Below are positions 1-64,000 of a DNA stretch of 64,000 nucleotides, piece after piece. How positions within the stretch are numbered: the stretch's first letter is position 1; every line of letters starts with the position of its first letter. The stretch covers positions 27,670,272-27,734,271 of the forward strand of contig NC_026659.2 of assembly GCF_000004075.3 (NCBI RefSeq), given 5' to 3'. The notes beneath the pieces are model-generated. The model was not told where the DNA came from. It ran no database searches and saw only the letters and a program-made list of their open reading frames with translations. Made by a program: the position numbers and the translations under genes. The DNA comes from Cucumis sativus. Lineage: Eukaryota > Streptophyta > Magnoliopsida > Cucurbitales > Cucurbitaceae.

Positions 1-347
1 TTAAATCTCAAACCCCATATGAAATAGAATAATTATGTCAATTACTATGATTTAAACTCACTTTTGTATTCTATCTTCCTGTGCATGTATGGTACACATC
101 TTTGAATTATTTCGTTTTGGCTATTTGTGTGCAAGATTTAATACCCATTGGTATGCAGTATCTGACATCAATATTAAATGATAATCGTTGTATTCGATAT
201 GTTTTGTAAATAATCACGAATCATAAGAAAAATGATCACCTGTAATTTTCAATATATTTTAAAAAAATGCTAATGATAATCAATAACTTAGTTTAGAGTT
301 TCTTTTTAGAATAATGAATTAACTTAGTTTGAAAGTACCAATTACTT

Positions 348-425
348 AATATTTTAAATAAAATTGGTTTATAGATAACTTTTATCAATATTTTAAATAA
401 AATTGGTTTATAGGTAACTTTTATC
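348..425. repeat. 39-bp tandem duplication
   Basis: Two adjacent copies of a 39-bp AT-rich unit differ by about one base (GATAACTT versus GGTAACTT near the end). The segment AAATTGGTTTATAG begins at 361 and again at 400. No coding potential is seen. Confidence 0.8.
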
Positions 426-540
426 AATATATGTATGAAATTAAAATATTGATATTGTGATCAACATATTGAAATAACATTTTCACTTGAAAAAGTATAG
501 TAAAATTTTAAAATCTATATTAGATTGAGATTGATAAAAT

Positions 541-960
541 TTTGTTTAGTGTATATGAATGTCACTAGTAAAAATTTTGCTATGTTTTAAAAATATTTTA
601 ATTTATTATATTATATTTGCTACGGGTGTTTATCAATGTATTCTATCAATAAACTTCGTTTACCAATATATCTATGGTTTTGTTATCGGGATTTATCGAT
701 GTCACTTAATGAATTATTAATGTATTTTGAAATTTTGCAATGTTTTAAAAATATTTTAATACACCATGTTATATTTGTTATCGGTGTTTATCAATGTATT
801 CTATCAATAGTTTTTTTTTTATCAATATATCTATGATTTTGCTATCGGTATTTATCGATGTCACTAATTGAATTATTAATTCATATTTTGAAATTTTACT
901 ATGTTTTAAAAATATTTTAATTCATTTTGTTTTATATTTGAAAATAAATTTATCAATGTC
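541..960. repeat. diverged ~160-bp tandem repeat, a little over two copies
   Basis: The landmark TGTTTTAAAAATATTTTAAT starts at 583 and 741, with a close match at 902, so the period is 158-161 bp. A second landmark, TATCAATGTATTCTATCAAT, recurs with a 157-bp offset. Copies have small indels, so this is an older local amplification. Similar wording occurs elsewhere in the window, for example near 24240-24480 and 42590-42670. Confidence 0.75.
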
Positions 961-1675
961 CAACTTAATTTTGGTTCAAATTGTACATTTAGATTTTTAC
1001 CCCTCCAAATGATGTAATATGTATAATTTTTGAAAAAGAAAGAGTATCGGATTAAGCAGAGAAATTGAAAGAATGTATTATATAATTTGAGCAAGATTAA
1101 GTTAATTAATGCCAAATATATCGAAGTCAATATTGTAAGTGATTTTTTAAAAGAAATGTCAACACAATAAAAAGATTGTGAAAAGAAAATAATTAGACAC
1201 TTTATTTTTTTTTTCAAGTTCATAAACTAAAAGTCACATCTAACTTTTTATTCATTTATTTTGAGAAACCCAAAATAGTAGATTTCATGTTTCAATGGGA
1301 AAAAAAAGAAGACATCAGACGGTGCAGAATCCACTATAAACTTAGAAAAAGAAAAGTGGAATTCAGCATATTTAAAGAAGCAATTTGGTACTAACCTGCT
1401 AATTGGGTTAAAAAGTGTTAAAAGTTTATACTTTGGAGTGAAAGATGCCATGATGATGATGCACAATTCATCCATTGCTGTCCAACCACATGTCATCATC
1501 CTTCATCTTCTCCAAAATGAAAACCTCATCAAAATTATATCATTGTTATTACACATTAATTTTCACAACTCAATTATATGTGCATTGAATGCAAAAATAA
1601 CTGCATTGTATCACATTCTACAACTAAGAAGTAAGAACAAGCTTATTAGCTTAAGTAAGGCAACAGGGCCCTCCA

Positions 1676-1681
1676 TTTATT
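1676..1681 (-). terminator. possible polyadenylation signal of ABCG7
   Basis: Plus-strand TTTATT reads AATAAA on the minus strand, about 98 bp past the ABCG7 stop codon. Position and motif fit a plant near-upstream element. In such AT-rich DNA the hexamer alone is weak evidence. Confidence 0.4.
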
Positions 1682-1778
1682 TGCCATCATATCTCCTTAC
1701 TTAGCACCTGTATGTATGAGACGAACTAATAATAAATAGCAGCACATCTAAGAACAATAACACGTAATGCCTAAATAT

Positions 1779-4700
1779 TTACAAACCTTCTAGAATAAAT
1801 GGTCGGATTTGATCGATTTGGGGTGTTTCAGTATCGTCGTCCTTCGGTTCAACTTTTTCGAGAGATGGAGGTTCCTCGGGTTGGGGTTTCTCCATATTGT
1901 CTTTGTCAAAGGAATTGATTTGTAGGTCTCCCTCTGCTTGGTTTTTCTCCAAGTTTTCATTACCTAAGGTTCCCTCTGGTTGGATTTTCTCCAAGTTTTC
2001 ATTATCTAAGGTTTCCATTTGTAGATCTCCCTCAGGTTGAGTTTTGTCCAAGTTGTCATTATCAAAGGTTTTGATTTGTAGATCTCCCTGGTGTTCGGTT
2101 GGGTGCAAGTTGTCGTTATCAAAGGTTTCGATTAATAGTTTGGGCAGTGGCTCAAGCTGCTGGTACTTGGGCTTGTTTTTTTCTAGGAGAAGGTATGTGG
2201 TATAATACCAGAACATAAGTATCCTACTTTGAGCTATCAACGTATCCCTAATACGGCATCCACCAAACGAGAGTCGTTCGAGTGCCTGCAAACCAGAGAA
2301 AAGCAAAGGTATTAGGATGGAAACACGTTTTATTGCCTTAAATGCTGAAAGGTTAACCAATTATGTAAAGTATCGGCTCAGTTTTTCCCTTCAATACCAA
2401 GGTTCTATTTCTTGAATAGAACCATAACGAAATAAGTCGTAACCAGCCAATTTATAGTTTCAAACTGAATCAAAGAAGTCCATGAGCTCAGAGGATCACT
2501 ACAAGGAGGAGCTAAGGAATGTTATCCGACTAGTTATACAAAAAAGTTAAATTACAAGATTAGTCCTACAATGTTCAATTTTTTCCGGGAAAAAAAACCA
2601 ACCAACGATCTATTCTGAATTGAAAGTTTAGGATTCCACTAACTATAAAATTTATATTTGTATTTGATAGATCGATTAATTTCTAAACTTTTTGAATTTG
2701 TCAGGGACCTATTAAACACAAAGTTAAAAATTTGGAGACCTTACAAACAAAAAAATTGAAAATTCAGAGACCTACTAGGAAATGTCTGCTTTGGAAGTTC
2801 AATGGTCAAACAGACGTAAAATTCAAAGTTCCAGGGCTAAACTTGTAATTTAACCTTACACAAACAAATAAAGCCATAAATAATCAGGTTTCATGTGAAC
2901 TTATGCATGCATGCGCAATGTGTACCACAGTTTTTAATTACAAGTACCATGCTCAATCACGTCAGTATCCTACACAATACTGAAGATTCCATACTCAAGT
3001 TAAAATAATAAAATTCATACTCTCGCCTACCTGTTCTCCAGTTTGAACGTCGAATGAGTGCTGACAATCAAATTGAAGACCTTTAAACTCATTGATGCAA
3101 AGCCCTTGAAAGGCCCTGAAAGATGGAATGTCACTTGAGTCACAAGAATTAGTGGAGGGAGAATATTTAAATTTAAACGATACACTTACCATCTTATAAG
3201 AGAAACGCTAGGAATCCAACGAAAGATGATCGGAGTGTTGTCTGAATTGACATAATAGCCACCAAATACAATAAAAACTGTCATGAGTGAGGGTCCCACT
3301 GCCATTGCTGCTTCCGTGCTCGGAACCATAGCCCCTACAGTGAGCCCCATGGCAGACGCAGCAAAAGATTCAACCGTGACAATACTGCAGAACTTCCCAA
3401 ATCTACAAGGAGAAAATTTACAAACTCAACCATCAGAAAGAGTCAATTTGATTGCATTATTAAACACCCGTTTCTTGGAGGATGAAATTCACAAAGGCAA
3501 AACTTATAGAGATTAAATAAATATTTTTTAGAAAATGACCAAGACCACTTTTCATTTTCGAACATTAGAACATTTTTCATTGATATTCATATGGTAAACA
3601 TTGGAAATACAACGCCTATAACATGCATCTGGTTTAAGCCCAAAGCTTCGAATTAAGAATCCCACCCAAAATAGCGATAAACAAATACGGGTAAGAAACA
3701 TATAACCCCAAGCCCCTCAAAGTTATTTTTTAAACAAATATTATTTGTGGCAAAGATTGCTTGATTTTGACAGCCAATTACAGAATGACCAGGTCCTGAC
3801 CTTGATGCGGTTGGGTTAAGACGAGCCATGGGATACAAAATAGTCCCAAATACCAGTGGAAAAGCAGCTCCAATTGGAATCTCAGCCAACAATTTAGAAA
3901 GCAAATATGGGCCTAATGTATAAGATCCCTTTGCACGCTCCCTGTCAACAATTGCACGTTCCTTTGGAAAAACACCCACAGTCTTGGTGAGAGCAGCCAT
4001 TGCAGTGTTGATTGCTGCAACCTGAAGTGAAAAGTATCCGTATCCACAAACTGAGTTGAGAAACTTGTACGTGTAATATTTTGCCAAAGGAATTATTTTC
4101 AATTCTAGCATATGGAGTGGGGGCAAAATAGACAACAATATATTTTACCTGAAGCAAACCCATCCTATCTTGGATTGACGTTTGAGATCTTCCCATTCTC
4201 CAAAAGACTGAACCGAATATGATAGCTGATGCAATGGACATTCGTGCTCGAACCTTATTTGTTGGTCCATCCCGAGAAGCCTGGTAATTCATTAAAAGCT
4301 TTAATCAAGTAAAATAACTAACAGAATTACTAAATACACAACAGATTAGCACACTTGGCAGACCACTAGTGACATACAGATACTCTCTTTAATGTATGTG
4401 ACTTGCAAACAACTGAAGATGAGAACTAGACGACTTCAATCCAAGAATAAGAAGGAATAACCCATGAAAACGGAGCTTTTATCCAAATAAATTTATCAGG
4501 TCATTGCTATAATATCAGAAACTGCATAGAATAAGTTTTCCTTTTCATCCTCTTGTAACTTTTATCTATAATTTTTGACTGAATGAGACCAATATAGAAA
4601 CCTGCATCCATGCCCGCTTGAGGAGCAAGCAGAATTGCCTCCACCAACCTCCTTTCTTCAAAAGCTTACTTGTCCTGAAATTTTCACCAGCCAAGACCTG

Positions 4701-7700
4701 CCTTTTCTCAATTGGGTTTGCATACAAGATTGTTGAAGAGTATCGTGAAAATGATTCAACAAGACCGCAGATCCTCTTCTGAGAAAAGTACACGCTGTCA
4801 GCAGAACTATAGTCAATTGATATAAGATCTGCCAGAAACTCAGCTGGATTCACATGGTCCGGGCAATTATACCTGTTCAATCAAACCAAGAACTGGTGAA
4901 TGACAATATCTGGAGTCCAAATAAGCTGGCTGAAATTATTTTTTAAAAGAGAAGAGAAAATTGAAGTAAATATAAGGAAGGTAAAAGCAACATCAACTCA
5001 TATATTCAATTTCTTTAGTTAACAAAAAATATATATAAAAGAAGAAAAATGTAAAATGCAAACAAGATAAAACATGATATTGGTTAGTCAATGCAGAACA
5101 GCGATACTGTACAAGCACTAAAAACCTCGCATGTGAAAATTTGAGTCAGAAGTAAAAAGCCTGATATTAGACAACAAACAAACCATCAGTCATGGTCAAC
5201 ACTCATCAAGAGTACGCCTAAAATGTCAAAAAGAAAAAAACCCACACACTCTGAAGGATAATGAGGTAAATGCTGTAAACAAGGAAAGGGCTGAAATGAA
5301 AACATATGTGTTGAAGGTATGGATAGACATGGTCAACACTCATCAAGAGTACGCTTAAAATGTCAAAAAAAAAGACCCACACACTCTGAAGGATAATGAG
5401 GTACATGCTGTAAACAAGGAAAGCGCTGAAATGAGAACATATGTGTTGAAGGTATGGATAGAGCTCACAACCCAAATTTAGAGAAGTATTCCAAAGGTTC
5501 CTCGTGAGCAGGACCAGCATAGACAAGAGCACCCTCTGTCAACAGTATGATATCATCAAATTTTCTATACACAGAACCTCTTGGTTGATGTATGGAGCAG
5601 ATTACAGTGTGCCCATCCTTCGCAAGTTGTTGCAGTGTCTCCACCACTTTTTCAGCCTGGAATGCATCAAGTCCTGGAAGCACCATGTTATAATTTTACT
5701 TGTAGATGACATTGTACATTTATAGTTATCACCGTTTTGATCAACAATCACTAGTGAACCTTATATCATTCAGGTTAAGCAAATAACTAACCAAAAAAGA
5801 AAACACGTTTTGATAAGCCAGAAAATTCTTGATTACAAAGAATTAGATTGTAGCGCTTGAATCCCTTGTTGGTTCAATTCCACAATTTAGAAATATTAAA
5901 TTTGGAAAACATGATTTCTCAGCACTAGGGTCTTTAAACTTTGGCGAGGATGCATGTGATTTTACAGTCTCAATATAATGGTATAGTACTATAGCCCTCT
6001 CTCATATAAAATGTTGAAGCTAAGACATGAACATAGATGATGATGCCAAAAGTACAGATCAACTGAATTGTCAAAAGAAAACAACTTTCATAATGAGGAC
6101 AACCTGTTGTAGGTTCATCGGCAAATATAACAGATGGGCTGGCAATCAGTTCACAAGCAAGTGACAAGCGTTTCTTTTCACCCCCACTGATCCCCCGAAC
6201 TCTTGCATCACCAACACATGATTCAGCACAGTTTACCTTTTTAACAAAAAATATAAAATTAGCATGAACGTGCTTAAGCTTAGATGAACAGAAGAACATC
6301 ACAGTGACTCGGAAGAAAATCTTCTTAAGCATTTAAACTTAATTATTATTCAACCAGTTTGAATTCTATCATGAGCAAAGAAAATCTTCTTAAGCATTTC
6401 AGGCTATAAATTCATTATGTATATTGTTTGGCAAGATATCACAAATAATGGGGTGGAAAAATCAAACCCAGGAAACAGCTATAAACCTATAGCACGAGTG
6501 ATAGTCCTTGTAATATAAATTACAACATATAATACATCCACTATGTATGAAAACATTATTTCAGCTCTCTTAGGAAAACAATTTTTTTATATCAATCTTA
6601 CCAATCCTAGTTTCAAGAGCAGATTGTTAACATATTCTTCTCTCTCTTCTACAGAAGGTATCTCAGTGAGCTGAAGTTCAGCAGCAAGTGTCAGTGTCTC
6701 TCGCACAGTTAGCTGTGAGAAAAAGAGGTCCTCCTGTCTCACATATGCCAGCCTGCAATATTGATAGTAATGATATTTGATGTCCATGGGAGAAAAAGGA
6801 TACAAAGATAGAGAGACAGAGAGAATGAAGCAGTTTTCTGAACATTATGTGGTAAAATGATTATTGTTTGAGGAAACATGCCTGTAAGCTCTCTTATTTG
6901 AATCAGCATTTCCATTGAAATCTATAATGCCTGAGAGATGTAACCGTGGTGAAGCCGCTAGCTGACCGGCCAGAATATTGAGCAAGGTTGTTTTTCCTGA
7001 ACCTGACGGTCCCATTATTGCCAATAATCTTCCTGGTTTCGCTTCTCCACTAACATTCTTAAGCAGCCATCTCACCTACCAATAGGTTCTTCAATCAGTA
7101 ATCCATCATTCTTTGCTTTTAAAAGCATGAGTATTATTGGTACAATTAAACAAAATTTAAGTTAAACTAGAGAACTAAATAGCCAATCGAAATACAAATA
7201 GCAATGAAGTTCTTCAGTATTTGCAATGCCACCAAAACAGAGATCAACCGATCAACTTACAAGAATCGAAAATCATAACACATGCCAGAAATTTCTTTCC
7301 CTCAGAACTGAAATCGTAGGGGTGAAAACTAAAGGAAACGCCACATTCACTTCCAAAACGAAGTCAGCTATTCGCTATCAAACATTCTACTGCATTTTCT
7401 ATAACTCAAAAAAGCTTCATGAGAACAGCAATATGAAAAATGAAGAAAACAATAAGAAACTCACTGATTTAGAAGATTTCTCCGAGAGAGAGCACGAGAT
7501 ATTGCACCACCGGATTATCACCGGCATAACTTTCCCGGAAACTGGAGCTTCTTCACCGAGTTCAATGTCTCCATCCTCCTTCTCCCCGTCCTCGAGCTCG
7601 ATGTCGTAGTCCGGCGAAAGAGCAGGTTCAGGTCCAGAGAAATGACGGACAAGGAGAGTCGCCACCATGGCGACCAAAACTTGGCCAACACCGTTCCCGC

Positions 7701-7749
7701 CAAGGCTCATGACCGCCTGGCCCACTTTTTTCCGATCAAATTTCACCAT
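1779..7749 (-). CDS. ABCG7: ABC transporter G family member 7 (half-size WBC transporter)
   Basis: Half-size ABCG (NBD then TMD) transporter, probably a membrane exporter that works as a dimer; its substrate cannot be read from sequence. Exons on the minus strand: 7749-7465, 7075-6882, 6752-6602, 6236-6104, 5673-5472, 4872-4602, 4280-4149, 4021-3801, 3402-3190, 3115-3031, 2285-1779. All phases join, giving 797 aa. Walker A GPSGSGKT is at about 117-124, signature ISGGEKKR at 226-233, Walker B VIFADEP at 246-252, and the H-loop SIHQPR lies in exon 5. Exons 7-11 encode the membrane domain. The sequence matches recalled Arabidopsis ABCG7 (about 725 aa) throughout, including the terminal IRPF(I/V)LEGL. 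The tail is about 70 residues longer because of an internal repeat. Intron 2 has a GC donor. The start at 7749 is the first Met of the open frame and fits the family N-terminus. Confidence 0.93.
1880..2136 (-). repeat. coding minisatellite in the ABCG7 tail (about five 19-aa units)
   Basis: The last exon encodes imperfect units of the form [19 protein letters not shown], with variants such as [19 protein letters not shown] and one shortened unit ([14 protein letters not shown]). At DNA level the period is about 57 bp. The units are acidic, probably disordered, and sit after the last membrane segment, before the conserved IRPFILEGL terminus. Confidence 0.85.
5191..5463. repeat. 137-bp tandem duplication inside ABCG7 intron 5
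   Basis: The block starting CATGGTCAACACTCATCAAG at 5191 recurs at 5328 with only a few substitutions and indels. The second copy stops about 10 bp short of the exon 5 donor (5472/5471). It creates a spurious minus-strand open frame with a repeated peptide, which I do not call as a gene. Confidence 0.88.
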
Positions 7750-9047
7750 TCCCCTACGGCGGAGGTAAGCAGTGCGCCACCGTGCAAGAGATTACCGGAT
7801 GGCGTCGTTTGTTCGGAAGGAAATTGGCGGGGCAGGATTCTTGTAACAGACGAGACAAAATAGTGTGTAACGTGGAAGATAAGATGGTAAGAAGCTCGCT
7901 CGCGCTCGCGGAGAAACGGAAGGTTTCAGGTCTTCACTCTTGACTACGTGGAAATTACCAAATTACCGTAGAGTAAAACCATGACTAAAATTTGGGGGTA
8001 TTTTATCATTTCGAAAAAATAACATAAAATAGATTTTAAATTTTGTAATTTTGTATCCACCAAAGTTCCTAATCTTTTTTTCTGAAAGCCTACAATAATT
8101 TTTTAATTTTCAAATTAATTGTCAATAAATCTATAAAAAAAAACGAAAAACAAAATGTCATGTCTTATTGATATCCTAATTTTTTTTCTAAATGCAACCT
8201 ATTTTAGAAGAGTTTGTTTCATTGTTTTTTAATATTCGTATGAGTTTGGATTGGTTTTCGTGCATTTCGAATTGAATTCATGACCTCTTGTTTAGTTTTC
8301 ACTGAGTAAATTCATGAGGGTTAAAAGCACATTAAAAATATTGCAAATAGAATCATCCTTCTTGCTAAAAAAAGTTCCATAAACACAACTGACATCTTCA
8401 AAATTCACGACATGGCTAAAACATAAACAGTTAGACAAGAAAATAAAAAAGTTGATTTGAGAATAAAATCAACAAACCGTTAGACAGGAAAAAAAATGCA
8501 AAAACCTTTATACATTTCTTTAACCTTAGCTCCGTCCACAAGCAAATCGAGAGAACAATACTACTATTAAAAGACAAATCGAGATAACAATATTACTATT
8601 AAAAGGACAATGTCAAAGTTCAAATTGACGTCAATGAGTTTATATAATACATTCCTTTATACCCTAAACAAAAAAAAAACAAAAAATGTACGTGTGAAAA
8701 CTCAAAGAGATCGGACAAAAAAGAATGAGAGTAAAAATGAATAACGCGTAGTCTATTATTGAAACAATAGTACAAAATCTTAATAAACGGGACCCTTATA
8801 TGAATGCAAATGATGAGAAATGAAGTAATGAGGACAGGAAATCCCTTTAAATACATAAATTAGCTTCCAATCCTCCAATTGTTACAATAAATACTCTCTC
8901 TATGTATATAAATAAAAATAGTAAATGAGAACTAAGAGAACAAAAAAAAGGACGTGATCACCTCAAAAGCCTAAAATAAAACTTTGGAAACAAAGTTACT
9001 CAATTTTCTTAACTAAGATTCAAGATACTAAGTCAAGAACAGGAGTA
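7750..9047. other. ABCG7 5' flank and TBL 3' flank
   Basis: The first 170 bp beyond the ABCG7 start are unusually GC-rich for this window, with a CTCGCG-type repeat near 7890-7912, and fit a TATA-less promoter and 5' UTR on the minus strand. From about 7980 to 9047 the DNA is AT-rich with no gene that I can support; the right end should contain the 3' UTR of the minus-strand TBL gene. Confidence 0.5.
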
Positions 9048-11661
9048 TCATGAAGAAAATTGCGTGTTACCCTCCAAATCTCTCCTTATAAGTTCAAGGA
9101 CAAGCTCATTCCATGTATCTACAGGGCCAGGCATGCACCAATGTAAGCAATCTTGTGGTGGTGGCTTTCCATCTGCCCCACGTTTGGTGAGTTTATTTGG
9201 GTTGGTATTTCGGTAAGGCCCCGGATGCCCATCGTGGCGATACTCAAAAGCTTCGGTAATGTCCATCAGCTTTAGCCTTGATTTATTTGTCAACTTCTTA
9301 ATTGCAGCATCGAAACCAGCTACCTGTTTACCATGCATGATGTTAGTGAATTTATTTTCCACTCGTTCTCCTATGGAGAGAGGTCTTTCCTTTCCAGTAC
9401 AGGATCCGCCAGTATTCCAGGCCCCACCCTCATAGTGATCAGGAGAATAAGAACGCACGATTGTGAGTCCTGTGTAATTCGGGCTTGTGGCAAGAGAGGT
9501 AAGAATCGTTTCTACAGAAATTCGAAAAGCTTCAATGTTGTTAACCTTCATAGGACGAGATTTATCAGGCCACCACAGCTGTCCTCCTACAATCTCGTTA
9601 TTTAGAACGTAAACAGACTGCTTGGCAAACCAGTGACCAGATGAAATGACAATGACATCAAAAGTTGGAATGAATTCCATGAAATTGTCATCAGGAGCAT
9701 CAAGGTGAAGTTTGACAACACCATCTGGAGCAAAATCTAAAGGCTCATTTGTTTGCTTCACAAGCCATGATGACCATATTCGAACAATCATCACAGAGGT
9801 TGACCTGAAATAATATCTTTGCATTTTCTTATTTCCCCTGTTTTTAGGAACTTCTACCTGCACATATTCAAGAAATTTTTACATTAGCAAAACATTTGAA
9901 AACTGTTTGAATGATCAAGTAATATGCAGAGTAGCAAATAAAATACACAACAAAAACAAAAAGCATCCAACAATACAATCTCAAACATCTACTTCATACA
10001 ACATACAGTGTACTAGAATCACTTAAACACCTCTTGTTTAGAACAAAAAAGAAACCAACATATTAAAATTAGGATGGAAATCGCAAATCAGAGTTTTGCT
10101 ATCAAGTCTAGTGCATTGCACGAATTAAGAGTCAGACATATTTGAACCATCACCAAACAAAACACCCAAATACAGAAGCACCAGCTCCTCCACCTGCTCG
10201 ATTTCCCCAAGGTGAGCAATTACTTAATTCAATTCAATTCATTGCCTTCTCGATGTAACACGTACATAAAGAACTCTATCTAAAAAAACACTTTGTACAA
10301 AGCTCCAACCACACAAAACGTACAAAATATTCAACATTCACAACACCCTGTCATAATAGGATCAGACACTTCATCAACTTCCAATGCAGTCAAAAGAGGA
10401 AAAAGAAGATTGAGTTCAATCTCAACAAAATTTAAAATTAGCAATAACCTGCCACAAAGCGCACAACAATGACTCCATTTGATTGCGAGCAACCGAGTCA
10501 CCAATAAAAGCAAGTGTTTTCCCACTCATCAACTTCAAAAATGTCTTGGCATCAAATCTTGGGAGGTTACATTGAGAGGGCTTCCATCGCCAATTCTCGT
10601 ACTCCCTGTCCGGTCTCCCATTGCCCTGGCAGTTCTGCATCTGTGACAGGACAGGGCATGAATTATTTTTATACAATGGTCCTGCAGAATCATAAACCCA
10701 GCTTCCATGGTACAAATCACAGCCTGCATGATAGAACAGTAAATAAAAACAATTATAATCTTACTGGAGAAGTTATTTCATGGCATTATCTTCTTATTGA
10801 TTCAATCAGGGATATCCTTAGGATGAAGGTCCGTAGAAGCAAACCAGAGTAAGTAAAAACATCGACAAAAAAACCATCTGGGGAGATGTAAATACAACTA
10901 ACGAATATGAAATCCATTATACAAAAATCCTCAAAAAATCTAAATTATGTTCAAACATGAAATCCAACTAGTTGAAGTACTCGTTTCACATAAGGTTTAC
11001 CTAAATCTGATGCCGTGCTCCCATCATCTGGATCAGGTAGGTCGTCTGATTTGACACCAATATCATTTTTAGAACCCATATCTGTATCACTGGAATTGTT
11101 TGTAGAATCTTTGGAAACAGATCCACCATTTTCAACTGTAGATGTAATGATAGAAGCCTCGGACTCATCTTGTGAAGACAATTCTGAAGGATTTGTCCCT
11201 TCATCTCTCTTCTCCTTGGTTTCTGGAACAACTGATCGACTACTTGATTTCGTGGCATCTGGTGACTTGGACTTGGAGGACAAATCCTTATCAATTACGT
11301 CTGAACTTTTATCATCTGCAGGACTATTCGAACTACTTTGAGGTGGTGGATTTGAAGCAGATTCAAATTTCCTGTCAACTATACCCTCATCTGAAAATGA
11401 TTTTTTCGTTACTAGATCTACATTGATGTCATGGGCAGGAACAGTAGCACTTTGATTTCCTAGAGAAATTACAAAATCCAAATCCTGTGAACTATTAACA
11501 CCGTAGAAGTACCCGCGCATTATGGAACCTATTGGGTAGGAGACTAAGAACCAAGATCCAAAGATTAAGAAGATAGCCAATCCTCCAACTGAAATGGCAA
11601 TCCAAGAAATTGTTCTCGGATATGCAGCCATTTGTGAACCCTTCCGCATGGCCCAAGTCAT
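9048..11661 (-). CDS. trichome birefringence-like (TBL) protein, TBL14/15/16-type
   Basis: TBL/DUF231 proteins are Golgi type II membrane proteins; characterised members O-acetylate cell-wall polysaccharides. Exons on the minus strand: 11661-11001, 10723-10449, 9857-9048; phases join to give 581 aa. A single membrane anchor lies near residues 17-40 (ISWIAISVGGLAIFLIFGSW). It is followed by a long Ser/Asp/Lys-rich stem to about residue 220, then the TBL domain from CDLYHGSWV, the GDS motif at about 295-297 (FIGDSVARNQ), and the DxxH motif at about 548-551 (DCLHWCMPGPVDTWNE). Both catalytic motifs are present. The long stem and motif context resemble the TBL14-16 group; which member is uncertain. 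An in-frame TAG sits just before the first Met, and Met11 is an alternative start. Confidence 0.9.
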
Positions 11662-12371
11662 AACTCTCCAAATTATCTACCATGAACAGGTAAAATCGTC
11701 AGCTTCAAAACGATAAGTACTTCGTAATCGACGTCTTTCCCAATAATACCCACAATTCAAAATCCCAGTTTTGACTTCCACTTCCTCAACAAGATTTAAC
11801 CACAATCCTATTGAATAATTTGAAAACGATCTGAGTGATTAACGCCCGAGTTGAATTTATTTCAACGAACCTGAACATAAATCAAACACCATTGTATGAA
11901 CAAAACATTCAAACAAAAATTGAATTCAAAACCAGTAATCGAAATGGAAAACAAATTCATAGCAAGAAAGTCAACACAAACGCAAAAGACCGCGAAGAAA
12001 ACACACCGCCCAACACATCTAATCCTAAATTCAATGACGAAACTGAAAAAATGGCAATATCAAAGGAAACCCCATTATAAAGATATCGCATATAAAGAAG
12101 AATCGAGTAAAGAAAGTAACAAGTACCACCAGAAAACCAACATTCAAATCCAATTTGAGCATCAATGGGGCGAGATTTAGAATTGAAAGAACCGTCAAAA
12201 CAAGTTCTGGGGGTGATCATAAATCAGAAGAATTACCTCGAAAGTCGGGTGAAGAACACGGAGAAAAGAATGGCTGGAATCTCGAAATCTTTTTGTACAA
12301 ATTACAAGGTAATTCGTTTTGGGAGTGCAGTGGAAGGAGATGGAGGCTTGAGGGAAGGAATTTTTAGTTGA
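11662..12371 (-). other. probable 5' leader of the TBL gene containing an intron
   Basis: Reading minus from about 12370, a pyrimidine-rich stretch typical of a plant 5' UTR ends at a good donor (CTTTCGAG then GTAATTC, near 12239/12238). An acceptor-like TAG lies just upstream of the start codon near 11686. I infer one leader intron of about 550 bp. The plus-strand open frames here resemble no family and are probably chance. Confidence 0.4.
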
Positions 12372-12406
12372 AGTATTAATGGAAAGTTGCTAATTATGCA
12401 TCTACA

Positions 12407-12418
12407 TAAATATATATT
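12407..12418 (-). promoter_or_regulatory. possible TATA box of the TBL gene
   Basis: The run read as ATATATATTTAT on the minus strand lies about 35 bp upstream of the start of the pyrimidine-rich leader. It is the best TATA candidate, but AT-rich DNA makes chance matches common. Confidence 0.35.
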
Positions 12419-14744
12419 TTTCCCACAAGCATTATTCCCTTTTTAATCTTTTTCTTCTTATTTTATTTTAATATTAATTATAATTATAATCGGTGAGAAT
12501 TTTATATAATAAAATTTATCTATAGATTAATATTTACAATATTATATTTAGATAAATTTTACTATATTTATATCATTTTTAAATATTATTATATACTTAC
12601 TTTTTGAATCTAAATGTTATATTTATATTTATAATTATCATTTTTTATTTTAAAAACAATTTTAACAATCACATCATAACACAAAACTTTCTAATTGTTT
12701 GAAAAAAATTAGTGTGAATATCAGGGTTTGTATCAATTAAATTCTTAAATTTTTAATTAATTTGTATGAATATCAGGGATAGTATCAATTAAATTCTTAA
12801 ATTTTTAATTAATTTGTACTATAAATTATAATTTTATTTGACAATTGAATCAATTCTTTTCTAAAGTCGAATAAAGTTTTAAACGTATGCATAACTTTCA
12901 AGGATGATTGTAAGAATGGTCTAAATATGTTGGCTTATAGATTTACGAGTTTAATTAACTGAAATAAGTTCTATACAAGATTGGTTGAATGATACATGGA
13001 AGGATGCAAATTAACACACTTCTAACATATCATTGTTTAAATTGATACAATTAGTAGTTCGAACTAATTGATATAACTCTCAAAGTTTATTGAGGTAAGT
13101 TTACCACAATGGTTAAAAAGTTGTAGATTTTTAAAATGATGTTTGGTCAACATAACTTGACTAGACTATATAACATTGGTTTGAGATAGTGATCTGTTAA
13201 CACAAGTATATGGTTAACTGACATAAACCTATTGTCAACTTTAAGATATGATGTTCAATTCTTCTAACCTGCATAAGAGGTATGTGGTAACTGATACTCG
13301 TTTTAACAATGACTATTATATTATTTAAAGCACTTCAAAGAATGTTAAACCTATTAAAATACACACATTAAATCTCTAATTGTATAAATTTACACATGAA
13401 TGTAACTTATATCAATTCACATTCTAAACTTTGAACGTCTTTTTAAAATATTCATTAATGTTTTTTTATTTTTCTCCAAACGTTATCAATTCCATATCGC
13501 ATGTATCCGCATCAAATTCATGAAATACATACTTTTAAGTACTATTTAAAAAATTATGCTCAAAATTGCAATATTTTAAAATATTCAACGTTGAGACTAC
13601 CACGATCATTATGATTTGGAGTCCAGTTAATTTAAAACGGAATAATTAAAATTGATATATATATAATTTGAAGTTAACATACAAAATATGAATTTAGGTT
13701 GATTTAACCACGTGATCATGTGATTGAAGAGTGGCAAAACGTTGACATATCACTAACTTATAAACCCCATTAATAATATTAGTTAGATTCTTATTGCCGT
13801 ATATCACCAATAATTAATGTAAGTTATATTTCCTTGTATAGTCACTTTTGATAAATATCAACTTTGGTAGATTAAAATCGATATTTGTTTAGCAGCTGGA
13901 CTAATATAATTTGACAAACAATGAACGTTTTCAAATATTGCATAATGAACCAAAATATTTACAATATATAGTAATATTTTAGATTCTATCAATTATCGAC
14001 AAATTTATGTAAGGATCAGCGGGGCACGTGCCACATCACATCATAAGCTTTTGTATTTTAATATTAATTTTGAAGTGTCACATTATAATATATACTAAAT
14101 AATGTTTTATTATAAGTTATAGCTTAGTGATCGTGCCCTCACTTTCACAACCACAAGTTAAGTTCTTGTGTTGCTGTCAATAACAGTCAATGTTAAACAC
14201 TATTAGATTTTTATTAGTATCTACTCAGATTGTACATTGTTTATTGGAAAACAGTGTCTATTACTGATATTAATAAACACGTATAGAAGTTCATTGGCAA
14301 CTATCACGGGTAGAATATAAAATCATTATTTAACTGATATAAATACAAAGTTTAATATAAAATTTAAACGAATCAAAATAGTGTATTTATGATAAACTGT
14401 TATTTGTCATAATATACTACATCTATACTATCTATCACAAAAAAATAGATATATATTAAAGTCTAGTGCAATCCATCACAAATTGAAAGTGATATACACA
14501 AGACAATTGTATCATATATATTAATAAATAAGTTGACTTATCTTACTGTTTTTTTTAAAACATCTATAAAATTTATACGAACAAAATCAACATACGAACC
14601 AATCCACGAGACCATCTTTTTGACCAAACGAGTAGAATTTTCACTAAATAGTTCTCGATTGCTAACATTGACATGATCATAGTTCTAATATTTAGCATCG
14701 ATCCAATGCTTAATAAAAAAAACTTTTGACCAAGTGTCACACCC
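12419..14744. other. AT-rich intergenic DNA
   Basis: No gene is seen. It contains a 52-bp tandem duplication (12715-12818) and a 10-bp palindrome, GGCACGTGCC, near 14021-14031. The palindrome contains a G-box core but is not close to a start site, so its role is unknown. Confidence 0.6.
12715..12818. repeat. 52-bp tandem duplication
   Basis: TGAATATCAGGG begins at 12715 and again at 12767, followed in both copies by the same AT-rich 36 bp. The copies are nearly identical, differing in the few bases after CAGGG. Confidence 0.8.
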
Positions 14745-14750
14745 TTTATT
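14745..14750 (-). terminator. possible polyadenylation signal of the methyltransferase gene
   Basis: Minus-strand AATAAA lies about 150 bp past the stop codon at 14899. The spacing is reasonable, but a hexamer in AT-rich DNA is weak evidence. Confidence 0.35.
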
Positions 14751-14898
14751 ATTCTCCCAAAGTCATCTTAAGATCCAACCTAACAAAAAATACAAAGACA
14801 CTCAACTAAAGAAATAAAACTATTTGGATTTGGTAGATCGAATGGTTGATGAATCATTATGTCCTTCGTTCGTTAAAGTTAACATGACGGGCAATCCA

Positions 14899-15787
14899 TT
14901 ACGCTTTAACTTTTCCGGCAATCATAAAGCATTTATAGACGACGGTTCGAACCAAATCTCCTCCTCCGCCCCAAGCATCTCTCAATTCCTTAACCATTTC
15001 TTCACACATCACATCAACGCCGTTCTCCTTCGCCGTAATCACCGGCCCCATCGATTTCAGGTACTTCAACATTCCTTCAAAGGAAAACTTCTGCTCCATC
15101 TCCATCTCCTCCGGCTTCCCTTCCGATCCTATTCCCACGCTCTCGAACGGAAACGGCATCGTTCGGTAGCCTTTCAGTACATATTCCTTGACTTTCTCAT
15201 CCCAATAAGGCAGCGTCGCTTCCGTCAATCGATTCATCGCAGCATCGAACGCCTCGTTCAACGATATGTAGTAATATCCCCACACCGCGATGATTCCGCC
15301 GGGTTTCCGGAGAAGACGAGTGGCGACGGCGTAGAATTTCGGCAGATCGAACCAGTGTACGGCTTCGGCGGAAATGATTAGATCTACGGTGTTCTCCTCG
15401 CCGATTGATTTTACCATCTCGTCTTCGCTCATCGACGCTGGTAAATGGAGGTATTGAACCCTTTCGTGCTTCATTGCGCATTCTAATTGCGATTTGCTCA
15501 CATCGATTCCGATTACTTTCTTGTAATGCTCTGCAACCTGGAATTGAATCGAAATCAAATTGAAATTTCGTGAACATTCCTTACGATAATTGATTAATTA
15601 GATCGATTTAAAGGTTTAAGAGACTGACGCCAAGAGCGGCTTGGCCGTTGCCGGTGCCGAAGTCGCAAGCGAGGGAGTGGCCGGCAGTGAGAGCAGCGAG
15701 TCTGGAGTACCATTCGGCGGGGTAAGATCTCGGCCTTCCTTCTAGGTACTTTTCGGCTAAATTCTCCTTCTCGTACTTGTCCGCCAT
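14899..15787 (-). CDS. SAM-dependent methyltransferase (type 11 family, DDB_G0268948-like)
   Basis: Two exons on the minus strand, 15787-15629 and 15537-14899, joined in phase 0, give 265 aa, the usual length for this plant family. It begins MADKYEKENLAEKYLEGRP. The SAM-binding glycine-rich motif CDFGTGNGQAALG (residues 41-53) ends exactly at the intron. A second conserved block, SAEAVHWFDLPKFY, follows at about 111-124. The family transfers methyl groups from S-adenosylmethionine; the acceptor substrate is unknown and I infer none. No targeting peptide is apparent, so it is probably cytosolic. The exons are GC-rich relative to their surroundings. Long plus-strand open frames over the same DNA are antisense shadows. 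Confidence 0.88.
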
Positions 15788-15834
15788 TGTTGCAACCTTC
15801 GAATCGGTGTTTGATTTGGATATGCGAGTATATC

Positions 15835-15842
15835 AATTTATA
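15835..15842 (-). promoter_or_regulatory. TATA box candidate for the methyltransferase
   Basis: TATAAATT on the minus strand lies 48 bp upstream of the ATG. That would place transcription initiation about 20 bp before the start codon, a short leader but possible in plants. Confidence 0.4.
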
Positions 15843-18800
15843 CGCAGGGCCTTGGTTTGGATATTTTAAAAAATTACTTCTTGGGTCGATTAATATATGA
15901 ATTTCGAGTGGATGATCGATAAAGTGATACAAAAATCAAGAGGAAAATTTTGAAGTTCGATGAATCTTGCGGAAGTTTATTGTTGTGTTTGACATTATGT
16001 CGTCAAAACGGTGGAACGTTCAAACACGGCGCTACGGAAGAATACGAAGACGATGACGCCATCGTCTTCCGATTCTAAATTACAAATTAAATAATGAATT
16101 AGAAAATAGTTTTTTTTTGTTTCTTTTCCCCAAAAAAATTTATGTGTTTGAGAAATTTTATGCAAAATTTGGTTTAGTTTTTTATATACTTAAAAATGTT
16201 TTTATTAATTTCAAATTCATACCAAATTTTGTTAGTCACGAGGATGGTGAGTTGATTCGTAGTCATCAAGAGTGATAGTTAGAGTTTGCGATTGTCGAAG
16301 GGGATTATTAGAGTTTTTCATGTAAATTAAGTTAAGATTATCCTTAAACACTCAAAATTCTTTTTTTCTTTAAAATGTTGATTTTCTTTGAGGGATTAGC
16401 AAACTCTCAAAGCAGTCTCTTTTCATATGCGTTCATAGCATCATTAAAGTGCTATGATTTTTACGTTACAATGCTTGATATTGGTCAAAATTATGCCTCG
16501 GGTTTTATTTTGTAGAAAATATTCATTAGGGAGAGCAAACAAGCACAAAATAGCAAAAGATGAAGTCAATTACAAAATTGCCACTAAGGGTCGAGTAGAA
16601 GTGCAGTTGGGCTTGTCAATCACTAAAGACCCGAGAGCACTAATTAGGTTCCTTGAAATTATAAATTAATTATACAATCATACATAGGCACTAAAATTTG
16701 GATCCAAAATCAAATATGACCCAATTTAACACATTAATAGAAAACAAAATAATTATCAAACACAATTTTGATTTTTAAATTGACATCTAGTCGACTTTTT
16801 CGTTTTTATTAGAAAATAATAATTCATTTTTTTACAAAATTGAACATTATTAATACACGTCTACACATTTAAGTTCAGTGTCCATCACGTGTCACCCACT
16901 TAATCATCCAACAACATTGACAAATTGTTTTCGTGGAGAAAATTATATTTTCTCGATTTTCATATTTCGATCGTACCTTTCTTTTACGTTTTTTAAATTT
17001 TGGTTTTACGTCTAACGTTATATCTTGTAAAAACTTGTTTTCATAGTAAAATAACAACACAAGAAAACCATCCAAATGACTTTTTATCTACTTCTTTTAT
17101 AAGTTAGAAATATTTAAATAAAAATAAGGAAATTTTTTAAAAGTAGTAGATTTTACAAAATACTTACAACTTATAGGAAATTCTATTACTATAGTCATTA
17201 ACATAGTGATAGAAGCCTATAAAAAATATAACCGAGAGTCTTGTAAATATTTTAATTAATTTATTTATTTTTAAAAATGCCCTAAAAACAATATATCCTT
17301 CAAATAAAAATGTCCATCCCTTAACTAATTTTTTAGTTCGATTTTTTAAATTCATTAATTTCTTTTAATGAAATATAAATATTTTGTTATTTTAAACAAC
17401 TTTCCTTTATTTTTTTATTTGAAATATAAAATCAGTTTAATAAAACAAATAAATTAATACATGAAATAATATTTATCAAATTAAAAAAATCAAAACAAAA
17501 TAAATATTCTTTAATAAACAACCAAAAGTTGTGAAATCTAAACTTATATATCTAAATTAACTAAAGCAAAAAAGGTAGGGAGTAAGGTAAAATAGTAATA
17601 AGGCCAAATTACAACTTACTATTAAAAGTGAATTTATATTTACCTATACGTTGTGATTGAGGTAAAAGAACAAACAAAAATCCTCTCGATTATAGTGATT
17701 CCCTATACCGTACTAAGTTCCACGTGATTTTTTCCCGTTACATATTTTGAAACGTGTCATCTTCATCCACCGTGCATTTATTTTCCAACGTTTTATTTTT
17801 CTTGAAGGATGAATAATTTTCGTAATCTAACTTTTAAATTTATTTCATTTTAGTTATTGAAGCTTTTCATTTCTTTTTTTCTTTTTTGGTTCATCAAATT
17901 TCAATGAATTTATTTTAAATCTTGGAATTTTAGAAAATAATTGTGTTTAGTCAATGATATATAAATCTTCATTTATTAAATGACTTATATAGTTTGAATT
18001 TACATATTTATACGAACTTATATTTGTTAAAGTAAAATGTAGTAATTAGATATTACTAAATTATTTATTTAAAAATAAAAATTAATAAAAGCAACAACTT
18101 TTTTGTTTTTTCTTTTAGATTGAATATAATTGTTCAATGTAAAAAAACAACATCGATAAATTAATGATAAAATTAACCTTTTAGAAATTTAGCAACAAAA
18201 ATCGATCAAAAAATTTGTTTTAACTATTATAATATTTATATAAAAAAATTGTCTTATAATTTGTTTTCTAGAGGTAAAGAAAATTCAATCATTCCTTTTC
18301 TATAACAGTTAAATAAATTAAAATATTTACCAACTATAATAAAATTTCAAATTTTTTCAATTATAAAAATGGATGACTTCTATAAACTATTTATGAATGT
18401 TACTCATATAACTATTTGAGTATTTGTCAATTTCCAATATTGATAGAATTTAAAATTTTTGTTATATGTTATAAATATTTTGTCAAATTTGTTATTTTTG
18501 ATAAATTTTTAAAAAATACACTTAAAATTAGATTTTGAGGGTTGTTATCTCTTAGTCTTTGGAACTTTTAAAAATACTTAGAAGGTTTTAAAAGGTTGTT
18601 TTCAATAACTCTAACAATCAAAATAAAATAAAAACAGATCAATATAATAGTTTTAAACTATAATAATCATAAGAAAAAAGTGTCTATCATTTTTTATTTT
18701 ATTTTTCTATCAACGTGAGCTTCCAATTATTATTTAATAAGGCGTTTTCAAAAAAGTAAAAATTTAATTTATATTTATTTGGGCATTGGATGATGCACTT

Positions 18801-18994
18801 AAGCAAGAGATGGAGATAAATTCTTATAAGAGTTTTCTAAATTTGGGAAAATTTTGAAATGAAATTATGAATTTTCTAAAACACTGCTTTGAAAATATAA
18901 AAACAAAAGTGTTAGTTTAGTCCATTTTCAAGTTTGAGATAAAAGAAAATAAGATTTTAACCTATGAATAATAATAATAAAAATAAACTGTCGG
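15843..18994. other. intergenic DNA between divergent methyltransferase and GT14 genes
   Basis: About 3.1 kb of AT-rich DNA. Open frames near 16454 and 16875 are short and unrecognised. The right-hand 400 bp become promoter-like next to the GT14 TATA box. Nothing else is supported. Confidence 0.6.
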
Positions 18995-19002
18995 TATAAA
19001 AA
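18995..19002 (+). promoter_or_regulatory. TATA box of the GT14 gene
   Basis: TATAAAAA in the context TCGGTATAAAAAGAGCGG is a strong plant TATA match. It predicts a start near 19025-19030 and a 5' UTR of about 385 nt before the ATG at 19415. Confidence 0.6.
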
Positions 19003-19414
19003 GAGCGGTAAAAAGAAAAAGAGTTAAACTGAACGCGGCAGCGTAGGGCGTGATAGAGACGTGGCGAAAATAGAAATTGGACGCAGCTAAAGGAAAGGAC
19101 AGAGAGAAGGCAGATTATTTTGATTGCATCTTTGTTCGTATTTCTTGTTTCTTTTTCCCCAACGAAAAACCGAAATTGGATAATCAGCCCTAGATTTGAG
19201 CTATTCAATCTCTTCTTACGAGATTAATCCTATGCTTATTCGTTAAAGATCAAAAGGAAAAAAGCGACTATGATGAAGATCTTCACTGATTTCTAGATTC
19301 TACGATTCTACGCCTGTTGGAATCTGATTTTTAATTCTTCTCATAGTTTTTCATAATCGAAAACCATTGGAATCTGTGTTTTAAGATCTTCGAATTCGAC
19401 CAAGTTTTTCAGTT

Positions 19415-22400
19415 ATGGGAGCTGAGAAGAAGTGGCTCTTCACTCTCTTCTCAGCTGCATTACTTTCTCTGATTTTGTTACTCTTCTCTACCATTTCCGC
19501 TTTCACAGCCTCAAGGCTTCTCCCTTCCTCTGTTCACCGAGGACTTCACCATCCACCGGCTTTTTCTTACTATATCTATGGTGGACATGGCGATAAGGAT
19601 AGGATCTTCCGGCTGTTGCTTGCCGTTTACCACCCGAGGAATCGGTACCTTTTGCATCTTAATCAGGAGGCTTCCGATGGAGATAGACAACAACTAGCTG
19701 AGGCGGTGAAGTCTGTTCCGGCTATTCGAGCTTTTGGGAACGTGGACGTAGTTGGTAAGCCTGATCGTATGACCTATAGTGGGTCCTCTTACATTGCCGC
19801 AACTTTGCATGCTGCAGCGATTCTGCTTAAGATTGACAGTGGCTGGGATTGGTTTATCACTTTGAGTGCGAAGGATTATCCACTGATCACTCAGGACGGT
19901 AAGCTAATTGTTGAATATTTCCATCTTTGATTTACGAGTTTATATTGTTTTTTTTTTTTTTTAATAGCGATTTTGTTGTATTTGGGATCTTCCAAATGTC
20001 GCCTGAAATAGGTTATTTCATCTTGGTTTTACCTGACGTTATTACTTCTATATTAAATGCTTGACGTGTGGATGAATTACGTGCCCAACAGAGTACTTTT
20101 CATTGTTTTTTAATGTCTCGTCCTTAAGCTCTTGTGCAAAAGGTTATTGGGTCTCTGTTTCAGACTTGAAGTATGACCCTATGAGGAAGGAGGGACTAGT
20201 TAAGGTTTCCAAATCCTTTATATTTGCTTAGATTATTGGGGAAATTTCTGATTCTCTCTAGCTTACATATATTGTCTAAAATAGATGACCTGGTGAGGGT
20301 TTGTGTCAATTTCGCTGGCAGAAAAAGGATACTGGTGTTAATATCCTGAGAGCATAGGAAGCTGCTGCTAATCTGTGGTCAGTTAATGAGGCTAAATTTT
20401 GAATCCCACTTGCCTTAGGCCGTTTTGGCGAAGTTTCATTATTCCATTGGTAGTTTTGCTCTCTCTTATAATCTGAGCCTTGAGTTCAACTATTCGGTTT
20501 TACCCCCACCATCACACACAAGTTATTTTTATTTGGATGAGCATACAAGCAACACTTAACTAAAATCCCCAATAAAATCGTGTAACTAATTAGTATTGGT
20601 TTAATGGCTTTTAACTGAGTTTTAAATCATCAATACCCAGGTGTTCTCCTTGGATTTCCTGTTTTATGGCATTTGGGACGAACTACAATTATGGCTATTT
20701 GGTTGCACTTTTCATTTGTCCAATTTTGTTCCATCCTGGATTGATACCAATATAGTTTTCAAACTTCAGATTATAGATAACACATCTCAATTTATTTTTT
20801 GAAAGACAAGAAACAAATATGAAAAAGGAAAGTGCTCATTTGGATAAAATCATGGTGTTACATTTACTAGATAGATGGACAGATGAGTCTACTCTGAAGG
20901 ATTCTTAATGTTGTATTTCCATTTCCAAGTCTTCCATGCATTCTTTGGGTGTTGGTGAGGTGAGACATAAGTGTTTTGTTCTGTATGATGTCAATGGTGC
21001 TTCATCTCTTGATTTTTACATGCCAGACGTTCTCTTCTGCATTCTCACTTGTATATCTTGCGCGTTAGATTCAAACAAAATATTATCAGTTTGAGTTAGA
21101 TTTGCATATTAAACTTAATTGGTAATTATTAGTGATGGTCGGACAGATGAGTTGCTTAATATAAGTGGACTTATTACTTATAGATTACTGTCAATCCATT
21201 ACAGGATTGTATATAACAGTAGAGAGGAGAGGACCTGCCAGGGATGAATTCCCAATATATGCAAACATAAGCTATGCAAATATCTCTATGTATTTTGGTT
21301 AGCTTACGCTGAGTGGATAACTTATTTACCAGATGAATTGTTGGTTGGAAAAATTCATTGTTGAATCTAAACTGTTGAAGATGTTCTGCAGATTGGGTTT
21401 GACTAGCGAGTTTATCAATTTAATATATAATCAATACTCATGGGTTTGGACATCATCTTGATTTACAAGTTCTAGCATGGACATTATCATGAAGTGTAGG
21501 AGAAAATAATTTCAGATATATGAATATATCCCCATTTTGATTTCACATTAAATTATATGGTCCGTTCAAAAGCTTAAGTTCCTAGGATTCCATATTTTTT
21601 AACACTTCAAATGCATTTATAGCCTGTAAGCAGTACTTTCTAATTTGTTCGTGCCTTTTATTTTATTTTTTTCAGCTTATTGATGATGACTTTCTGTTGA
21701 GTTTCAGACCTTGCACATGCGTTATCCTCTGTCAGCAGAGATCTTAATTTTATCCAGCACACCAGTGACATTGGATGGAAAGAGTATGCGACTCTTCACA
21801 CTAGTTGACACTAACTATCTTTCTATGACTGAACAATTGAATCATCCGTGTCTACATTTTGTTGTAGATCTAAGCGAGTCAATCCAATTGTAGTTGACCC
21901 AGCAGTGTACTTAGCAAGAAGAAGCCAAATTTTTCATGCTACCGAGCAACGGCCAACACCAGATGCTTTCAAAATATTCACAGGCAAAACCCTCTCTATA
22001 TTAGCTATCCAAAATTTCATCCACGGACACTTTTACATACACATGAGGCATTACTAAAACTTGTAGCAATTCTCTTCTGAATTTTCAGGTTCGCCTTGGG
22101 TCATCCTAAGTCGACCTTTCCTCGAATTCTGCGTGTTGGGTTGGGATAACCTGCCTAGAAAACTCTTGATGTATTTCACAAACGTGGTTTGGTCTCAAGA
22201 AGGATATTTTCATTCTGTTATTTGCAATTCACCAGAATTCAAAAACAAGACAGTGAACAGTGATCTAAGATACATGACCTGGGACAATCCACCTAAGATG
22301 GACCCTCACTTCCTCCATTCCTCCAATTTTGATAAAATGTCTCAAAGTGGAGCTGCTTTTGCCAGACAGTTTCAACAAAATGACCCAGTGCTAAACATGG

Positions 22401-22603
22401 TCGACAAGATCATCCTCAACCGCAAACCGAATCAACCCACCCCAGGTGCATGGTGTTCCGGCTGGAACATTTGGTGGACCGATCCGTGCTCCCAGTGGGG
22501 CGACGTCAATGTTTTGAAACCCGGGTTTTGGGCAAAGAAATTTGAAAAAACTATTACAAACCTCTACGATGAGTTGGGTTCACAACCAAATCAATGCAAG
22601 TAA
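19415..22603 (+). CDS. GT14-family glycosyltransferase (beta-glucuronosyltransferase GlcAT14-like)
   Basis: Type II Golgi glycosyltransferase of the core-2/I-branching (GT14) fold. Characterised plant members add glucuronic acid to arabinogalactan-protein glycans. Exons 19415-19898, 21708-21783, 21868-21983 and 22089-22603 give 396 aa with all phases closing. An N-terminal anchor (about residues 8-30, LFTLFSAALLSLILLLFSTI) precedes the domain, which starts near FSYYIYGGHGDKDR. Family blocks seen: HLNQEAS, WDWFITLSAKDYPL, LNFIQHTSDIGWKE, IFHATEQRPTPDAFKIFTG, YFHSVICNS and the C-terminal PCSQWGDVN. Intron 1 is 1.8 kb. Intron 3 starts with GC (CACAG then GCAAAA) and no GT donor there preserves the reading frame. 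Assignment to family is firm; the exact member and acceptor are not. Confidence 0.92.
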
Positions 22604-23742
22604 AATCAGGTTTTCAGGTGACGATAGATTTTTCTTGATTTCTTTTACTTGCACAGAAAAAAATATCATATTCTTATTTATCTTAGAACCATCCCAAGCA
22701 TTCAATCAATAGTAAAATCCTCCTTTTCTTGCATTTGGTATTCTATTTCTACCTTCCTGACAAGCATAAACAAACTTTAGTTTCTTCAACAACTAGAACT
22801 GTTGTTTATAAATGTATACGAACCCATTGAACAGTAAATTCATTAAATGTGTGAATTTCTCCCCATTTTTCAAAACAATTAATAGTGCTGAGAATATCTT
22901 ACCTATATTGATCATAAATATGCTATAGCAGGTAGCTGAGATGAGAAAGCGAGCCTGAGCCTATCCAGAATGATGAGATGAGGCTGAGGATTGTGGTAAC
23001 TTTTTTTGTACCATATTCATTTTGTTTGATTATATAAATTTGTTTTCATAAACATTAGTAAACTCTTACAATGATGTCATAGGGTCTCAATTTATAAAAA
23101 CATGCCGATGTGATACATGATAATAAGAATACAAAATTTTATGTGCGTAGTTTTTAAGAATTTTTCAACGATTTTGAAACCACAGCTTAATATTGCATAT
23201 TACTTGGGGAATTGTGTAAAGTGACAGAAATTAAGATGTTGTATAGGGACATTTACCAATATCAATACCAACTCTCTTATTGGTTCTCATCGCACTGCAC
23301 TTATTATTATTGATTTGCCTTCCAAGTAACTTCATATATGTAACTTGTTAGATGATGATTTAGTTTATTGAAATAGTCATTGATTTGATAATGAAATGTG
23401 TGTGAAGTTTAATTTAGGGAAAGGAGTTTGTAAATTCTTTAGAGTTTGATTTGGAATGAGGGAGAGATTCTTTGAGTTATGTTGTGATTTTTAGACAACT
23501 AAAATCGTGAGATTATGGCTATGAAAATGACATGGAAATTTAAATGGAGAAAGCAAAGCATGTGGTGGAAAATAATAATGAGAATCCATGAGTTGCTTCA
23601 ATATTAAGAGTTTAATAGACAATGATTGATGTTTAAATCTAAGATCATACAATGGGGAAAAGAGACTAAACTTGAAGACTCCAACACCATACATTTCTTC
23701 TTTGATCTTATCAATAATTAAAAGCTTTAATTTTCAAACTTT

Positions 23743-23745
<3 letters not shown>

Positions 23746-23781
<36 letters not shown>
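23746..23781. repeat. (AT)n microsatellite
   Basis: Uninterrupted alternating A and T over about 36 bp, roughly 18 dinucleotide units. A likely polymorphic marker. Confidence 0.9.
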
Positions 23782-23783
<2 letters not shown>

Positions 23784-23866
23784 GTTGAATTCGTCTTATT
23801 TCACTTTTAACCATTTAAAGGGGTCTACATTTCTCAATTTGTCTAAAATTAAAAAAAAATCTACTA

Positions 23867-23929
23867 AATGCCGAAATAGCTCTCTTAAATGTTGAGAATG
23901 CCGAAATAGCTATCTTAAATGTTGAGAAT
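23867..23929. repeat. 30-bp tandem duplication
   Basis: CCGAAATAGC starts at 23871 and 23901, in two nearly identical 30-bp units that differ at one base in CTCTCTTAAAT versus CTATCTTAAAT. A looser 35-bp duplication of AAATATGGTATCAAA lies just downstream (24014-24065). Confidence 0.8.
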
Positions 23930-24929
23930 TATTCCTTCAAAAAACTAATAGACTCCCACTCTAATAAATAGATTACTTTTTTTATTGTCAATTAAGATAA
24001 AAGTTCAAACTATTAAATATGGTATCAAAATCCATTAAGTTTAAACTACTAAATATGGTATCAAAGTTCATTAGGTTCAAATATATATGTTGAGGGTATG
24101 TTGTGGTTTTGAGACGTAACTTCATATTATCCAATAATTATAAAAAATATACATATTTTTTTAAATAACAAAATAACTTAAAATATTTACGAGTTATAAC
24201 AAAGTTTTTTATTTTAATTGATAAAATTCTATTATTGTCTTATCAATAACACTAATAAAAGCATATCAATGTCTATCGACGTCTATTATAAATATAATCC
24301 AAAATTTTGCATAAGATAATTATAATTTGTGACAATTTTAAGAATAATAATTAAATGTATAATAACATTTTTAAAAAAATCACAAATATAGCAAAATCTA
24401 TTATCGATAAATTAATAGACTAATATTTATAACATTGTCTATTAGTGTGTATACTTATACATTTTTTTGAAATATTGTTATATATTTAATTATTTTAGCA
24501 TATATATATATATATATATATAAACCATTGTTTTTGTAGGAGCCAAACGCGGAAGACTATCACACAGCTAAGAGAGCGCGTAAGAGATTTGTTCTTTCTT
24601 TAAGCTGTTATTGTTTTTATTTTTATTTTTTCTTTGGTAGCTAAACGAACTAAGAAAAAACTCCTTAACTACAGATAAGCTCCAGTTCACATTTTTCTTT
24701 TATATTCTTTTAAAAAAAACTTCCTTTATATATATAAAATCTTATTTTAGACCTCAAAATATTTAAATCTTTTTCATCCTCCAAAATCAATTTGAAAAAA
24801 ACAAACAAATTAATTTTGTCTCGGTTTCGACTAGACTTAGCAACATTTTTGTATCTCGGTTCGTGTTGTTGAAATATGTTCTAACACAATGGACAACTAA
24901 ACACGAGAAAGTTAGACTAATAATTGACG

Positions 24930-25055
24930 TAACCTTCTGTTTTAGAATTAGGAGGTTAGATCTCATCTGAACACAGAGACAATATCCCCTTATAACCTTC
25001 TGTTTTAGAATTAGGAGGTTAGATCTCATCTGAACACAGAGACAATATCCCCTTA
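24930..25055. repeat. perfect 63-bp tandem duplication
   Basis: The unit starting TAACCTTCTGTTTTAGAATT at 24930 repeats exactly from 24993 to 25055. Perfect identity in otherwise degenerate intergenic DNA suggests a recent event or an assembly artefact. It makes a minus-strand open frame with a doubled peptide, which is not a gene. Confidence 0.92.
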
Positions 25056-26779
25056 CACTTAAGTTGAATTCGTATTTATGATATTTACATTTTCTGTTTT
25101 TTGATATATGTATTACGATATTTTCTCTCGAACAATAAATTGTTGTTTCTCTCCTATCAAAGAATGTAATCTAGATACTACTAAGGAGCAACGTAGCTCT
25201 CTAAATCAATTCTTCTATAATATTTATATATTTTGTTTATGTTTGATTATATATTTCTTGCAAATATATTAACATATGTATGATTTTAAAGTGAGTTTGA
25301 GATGGCTTTTGAAGCATTACTGCATATTAAAGTGTTCTATTACTTTTGTGTTAGTCTCTAAATTCACTTTAAAATGGGAATTAAACTCTTTTTAACTAAC
25401 TAAAATTGATTTATTTTTAAATGCTTGTAGGACTTTATTATACCCTTAAGAAGGACAACTCAACTTATTACCTAAAACCAATTGTTTGAAAGAATTTGAA
25501 GTCCTTTTTCACTTTAATTTTCCTTTCTAAAAGGGAAAGGGAAACTCAATTCATTTGTGATTTGTGTTAGGAAATGGCATCAAACTCCACAGTTTGTAAA
25601 GCTAAAGGAACAACCTTTTCGTATCTTTTTTTCTTATATTTAAAAAAAGAAAAAAAGCATGGAATCAATTCAATTCAAGCCATCTAAGTTTTATTTATTA
25701 AATCAAACAACCCTTTAATTTTTATTTCATTTCATTTGGAATTAAGGATAATTATAAATGACAAAATTGTTGAAAAATATAACAAAATTTCAGATTTTAT
25801 TACTTAACACTAATAGAATATTAATAAAATTTTGCTATATTTTGAAAATGATTTAGTACATTATGCCATATTTAAAAACATTCAAATTGTAAATTTTGAC
25901 AAATTTGATATTTTCATGGAATTGCAATAAAAAAAATGAAAAAATGATTATTTTGGTAAGTAAATATAGAAATGGATTGGATATGGTATCAACCTCATTA
26001 AACATTTTTTTCAAGGATTTAGAAGGTATTATATACAAAATTGAAAATTTAAAGATCTATCGAACACTTTTTAAAGTTAAAAGGTTTATTTGACACGAAT
26101 CGAGATGAAAGTTTGAAAACTAAATTTGAAATTTAACTAAATTTCAAACATCCCACTTTTCTTCTTAAAATAAATTATTTTTAAAATTAAACATTTGAAA
26201 ATATATTTCAAACACACTTTAAATAAATCAAACCATATAAAAGATAAATACAACTCATAACGAGTAAGTGTGTAAGCGTGTTTTTCATCGAAATAACAAT
26301 GGTTGAGTAGTTGATTTAAATCATCACTAATAATCAATTGGATCTACTCTCCCCCTCTCTCTCTCTTTTCTTAATTCACTTCAACAAGCAATATCTTAAT
26401 GAGGGCCTTTTTTAGGGTTGAAGATAAACTGCAGCAAAAAATGCCATAAATTTTACCTCATCAGCTCAATCATGCATTACATATATATTATCATCCAAAG
26501 GACCCCCAAATTTATTTACATTTTTATGTTTCATGTCCCTCACTCTTTCTTTCTTTCTTTAAGATTGGACCCAATTATTAATACCCAAAAAAAAAAACCA
26601 TGAATTATAATAATTTGTAGCATTAATGTTTGATTTTGAATTATATTATTTTTTGAGGACACATTTCATTCTTGGCTGTCTGTCTGTGTCTGTCTTAAAA
26701 GCCAAAAAATAATTTAAACTTAAATTCCCACTTGCACTAAAAAGTTCCCACATGTATGCATGTGTGTGTCTCTCTTTCT

Positions 26780-26880
26780 ATATATATATATAGACTCCTT
26801 CCTATAAACTTTGCATTTGTGACCATTTCCTCAAAACACTTCTCTCTCTAAATCTCTCTCTAAATCTCTCTCTCTCTCTG
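26780..26880 (+). promoter_or_regulatory. core promoter and CT-rich leader of the HIPP gene
   Basis: A TATATATATATATA run at about 26780-26793 lies some 160 bp before the ATG. It is followed by a pyrimidine tract of CTCTCT and AAATCTCTCTCT units (about 26840-26880), typical of plant 5' UTRs and Y-patches. The predicted start is near 26820. Confidence 0.5.
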
Positions 26881-26949
26881 CCTTATAAATTTAGAACTTC
26901 GTTTTAAGTTTGGAAAAGAAAAAAGAACAGAGAAGAATAGAGAAAGGAA

Positions 26950-27581
26950 ATGGGAATTTTTGACTCTGTTTCTGATTTAATCTCTGATTATGTGGCCACT
27001 TCAAGGCAAAGGAAAAAAAAACCATTGCAGGTTCCCACCAATATTACTTCTTCTCATACTATATGGTTTGTGTGTATGTTTATTTATTTATCCATTTTTC
27101 AAATTTATTGAGTTTAATCTCTAATTTTTGTTTAGTATAATGATTTATGACTAATCATCTAATGAATTTTTAAAGCATTCTCCCTCCAAAGAAAAACGAG
27201 GAAGAATGCTAAAACCACAGTCTTATTAGATCAATAGTGTACAAACTTTCTAAACTTAAACATTTAGTTTAAATGTATTTTTTCTCACTTCTTTCAAAGA
27301 GCTCTAATGTCTTAATAACAAGCCAATAAATTTATTAAATCGACTTCTTAAATACTTAAAATTGTTCTTAGATTTTCAAACAAGTTTTCTTTTGTTTCCT
27401 CTCGTTTTAAGCACTAATGTTTTTCTTTTTCCGGTTTAGACCGTGGAGATCAAAGTTAAAATGGACTGTGACGGATGCGAACGACGAGTAAAGAATGCCG
27501 TCACCAAAATGAAAGGTTCTTGCATGTAATTATTTGGCTCATTTAATTGTCTAATTAAATAATTTTTTTTATTCATTTCCT

Positions 27582-27645
<64 letters not shown>

Positions 27646-28024
27646 TTTTAGAAAATAAGATTTTCTTTCTTTCTTTCTAATATGATAGAATAAAAAGAGT
27701 GTGCTAATGGGGTAATTTATATACAAAACAGGTGCTAAGACGGTGGAAGTAAACAGAAAGCAAAGCAAAGTAACGGTGACGGGATTCGTGGAGGCGAACA
27801 GAGTATTAAAGAAAGTGAGAAGAACGGGAAAAAGGGCGGAGTTATGGCCCTACGTTCCGTACAACGTGGTGGCCTATCCGTACGTGACGCAGGCTTACGA
27901 CAAAAGAGCGCCGGCCGGCTTCGTCAAAAACGCCGTTCAAGCAATCCCAAGCCCTAATGCCGTCGACGAGAAGCTCACCACTATGTTTAGCGATGACAAT
28001 CCTAACGGCTGCTCCGTTATGTAA
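26950..28024 (+). CDS. heavy-metal-associated isoprenylated plant protein (HIPP)
   Basis: Exons 26950-27030, 27440-27515 and 27732-28024 give 149 aa. The protein starts MGIFDSVSDLISDYVA. One HMA (ferredoxin-like) domain runs from about residue 28 to 95 with the metal-binding MDCDGC (35-40) and the family pattern VEIKVKMDCDGCERRVKNAV. The C-terminus ends in the CaaX box CSVM (146-149), expected to be farnesylated and to anchor the protein to membranes. HIPPs of this length (the HIPP20-27 group) bind Cd, Cu or Zn in the cases studied; the metal is not determinable here. The intron positions, the second falling right after KMKG, are those I expect for the family. Intron 2 carries a long (TA)n microsatellite. 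The TATA box and CT-rich leader lie immediately upstream. Confidence 0.93.
27585..27643. repeat. (AT)n microsatellite in HIPP intron 2
   Basis: About 29 alternating AT units within the 216-bp second intron. Being intronic, length changes would not affect the protein directly. Confidence 0.92.
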
Positions 28025-29822
28025 TTTTCAACAATTTTCTATGTTTCGTTTTTTTCTTTCTTTCTTTCTTTGTTTTTGTTAAATTATAAAATATACAAAA
28101 TCGAAGTTTCCCATTTTTACTTCCGAAAGTACTTTTATATTCTCAAAATTTGCAAATATTACCAATCAACTCTTATAAACATTTTTAAAACAAATAACTT
28201 TTTAATAAATTTAGATGGATCATTACCATGTAAATAAAATATGATTTTGAAATATTTATAAAAGCTAATGAGTAGCATTCTATCAAATTACATAAACATT
28301 AAAAAAAAAACAGGTTATGATATCAATATTTCTGTGTATATTGCAAATATGGAAAAACATAGTGATATTACGACAATCCTAAATCCTAAAATTATTAGAG
28401 AGCTATATGACATCAGTTATGGATTATTAAACTATCATAAATTTTAAATTTACTAATTTTATAAATTTAAAAAATATTTAACATGAATTATAATGAAAGT
28501 TTTAGTTAAAGTAATTTTGTTAGAAAGAAAGGAAAATTGAAGTTTGATAAATTTCACTATTGGGAGAATTAAATGTATAGAATTTAAAATTGGAATCTAT
28601 TCCAATTTTACTGCAATTGGTAAAGGGCAAAAATGTATATATTACTTGACATTGATGAAAGTGATTTGACACTAAGTCAATTTTTTGAGAGCATCTCTTA
28701 ATCAATGCATTGTATATCTACAAATTGCAAAAGTGGATTCAGTCTAAGTGACATACCATCAATCATGTCCAATTTTTATTGTTAGTTATTGTGCTAAAAA
28801 AAAACTATATTCATTGTCCGTCAAACTAGGCTTAATTTCAACGGTATTGGTTATAATTTACCGTCTTAAATATTTCGACCTTTTATCTCTATAATTAATA
28901 TAAATTTATATTATAAACTTCAAGGTTAGATATTCGAATTCTCTCGTTTCATTTTGTGATGTGTGACATTTGAATTTATGTCTAATAAATCATTTGGTTT
29001 TTGATATAATAAATTCCTAAACTATTAATTTTATGTTTGATAGATTCTTTAAACTTCTGATCGTGTGTTTAATTGATTCTATACATTTTAAACATTTTTT
29101 TAGAAAAAATTATATAAATTTATTGTATAGAAACTTCGAAAGTTCATGATCCCAAATATACAAAAAAAATCAATTATATATAGAAAAGTTCGTAGTTTTT
29201 TTAAAACATTAAACATGGCATCCAATTAGACGTAAGTTTGAAAGTTAAGTATTTGACATAAAATTTTAAAATCATGCTTATGATACTTTTGACTTTGATT
29301 CATTTTAGTTCTTATATTTTTTTAACTTTGATTTCTTTTAATCATTCTATTTGAGGTGAACATCGATAGGTTAGACTCTAAAGTCTGATTTTTCGATCAA
29401 ACCATCACTAAACCGATTATGGTCGTATTTTAGTAAATGTTTAAATAGACCCCAATCATAAAGGAGTGTAGGCCGGCCATTGATCGGTCCATTTAGGTCT
29501 TTGAAACCCTTCCTTATCTTCGATTGACTGTATTTATTCTATAGTTTTGGTCAGTTAACTTAGTTTTTCAACCTATCATGTTCACCTATAGTTTAATTTT
29601 AATTTTAATTTTAAAAGTGCATATTAAGTATCTATTTAAATTGATTTTTTAAGTGCTTATAAATATTTTTTCCTATGTCAATCCAAACATTGCTAATCCA
29701 ACCTTTATTTACTTTTATAAGCTAATAATTTTCAAAATTTGTATGGAAAAAGTTACTCTCTTCTAAGTATATATTAAAAAAATATCACATTTTACCAACA
29801 AAAAAAAATCACAAATACAATA

Positions 29823-29860
<38 letters not shown>

Positions 29861-32800
29861 ATCGTTGAAATTATTTTGAGCACTCCAAAAGAGAACAATC
29901 TAGACTCCTTTCATCTTGGTATCTATCTATAAGCACATTTAGTTTCCAAAGTTTGCAATTTGAATATATCAACACATTTTTTCTCTAGAAATCAGAATAT
30001 ATATTTACAATAATAATAATATTAATCAAAAGATTGAAAAGGTGTTTTTATTAATGTGGAATGTTTGTAAAGAAAAAAAGAAAAAAAAGTTAATAGATGC
30101 TTCCATCAATGTCTCATAAGAATTAAAGCTATACCATTATATTATATTTACATTCCCTATAATGATCCTTAAGCACTTTTTTTATTATTATTATTTTAAA
30201 AAAGAAATAGAGAAATTAAAGATATTATAAAGTTTAGATCCTTCCAACTCCAATTATAGGTACACATTTTTGTAACTTTAGTGGTCAATAATGGTTTAAT
30301 TATATCAAATATTAAATCATTAATTATTATTCACCTTTTAGATTTTATGAGAATATATTGTTAAATTCTTCAAACTGTGTATTGTTTATAATTTGTGCTT
30401 TAAATCAATATTAAAACATAATAATAAGAATATACATAAGCGTATATTATGTGAATATATACATATACGATAAAAGTTAGACACGAAGATTTGAACTTTT
30501 CAATCTTAAAGGATCAATTTGACAAAATAAAATTAATTTAATTGAATTTGATAGTAAACGGATTTAATATAATTGTTAATTAAGCAAACTCATCTTAGTA
30601 CGTTAACTCGATGACATAAGGACGTGTCACTTCAACTATATCACTGCCTCAAATATATGTGTGTCTTTGATAAGTATAATGTAGTTGAAACGTTAACATA
30701 ATTAGATAAAAGTATTTTCACGTCTCGTCCGTTCATTATTGATAGTTTTATGAGTTTTGTAAAGAGAATATTTTCAAAGACAAACTTATAAATGGAAAGA
30801 AAATCAATCAAACCAAACAATGTGTATAGATTCTTGACTAATGAAAACTTTTCAAATAATTAATTTTCAACGCAACAATTACTTTTTCTTTAAAATAAAA
30901 AAATACCATTTACATTGTTTCATGAAAGATGTGACGTAATTTTTTTAAAAGTAAATACCAAATAAATTGACAAAATTCTTTAGTTTCTTGACACATTATA
31001 TATATATATATATATAGTTTAATTTTAAATTTAGTATTTTCGTTAGTTTATTGTAATATTTTTTATTAGCATTTTCATTATAAATTTTAAAAATACATTC
31101 ACATATTATATTTTTTATTTGAAAATTATTATAATTATTTACAATTTAAAAAACATTCGGACAAATATCAATTTAAACTTTCAATAACTCTATAAACACA
31201 TCGATTTAAACCCTAAATTTTTATATATGTATCAATTTAAATATTTTACTTTCATAAGTATGTCAAAGTAAAACATAATGAATGATTAAAATCAATTCAT
31301 TTATATAAGCTCAATATCTAAATTTATACACTTGTAAAAGCGTAGAGTTTAAATTAATACAATTCTTAAAGTTCAAAGTTTAAATTGATACGATTATTAA
31401 TTTAAAGTTTAGTAGATAATACAACGTTTTATAGGTATAAATTGAAACTAAAAATATAAAAACTAAAATTAAACAAATTTCAAAATACTATATATAATGG
31501 GTCAATTAGACAATTGCTTGTATAGGAAGATTTTGAGAAAAGCATTGTAAGAAGATCAAATGGAATATTAAGTTGAAAACTTGTGGAGCAATAATGAAAA
31601 GATCATTACAAAGTTGAAACAAGAAAAGCCAACTAAGAAGGCTAAAATGCATATAAGAAAAAGAGATTTATAATATCACTATAAGATGCCAACATTTAAT
31701 GGTTTAATTAAGACATAGCTCTTTTAAACTTAATTAATATAACCATTTTTTTTTCTCACTTAAACTTCTCATTCTTTTTTTTTTCTTTTCTTTTTTCCTT
31801 TGTAAACCCTTAAGAAATATACACCTTTCAAAGTAAACAAAAAGGAAAAGGGAAAAGAACCCAAACTTTTACTTCACACCTTTAATCTCTTAGCCCCTAA
31901 TTCCCTCTCCCACTAAAGGATCATCACTAACTCTCTTTTTCCAATGGAATATATATATTATACTCTCCCAAACTTATCCTATAAACTTAGGTGTTATGTT
32001 GCATATATATATCTATATATATATATTTGTCATGCTTGATGAACCAATGTAAGAGACCGACTTCTAACGTTGAAGATGTTGCAACTAAGTAACCTGTCAA
32101 CGCTTGTGTTCCTGTTTGATCATCATTTGGTTTTTAAACTTTTGGTTTATTTTCCTCTTCAAATTATTAACATAGTTAATTTTTATTTTGTTTTGTAAAA
32201 AGAGTTGAATTCTTAGCTAAATTCTAAAAACAAAAAATAAGTTTTGAAAAATCAGGTCTCATTTGGTAATCATTTTTTTTTTTTGCATTTTTTTTAATAA
32301 AATTGTTGAATTTTATTATCCAAATTATAAACGAAGAAAGTTGGAGGTGGAAGTATTGTCTACAACTTAGTTTTAAAAAAGAAAAACAAAATTGTTACCA
32401 AGTGAAGCCCATTTTTTAAAAATATTAGTAGAAAGTAGATTAAAAGGCGTGTGAGGTGAAACGTGGTGTATATAAGTTTTATTAATATTCAAAACTAAAA
32501 TTAAAATCCAAATAATTACAAGCAAACAATTGTGTTTGTAACAATTACAACAAAATTGTTAAAATCATTTTTGTCATTTTCAAAATCAAATTTAACGTTT
32601 TTTAAACCATGCAAAACCATCTTTGATAACACGAGAATTACATATAAAAGTCAAACTAAATATATAATTAATTCAAAGTACTTAACAAATTATTTCAATA
32701 TGATTTTGAAAATCACAAAAGTCATTTTAACTATTTTAAAATCACTCTTGAACATGTTCTAGGGAAACTCGAGATTTGAAAGAGATAAAAAGCACACAGA

Positions 32801-35553
32801 AAATCTAACTTTAGGGATGATGGATTCCTTTTGAAGTCAAAGTTGTTAAAACCCTACAATTTTATTGGAATGGTTCCATTTCAACAAATCTTTCTACGTT
32901 CTTGACTAAAAGCAAATCATCTCTTTTTTTTCTATTTCCATTATAACCTTTTATTTTTATAAAAAAAAAGAGAAACTTTTCTTTTAAAATTGTTTTTGGC
33001 GACATAATTTATAAAAATATTTATAAACGACGATAGATTACTATACAAATAATAGTTTATTTCGATTTACCATCGTCCACGATTGTAAATCGATTTGATA
33101 TTTGTTATAATAAAATAAACTTGTAATGTTTGATTACACGTAAAAAAACTAGAAGGAAAAAGAACTTTTTAAAAGATTATTTTTGAATATATTTTGAAAG
33201 AAACCTATCTTTTCAAATTAAATAATCTCAACTTAAGGGTTACATCATTAATTATTCTGTGTATTGTTGGAATATCAATCAACTGTTCATGCATAAATCC
33301 TTTCCCTTTTACAAGAATCCATTTAACACAGCCACCAACTTTATGCTCCTTTTTTGACCAACAATTAACTTCCACGTCATCCTAATAGACATCGATGATA
33401 ATACCAAAAAAGTTACTTCGTTGAACTAAACCTAGCTCAACAATTAATTTATGACTCAAATTAACGTTGTAGGTTTTGGATTTGTTCTTCGAGAATATAG
33501 CTCTTTTCATCTACATCTTCTTGTGGTTGAACGTGAAAACCCTCATCCTTGGCTTTCTGGAATGGTTTGATTAGAGGAGTTGGTAAGACGGATTTAAACG
33601 GAAACCATAAAAAAATAGAATAACTTGGTTTGATTCAATCAAATTTTAACAAATTAATTTATCTTAGTTTATTGTGAATAGATTATATATTTTATTAAAT
33701 TTGTAAATATATTTAAGAATTTTTGTCACTTAAAATATATTATTTTTTTGTTTAGAACGGATAAATTTTTGTCTCTAAGTGAAAGTGGTTTTTAGGTTTA
33801 TGGTAAAAAGAAAACAATAAATGAAATTGTTTGTTTTCATATACTATCTTGAGCTTGATTCAACTCGATCAACCAATTCAAAAATTTAAAACAAATGAAT
33901 TCAGTTTAACACTTTTTTTTAATCCACTCCAACTCGAGTTGGTTGATGGATTTTTCTTTCTAATCGATTTCATAAAATTTATTCATAGTTTTTTTTTTTT
34001 TTTTTTCTTTCTAAATCTTCTCAAGTGAACTCTAATTTAAAGAATTGCTTTTTAAAAATAAATTGTGCATGGTCTTGTTCTCATCCGTAATTTCCAATAG
34101 AAAAAGGCCCCAAAAAAACTAAGATAAGAAATGGGCTTTTCTATAAAGTCCATAGGCTGGGTAACAACGGGCTTTCTCAACTCCCAAACAAATGGGACAA
34201 AGCCCGGCCCATTATATACGGATCAAGACGAGTTGTAAATAGATGAGATACTTACCAATTTAATTTAATTAAATATACGGTAACATTTTAAAAAATTTAA
34301 AAATATATCAAAATCTGTAAAGTTTATCAATGATATAAATCTATCGTCGATAGATCATGTTTGTTTGTAAATATTGATCTCTGAGTGATAAATCATAAGA
34401 GTTCTATCATGGAAGATAGATTTGTAAATTTCAATAAATGTTATATTTTTAAAATTTTCACTGATTATAATTTAATGGAATGAAAAATGTAAACAAAGTT
34501 TCATTGTGAAAATATAGTCGGTGGATGAATGATTAATTATTTTTTAACAATTTAATTCTAATTCTTTGAATTGTATGGCTTTGTAAGTTATACATTTTAA
34601 TATATAATAAAATACCCATCTAAACTTTTATTTATTTAAAATTTATAATTTAATTAGATTTTTAACAAATACATGGTATGTAAATTTAAACTTAGTATTT
34701 GTTATTTACCGTTCAATTATCTTAAATTTTATTGTACTTAAAACATTATTAAAATTTTAAAAATTTGCTATTTTCATAAATATTTTTGACAGTTACTTAA
34801 AATCACAAGAATTTCTTTCCTTTTCCTTTTCATTTCCTTCATTTTTTTCCTTAACAATAATAAAATTTTAAAAATAAAAAAATGACAAATTATTTAAATA
34901 ATTTTAAAAACGGAAAATCTACCCTTATAATGATAAATACAAAAAATAATCCTAATTAATTGGTAATATATTTGAGTAACGATCTTTAAATTTGACAATT
35001 CTTTTATTTACAGATATAACAATATTTTTTAATAATTTTTTAGTTGTTTGGTACATGTTTATATTTGAAAAATACACTGTTTAGATTTGATACAATTTTG
35101 TTCTAAACTATTTTTAAAAACCATTTTTAAAATTATTTTTTCATGATATTTTCATTTGTTACAAGATCTCAAATAAGAAAAAAAACGGATGGAAAGAAAA
35201 AAAATTGGCGAAGGAAAAGAATAAGATAAATGAAAATGAAGAGAAAACTATTTAAAAAAATGGGCGAGTTTGATGGTTTTTTATTTTGAATGTTTATAAA
35301 AATTAACATTATAATAATAAATAAAAAAAAAACTATATAATTCCGGCGTGAAATGCGTTTATGGCTTTATGCTTTCATAAGGTGAGAAAGAAAGGAATGA
35401 TGTTTTGTTTTCTTAACAAGACGTGTGATAGCGTCGGTTTGAGTATAACACGATTTCCTTCGCTGTTGCGGCGCAATCAAGAAATTTGGCGGAAGCCGAG
35501 CGGTCGCCGGTCCGCTCCGTCGCGTCGCCTTCCTCTATCTCAGCGTTATTCTG
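28025..35553. other. 7.5-kb AT-rich region without recognisable genes
   Basis: No open frame here is longer than about 76 codons and none resembles a family. It contains the HIPP 3' UTR at the left, (TA)n runs near 29832-29854 and 30994-31015, poly-T tracts near 33989-34004, and AT-rich dispersed-repeat segments (32190-32762 and 34290-34460). I looked for tRNA, rRNA and transposon protein signals and saw none. Confidence 0.55.
32190..32762. repeat. probable dispersed non-autonomous repeats
   Basis: The part at 32190-32410 ends TAGTTTTAAAAAAG then AAAAACAAAAT, closely echoed at about 42760-42790. The part at 32540-32762 has a TTTTAAAATCACT motif like that at 46320-46390. Both look like short elements I associate with cucurbit intergenic DNA, but I cannot define ends or target-site duplications, so class and borders are uncertain. 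Confidence 0.4.
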
Positions 35554-35560
35554 TATAAAT
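35554..35560 (+). promoter_or_regulatory. possible TATA box of the serine-rich protein gene
   Basis: TATAAAT lies about 214 bp before the ATG at 35774. The sequence just upstream (35462-35530) is GC-rich and could instead be the 5' UTR of an earlier start, so this is tentative. Confidence 0.3.
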
Positions 35561-35773
35561 CATTGTATCTTATTTCTTTCTGTTATTTTAATCAATCATA
35601 CTCCGGAATCTTCGCCTTCTACTCCTGTATTTTACTCTTATGAATGCTTCTTCCATTTCTTTCAGCTTTGACTATTATCGCCTACCTTCTTTTAGATGCA
35701 TTCTGAAGTCCTCTCGGCTCGCCATTTCTGATCCTTGAGCTGTTTTCGTTGTTATTCTGACTGTTAATTACTA

Positions 35774-38700
35774 ATGGCGATGACTGCCTTCAAATCTTCG
35801 TCAAGAAGAGGAGGTTCAACTTCGTCGACGTCTTCTTCGAGCATTGGCGCGTCAACATCTGGTAAAGATAGCAAGCAGAGTGGTAATTCTCCTAAGAAAT
35901 CCACTATCCGTAGATCACGAAGCGTGAGTGCTTTTTCCAGATCTAGCACAGCGGATGTTTCCGGAGATTTTTCGAATAGTAGAGATAATCCGCTCTTCTG
36001 GAGTAATGGTTCCTCTTCACTGGAAGAAGCTCGTGCTGTTAACCTTGAATCTGATGGAAGTTCCACCAGAATTAGTGTAGGAGGTCCGAAACGTGTGAGT
36101 TCTGGCGGTGTTGAGAATACGAGGGGACGATCAGTGTCGAGAAGCTCCGATTCTGGGAGTATAGCTTCAGGAAGCAGGAAAATCGGTGGCCGAAGCTTGT
36201 CAAGAGTAGGCACTGAACGGCGGGAACGCTCGGCGTCTGTGACTCGATATCCCGTCTCATCGCAGTCCTTTAACTCTGAGGTTCGACAATAATTTAATTT
36301 CAAAGAATTTTAGCAGCACTAGAACTGAATTATTTTTCCTTCTTTCTGATTATTAAGAGTGAGGCTGAGCGAGATAGTCGTTATAGTACGAAATTCAATA
36401 ATAGAAAGACTCCAGATTCTGTGCTTCATGCTCGGAGAGAGAGTGGCTTAGTTAGAACTAGAAGTAGTTCTTCAAATGCTTTGCAGCAAACGAAAGGCCT
36501 GCGAGATAGGTCTACTCATCGTTCGTCCTTCGATTCGTCGGATAACTGCGATGTATCAGTGGTAAGAGCTTTAAATTCTTCTTTTGTTTCTATAAGATCT
36601 TTCTTGTTCGTACTACAAAATCACTTAGTGTTGGAACATTGATTCAGTCTTGTAGTTTTGAGGATAGGCTGTCCACGGCGAGCTCTTTGTCTGAAGCTGA
36701 AGAGAAAACTATAAGAGCTGTTTGCGAACAAATGATGGTAGGTTATGTGAGTTTTTGTTTATTTCAGTTTGGATATATTCAATTAGTTAGCGCTAAGCCA
36801 TAGTTTAATCGTTTAATTATGATTTTGGTTCCTTCTATAGTCGATTAATGGGGATCGGTTGCAAGGACATTCTAGTGGTGGCGACATATATGATATTATT
36901 CAATATGAAGTAAGACGTGCTGTCCAAGATATCCACAGCGACCTTCTCAATGTAATTTCTTGTCTTTCTTCTGATGTTTATGTTTCTTTGTTCTCTTTGT
37001 CTTTATAACATTGGAACTCTTAGAGGAAGTATGCTTATTTTTGTTTTGGTGAAGAATATGTGTAGCGGGGGATTTGAACTTATTACGATTGAGGCTCCTC
37101 AATCCGAGGGATGGATGATAGGTGTGTTTGCATACTTTCAGTTTTATGGGTTGAGCGTAACAGTAGGATATATAGGGGCGTGGAGAGGGATCCTAAGGAT
37201 ATTTGGTCCTTACTTTGTTACAATGTCTCTTCATGAGCTTCAATTTTGAAGATCTTTTGTACTATTCAGTATATACGATCTTCTATAGATGGTGTCCTTT
37301 CTTTTAGAGAGAGCTCTGCCCTCCTTTTATGGGTTTCACCTTTTGTATGCTCATGTATTCTTTTGCTTTTTCTTAGTGAAAGTGATTTCATCCAAAAGAA
37401 AAAAAAAAGAACTTATTAAGTTAGTCTTGCTATGCTCCCGTTAGCAATAAGTGTTTTAATTTGAGCGTTTTGGAATTGTTATTGGTTGAATTTAGTAAAT
37501 TGTGAGGGAAGTAATTACAACATGTTAGAAATGCCTAAAGGACGATAAATGTTGCCTAGCCAATAGTTTCTTTCACAATCTATTTTGTTCTTGAATGATA
37601 TATAGTTCCTCTCTGACCATAAACACCAACTGTCCTGGTCCTCGAACTGTTGTTAAATCTCTAGTAACTTTCTACAATCTCAAGCCTTGAGGATGAACAA
37701 AAAGGTGGTCTGATGTGCCTTCTTTATCTTCGAACAAAACGGAGACTAGGGTAGTAGGCTTTTGTTCATTGTTTTTTCAATGTATTCTCTTGTTTCTGTA
37801 CTGATATTTTCACTACAGCACCCTAGTTTTTCAGAACATGTCTTATAAAGCAAGCAACATTTACAAGATATTTGGAATTGAGTCCATATATCAACGGTTT
37901 TTGCTGTTCACAAGTGGGAGGAATGGATATTTCTAACTTTTGGGTCATTTCTTCTTCACTTTGAGAGTTCATTTGCATTAACTTTTCTTTAACCAGAAAA
38001 GAACAATGTTTTGGTGCTCACCCTTTTCTATTAACTTTTATATTAGCTGAATTTAGAATTGTAGAGTCTTTGATACTTATAGTATATGGAACCATACTAT
38101 TACTTAGGAACCGGAATGGTTGATTAGATGATTTCCATTTGTTTCACTTATAAGGACTGTTAATAACATACTTAGCACATTAAATTTCCTGGAGATGAGA
38201 ATTGTAGGTCTGGGATAATTTGATATATATTTCTCTTGTATAACATGACGTATCTATATTTTCATGTTTGTTGGTAAGGTTGTTTGCTTCAATTATTTGA
38301 TGGCTTATAATTTCAGGCTCCACAAAGCAGTTCTGATGCTACAGGGAATCCTGATATTGATATCCCTCCTGAATTGGTGGATTTGAGAACCGAGTATATG
38401 AAGAAGCTTGAGCAGGTAGTACTTTTTGATGATTTCTCTGAATTCATTTCAATACCCTTCTTGATATTGATGGTTTTTTCTCCCGTTAGATTCGTTTATA
38501 TTTTGTGTTTCCACATTCTTTCTGTCTTTATTCTTCAATATTATCTCCTTCAACTTGCAGTCACATGAACGAGCTAAAAAACTTCGAGGGGACTTGGCAG
38601 TGGAGGAGAATCGTGGATTAGAGCTCAGTAGAATTTTGCGGGAAGTAATACCATCACCTAAGACTTCTATGAGACGAAAAGTATGCTCTCATATTGTTTG

Positions 38701-40987
38701 TTCATCTTCATTACATTCAGTTCTACCCCCATATTCCGTCTTGGCATAATCTGTCTCAAATTTCTCCTTATCACTCTTCAATATTTGTTAAAGGAGTGAT
38801 CTATACTTATGGATTTAGGATTGATTGTTATATTCTTGCACGAAAGAGAGAAATTAATCATTTTCAATTTAAAAACAGGCTAGCATTGAAAGAAGAAGGA
38901 TGTCAAAGCGTCTAACCGACGATGCGTTGGCGTATTTTGATGAGTGTGTATCGTTATCAACATTTGATGGTTCTGATTTCTCATCACTGGAAGAGACACC
39001 TCCAATTCACCAAGTTTCTTCCACTACCCAGGTGGAAGATGGCACTACCCCCCAGGTAAGTTCAAAGTGCTTTCACTCATTTACTCGAGCATTTGTTTCT
39101 TTGAGAATTTCGTCACTTTCGAATCACTTATCATGATTTCCTTTCTTCTCCTTTTTCACATCGACAACTAGGGGTAGCCTTTCCAAGGAATCGTATAATC
39201 AGATAATATATTCTTCTCATATAACTTTTTCTTTCTTTCATGCCTCAATTAAGTCCTAGCGAGGTTCCTCTGACTTAGTTAAGGAAAAATTAGTTCATGT
39301 TTAGTTACTTTTCAAAATGTATTTTACAAAAAATGAAATTGAAAAACAATCAATTTTAAAGAAAACACTCGGAATCGAATTTTGAGAAAATTATGTAAGT
39401 GTTCAAATTTTAAATTCATTCTAAATGAAGCCGTTGAAAGAAAATGTATTCTTGAAAAACATTTTTTTATAATCCAAATGCTATCCATATCTTTTGGATT
39501 TCTGACTCGGAAGTTGTTCCTAATGTTTTGAAACTTTTCAACTTTCCTTAAAAACTCAATTCTCAAACAAATAGGGTTCGTATTATATTATATCATTAAG
39601 GACCAAGAAATGATGAAAGGGGGATTTGCATGAGAACCATTTACTATTCTAGCACCAATTTTCCCAGTGTAGCATCAGTTCTACTTCCAAGTTTCCTTTT
39701 TTAATTCTCTCGACCTAAAATCATAAGTGCTGTGCTTCAGCAAACTATTAGTTTTAGAAACCATCCTTCAGGTTTTAGAGACCATGGATTTAACTTATTC
39801 CGTTCGTCTACTTAGGAGTAGGATTTAATAGCAAACTACTTCATTTGACTCCTAAATGTTGTAAAAGATCAATTAGTTGGTTCGTGAAATTAGTTTAAAA
39901 ACACAAGATTGAGCTTATTGTTTGTTCTTCATAGATAATGCATGCAAACATCAATCGTGCTCTTTCTGTTTAGTCATATTACACTTTTCATGGAAATAAA
40001 AAATGCTATGTTTGGCACCTCAAGATTTTGAGTGATTTTAATTCAAAACGGGTTTCAAATGAATTCCGTGCTAGAAAGGTTATCATCGGTCGGTCGGAGT
40101 TGGTTTTTTGACAAAAGTGATCGTAGTTGATTTGGTAAAATGTCAAACTAACCTCGACATTGATGGTTAAGGGTCGTCGATGTAACACTTGGAAATAACT
40201 TTTTATTTGAAAATTTTCAAAATCAACTTTTCTTGTTTTCCAAGACCGACTCCGGTTTGGTTCATTAGTGATTTTAAAATCTGAAATGATTTCGATTCAT
40301 GATTCACTTAAAAATTATTTTGGCTAAAATGTTCGGAATTATTTTGGCTAAAATGTTCAGAATTTGCCGAATTTCATAGGTTTTAAAAAGTAAAATTATG
40401 TAACTAACCTCGTTGTTTTCTATTTTTCTTAGCAATTTGTAAACAAAAATATATATTACTAAATTCTTAACTTTCTTTTGCTTTAATTACCAATCAAACA
40501 TGAAATTTAAAACATAATTATTCAAATCTTTTTAGTTTATAACAAAACAAAACAATTAATTTAAAATTATTTCTTCAATTTTTTTGAATCATAAAGATAA
40601 TAATGCATTTTTCCGGACTTTCAGGAACCAGCAATTGGAACTTCAGCAGAGATAGAGCAATACAATTTAGGGCACACATCTTACAAAAACAGTAACCTAA
40701 GCAAACTTGGGGAAGGTAAAGCTCAATTTTCCTTCACCAAGAAACCTCATGAAAGCTACGGATTCAAACACGACATCGGGAAGTACATTCAGAAAGAAGA
40801 CACCACGGAATCACGAGTAGTAAGTGTGAAGCATTGCAATATTTTGAACGATAAAAGTTTGAAAAACGGCACAGAGAGAGTGCTGTTGGATCGAGTTGTT
40901 TTAAGAAACAGAATAGAATCGGGTAGTTTACTGCTATGCGGTGTAAATTCCGCACCTTTTTCCTCCTACTATGCTTCTATCATCTGA
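35774..40987 (+). CDS. serine-rich coiled-coil plant protein, function unknown
   Basis: I do not recognise a characterised family. Eight exons, all joined in phase 0: 35774-36280, 36358-36561, 36648-36737, 36841-36951, 38317-38415, 38561-38680, 38879-39055 and 40625-40987, giving 556 aa. Residues 1-250 are Ser/Arg-rich and probably disordered, with SR-like pieces (STIRRSRSVSAFSRSS, RGRSVSRSSDSGS) and a DNPLFWSNGSS motif. The middle (about 240-375) is charged and helical, including YDIIQYEVRRAVQDIHSDLL, PPELVDLRTEYMKKLEQ and HERAKKLRGDLAVEENRGLE, so a coiled coil is likely. Residues 378-436 hold IERRRMSKRLTDDALAYFDE followed by an acidic DGSDFSSLEET. No membrane segment or enzyme motif is seen. 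The M at 35774 starts the long frame. Exact exon 3 and exon 8 borders rest on splice consensus only. Confidence 0.8.
37086..37408 (+). mobile_element. 5'-truncated LINE remnant with target-site duplication
   Basis: The segment encodes decayed C-terminal LINE ORF2 wording: a CVCILSVLWVERN-like block at 37123-37161, then RIYRGVERDPKDIWSLL. An in-frame TGA lies near 37234, a one-base loss near 37261-37264, and a terminal RWCPFF-stop ends at 37307. About 85 bp of 3' UTR and an A-rich tail (from 37394) follow. It is flanked by GAACTTATTA at 37076-37085 and the identical GAACTTATTA at 37409-37418, a perfect 10-bp TSD. It lies in sense orientation inside intron 4 of the host gene and is inactive. 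Confidence 0.85.
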
Positions 40988-41074
40988 TGTACTTATCAGG
41001 GGTTTTGTTTCGTTGTGTTTAAAGAAAGCATGATTGGGTGGAATTTTACGGTATTTGGCTTCGTAAAGATGTGT

Positions 41075-41080
41075 AATAAA
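41075..41080 (+). terminator. polyadenylation signal of the serine-rich protein gene
   Basis: AATAAA lies 88 bp after the stop codon at 40987, in a suitable U-rich context. This is the best candidate for the 3' end of this gene. Confidence 0.5.
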
Positions 41081-43478
41081 AATTCTTTTACTATATTTGG
41101 TCAAATATCATATTCCTAACAAATCCAGCCGTCATCCTAAAATATAGTATTTTAGGGATGCATGGCCATACAAATCACAAAAATAAAATCAAACCGCTTT
41201 TTAAAATCCACCCTAACCAAAATCTTAGATGAAATTGAAAAATGGGATTGAACTTGGTTTAAGGAAATTTTGATTTGGTTTCACATTTAAAAACTAAAAT
41301 TTGAAACCAAACATAATCGAATTTAAAGATTTATTTATTTAAAGAAAAGAGTAAAATCGAATTTAAAATCAATCCCTTTCGACTTAAGAAAACAAAATCG
41401 AATTTAAAATCAATCCCTTTCGACTTAAGAAAACAAAATCAAATTTAAAATCAAACCATACTTTGATCAAATTTAAAACAAACTCGAACTTAATTGTCTT
41501 TTAATTTTTTAAAAGTACAAATTTAAAACTAAATCGAATTTAAAACTAACTCGAACTTAATTGTCTTCTAATTTTTTAAAAATACTAACTGAATAGCATA
41601 AATACAGTTCGGTTCAAAACAATTAATTAGTTCAGTTTGGTTTCAGAGGTAAAAATTTTAAAATTTTCAGTTGGTAACGGAACTATTTCCACCCAGCGTT
41701 GTGTGAGTGGAAAATAAACTACATAGGAGGAAAATACGATAAAAGACCGTGTGTGCGTGTTTTTCCCTGGGTGAGTACTGAGTAGTACCGGCTATTGAAA
41801 GGCTTTAGATCATAAGTACTAAAGAGTATTAAATTTTAACTAGAATTAATAAAATAGGAACGGTTTTTTTCCCCTAACTTCCGGCGGAAAAAAATCACTA
41901 AATAACAGGCAAGTGTAAATCACTTGGTAAACTAATTAAGTTTTTAATTAATAAAAAATTAATCAAAATAATTTAAGTGAGAAATTGTTTTCAGTCTATA
42001 GAAACTTTTTACTTTTCATCTATTAGACATTTTATCATAATCTATCAATTGGAAAACAAATTTTTGTTATATTTTAAAAACAAACCTAGTTTAAATATAA
42101 GGGACTAAGCTATTTTACTTAATTTTTTTTTCCGGGAAATATATGAAATAGTTTTGTGTTTGTGTTAAACTAAGCTACTGTCCATCGAGAGAATTGAGGT
42201 TAACTTTTCTTTTCTTGTTTTTTTTTTTTTTCAAATTTAAAGCCTCAATTGATGAGTAAACGAGATCATCTCATCCGTAGATGTTGAAGCTTTACCGCAA
42301 GACTAAACCTACTTGACCAAATCACTTTGCTAAATTTTAATTAGAGGGAAGTTTTAATTCGAAGGTGTCGACCGCCCGCCCGCCTTATTCAATAACTATT
42401 TTATTTTATTTTTTTAAAATTCAACCATCTATTTGTTATCTAGATCAATAGTTTAAAAAATCAAACCAAAGATTGAAACTAAAAAAATTAGATTTAAAAA
42501 AAAGAAAATTATTGAAAATGACCAAACTTATATGAAAATATTTATAAAAAAAATATCATATTCTATTAAAAATAGATAAACACTAATGACACTGATAAAA
42601 AATCTATCAATACTTGTCGTGATAAAATCTGAAAGTTGCTATATTTTGTAAATATTTCAAAATGAATCTTCCAAAATGTTTTTTGTTTTTTTGGAATTTA
42701 ACTCAAAATTTAATAATTATAGTTAAAAAGAATAAAAATCACCGTCAGAAATCGAGGAAGTAAGTTTAGTTTTAAAAAATTAAAAACAAAATGGTAGATG
42801 GTTACCCAACAAAATCAAATGAAAAAATGAATGATATGATTTAAAATATAGAAATAAAGACGAGGGTGGATGTGTGAAATAAGGAAGGGAAAGAGTGAGG
42901 TACTTTTTCAGATGATCGCGAGAGCTTCGATTCCTCGATCCCTGATTTGAGTTTAAAATAGAATAAATTTCAATTAATGTTATGAGACATTATATAACAT
43001 TAATTCTATATATTAACGATTTGCTTTGTATATCTTATCTTACAAATTTATTTTTAAAATAGGATTACCGTAAGCTTACCATACACTTGAAAGAGTGTTC
43101 TTCACCTTCTCCCAATATCTGTGGCTAAAATTTGAGAATTTAGTTGATATGTGTCGTAAAAGGCGAAATATCAAGCAAATCGAGTAGAAAATAGAACTCT
43201 TTTTTTTGCCTGTTCTTAGTTTATAGGGGGCAGTATTGGATTTTTTGTAAGCGAAGCAAACACATTTAGTCAATTTCTCAAAAATGTCTTCTAGGAAGAA
43301 TTAAACTATGTAGGAATTCTAGGAAGCAACTAGAGATGAACTAAAGTGAATTGGAATTTGATTTGTTTTATCAAATTCTTTCTTGATGTGGTTCATTTCA
43401 TTTATAGATATTTCAGTAGCCAATTCAATTGCATAGAAAGAAGGATGTTCAAATTATCATAATAGATGTATTGCAAGA
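41081..43478. other. AT-rich intergenic DNA with repeats
   Basis: No gene is seen. It includes a 41-bp tandem duplication (41353-41440), further imperfect repeats of AAATCGAATTTAAAA wording to about 41580, and dispersed-repeat-like segments at 42395-42820. The right edge should hold the 3' UTR of the minus-strand REX1-B gene. Confidence 0.6.
41353..41440. repeat. 41-bp tandem duplication
   Basis: AATCCCTTTCGACTTAAGAA begins at 41371 and again at 41412, within two units that are essentially identical over 41 bp. Confidence 0.85.
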
Positions 43479-45741
43479 TTACTTATCTTCGAGAGCTTCG
43501 ATCTCGTATCTCACCTCCTCCATGTGCTCATTTATGGTCGTCACAGCATCCTGCACACCTTTGATTGCTTCCTTTAGAGCATTGTCGTATTCCGCATCTG
43601 CTTCTGCTTCCTCAGTACCTGAAGCTTCGGTTATCTCATGGACATGCACACACTCGTGCTCTCGAGGTGCATTGAATCTACAATTCTCGTGGCTCACCAA
43701 GCGCTCTGATGGGCGGCCAGCTTTCTTCAATAACTGAATTTGAGCTGTCTTTAAAGAGATAATAGTTAGGTGAAGATAATCCAAGATCACTCAACTACTA
43801 AACTTTATGTCCAACAAAAGCACATTCATTGACAAGTGAGAAAGCATTCAAAGGTAAGCTAACATACCACTACTGAAGAACTTGGGCAGTTAAATGAAAA
43901 TCTACGTCATTGAGTTCAGCAATTTAAAGAGGAAAAGGGGGAAATCAAGGTGTCATTTCACATCTAGAAAAGTTCGTTAAAGCTGCTTTTAAACACAGAA
44001 AATAATAATCTGATGAGTGGAGAATAACAGAATTAGAATCATTTCCTTCCAAGACTAAATTCTAGAGATGCAGCTCATTGTAATACAAAGAAAAGTTGGT
44101 TCAATGCAGTTTAGATGGTTAAAATTCCTCACCACCAATGCCATTATCTTATCTCCTATACCCTGCATTTTTCTGGCTAGAATTCTTTGATGAAATGATC
44201 GGTAGAACATGACTTTTGCTCGTGCTCAAAACTTGTTTGGATGGATAATAAGATAGAGTTAAAGGAAAACCAGTGCATCATTGATGGATATTGAAGAGCG
44301 ATCACTCAAATCCACTTGAGGTAACTTTCTTGTTGACATGACAGACACAATAAAGGAATCCACAAATAAACTAGGAATCAAGCTTAAGCTTCAAGGTTTA
44401 TACATCAATCGACATATCAATATTTATATATATCCATTTTTTTAGATAAGAAACATTTCATTGAATATTTCCATATATCCATTGATGTGAAGGTTTATCA
44501 ATATTTCTATTAACATGCATAAGAACAACCATTTTACTGTTAAATATAAAATGATACTTGTACCAAATCTAGAATTCCTAAGAAAATGTGAACCGAATAT
44601 CCATCTTACTTCAATTCGATAGAATTGGAGCTTGGACTTTAGAATATGATGCTTTACACAATTTAGATTTACCAATAGGTAGAGTTTCTGTCTGAACAAC
44701 GTTTCAAAGGTCTTTTGTATCTTACGCCTTAAGGATTGTTGTCTTAATGTGATAAACATTTATGCCTTATTTCCATACTTAGCAATCAGCAATCCTACTA
44801 ATTTTCAGCAATTTTTAGAATTACAAGTCTAACTGACTGATTGCGATTGAATGAAAGCACCGTATGGTTTTGAAGTCTAAAATTATACAATTAGCCAAAC
44901 TTAATCTTCGCAGAGGAGGAAAGGATGCTGCCAAAAAATAAATCCAAAATTTTCTAGAGAACTTTCTGGTCATGACATACCAGGTGCAATTTCTGCTTTT
45001 CTTGTTCTTGAACAGATCTAAGCTGGTTGGCTAACTCGAGCCTGTTATGATCTGAACTCCGGAAATTCGATTCGATGTCAATGACCTACAACAAAAGAGA
45101 GTCCAAAAAGGAAAATCTCACAAAGAAGCTTAAAGAACAGCACGCCTCAACGAAATACTGTGAAAATCGTGCAACGAACTTGTTTAGAGCAATTACTGAA
45201 TTCCGTAGTGATCTCACTGCAAAGCTGTTGGTAAGATATCTCCCTTCCTGAAGTCATATACTCATCGAACCCCCTGCGAATTAACAAAACGATAAAGACT
45301 TAAAAGATTCCATAGATAATTCGCAAAAATACACTCGAAACTTCGTCGCTAAGCTCGTTTAGGACTAAGACTAACAGAATTCGTTCACGATTTTATAATC
45401 ATCGATCTGTATGGACCTACTGCGAAAGCAAATGTACATTAAACGAGGTTTAGGATAAAATCATGCGGCGTGGAAAAACAGTAAAACAGAAGTTAAACAC
45501 ATACATATAACTCGAATGATCGAATTCTTCATTTCTTTTGAAGAACAGCTATCAAAATTTCAAAGGAAAACGAAATCGAGAACCAAAATCAATAGTACCT
45601 TTTAAGCTTGGAATAAGCTTCAGCTCTACGCTGCTGGATTTCGAGAAACTGGCGGAGCAAAGAGAGAGTGTTAGAGGAATCGGTTTTCCGATCTTCCTCC
45701 ATTTGTTCATCGAGAGAGAGCTTCTTCTCAAAATCTTCCAT
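43479..45741 (-). CDS. REX1-B domain protein (putative DNA-repair-related, REX1BD-like)
   Basis: Four exons on the minus strand, 45741-45599, 45273-45180, 45085-44981 and 43748-43479, join in phase to give 203 aa. The centre matches the pattern I recall for REX1-B (required for excision) proteins: LLRQFLEIQQRRAEAYSKLK, then GFDEYMTSG, YQQLCSEITTEFSNCSKQV, LANQLRSVQEQEKQKLHLTA and QIQLLKK. The family name comes from a Chlamydomonas excision-repair gene; the biochemical role is not established. The N-terminus is acidic, and the C-terminal 90 residues are acidic and helical (DNALKEAIKGVQDAVTTIN), probably coiled coil. No targeting signal or catalytic motif is seen. Intron 3 is 1.2 kb. The family call is from recalled sequence, so moderately confident; the gene structure is firmer. 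Confidence 0.78.
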
Positions 45742-45797
45742 TCTTTAGTTTAGTTCAGCGATGTTATGAAACCTCAATTGTCTCACACTTCTCTCTC

Positions 45798-45805
45798 TAT
45801 ATATA
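45798..45805 (-). promoter_or_regulatory. TATA box of the REX1-B gene
   Basis: TATATATA on the minus strand lies 57 bp before the ATG, followed by a purine-rich GAGAGAGAAG leader. This predicts a start near 45770 and a 5' UTR of about 30 nt. Confidence 0.5.
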
Positions 45806-46813
45806 CAACTCCGTGAACTTTGAAAGCGTTCAAAAGATTTCATGTTATTTTCAAAATTGCAATATTACTTTATTAGTCTTAAAGAGGAGGGGGGAAAGTT
45901 CTCAAAAGGAAAAATAAAAATTGACGTTAAATAAATAACTAAAGTTTAGAAAAAATTATTTACTTCCAACTCGACTAATCATTTAACATTTATGGTTAAT
46001 CTAACTAACACTATTATTTATAGTTAATCTGACTAATTAGTATGTGAAAATCACGTGGACGAAGTATAATATAATAGTAAGAAACATTGGACAACATATA
46101 GACACAAAGTAATTGACCGAATGACGTCCGGCAGAAAACGAAAAATAGCTCACGAGAAAATTTTCAACGCTCTCGTTGTATGCAAAGGGTATGGAAAACA
46201 AAAAATCGAAAAATTCCTCTAAATTTTCAGGTAAATTTTAAGTTATCTCCAAAGTACAAGCTTATAAGCTTACAAAACCTAAACTACAAATATTATGTTT
46301 GGTAGCCAAAATCATTTTTTCACTGCTAAAATCACTTTTACACAAAAATATAGGGTTTGACAATTCAATGAAAGTGATTTTAGAAAAATAACAGGTGTCC
46401 TGTTGATAGTTTTGAAATCATTTTTATTGATTCAAAATCAAGAGTTTGTTACCCGACATAAATTTAATTGTTTAGAAATCAATTGTATCTAAATATTTTG
46501 TTTTCTTCCAAAATTACTATTCTAACTATCACTTGCTACTATTGTATCAATTTTCCAATAGAATCAAAATAAGATTAAACTTTCAAGATTTCTAAAACAA
46601 ACAACAAACATTCAATCTCGAGCTTTAAGGATATTAAGGAAATTTAAAAAAGGATTGATTGATTAAATTTTGTATCAGTTATTTGTAATTATTTTGGAAG
46701 TTCAAACCAAATTACATATAGAGAGATTGTGCAAAACGTGAGATGAAAAAAATATGTAAATTACTTATGATTATGAGAAACAACACATAAAGATTATGAT
46801 GTAACCAAAGAGT
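45806..46813. other. intergenic DNA between REX1-B and chimeric PPR genes
   Basis: About 1 kb, AT-rich. The segment 46290-46500 repeats wording such as AAAATCACTTTTA and resembles a dispersed repeat also hinted at 32540-32762. The right end should contain the PPR 3' UTR. No gene is seen. Confidence 0.55.
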
Positions 46814-49600
46814 TCAATCTAATCTTGTAGCCAAGCTATACCCAGGAACCTTAGCAAGTTGCCTTTGTTTCATAACATCTCTCATCTTTTGAGCCTCTTT
46901 CCACATGCCATTGGTAGCATAAATATTGGACAAAACCACATAAACACCATCATTCCAAGGCTCCAATTCTTGTAAATGTTTACCTGCCCATTCCCCAATC
47001 TCCACATTCCCATGTTTCTCACAACCTCCAATCAAACATCCCCATATTATCGAATTCGCCTTCATCGGCATCTCTTCAATCATCCTTCTCGCCTCTTCAA
47101 GCAACCCTGCTTTACTGAGCAAATCGACCATGCATCCATAATGTGGCAGTTGAGGCTTGAAACCGTAAACATTTTTCATCATATCGAAGTAATGTTTCCC
47201 TTCGTTGATCATCCCACCGTGTACACAAGCGCTTAGTACCCCGACAAACGTAACTTGATTAGGAGGAACTCCTGCTTCTCTCATGAATTGGAAGTTCTCG
47301 AGCGCTTGTTTCACTTGTCCATGCATTGCATAACCTACAATCAGCGATGTCCAGGATGATACATTTCTATGACCCATGTTCGAAAATACTTTCATTGCTA
47401 AGTCCATCCTACCACATTTTCCATACATGTCGATGAGGGAATTTAGCATCAAAATGTTCGATTTCCCTGTGACTTTCACTTGAAACACAAATTTGTGCAT
47501 TTGGAGAGACAGTTCTAGGTTGCCTAGACTACCACAAGCTGATGTTACGCTAACAATTGTAAAATCATCTGGTTCGAGCCCACTTTGTCTTAACTTAATG
47601 AACATATTGACTGCCTCTTTAGCACGCCCACCTTGAGATAAACCAGCTATAATAGCATTCCAGGAACCCAACTTCCTGTTATGGTTTTGTTCAAACACCT
47701 TACATGCACACTCAAGATCTCCTATCTTTGAGTACAGACTGATGAGGCCACTTTCGCTATATTGGTCAAACTCAAAACCAAGCCGTATAGCAACTGAATG
47801 TAATTGTAATCCTAAATCAAAAGCATAAGCTAGAGATAAAGCCTTAAATACAATTGGAAGTGTGTAACAATCAGGCAAAATGCCTGCTCGCAACATGTCG
47901 ATGTATACAAAGAGGGCTATTCTTGGGACCTCGAGCCTAGTGTATGATCTAATAATGATGTTCCAGTAAAATGAAGAAGGATGGTTTTCCAACATGTTGG
48001 TTCTTAAAACATGGGCATGAATTTGGTACAATTCTAATACATTAGTACAGTTCATCAATAGGGTAGCGACAATTCTCGCATGGTCCATGTTATTGTAAGA
48101 GGTGTATGTCAACCAGAAAGGCGTCTCGGTCACAGCATTCCTCTCTGCAGGCTGCTTATTTTGCTTAGGCTCATCCACAAATTGCAAATCGTTAAATTCT
48201 ACCAGTCGCCTTAACTCGTTTGTCTCAAGGTGCTTGGTCTTGTAATTTGGATAGCAATGCCCTGCCGTCGTTAGGAAGGTATGTCGTGAGCTCTCTGGTG
48301 AGCTGCCAACGTTTGTGAATTTGCTCTTTTTTTCATCACAAATACCAAATCTCTCTTCGCATTTGTAATCTGACACGACATCTTGAACAGGAAGCACAAG
48401 GCACTTGCCTTCCTTGTGAATGTCAGGGCCTCCGTTTTGAAGCTCAAACTACACAAGCATCAAAGATCTTTACCTATCTAAAACTGGAATGTATAATTGT
48501 TCAACAGATACCTTTCAAATCAAACAATATGTCTACATATTACATAAGTAAGAATAAGAATAGAATGGGATTGTGTACTAGGCACACTTCGGCGAGGATA
48601 AGTTAAAATGTGTTTCAAATCAAGATAATAAGTAGAAATGTACACCGTTTGCCTACACAGCTTAAGAATATCACAATCCACTCTGACCATAGAGGTAGAG
48701 GGGTTGTTTATACTACGTTTGACGATGAAGACCAATTCAATGAAAGTAGTAATTTTATTCAAAACACTCCCGGTTCATCCCTAACAAAACAAAAGAGAAT
48801 CAAAATGAGTAAGATGAGACTTCTTTCACCACAATCTAAACCCCGAGCTAAGCGATAATTATGGACCTTCGGACACCAGTCAGCTCAAGACATCAATGAT
48901 TTAATGATGCTAAAGAAAAGAGGAAGGTCGCCTATATATGTACTACTCAATTTAACAAGAATTGAATGATGAACAATCCAAGCCTAGTGGCCTTAAATAA
49001 GTCACCATGGATCACCAATGTTGGCTCAAGCAGCTTCAAAGATCCAACTTAGAATAATACAATCTTGGGTTTAGAAAATAGGGCTCTTTCCTTCAGAAAT
49101 GACCCTCACCACTATTTCACTTCGAGATACTTCCAATTTATCTTCACTCCAACAATTCACGAGAATATCCATTCCTCTCCAAAATTAGAACGACTAATGA
49201 GCAGATTCTCCATCTCATCCCCAATGAACCAAAGGCTAATAAATTTTACAGGAAGCTAAACTGTTTGCAGGGGGTCACCAACGATTCAATTACTTACTTA
49301 AAGAGTACAGTTAGTGTATTCGAAAGAAAATCGAATACAGTTTACGGACATTATACTCCATGAAAACAACATATGAACAAACAAGAAGAGAAACAAAGAA
49401 CAAACCTTATTGTTCCCATTATAGCACACGTACTCATTCCCTGATAATGGCTCCGGAGCGTAATGATAGAATCCTCGCCTAGCACGGGAAGCAGCAGAGG
49501 AAAGAGACGGTAGAAGCAGTTTGTGAAGGCTGGAACTGTTGCAATCGACGTTCTTAGGTGATAGTAGGAGAAAGTGTGGGAATAGCTTGAAATTGTGCAT
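46814..49600 (-). CDS. chimeric gene: helicase-derived N-terminus fused to an E-class PPR protein (At1g77170-like)
   Basis: Two exons on the minus strand, 49600-49406 and 48442-46814, join in phase 0 to about 607 aa. Residues 1-65 (MHNFKLFPHFLLLSPKNVD onward, with SSAASRARRGFYHYA) copy the first exon of the adjacent helicase. Residues 66 to about 183 copy the start of its last exon: shared blocks include YKTKHL, LVEF and NKQ-AER, with the dsRBD-like core degraded. From about residue 184 (Met at 48088) it is a PLS-type PPR protein with an E domain: repeats such as LGSWNAIIAGLSQGGRAKEA and MLNSLIDMYGKCGRMDLA, ending LEPWNDGVYVVLSNIYATNG. PPR proteins bind organellar RNA. The Arabidopsis relative is annotated mitochondrial and about 467 aa; here only 424 PPR residues remain, lacking its own presequence. 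The acceptor is ambiguous (TAG at 48449 or GAG at 48443; both in frame, differing by Phe-Glu). The frame is also open upstream to 49735. Splicing is inferred. Confidence 0.8.
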
Positions 49601-50743
49601 TCTAACGGAGAAGATCAGACATGGCGGAAACTCCGGTGTCCCATAGCGCCGCCGTCGAGGTGCTTTCTGAAGAACGCCTTCACCGGAAGCGATTGCCGCC
49701 TTCGAATCCCGCCTCGGCTCTTCACTGGACTCCAACTTTGACCAAAATTGAACTAAAATATTTTTTATATTATTTTTAAATATAATAAAATAAAAGAGTT
49801 TTACAAAAATGAAAACAAATTAACAAACTATTTACTATTTTTAATAATTCTACATATAATTCCTATTTATAATCCATATAATTGGTTTTTGATGATTAAA
49901 GATGAGTTCTATACTTTTAAATATGTCAAGACTTTACAGAAAAATATCATGTCAATTAAGTTGTATTCTTTTTTTGCCACATTTTTATGGAATATATATA
50001 ATGTAATATAAATATACATTATTAGAGAAAAAAAAGACCATTAAATTTCAGAAGCAAAAGACGAAATTCACTGTTTGAGGTTTTGACAAACAATCTAACA
50101 ATGGATAGAGTAACTATAATGAGTATAAAACTTTAGCGATTTGCAAATATAGCATCAATGAACTTTTATCACTTATATTTATTTGATAGATTCCAAAATG
50201 TTATTATATATATACACTGATACTTTGAAATTAATTTCTATATTTGCAGTACTTGAAAAATAAAAACAATACAATTTTTTTAAAAAAATCAATGAATGCC
50301 TCAGTCTGCAAAGATTTGATAGGGAAAACAATTTGCTGCTAAATAATTGTAAACCCTATATCAACTCAAATATATATGTTACACAAAGCCAAAGAAAATC
50401 CCAAACAAAGAACACAGCTATCACTTTCTCAGAAAAGACAAACTAAAACTAACTAAATTTAATTTATTATTCCAAGTTTAATAACATAACGCCAAGGCCC
50501 TAGCTCACATTCTCCTAAATTTTGAGAGCTATAGACACCAGCTCCATCAATGGTATAAATAACTTATCATGATATCATGCCCAAAAGTATACACCTTGAT
50601 AAAGACTTGTTCTCTTGTCGTCCATCAACCTATCTTGAAGCATGAAGTCGAAGTTCGAGTTGTGCAAACTCTAACACTCACCAGGAACTTGTACATGCTT
50701 CAAATGAAGTAAAAATCCACCTGCTGGTATATTGTCTATCAAG
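49601..50743. other. chimeric gene 5' flank and helicase 3' flank
   Basis: The first 60 bp or so beyond 49600 resemble the 5' leader of the helicase gene (TTAGAATG context, CCGCCATG, GGGACAC-like wording), so the duplication includes non-coding leader. The minus frame stays open to an upstream Met at 49735. From about 49745 to 50650 the DNA is AT-rich with no gene; the right end is the helicase 3' UTR. Confidence 0.55.
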
Positions 50744-53700
50744 TCAACGACGTTTAGACCGCCTTCGTTTTCCAAGAAGTTTTAGCATGTTGTCGGTTAC
50801 ATCAACAGGAGAGTCATCGTCTGAATTCGCATCATTGTTGTCAGAGGTTTGTGTCAACCAGGCCAGAGACTCTATAGCAGCATCCCTCTCGGCAAGCTGC
50901 TTGTTTTTCTTAGGCTTACCAACGAATTGCATACCCTTAAACTCTACTAATGCCCTAAACTCGTTTGTCTTGAGGTGCTTGGTTTTGTACTTTGGAGGGG
51001 AATGTCCTGCCCTCATTAGCAAGGTCTGAAGCAAGCTCTTTGGGTTGGTACCATCCTTTGTGAATCTGTCTTTGCTAGACAATGCTTGCTTCTTACTGTT
51101 TCTACCAAAGACAAATCTCCCTTCGCATTGGTCGCCCGACACCAACTCTTGAACAGAAAGAACAAGGTACTTACCTTCCTTGAGAATATCAAGTCCGGGG
51201 TTCTCAAGCTGAAATGACACGATCATCAAATTATCTTTTACCTTTTCTAGAAGGATTAGGATTTATCATCAAAGTAACATATTAATCAAATAATAAGTTC
51301 AACACCTTCTGATCCCTATTCTTCTTTCGCTTATTTAGCTGTTTGTATAATTCTCTTGTAAAATGAATTCTTATTATTAATAGAGAAGTTTGTCTCTGTT
51401 TCAAAAAGTAATAGTTATAAATTCAAATCCTACTTACTTTGTTTTCAATAAGCTTATCAAGTTCTTCCTTGAGTTGCAAATAGCAGTCCGCCAAACTAGA
51501 ATCCATAAAAAATTCAACGTAGCCATTTAACATTTTCAAATGACCAGCCTGAAAAAGGAGATATGAATAGTGTTAAGACACCAAAAAAATTAAATTGTTC
51601 GTGCAAAGTTCAAACCCGGGAATACATCACCTGTACACCACGATTTACTGCTCCACCAAAAAGAATCAGCATCGAATCAGATATGCCAGTAGAATCGCGT
51701 AAGAAAACTGTATTGACCTTCACTTTCTCGCCAAAGACCAGCCATGGAAAGGGAATTGTATTGTAACGAGCATTTACAGAATTCTGTTGCAGAATCATTA
51801 CAATGTTAGATGACTACGACACCGAAGCGTGTAGCGAGATAACAGATTTGAAATTCCAGCCGTCTTTTACAAAAAAAAAAAAAATTTTGAAATTCAGTTA
51901 AGCCTACCATGACACTGCAACATATTGAAATAAAGCATGACATATCTGTATTAACTCTAACCAAACAAAAGTTGTGAGAGTGGATGGCAAAAGTTTCTAG
52001 CATCACAGAGGTGTTTATAACTTGGATCTTTGTTTGGACATCATTACAAAGATGTTATACACCAAGAGGCAAAGAGCTAGCCTTAGTCCTTGGAATTGAA
52101 CAGCATTAGGGTGTGTTGACGAAAATTTGCATCATTGGATAAGATCCCAATTAGATATATGTTTTGGACTTACCGCATACAGCAGGACCTGGCCATCATC
52201 CATGGTTTTGAAGGACATGGATGTCTCTCTGTGCTGCATATACGTGAAAAGTACTCAGGAGAGGAGAAAAATGAGATCGAGCAGGGTTAGTTACTACAAA
52301 GAATTAGTTTTATTTACCACAACAGATGCTACGCCAGGAAAGAGACCAGAACAAATGATTGCACGAACAAGAGACTGGTTGTGGCTTAACTTATTACTTG
52401 TGCTACCATCTAAATCAACTATTCCTGCATCCTTTAAAATGAAGGTAAACTGCCTTCTAAGTGAATCGATTGCTTGAAGTGTTTGCATAGAAAGGAAGTT
52501 CCTCCAGCAGTACTCATAGGAAGACCCTTCTCTTTCTGCATCTTTCCATCCCTCATAAGCACGAACAAGCGCCATATGATCACTGTAGTCCTTCGCAGAA
52601 AATCTACCCTTCGCTATCCCGGCTAACTGAATCATGGAAACAACAATATAAACTTCAATCTCAAAAACCTATCCCCATGAATCATGGCAACAACTCAGTA
52701 AGTGTTAAATTATGGAAGAATAAGATTAGTTAGCCGTAATAATTATGCATACTTCAATAAATGATACTTACGTTCTTTTTGTCCTGAGGCAGAAGAAAAG
52801 GATCTCTGACACTAAGGCCGGAAACTATAGTAAGGATAGGATCAAAGCATTGGAAGATAGCACCCATAATCAGCATTTTTCCTAGCTTAGGGTCAACGGG
52901 AAGCATTGACAAAAATTTTCCTATTCAAAAACAAGGAGGTTGAAGATGAAACAACCTGAGTAACAGAATGAGAATAATATATTAAAAATACCATATAAGA
53001 AAGTAACTAACCAAGGTTTGTCAAGTTCTCCTTCTCATCAAATGCCCCGATCATCTTTAAAAAATCAATGGCATTTTGTACCTGTCAAATAACAAATGAG
53101 CCCCTGTTCTCATTTATGGCTGAAATTTTCTGTTGACGAGAATGAACTGATCCCCGAAAAAGAAGAAGAAGAAGAAACACAAAAGAGCTTACAGCCAAGG
53201 GTTTTGGTGGCTGTAGAGCAGATGACAAGAATTCTCCTACACTTGAAACCTGCAAACTTTTTATTTGAAGGCAGAGGGAATTTAATGGAGTTCTCAAAAG
53301 CTCAGGAAGTTGATACTCAGAAAATGCTGTAAAAACACATTTTGGGTAAAGATGATAACATTTTCCTGGCTGAACACGGCCAGCCCGACCCCTTCTCTGC
53401 AACCAAAACCATTATCCAAAGATCAAGCACTTGATACCATAAGCAAAGAGAAATATCAAGTGTATTTCATAAGCAAAGAGAAACATAAAAATACATCTAC
53501 TTCTTAAGTTTTTCTTTTAAAAATTACATGATAGAAAAATATAGGAAAGTGAACTTGACTTACTTGCCGGGCAGATGCCTGTGATATCCATGAAGGTAAC
53601 AGACAAGGTGTATTATTTAATGCATCATACGTGGTTTCTTTTGCTTTTCCACAGTCAATAACAAAAACAACATCATTTATCGTGATGCTTGCCTCTGCCA

Positions 53701-56700
53701 TATTAGTGGCAAGAACTACTTTACGGACATTCTGAGCAGGTTTCTCAAATATGAGTCTCTGTAACAACGGCAAAGAAGAGATGAGAATTTCAAGAAACGA
53801 GTGGTTCTTAGAGAGAGAGACTAGTGGTAATAAATTATCAATTGTCTCCGTAGATATTTTCAGCAATAGAGGAAGAAAATTTTTGGTACAATGGAAGCTG
53901 GCAAATTGTTCACGGATGTGTCAACTGTCAAGTTGCTGGGTTCACATCGGTGGTTTTCTAATACTGTTCATCATTGTTTCTATTTCTCCACCATGACCTT
54001 GATACTTAAAAAATATGATAATAAAATAGATCTAAAAATTTTTACAATTCACTAGGAAAAATAAATAAACCAACCAACCTGTTCAGATGTTGCCATTGAA
54101 CCATGGCATGTCAAAAGCAAAACCCTGTTTGGATCTCCTAGAAGTGGATGAGCTCTCAGTTGATCCCTCAAACTGCTAATATCCTCCCATCCAGTCAGGA
54201 ATACTAAAACTGCACCAGGTCGTTCCTTCCGACATATGTGGCACAAAACAGCCTCAATAAGATTAAAACCTATGCAGTCAGGCATCCAGGACGAGAGAGA
54301 ATCTCGCGTGTTGGAACTGTAATTTCCAAAGGTGGATTTATCAAGCGCATCCTGAGCAAGAGAAACAAAGTGAGATAGACCATATACTGCTAATTTAGCA
54401 AAAAGTTTCAAGAGATACAACTATACAGGTACTTCTATCAAATTAAAAACTTATTATCAGATCCAATTTCTTATGTACGCAACTGACTAATGGAAAAATT
54501 ATTACTTGATGTGTTCAAATTCAAAAAAAAAATTTGCTGAAGGTATGTACGCAGGCAATATGTTCAAACCAATCTAAATGCATGGATAGCTTAAATAACT
54601 TCATTCCTTTGACCATTTTAAAAATTCTTAAAATTATGAGATCATATCCCATTCTATTTCTTCATCTTTCATCAAGTTTACACAACTAATTAGAGGGATT
54701 TTTTTTCTTTGACCATTCATAAATTCAAACCATTTAGGCTCATAATTTACCTAGTACCATGTGCATTGACTCTAGGAACCTTTTTTTTTTTCAATATCCG
54801 TGAGTGTTTGGACCAGCTTACACGCACTTGATTAATTTCAGGCGACAACCCGCCTGACCCTACAACATTTGGGTGTCAAGATAACTCGTAGGAACTTAAT
54901 TCCCAGGTAGGTGGTTATTGAGACAATGTCTCCTTTTCACCACTAGGTCAACCCATGATGGTTGACTCCAAGAACCTTTTAACCACCATCATATCCAAAT
55001 TGATCATAACAAAGAACTGATAAAGCTACACAGCCTACACTAAACTGGCAGAAAGGCTACCGCTATTGAAACAAAGTGTCAAACCATCAATTTAAAAGTT
55101 GGAACAGTCTAGTCTAACAAAGCTCTCATATGGAACTTCTTATGAGGATTTGCATACAAATGAGAAAATAAGAAAATGCAGTAAAGGCAGCTATCAAATG
55201 TTTAAAATTATCGCCACTGTTAAAATTCATTTCTTCAAATGCAGGTATTAAAAAATATTCAAAATTCAAAGAAATCACAAAAGACCAATAATTGTAAGAA
55301 ACGTGATGTACATATGTACACATACCTCCACAAGAGAAGTGATTTGATTTTTCCTTTTTCGTGGAGCAAGTTGTTTCTGAGTTTTCCACACTTTCTCTTG
55401 GCCATAATCATCAATTTGATTGAAAGATGTCAACTTGTAACCAGTCGTTTCTAACACATCTTCCAGAAAGTATGACCTCACTGGAAATGTAAAACCCTGA
55501 CAACAATATGCAATTGAAAATAGCAAACCCCCCAAACAAATATTTAAACATCCAGTGACCTCAAATAATGAAAAACCAACTCCCAAGCATATCCGAATAA
55601 TTAGTGCTAGCTGTAAAATGATGCACAGGATACAGAATTCCAAATAGATTATTCTTTTTTTAATATGAAAACAATATACATGTCTATGTGTGTATGTGTG
55701 TGCCCACTATATAGATTACAAACGGATTATATATCACATATTACATGGGATACATCAAGAAAGTCATCCAAGAGTGTGCAAAGAAAGAAACATTCATGAG
55801 AAATGTAATAAAGATCATAGTTGTAGCAAGTGAAATGTTTTGCATGGATCCTACTTGAAAACAAGTAAAAACAGTTTAAAGAGCAAGACAAACCCTTAAG
55901 ACATGCATGAATTAAACATTATGAAATTTGATTGAGCCTCTGCTCACTTTTTAAATCTTTCTGCTTTCTTTTGCTTCTCTCTTTTCTATAAGTGCCACAC
56001 ATCAAGTTCTAACATCTCTACTTACAAATAAAGCATGCACTCAAGTTTCCAGGGACAAGTCCTAAAGGGCATTAAATGTAAAACTAAAACGTGGAAACCT
56101 GCTCACAAGAAAGGTGAAATAAAACTGAATGCCAAAATTTTGGTACAACTAACCTTAACAAAAAAAAAAAAAAAAAATCTTGACATCTAACATAGAAAAC
56201 AACAAACAGTTTTAACTAATGGGAGATATCAAGCTTTAACTCACTGGGATGTGAATAGTTGGTGCTCCTCCAAAATAACTGGAAAAAAGTTCAGCATTTA
56301 AAGTGGCACTCATCAAGATTAATCTTAAATCCCGGCGACGTGGAAGGAGATCCTTCAAGACAATCAACAGAAAATCTGGAAAACAATCAAATGAATACAG
56401 ATATTAACAATACTTATAAATAGAATAAGTAAAAGAGGCCACATCTCCTTCCCCCAAAAATCAGTTATTTATGCTAAAAAAAATTCAAGGAAAAGTCAAG
56501 AAACCTATAAACCAAACCTTCATTCATGCCTCTCTCGTGAATTTCATCCACAAAGACATGGGTAACCCCATCTAGATTACGATCACTTAGAAGCCTCCGA
56601 AGTAATATACCACTGGTGCAAAACAACAGATGGGTGTTTTTCCCTTTCATACCTTCTAATCGAACTTTATAGCCAACCTACAAAAAATCTTTGATGTGGT

Positions 56701-59536
56701 ATGGAAGTGAAAATTAAGAGTAACAAATTTCAGAATGCTTCAATTCATGACTATGCATTATTTGCATGCATATCCAAGCATTGTGAAGGAGGGAATGCTC
56801 ACTGTTTCACCAAGGGATTCTCCTCGCTCTATGGATACTCTTTCAGAAACAGCCATTGCAGAGATCCTTCGAGGTTGAGTGCATATTATGCTACAGAATG
56901 CTCCTCTACCAGTTTCAATTTCTGATTCTAATAGGTATTGAGGAAGTTGTGTAGTCTTACCACATCCAGTTTCTCCAGATATAACTACTACCTATCATTG
57001 TAACCAACTTGGGATTAAACATATAATACTATCAAAGTGAAGGAACTTCAAACTCTTCTGCATTTTGCAAGAGAAAAAAATTACAATAACTTCCTTGTGA
57101 ATAAAAGTTATAAAATTGTACACAAGATTGGATGATCAAATACCCTTCCTAATCAAGAGCAACTTCGGTATTTCTAATAATTCAACATTTATTGGTATTG
57201 TTGGTAGCAACGAAAATACAAACAGCCATCTCCGCAGCATGCTATGAGATTCAATACAAAAGGAGCATTTGACTTTAGATTTTATGCGGTGAAGTGAATG
57301 ATTTAAAAAAAAAAACAAATCAAAAGTTTGGAGATATTCTGTGTCATCATAATGACAATACTGAAAAGAAAAAATGGATTTTGAAATCCATTCTACCTCC
57401 AAGCTCATGGGGATAATTAAATTATCCATGACGCTAGTAAATGGAATCCTAAGTTCTTGTGAAGTAATAATACGTCGAGATCAAATTTGAATGACCTTAA
57501 AAGGAAGAAAAAAAATTACTCAAGAGAGTGGCATCCAAAGTATATGATTCTTTTCAAAATAAATGGCCATGTTTTGCTATATTTCTTATCTGGTGGTTTT
57601 TCTTTTTAATTTGAATTTATAATTTCACATCACTCTGCCTAATAGACCACCTGTGGTACTTTGTTAATGGCAATGACTGGCTCCTTTGATTGAGCGAAAA
57701 TATAATAAATAGTTGACAATTTCTAAGAAAACCTGATTTTCTGCTATTGCCTGGAGTAGTTTTTCCTTCTCTTTGAATGCTGGCAGAGACCTCCTGAAAT
57801 CCAGTATCTTCCTCCCTTCAGGTGATTCCTGTCAACAATGAAGCACATGAGTTAGACTATACGCAGTAGGTAATAATTGTTATTAGTTATTATTATGAGC
57901 CTAGTCTAAAAGCAACATTCCATACTTGCCAAAACACACACACACACACAGAAAGTAAAAAGCAGAAAGGGAGCATGTTTATCAACCATAGTCTAGACTC
58001 ATTTCTGCATCTATATTTGAAGATCAAAATTTTCTCTTAACTCTCAAAATAGTGAATATTTGCCGGGACCTGGGGTAGGGGCATATGAGTTTCTGTTATT
58101 CAAAGTTACAAGCACATGGAAAGGGGAATCTAGGAGCTCAATGTGGAGCATTATTCTGATTACCTGCCATGCTCTTTGCATATTTCGCATCCGCAAACTC
58201 CTCCGCTGAAGTACCTTTTCCATCACAGACCCATCAAGATAAGGATCTTCACATTCATCCATATTCACATCTTTAACCTCTTCAATGGACTTGACATCAT
58301 TTGGAATATCGCTACCCTTTCCAGAACTTAACCGAATGCGATCACAATGTTCCTGTAGTAAACCTTCCACCCTCCTTTGCAAACTTAAAGGAATAACAAC
58401 CTGTAAATATAAGAAATATAAAGCTTTGCTCCGATGGAATGATATTTGACACAAGAAGTACTGTACTCAAACTGTCAAAATCAAATAGCTCGTTACCTCC
58501 CTTTGTGGTCGTTTATCATCCAAATCAGGCCGGTAGTTAGGAAGGGGAACTTTGCTTGCAACTACCACTTTTCCATACATTGAACTGCCAGTGCAGAGCA
58601 AATTCTAACTAAACCAAAATATCATTAAAAAAATTATATAAAAATATGAATAAAGTTCCCCATCTACCAGTAGAGCCCCATCTTTTTGGCAAGGTTTGAG
58701 ATCTGCTCAAAGTCTCTCCTGTCTCTGTTGTCTCTGGATACAATCTCTTGATCCCTTTCATTTCGAGATAGCAAACTAAGTTTCCATTTCCACTCGTCAA
58801 TGTTGGCCACAGAGGATGAGGCCTACGATTTTGTAAGAATAACTAGTTTTAAAATTAAAACAGCACAATGTACAACTCGACAATGAAGTGAAATGAGAAT
58901 GATAACAGAAATTCAATTCACAGCCTACAGCGCAACAAGGAAAATACTTCGCCAGACTAAACTCGCTCCAAGGGATGCATCCACTTCCATGCAAAAACCT
59001 AATCAGGCGAGGCCACTCAATCCTAATGAAAACAATCTAAATAGCTAAAATTACAAAACACGCATCCGAGCCAACTAAGATTTAATTGATACGGGGCCAA
59101 AAAATACAAAAAGAACCCAAATCTAGTCGCCCACTTGCGCTCATCACTAAACAAGCATTTCAAATAAATTTTAGACCAGCAAATCAAATGATTCAGATGT
59201 CAAACAGACCTTTCAGAATATAGAACTGGGGATAAATATCGACATGTCAAACAAAGGAATAGAACAATAAGGAACAAATATGTGCAAAAAAGCACAGTAA
59301 GGAACGAAATCACCTACCGTATTGTTATCACCATCGCACTCGTACTCATCGTCCGAGAATTGCTCCGCCGCGTAGTGATACGAACATCGCCAGACTCGTG
59401 AAACAGAATAGGAACGAGACTGCTGCAGAAGCAGTTTAAGTGGCCTCACAGCAAGACCGTGGTTGCTGGACAGGTCGCAGCTAATGTTCTTCGATAATAC
59501 TAAGAGAAAATTTGGAAGTCGTTTGATATTATGCAT
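50744..59536 (-). CDS. DExH-box ATP-dependent RNA helicase, DExH5/DExH3-type, with dsRBD-like tail
   Basis: Nineteen exons on the minus strand: 59536-59318, 58822-58668, 58584-58497, 58400-58164, 57828-57733, 56991-56803, 56677-56518, 56375-56245, 55496-55326, 54351-54079, 53758-53564, 53396-53193, 53081-53012, 52920-52772, 52626-52318, 52233-52174, 51783-51631, 51548-51438 and 51208-50744. All phases close, giving 1144 aa. Residues 1-73 are rich in Leu, Ser and Arg and low in acid until the end, like an organelle transit peptide. Motif I GETGCGKT is at about 271-278, DEIH at 372-375, SAT in [11 protein letters not shown], and motif [10 protein letters not shown] at 638-645. HA2 and OB-like regions follow, then a dsRBD-like segment (about 1045-1110: [20 protein letters not shown] to [10 protein letters not shown]). 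Such enzymes unwind structured RNA. Closest in recalled sequence is Arabidopsis At2g01130. An in-frame TAA precedes the ATG. Its first and last exons have copies in the next gene downstream. Confidence 0.93.
54781..54961 (-). mobile_element. SINE insertion with target-site duplication, B-box region missing
   Basis: Read on the minus strand, the element begins near CATCATGGGTTGACCTAGTG, an A-box-like pol III promoter. It continues GTTGTAGGGTCAGGCGGGTT and CACTCACGGATATTG, and ends in an A tail (T run at 54781-54791). This wording matches a widespread plant tRNA-derived SINE as I recall it. In that family a B-box block sits between AGTCTCAATAA and CCACCTACCT; here the two are directly joined. 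Flanks TTGACTCTAGGAACC (54766-54780) and TTGACTCCAAGAACC (54962-54976) agree at 13 of 15 bases, a target-site duplication. It lies in helicase intron 9, in sense orientation. Confidence 0.85.
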
Positions 59537-59559
59537 TCTAACAAAGAAGACTTAATCAT
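59500..59559 (-). other. short upstream ORF overlapping the helicase start codon
   Basis: An ATG 23 nt before the helicase start opens a 19-codon frame ending in TAG inside the helicase coding region (different frame). The duplicated chimeric gene keeps a shorter uORF at the matching place. Its effect depends on where transcription starts, which I cannot see. Confidence 0.35.
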
Positions 59560-60902
59560 GGCGGCTGATATGGTGTCCCTTCATCACACTGATCATTTGT
59601 ACTCTGGCTCCGGCAGCAGCAGGCGATAGCCGACTAGAAATACCAAAGAGCTTTGTCACTGATACTCAGTTCGATTGCCGCCTTCGAACTTGAGCCTTCG
59701 TTTTTCTTTATTTCTTTACTTCTTTTATGCTCCCTCCCTCCCTCCCTTAGTATTGAATTCCGTTGGTTTTATTTTCTTTTTAGTTACATTCTTTTTAGAC
59801 TAAGGTTTGGTTACATTTTCTATAAGAAAAATGTTAAAGGTAGGTTTAAAAATGCTAAATCCAAGCGTGAGTTTTTAATTACATTAGGTTACAATGGTCA
59901 TCAAATTCAATTTAATTTTTTATTTCTTTAAGTAAAAAGATTAAAAAAATTGAGAGAAAGTTTATAAATTTAATAGCAAAGTGTGATATCCATCGAGTAA
60001 AGAAGTTTACAAGTATGTATATTTAGGATTTAGGGTTTATGTAGATAAACGAAGTTAATGTCACCGAAAGAAGAGTTTGTGAAGGCTTGTTTTTGGTAAA
60101 TGTTTGGTAACAAATTTTTGTTTTTAATTCTTAATAATCGAAAGATACAAGCTTGCAAAATCTTCCTACCAATTACCTAACATGTTAATGGTATATAAAA
60201 AAAATATAAGAGCAAAATATGGTGATAATTGTAATTATACATTTAAAACTTTTAACAATAAAAATTAAGTTGTCAAAGTTGTAAAATTAGATCATAAAAC
60301 TTACATAGTTGTATAAATTATATTGATTATGTAAATTTAATTATTCAACTATGATCATACGTAGATTCAATATTTACAACTATTATAAGATCTATGTTCA
60401 ATTTTAACACTCCCATAAGTTATAAGGTCAAATTGTTTACGAAAAGAGAACGGTAATATCACTCTAGCTATGATATTTTGTAATTTTGATAAAAATATAA
60501 ATAACAAATCAGTATTATTTTGTTAATGTATGATGGTATTTTTTAAAAAGTATAAGAAAAATTTGACAAACTATTTACATTTTATAAACAAAACCACTAA
60601 AAATGAGAAAAAAAATTTTAAAATAACAAAAGAAAAGAAAAATTTCGGTTACATTTTTTTAACTGTAAAAATAGTAAATCTAAAAATTATGGCTATATTT
60701 CTCAAATTTGTAATATGAAAAAACAATCTTATTAACCATTTTTATTTTTTAATTTTCCAAAAAATGAAATTAAATTACACAAATTTTCTCATTTAATTGA
60801 ATTTAAAGATTTAAATCCATCTCTTGACACCAAGACCTTAACTCGACGAGAACTTAATCAAAATACTCAAATTGCCAAACAAAACGCTAAAAAGCCAAAA
60901 AC
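59560..60902. other. intergenic region between divergent helicase and RBL genes
   Basis: About 1.4 kb. The left 150 bp belong to the helicase promoter and leader, moderately GC-rich and without a clear TATA box. From 59800 to 60850 the DNA is AT-rich with no recognisable gene. Confidence 0.6.
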
Positions 60903-60931
60903 TTGGCGCCCAGTTGAAGGGTTTTGGCGCC
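60903..60931 (+). promoter_or_regulatory. paired E2F-like sites upstream of RBL
   Basis: TTGGCGCC at 60903-60910 and TTTGGCGCC at 60923-60931 lie about 21 bp apart, two helical turns, and 103-131 bp before the RBL start codon. The second matches the E2F consensus TTTSGCGCS exactly. Such sites drive cell-cycle-linked expression in plants; binding here is inferred. Confidence 0.5.
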
Positions 60932-61033
60932 GACGACTGTTCTCTCCTTGCCTTTCTTCTTCTTCTTCTCCCTTCGATTCCCTCACCACTTCACTTCCTC
61001 ACAAGCCATTCCAGTTCTGGCTCCTTCAGCTCC

Positions 61034-64000
61034 ATGAATGCCCCAATTATTGGTGAGTTCCTGCTTTTTCCCCCTAATTTCAAACCAAAATCTCTCCCAA
61101 TTGCACCGTTTTTTCGTTATTTATTTCTTGTTTTTTTTTTCCTTTTGCGAAGATCCGTTGCAGGGAGATTTCCCGGAGGTTATAGAAGAGTTTCTTGAAC
61201 ATGGAGTTATGAAATGCATCGCCTTTAACCGTCGTGGTACTCTCCTAGCAGGTACCCATGGCTGGCTTAGTTTGTTCGTGATTAGAAGTGCTTTGTTGTC
61301 GCTTATAGGAAGAAGATTTTGCTTTTGCTTTTGTTGTTTTTTGGGTTTTTTTGCTGCAGTTAGGCCTGTTTCTGTTCGTGTTTTAATTGTTAGTAACCGA
61401 AGTTGTTGCTCTCGATGACTTTATATCATAGAATGGAGCTTTTGTTGTCTATTCTTCTTCTTCTCTTTTTTAACAGTCACTGTTATTTGATGAAGTTACT
61501 TACAAAATATTGATTTCTGTAATGACTAATGATTACGCGTAAGAATGAGTTCATGCGGGGGTGTTGAAATATTCAATTTTTCCTTCTTATCTCCTCAGCT
61601 TGGGTAGGTTTCTATGTTCTTACCTGCGTTTCTTCACCTGGACAACTAATTTCGTCTAGGCGGTCGAATATGCATGATTATAGGAGGGAATCGAGGGATA
61701 CAGTATATATATAAATTCTATAGTTCTTCTACATTTCTCAAAGACAATGGACAGTCTAATTTTGTGTTGTTTTTTGGTCAAGCTCAGATAAACATGTTAA
61801 GTTTCATGTCACACTAACTGATACTGGGGTCGATTACACAAGCTTTGATGGCAGCCATCTAGGTAATACCCGCTAAATTTTATTGCTTTGTTGTTATTGT
61901 TGACAGCTGGATGCTCTGATGGAAACTGTGTTATTTGGGACTTCGAGACCAGAGGCATCGCTAAGGAGCTTAAAGATAAAGATTGTGTTTCTGCCATTAC
62001 TAGTGTTTGTTGGTCAAAATATGGCCACCAAATTCTTGTATCTGCTGCTGATAGGTCATTAACATTGTGGGATGTTCCCAAAGGGGAGAAGATTAACCGT
62101 ATAACGCTGCAACAGACACCCTTACAAGCTCGTCTGCATCCTGGATTGTCTCAACCATCTCTCTGCCTGGCATGCCCTCTCTCATCTGCTCCTATGATTG
62201 TTGACTTAAAGACAGGAAGCACAACTCTACTTCCAGTTTGTATTTCTGATACAGATACGGCTTCTGCTCGAGGCAAAGTTTCGGATGGAACTCCACCTTT
62301 TACTCCTACAGCAGCTTGCTTTAACAAGTATGGCAACCTGGTTTATGTAGGAAATTCTAAAGGTGAAATACTTATAATAGATTATGAAAGAATTCAAATA
62401 GAGGCCATGGTTCCAATTTCTGGAGGTGCTGTTGTCAAGAACATAGTTTTTAGTAGAAATGGTCAATACCTGCTCACTAATTCTAACGATAGAACAATTA
62501 GAATATATGAAAATCTCCTACCCAATAAAGATGGATTGAAAGTCATCGATGAAATTACAAAAGAGTTCGATGGGCTTGATGGTGCTGAGAAGCTGAAGGC
62601 TGTTGGAACAAAGTGTTTAACTCTTTTCCGGGAGTTTCAAGATTCGATAACTAGAATGCACTGGAAAGCACCTTGTTTCAGTGGTGATGGTGAGTGGGTT
62701 GTTGGTGGATCTGCAAGCAAGGGAGAACACAAGATTTACATTTGGGATCGGGCAGGTTATCTTGTAAAAATCCTCGAAGGTCCTAAGGAAGCATTGATTG
62801 ATTTAGGCTGGCATCCGGTTCATCCCATTGTTGTTTCTGTTTCACTTACTGGCTTGATTTATATTTGGGCTAAAGATTACACCGAGAATTGGAGTGCTTT
62901 TGCTCCTGATTTTAAAGAGCTCGAGGAAAACGAAGAATACGTAGAAAGAGAAGATGAATTTGATCTAAATCCTGAAACTGAGAAGGTAAGATTGTTATCG
63001 TTTTTTTTCCTCTGAATTTTCAGTTCTGTGCCTAGTTATATGACAGGTTTGTGATTTCAGGTGAAAGAACCTGATGTCAATGAAGATGAAGAAGTCGATA
63101 TCATAACCGTGGAGAAGGACTCAGCTTTCAGTGATTCAGATGCTTCACAAGATGAACTATGCTTCTTGCCATCTATCCCATGTCCTGATGTTATTGACCA
63201 ACAGGATAAGTGCGTAGAGATTTCTTCAAAAATGATCGATAATAACAATTCTGGATCCCCACTTTCAGAGGAGGCCGGTGTAAACGGTCGCACAACCAAT
63301 CATGCGTCAAGTCCAATGGAAGGTAAAATCTCAGTTGCTCAGTTCCTTGTGTGTTTTCTTGTATCTTTTCTTTGCTACCCTACAAAAAAGAACCATTGTG
63401 CTCAGTTTTCTTTGAAATTAGCATAAAGCCTTTAACTCAGTTTAGTTACTCAAGCAAGCACAAACATATCAAAGCTACATTGGGTATCCCCTGTTATTCT
63501 TCTAAATGGTATATGTGTTTCTAGAAGCAAACATATTTGTTATAACATGGGTATATTAGAGAGATAGGACGAGAAGTCAACGAAAAATTGGAGTTCTGTT
63601 CTAAGGACCATCTCTTTATCACCTTCTTTTGCACTTTTGGCTGACAAAGGGCCCTTTCTACCAAAAGTATCTTTGTGAATTGTTTTGAAAACTTTAGGAG
63701 TATCCATCAATCATCAAGTATTTGTAAACTTTTCTGTAGCCTTATCGTAATTTATATATAACCAAACTTACATTAAAAGGCATTTCTTTGAACCAACTGA
63801 ACCAATAGTTTCCCTATGCTTTTCTGCAACTTGTTCAGTTCGTTTCATTATTCAATAACTGTTTGGTTTGCTTTGCAGTGTTAGACAACACCGACGATGC
63901 AGGAGGAGCACGGATGAAAAGAAAACGGAAACCATCAGAGAAAGGACTGGAATTGCAAGCCGAGAAGGTGAAGAAACCCTCTAAACCTTCAAGTAGATTG
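61034..64000 (+). CDS. RBL: RBBP5-like WD40 protein (plant RBL, COMPASS subunit), partial at window end
   Basis: The RBBP5/RBL protein is a core subunit of the COMPASS-like complex that supports histone H3K4 methylation in the nucleus. Exons 61034-61052, 61153-61251, 61907-62985, 63061-63322 and 63879 to the window edge give 527 codons so far with all phases correct. It starts MNAPIIDPLQGDFPEVIEEF. WD repeats follow: KCIAFNRRGTLLAAGCSDGN, SVCWSKYGHQILVSAADRSL, YLLTNSNDRTIRIYE and IYIWDRAGYLVKILEGPKEA. A D/E-rich tail begins near LEENEEYVEREDEF, then a basic nuclear-localisation-like RMKRKRKPSEKG. Exon 3 alone carries most of the propeller. The 3' end lies beyond the window, probably close, since the family is about 530-560 aa. 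Two E2F-like sites lie just upstream. Confidence 0.92.

Follow-up and report, generated by a model that had tools for sequence, protein, structure and literature searches.

Immediately downstream of an RNA helicase gene in the cucumber genome, and on the same minus strand, a gene running from 49600 to 46814 opens with what resemble the two ends of that helicase and continues as a PPR protein. How could such a gene have formed, and do the borrowed pieces serve the protein to which they are joined? Working within a 64,000-nucleotide stretch of Cucumis sativus DNA (the window, G000:C5:27670272-27734271), we find a chimeric origin to be well supported and a working product likely, if unproven. The reading that we consider probable from the sequence is of a two-exon chimeric nuclear gene in which the helicase-derived exon 1 would act as the organelle presequence of a PPR-E protein and the old dsRNA-binding domain (dsRBD) as a spacer. 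A survey of the literature, judged by titles and the starts of abstracts, returned no published account of this fusion.

Helicase and PPR components of the gene

The parent gene splices from 59536 to 50744 into a coding sequence free of internal stops and, as a preliminary description of this DNA had placed it, lies directly upstream on the same strand (Table 1). Motifs judged by eye suggest a DExH-type helicase, the Pfam search of the parent having covered its last exon, and we take its class to be that of the DExH-type RNA helicases with a C-terminal dsRBD. Comparison of 46300–50740 with 50741–60400 by blastn at E <= 1e-3 gave exactly two matches. One pairs 49627–49404 with 59564–59316, in parent exon 1 (67% identity, E 1e-15; at the protein level, 32 of 65 aligned residues identical); the other pairs 48475–48090 with 51243–50835, in parent exon 19 (72% identity, E 1e-58; 68 of 118 residues). 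In a tblastn search of the window with the helicase protein, the two copies were recovered at E 1.15e-10 and 1.5e-30, respectively. The homology of both pieces to the helicase is far above chance. The earlier identification of 49600–49406 as a diverged copy of helicase exon 1 (59536–59318), and of the start of exon 2 as a diverged copy of exon 19, thus survives direct comparison, as does the remark that roughly half of the duplicated residues have changed: 83 of 183 (45%) differ.

Table 1. Positions in the window of the parent helicase gene, of the pieces of the chimeric gene and of a shared leader word
Feature	Positions	Strand	Details
Whole parent helicase gene	50744..59536	-	19 exons, 1144 aa
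Parent helicase exon 1	59318..59536	-	Source of the copied first exon
Parent helicase exon 19	50744..51208	-	Double-stranded-RNA-binding motif; Pfam PF00035 dsrm, E 1.7e-07
Leader word	49690..49706	-	17 bases identical to the parent 5' leader (parent first base 59688); exact word
Chimera exon 1	49406..49600	-	65 codons; helicase exon 1 copy; proposed organelle presequence
Proposed chimera intron	48443..49405	-	Donor AAG/GTTTGT; acceptor before 48448 or 48442
Exon 19-derived part of exon 2	48089..48442	-	118 codons; degenerate dsRNA-binding domain
PPR part of exon 2	46814..48088	-	424 codons; PPR motifs and E motif; stop 46816–46814

Across the genome (226.6 Mb in 88 contigs), a search with parent exon 1 listed three places, namely the parent, the copy (E 5.3e-8) and a third match at E 2.58, leaving no match with E < 1 beyond the first two. 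The six places listed for parent exon 19 were headed, after the parent itself, by the copy (56%, E 5.7e-30), followed by two further helicase-like loci, L011 (49%) and L012 (54%), and by two matches at E 5e-4 and 0.02. The second of these loci (L012, G000:C5:27542310-27542702) is on the opposite strand of this contig, some 128 kb ahead of the window. Traces of exons 2–18 were not found in 46000–50743, where the best other tblastn match had E 1.4.

Homology extends a short way beyond the exons at both pieces. The 27 bases adjoining the exon 1 ATG align with the parent leader, further up which the 17-base word recurs, and roughly the last 30 bases of intron 18 are retained in front of the exon 19 copy, indicating that the acceptor region was inherited from the parent. 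Shared leader and intron remnant together argue that the chimera formed at the DNA level. Retroposition of a mis-spliced helicase mRNA was considered and is ruled out by the remaining intron 18 sequence.

The chimera resembles DExH-type helicases with a C-terminal dsRBD in having homologues of the parent's exons 1 and 19, and differs in that the helicase core exons were not found in the copy and the dsRBD profile goes unmatched: dsrm gave no match in the exon 19 copy at E <= 10, in a HMMER search whose filters discard most matches above about 0.1. Structure models built from two-row alignments reached a mean pLDDT of only 33.4 for the exon 19 copy and 34.4 for parent exon 19, values too low to bear on the fold of the copy.

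The remainder of exon 2 carries tandem PPR motifs (PF13041, E 5.7e-44; PF01535 in seven stretches) and a C-terminal E_motif (PF20431, E 4.9e-18, residues 477–536 of 542), with PPR_2, PPR, PPR_1, PPR_3 and E_motif all above the Pfam cut-offs and the DYW family absent among the eight Pfam families listed for the exon 2 protein. Read by eye, the motifs run in P-L-S order and close with E1-E2. Its PPR motifs and E motif without a DYW family match are those of the E subgroup of PLS-class PPR proteins, from which it departs in that its 183 N-terminal residues are helicase-derived and not its own. The PPR part resembles a synthetic PPR-DYW protein in the PDB (E 1.8e-148), and the exon 2 protein had no match among prokaryote genome contigs. 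Among the 80 of 787 candidate places in the cucumber genome that were scored, the best-scoring other match to the PPR part is 42% identical and the identities listed reach 46%, the gene itself aside; among the places scored there appears to be no near paralogue able to replace it. Helicase homology stops just short, by a few residues, of the first PPR helix that can be recognised, which suggests that the PPR gene's own N terminus was replaced.

Intron, reading frame and N terminus

As first described, exon 2 enters the PPR protein without a stop, being open from 48448 to 46816–46814, and both candidate acceptors (first exon base 48448 or 48442) preserve the frame; the N-terminal exon is homologous to the first exon of another gene and in frame across a possible intron. 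A stop at 48451–48449 directly precedes the exon 2 frame and no in-frame ATG occurs between 48448 and 48088, so that unspliced exon 2 could not be translated from any ATG above 48088, the first in-frame ATG of the exon, to within about two bases of which (48090) the helicase homology extends. Neither helicase piece has a stop in the frame used. The other two frames of the exon 19 copy contain 5 and 9 stops; the three frames of the exon 1 copy contain 0, 0 and 5, and because a second frame is stop-free the openness of that piece alone means little.

For splice sites we used a small scoring matrix derived from the 18 parent introns, with leave-one-out scores for the parent's own sites. The donor at 49406 scores 7.18, within the parent range of 3.0–10.9 and above 10 of the 18 parent donors, and the two acceptors score 6.64 and 5.16 (parent range 1.1–10.9). 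One donor-like site (49110, 8.35) outscores the chimera donor; among acceptor-like sites, one within the intron at 48780 (9.85) beats both candidates, and another five have scores intermediate between theirs. These scores allow the proposed join and fall short of proving it. The 957-base intron (48449–49405) has no second match in the genome at E <= 0.001, in a search that skips common words. Aligned with parent intron 1 it scores 45, and the best of 100 shuffles scores 54, leaving homology unsupported; against parent intron 18 it scores 49 (best shuffle 48), and against the parent exon 2–18 region 43 (best shuffle 72).

In the first 50 residues of chimera exon 1 the net charge is +4, with 8 Ser and 9 Leu (parent, net +7), while the 50 residues that follow a start at 48088 have a net charge of 0, 3 Ser and 6 Leu. 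The controls, six usable PPR paralogues that need not be organellar (L006 was left out), range from +1 to +4, values themselves not far from 0, so composition, by which the presequence was judged in place of a trained predictor, is a crude guide. Hydrophobic moment (0.49 against 0.43, controls 0.28–0.69) did not discriminate. The PPR gene may have taken its import signal from the neighbouring helicase.

Upstream of exon 1 the 500 bases before copy and parent align with a score of 45 (best shuffle 52), giving no support for promoter homology. Position 49769, ahead of the copy, carries a TATA-like word; a scan of 414 bases ahead of the parent showed none. The chimera has two short upstream ORFs ahead of its exon 1 ATG, a point against the chimeric reading. 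By eye, related-looking minus-strand uORFs can be picked out before both genes, MGHRSFRHV at 49644–49617 in the copy and MKGHHISRHD at 59584–59554 in the parent; the leader uORF was possibly kept after the duplication.

Selection and age

Between parent and copy, the NG86 method gives dN 0.254, dS 0.666 and a ratio of 0.38 (95% 0.22–0.65) for exon 19, and dN 0.33, dS 0.81 and 0.41 (0.19–0.77) for exon 1; over the 183 codons of both pieces the pairwise dN/dS is 0.39 (95% 0.25–0.59) and dS 0.72 (95% 0.50–1.07). Pairwise likelihood estimates are 0.48 for exon 19 and 0.51 for exon 1, with fixation at 1 costing 2 delta lnL of 6.9 and 3.7. The constrained parent branch enters into every one of these pairwise values. 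With L011 and L012 as outgroup helicases, a branch model assigns 0.48 to the copy and 0.09 elsewhere, the copy branch differing from the rest (2 delta lnL 18.8) and not from 1 (2 delta lnL 1.8). Silent sites in the outgroups have reached saturation (internal branch about 12), so how the changes divide between copy and parent is poorly determined. We set aside a three-ratio model for its implausible value of 12.2 on the parent branch. The dN/dS check suggested in the preliminary description thus divides: the pairwise ratio is low, and that of the copy branch is compatible with 1. Residues invariant in three helicases were kept at 30 of 47 positions and others at 36 of 67 (Fisher p 0.34); invariant residues having fared no better, and the dsrm profile having been lost, the helicase-type role of the exon 19 part appears to have gone.

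How often would the frame stay open under neutrality? We simulated this with 4000 runs per setting, the parent standing in for the ancestor and indels and pre-loss selection being ignored. With every difference assigned to the copy, the chance of an open frame is 1.6–5.6% for exon 19 (93 substitutions) and 7–11% for exon 1 (62), and their product 0.1–0.6%; the product becomes 0.04–0.2% at 121 + 80 substitutions, 0.8–2.4% at 60 + 40 and 3–7% at 40 + 27. The copy may also have been a whole, constrained helicase during part of its history. The earlier argument from open frame to working product accordingly keeps its first half, in that such a frame is rarely kept open under neutrality, and is weakened by a copy-branch dN/dS indistinguishable from 1: as a sign of a working product, the frame is suggestive only.

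Plant substitution rates run from 1.5e-8 to 6.1e-9, with which the dS of 0.72 suggests an old duplication, of roughly 24–59 million years, and leads us to expect the chimera in melon and perhaps in watermelon.

Origin, proposed function and alternative readings

The history first put forward, a tandem helicase duplication followed by loss of exons 2–18 and fusion to a PPR gene, fits the homology, the order, the strand and the intron remnant; the order of its events is one that we infer. An old helicase duplicate would once have sat between the parent helicase and the PPR gene. Its exons 2–18 would then have been deleted, with ends presumably inside intron 1 and, as homology makes visible, inside intron 18, and a second deletion would have taken the final codons of the duplicate, its stop included, along with the region in which the PPR gene itself once began. 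Transcription would now start upstream of the duplicated leader, with splicing from the exon 1 donor to the acceptor inherited with exon 19; an organelle import presequence would be formed by the 65 residues that exon 1 encodes, and the 118 exon 19 residues, with no dsRNA-binding profile, would be a tolerated spacer or be trimmed off. Proteins of this PPR class work in mitochondria or plastids, where PLS-E proteins bind organelle RNA and recruit an editing enzyme, and family knowledge would have the PPR-E part here bind a specific organelle RNA and do likewise. A separate, indirect argument for a working product draws on the intact PPR part, the organellar nature of its class and the absence of a basic N terminus from exon 2 alone. 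Arabidopsis At1g77170 is a candidate orthologue of the PPR part. N-terminal peptides of At1g77170 are listed in a study of mitochondrial peptidases (PMC4986872).

The leading competitor, which we think unlikely, is that the PPR protein is produced by itself, with ATG 48088 as its start or via some other first exon, and that the helicase pieces are relics contributing at most promoter, 5' UTR or intron. The ATG at 48088 is the first in frame in exon 2 and has favourable surroundings (A at -3 and G at +4), helicase-type constraint is not seen in the exon 19 part, and there are other acceptor-like sites, the one at 48780 above both candidates in score and five between them; the product would, however, have no basic N terminus, five out-of-frame ATGs (48381 to 48138) lie ahead of its start, and the frame upstream is open beyond neutral expectation. 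Less probable again is a dead or nearly dead locus, its chimeric frame open by chance or through recent origin and no protein made. This would agree with the copy-branch dN/dS, with the 3–7% neutral product at the lowest substitution counts, and with a recent loss of exons 2–18, which would let earlier constraint explain the open frame; it sits badly with a 424-codon PPR-E part that is intact and above the Pfam PPR and E_motif cut-offs, and with the want of a near paralogue as replacement among the places scored (identities listed <= 46%).

A wider version of the chimeric reading, which we hold doubtful, is that the PPR factor swapped its own start and presequence for those of the helicase and gained the dsRBD as a new N-terminal part, so that leader elements (including the related uORFs), import signal and perhaps regulation would be shared by the two genes and a splice from helicase exon 18 could even yield a helicase–PPR protein. 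Taken by itself, use of the chimera's exon 2 as an alternative last exon of the helicase strikes us as very improbable. Parent exon 18 ends at a codon boundary and the copied acceptor, downstream on the same strand, has the same phase, so that 990 helicase residues and 542–544 from exon 2 would join in frame, some 1530 residues in all. Against this, exon 19 precedes that acceptor and brings its own end, and nothing in the sequence requires the fusion.

The presequence-bearing chimera has parallels. PMC2031878 cites rice rps11 and plant cytochrome c1 as having gained presequences by duplication or shuffling of targeting exons, and PMC8317393 describes a presequence that conifer sdh3 has from a different nuclear gene, one for a mitochondrial protein. 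As in those accounts, the targeting signal of one nuclear gene would have been duplicated and joined to another protein, import being proposed in our case. The cucumber locus differs from rps11, cytochrome c1 and sdh3 as they are presented there: its recipient is a PPR gene, presumably with a presequence beforehand, and the donor is the adjacent helicase, whose last exon with its dsRBD came too. Presequence borrowing by exon shuffling is thus already known, and the cucumber locus looks like a new case of it. If expressed, it would be a clear natural example of an organelle-type protein that lost its own start and survived by capturing that of a neighbour, with parent, old intron remnant and leader word all still visible at the locus. 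For gene models, a start at 48088 would omit the proposed presequence, and splitting the locus would omit the chimera.

Elsewhere in the window, an open stretch at 9048–9878 on the minus strand matches PC-Esterase (Pmr5/Cas1p type, PF13839, E 4.7e-57), and two on the plus strand, 19385–19930 and 22067–22603, correspond to the first and last parts of a Core-2/I-Branching enzyme (PF02485) and are perhaps exons of a single gene. Past the helicase start, on the opposite (plus) strand, 61867–63015 is an open stretch with WD40 repeats.
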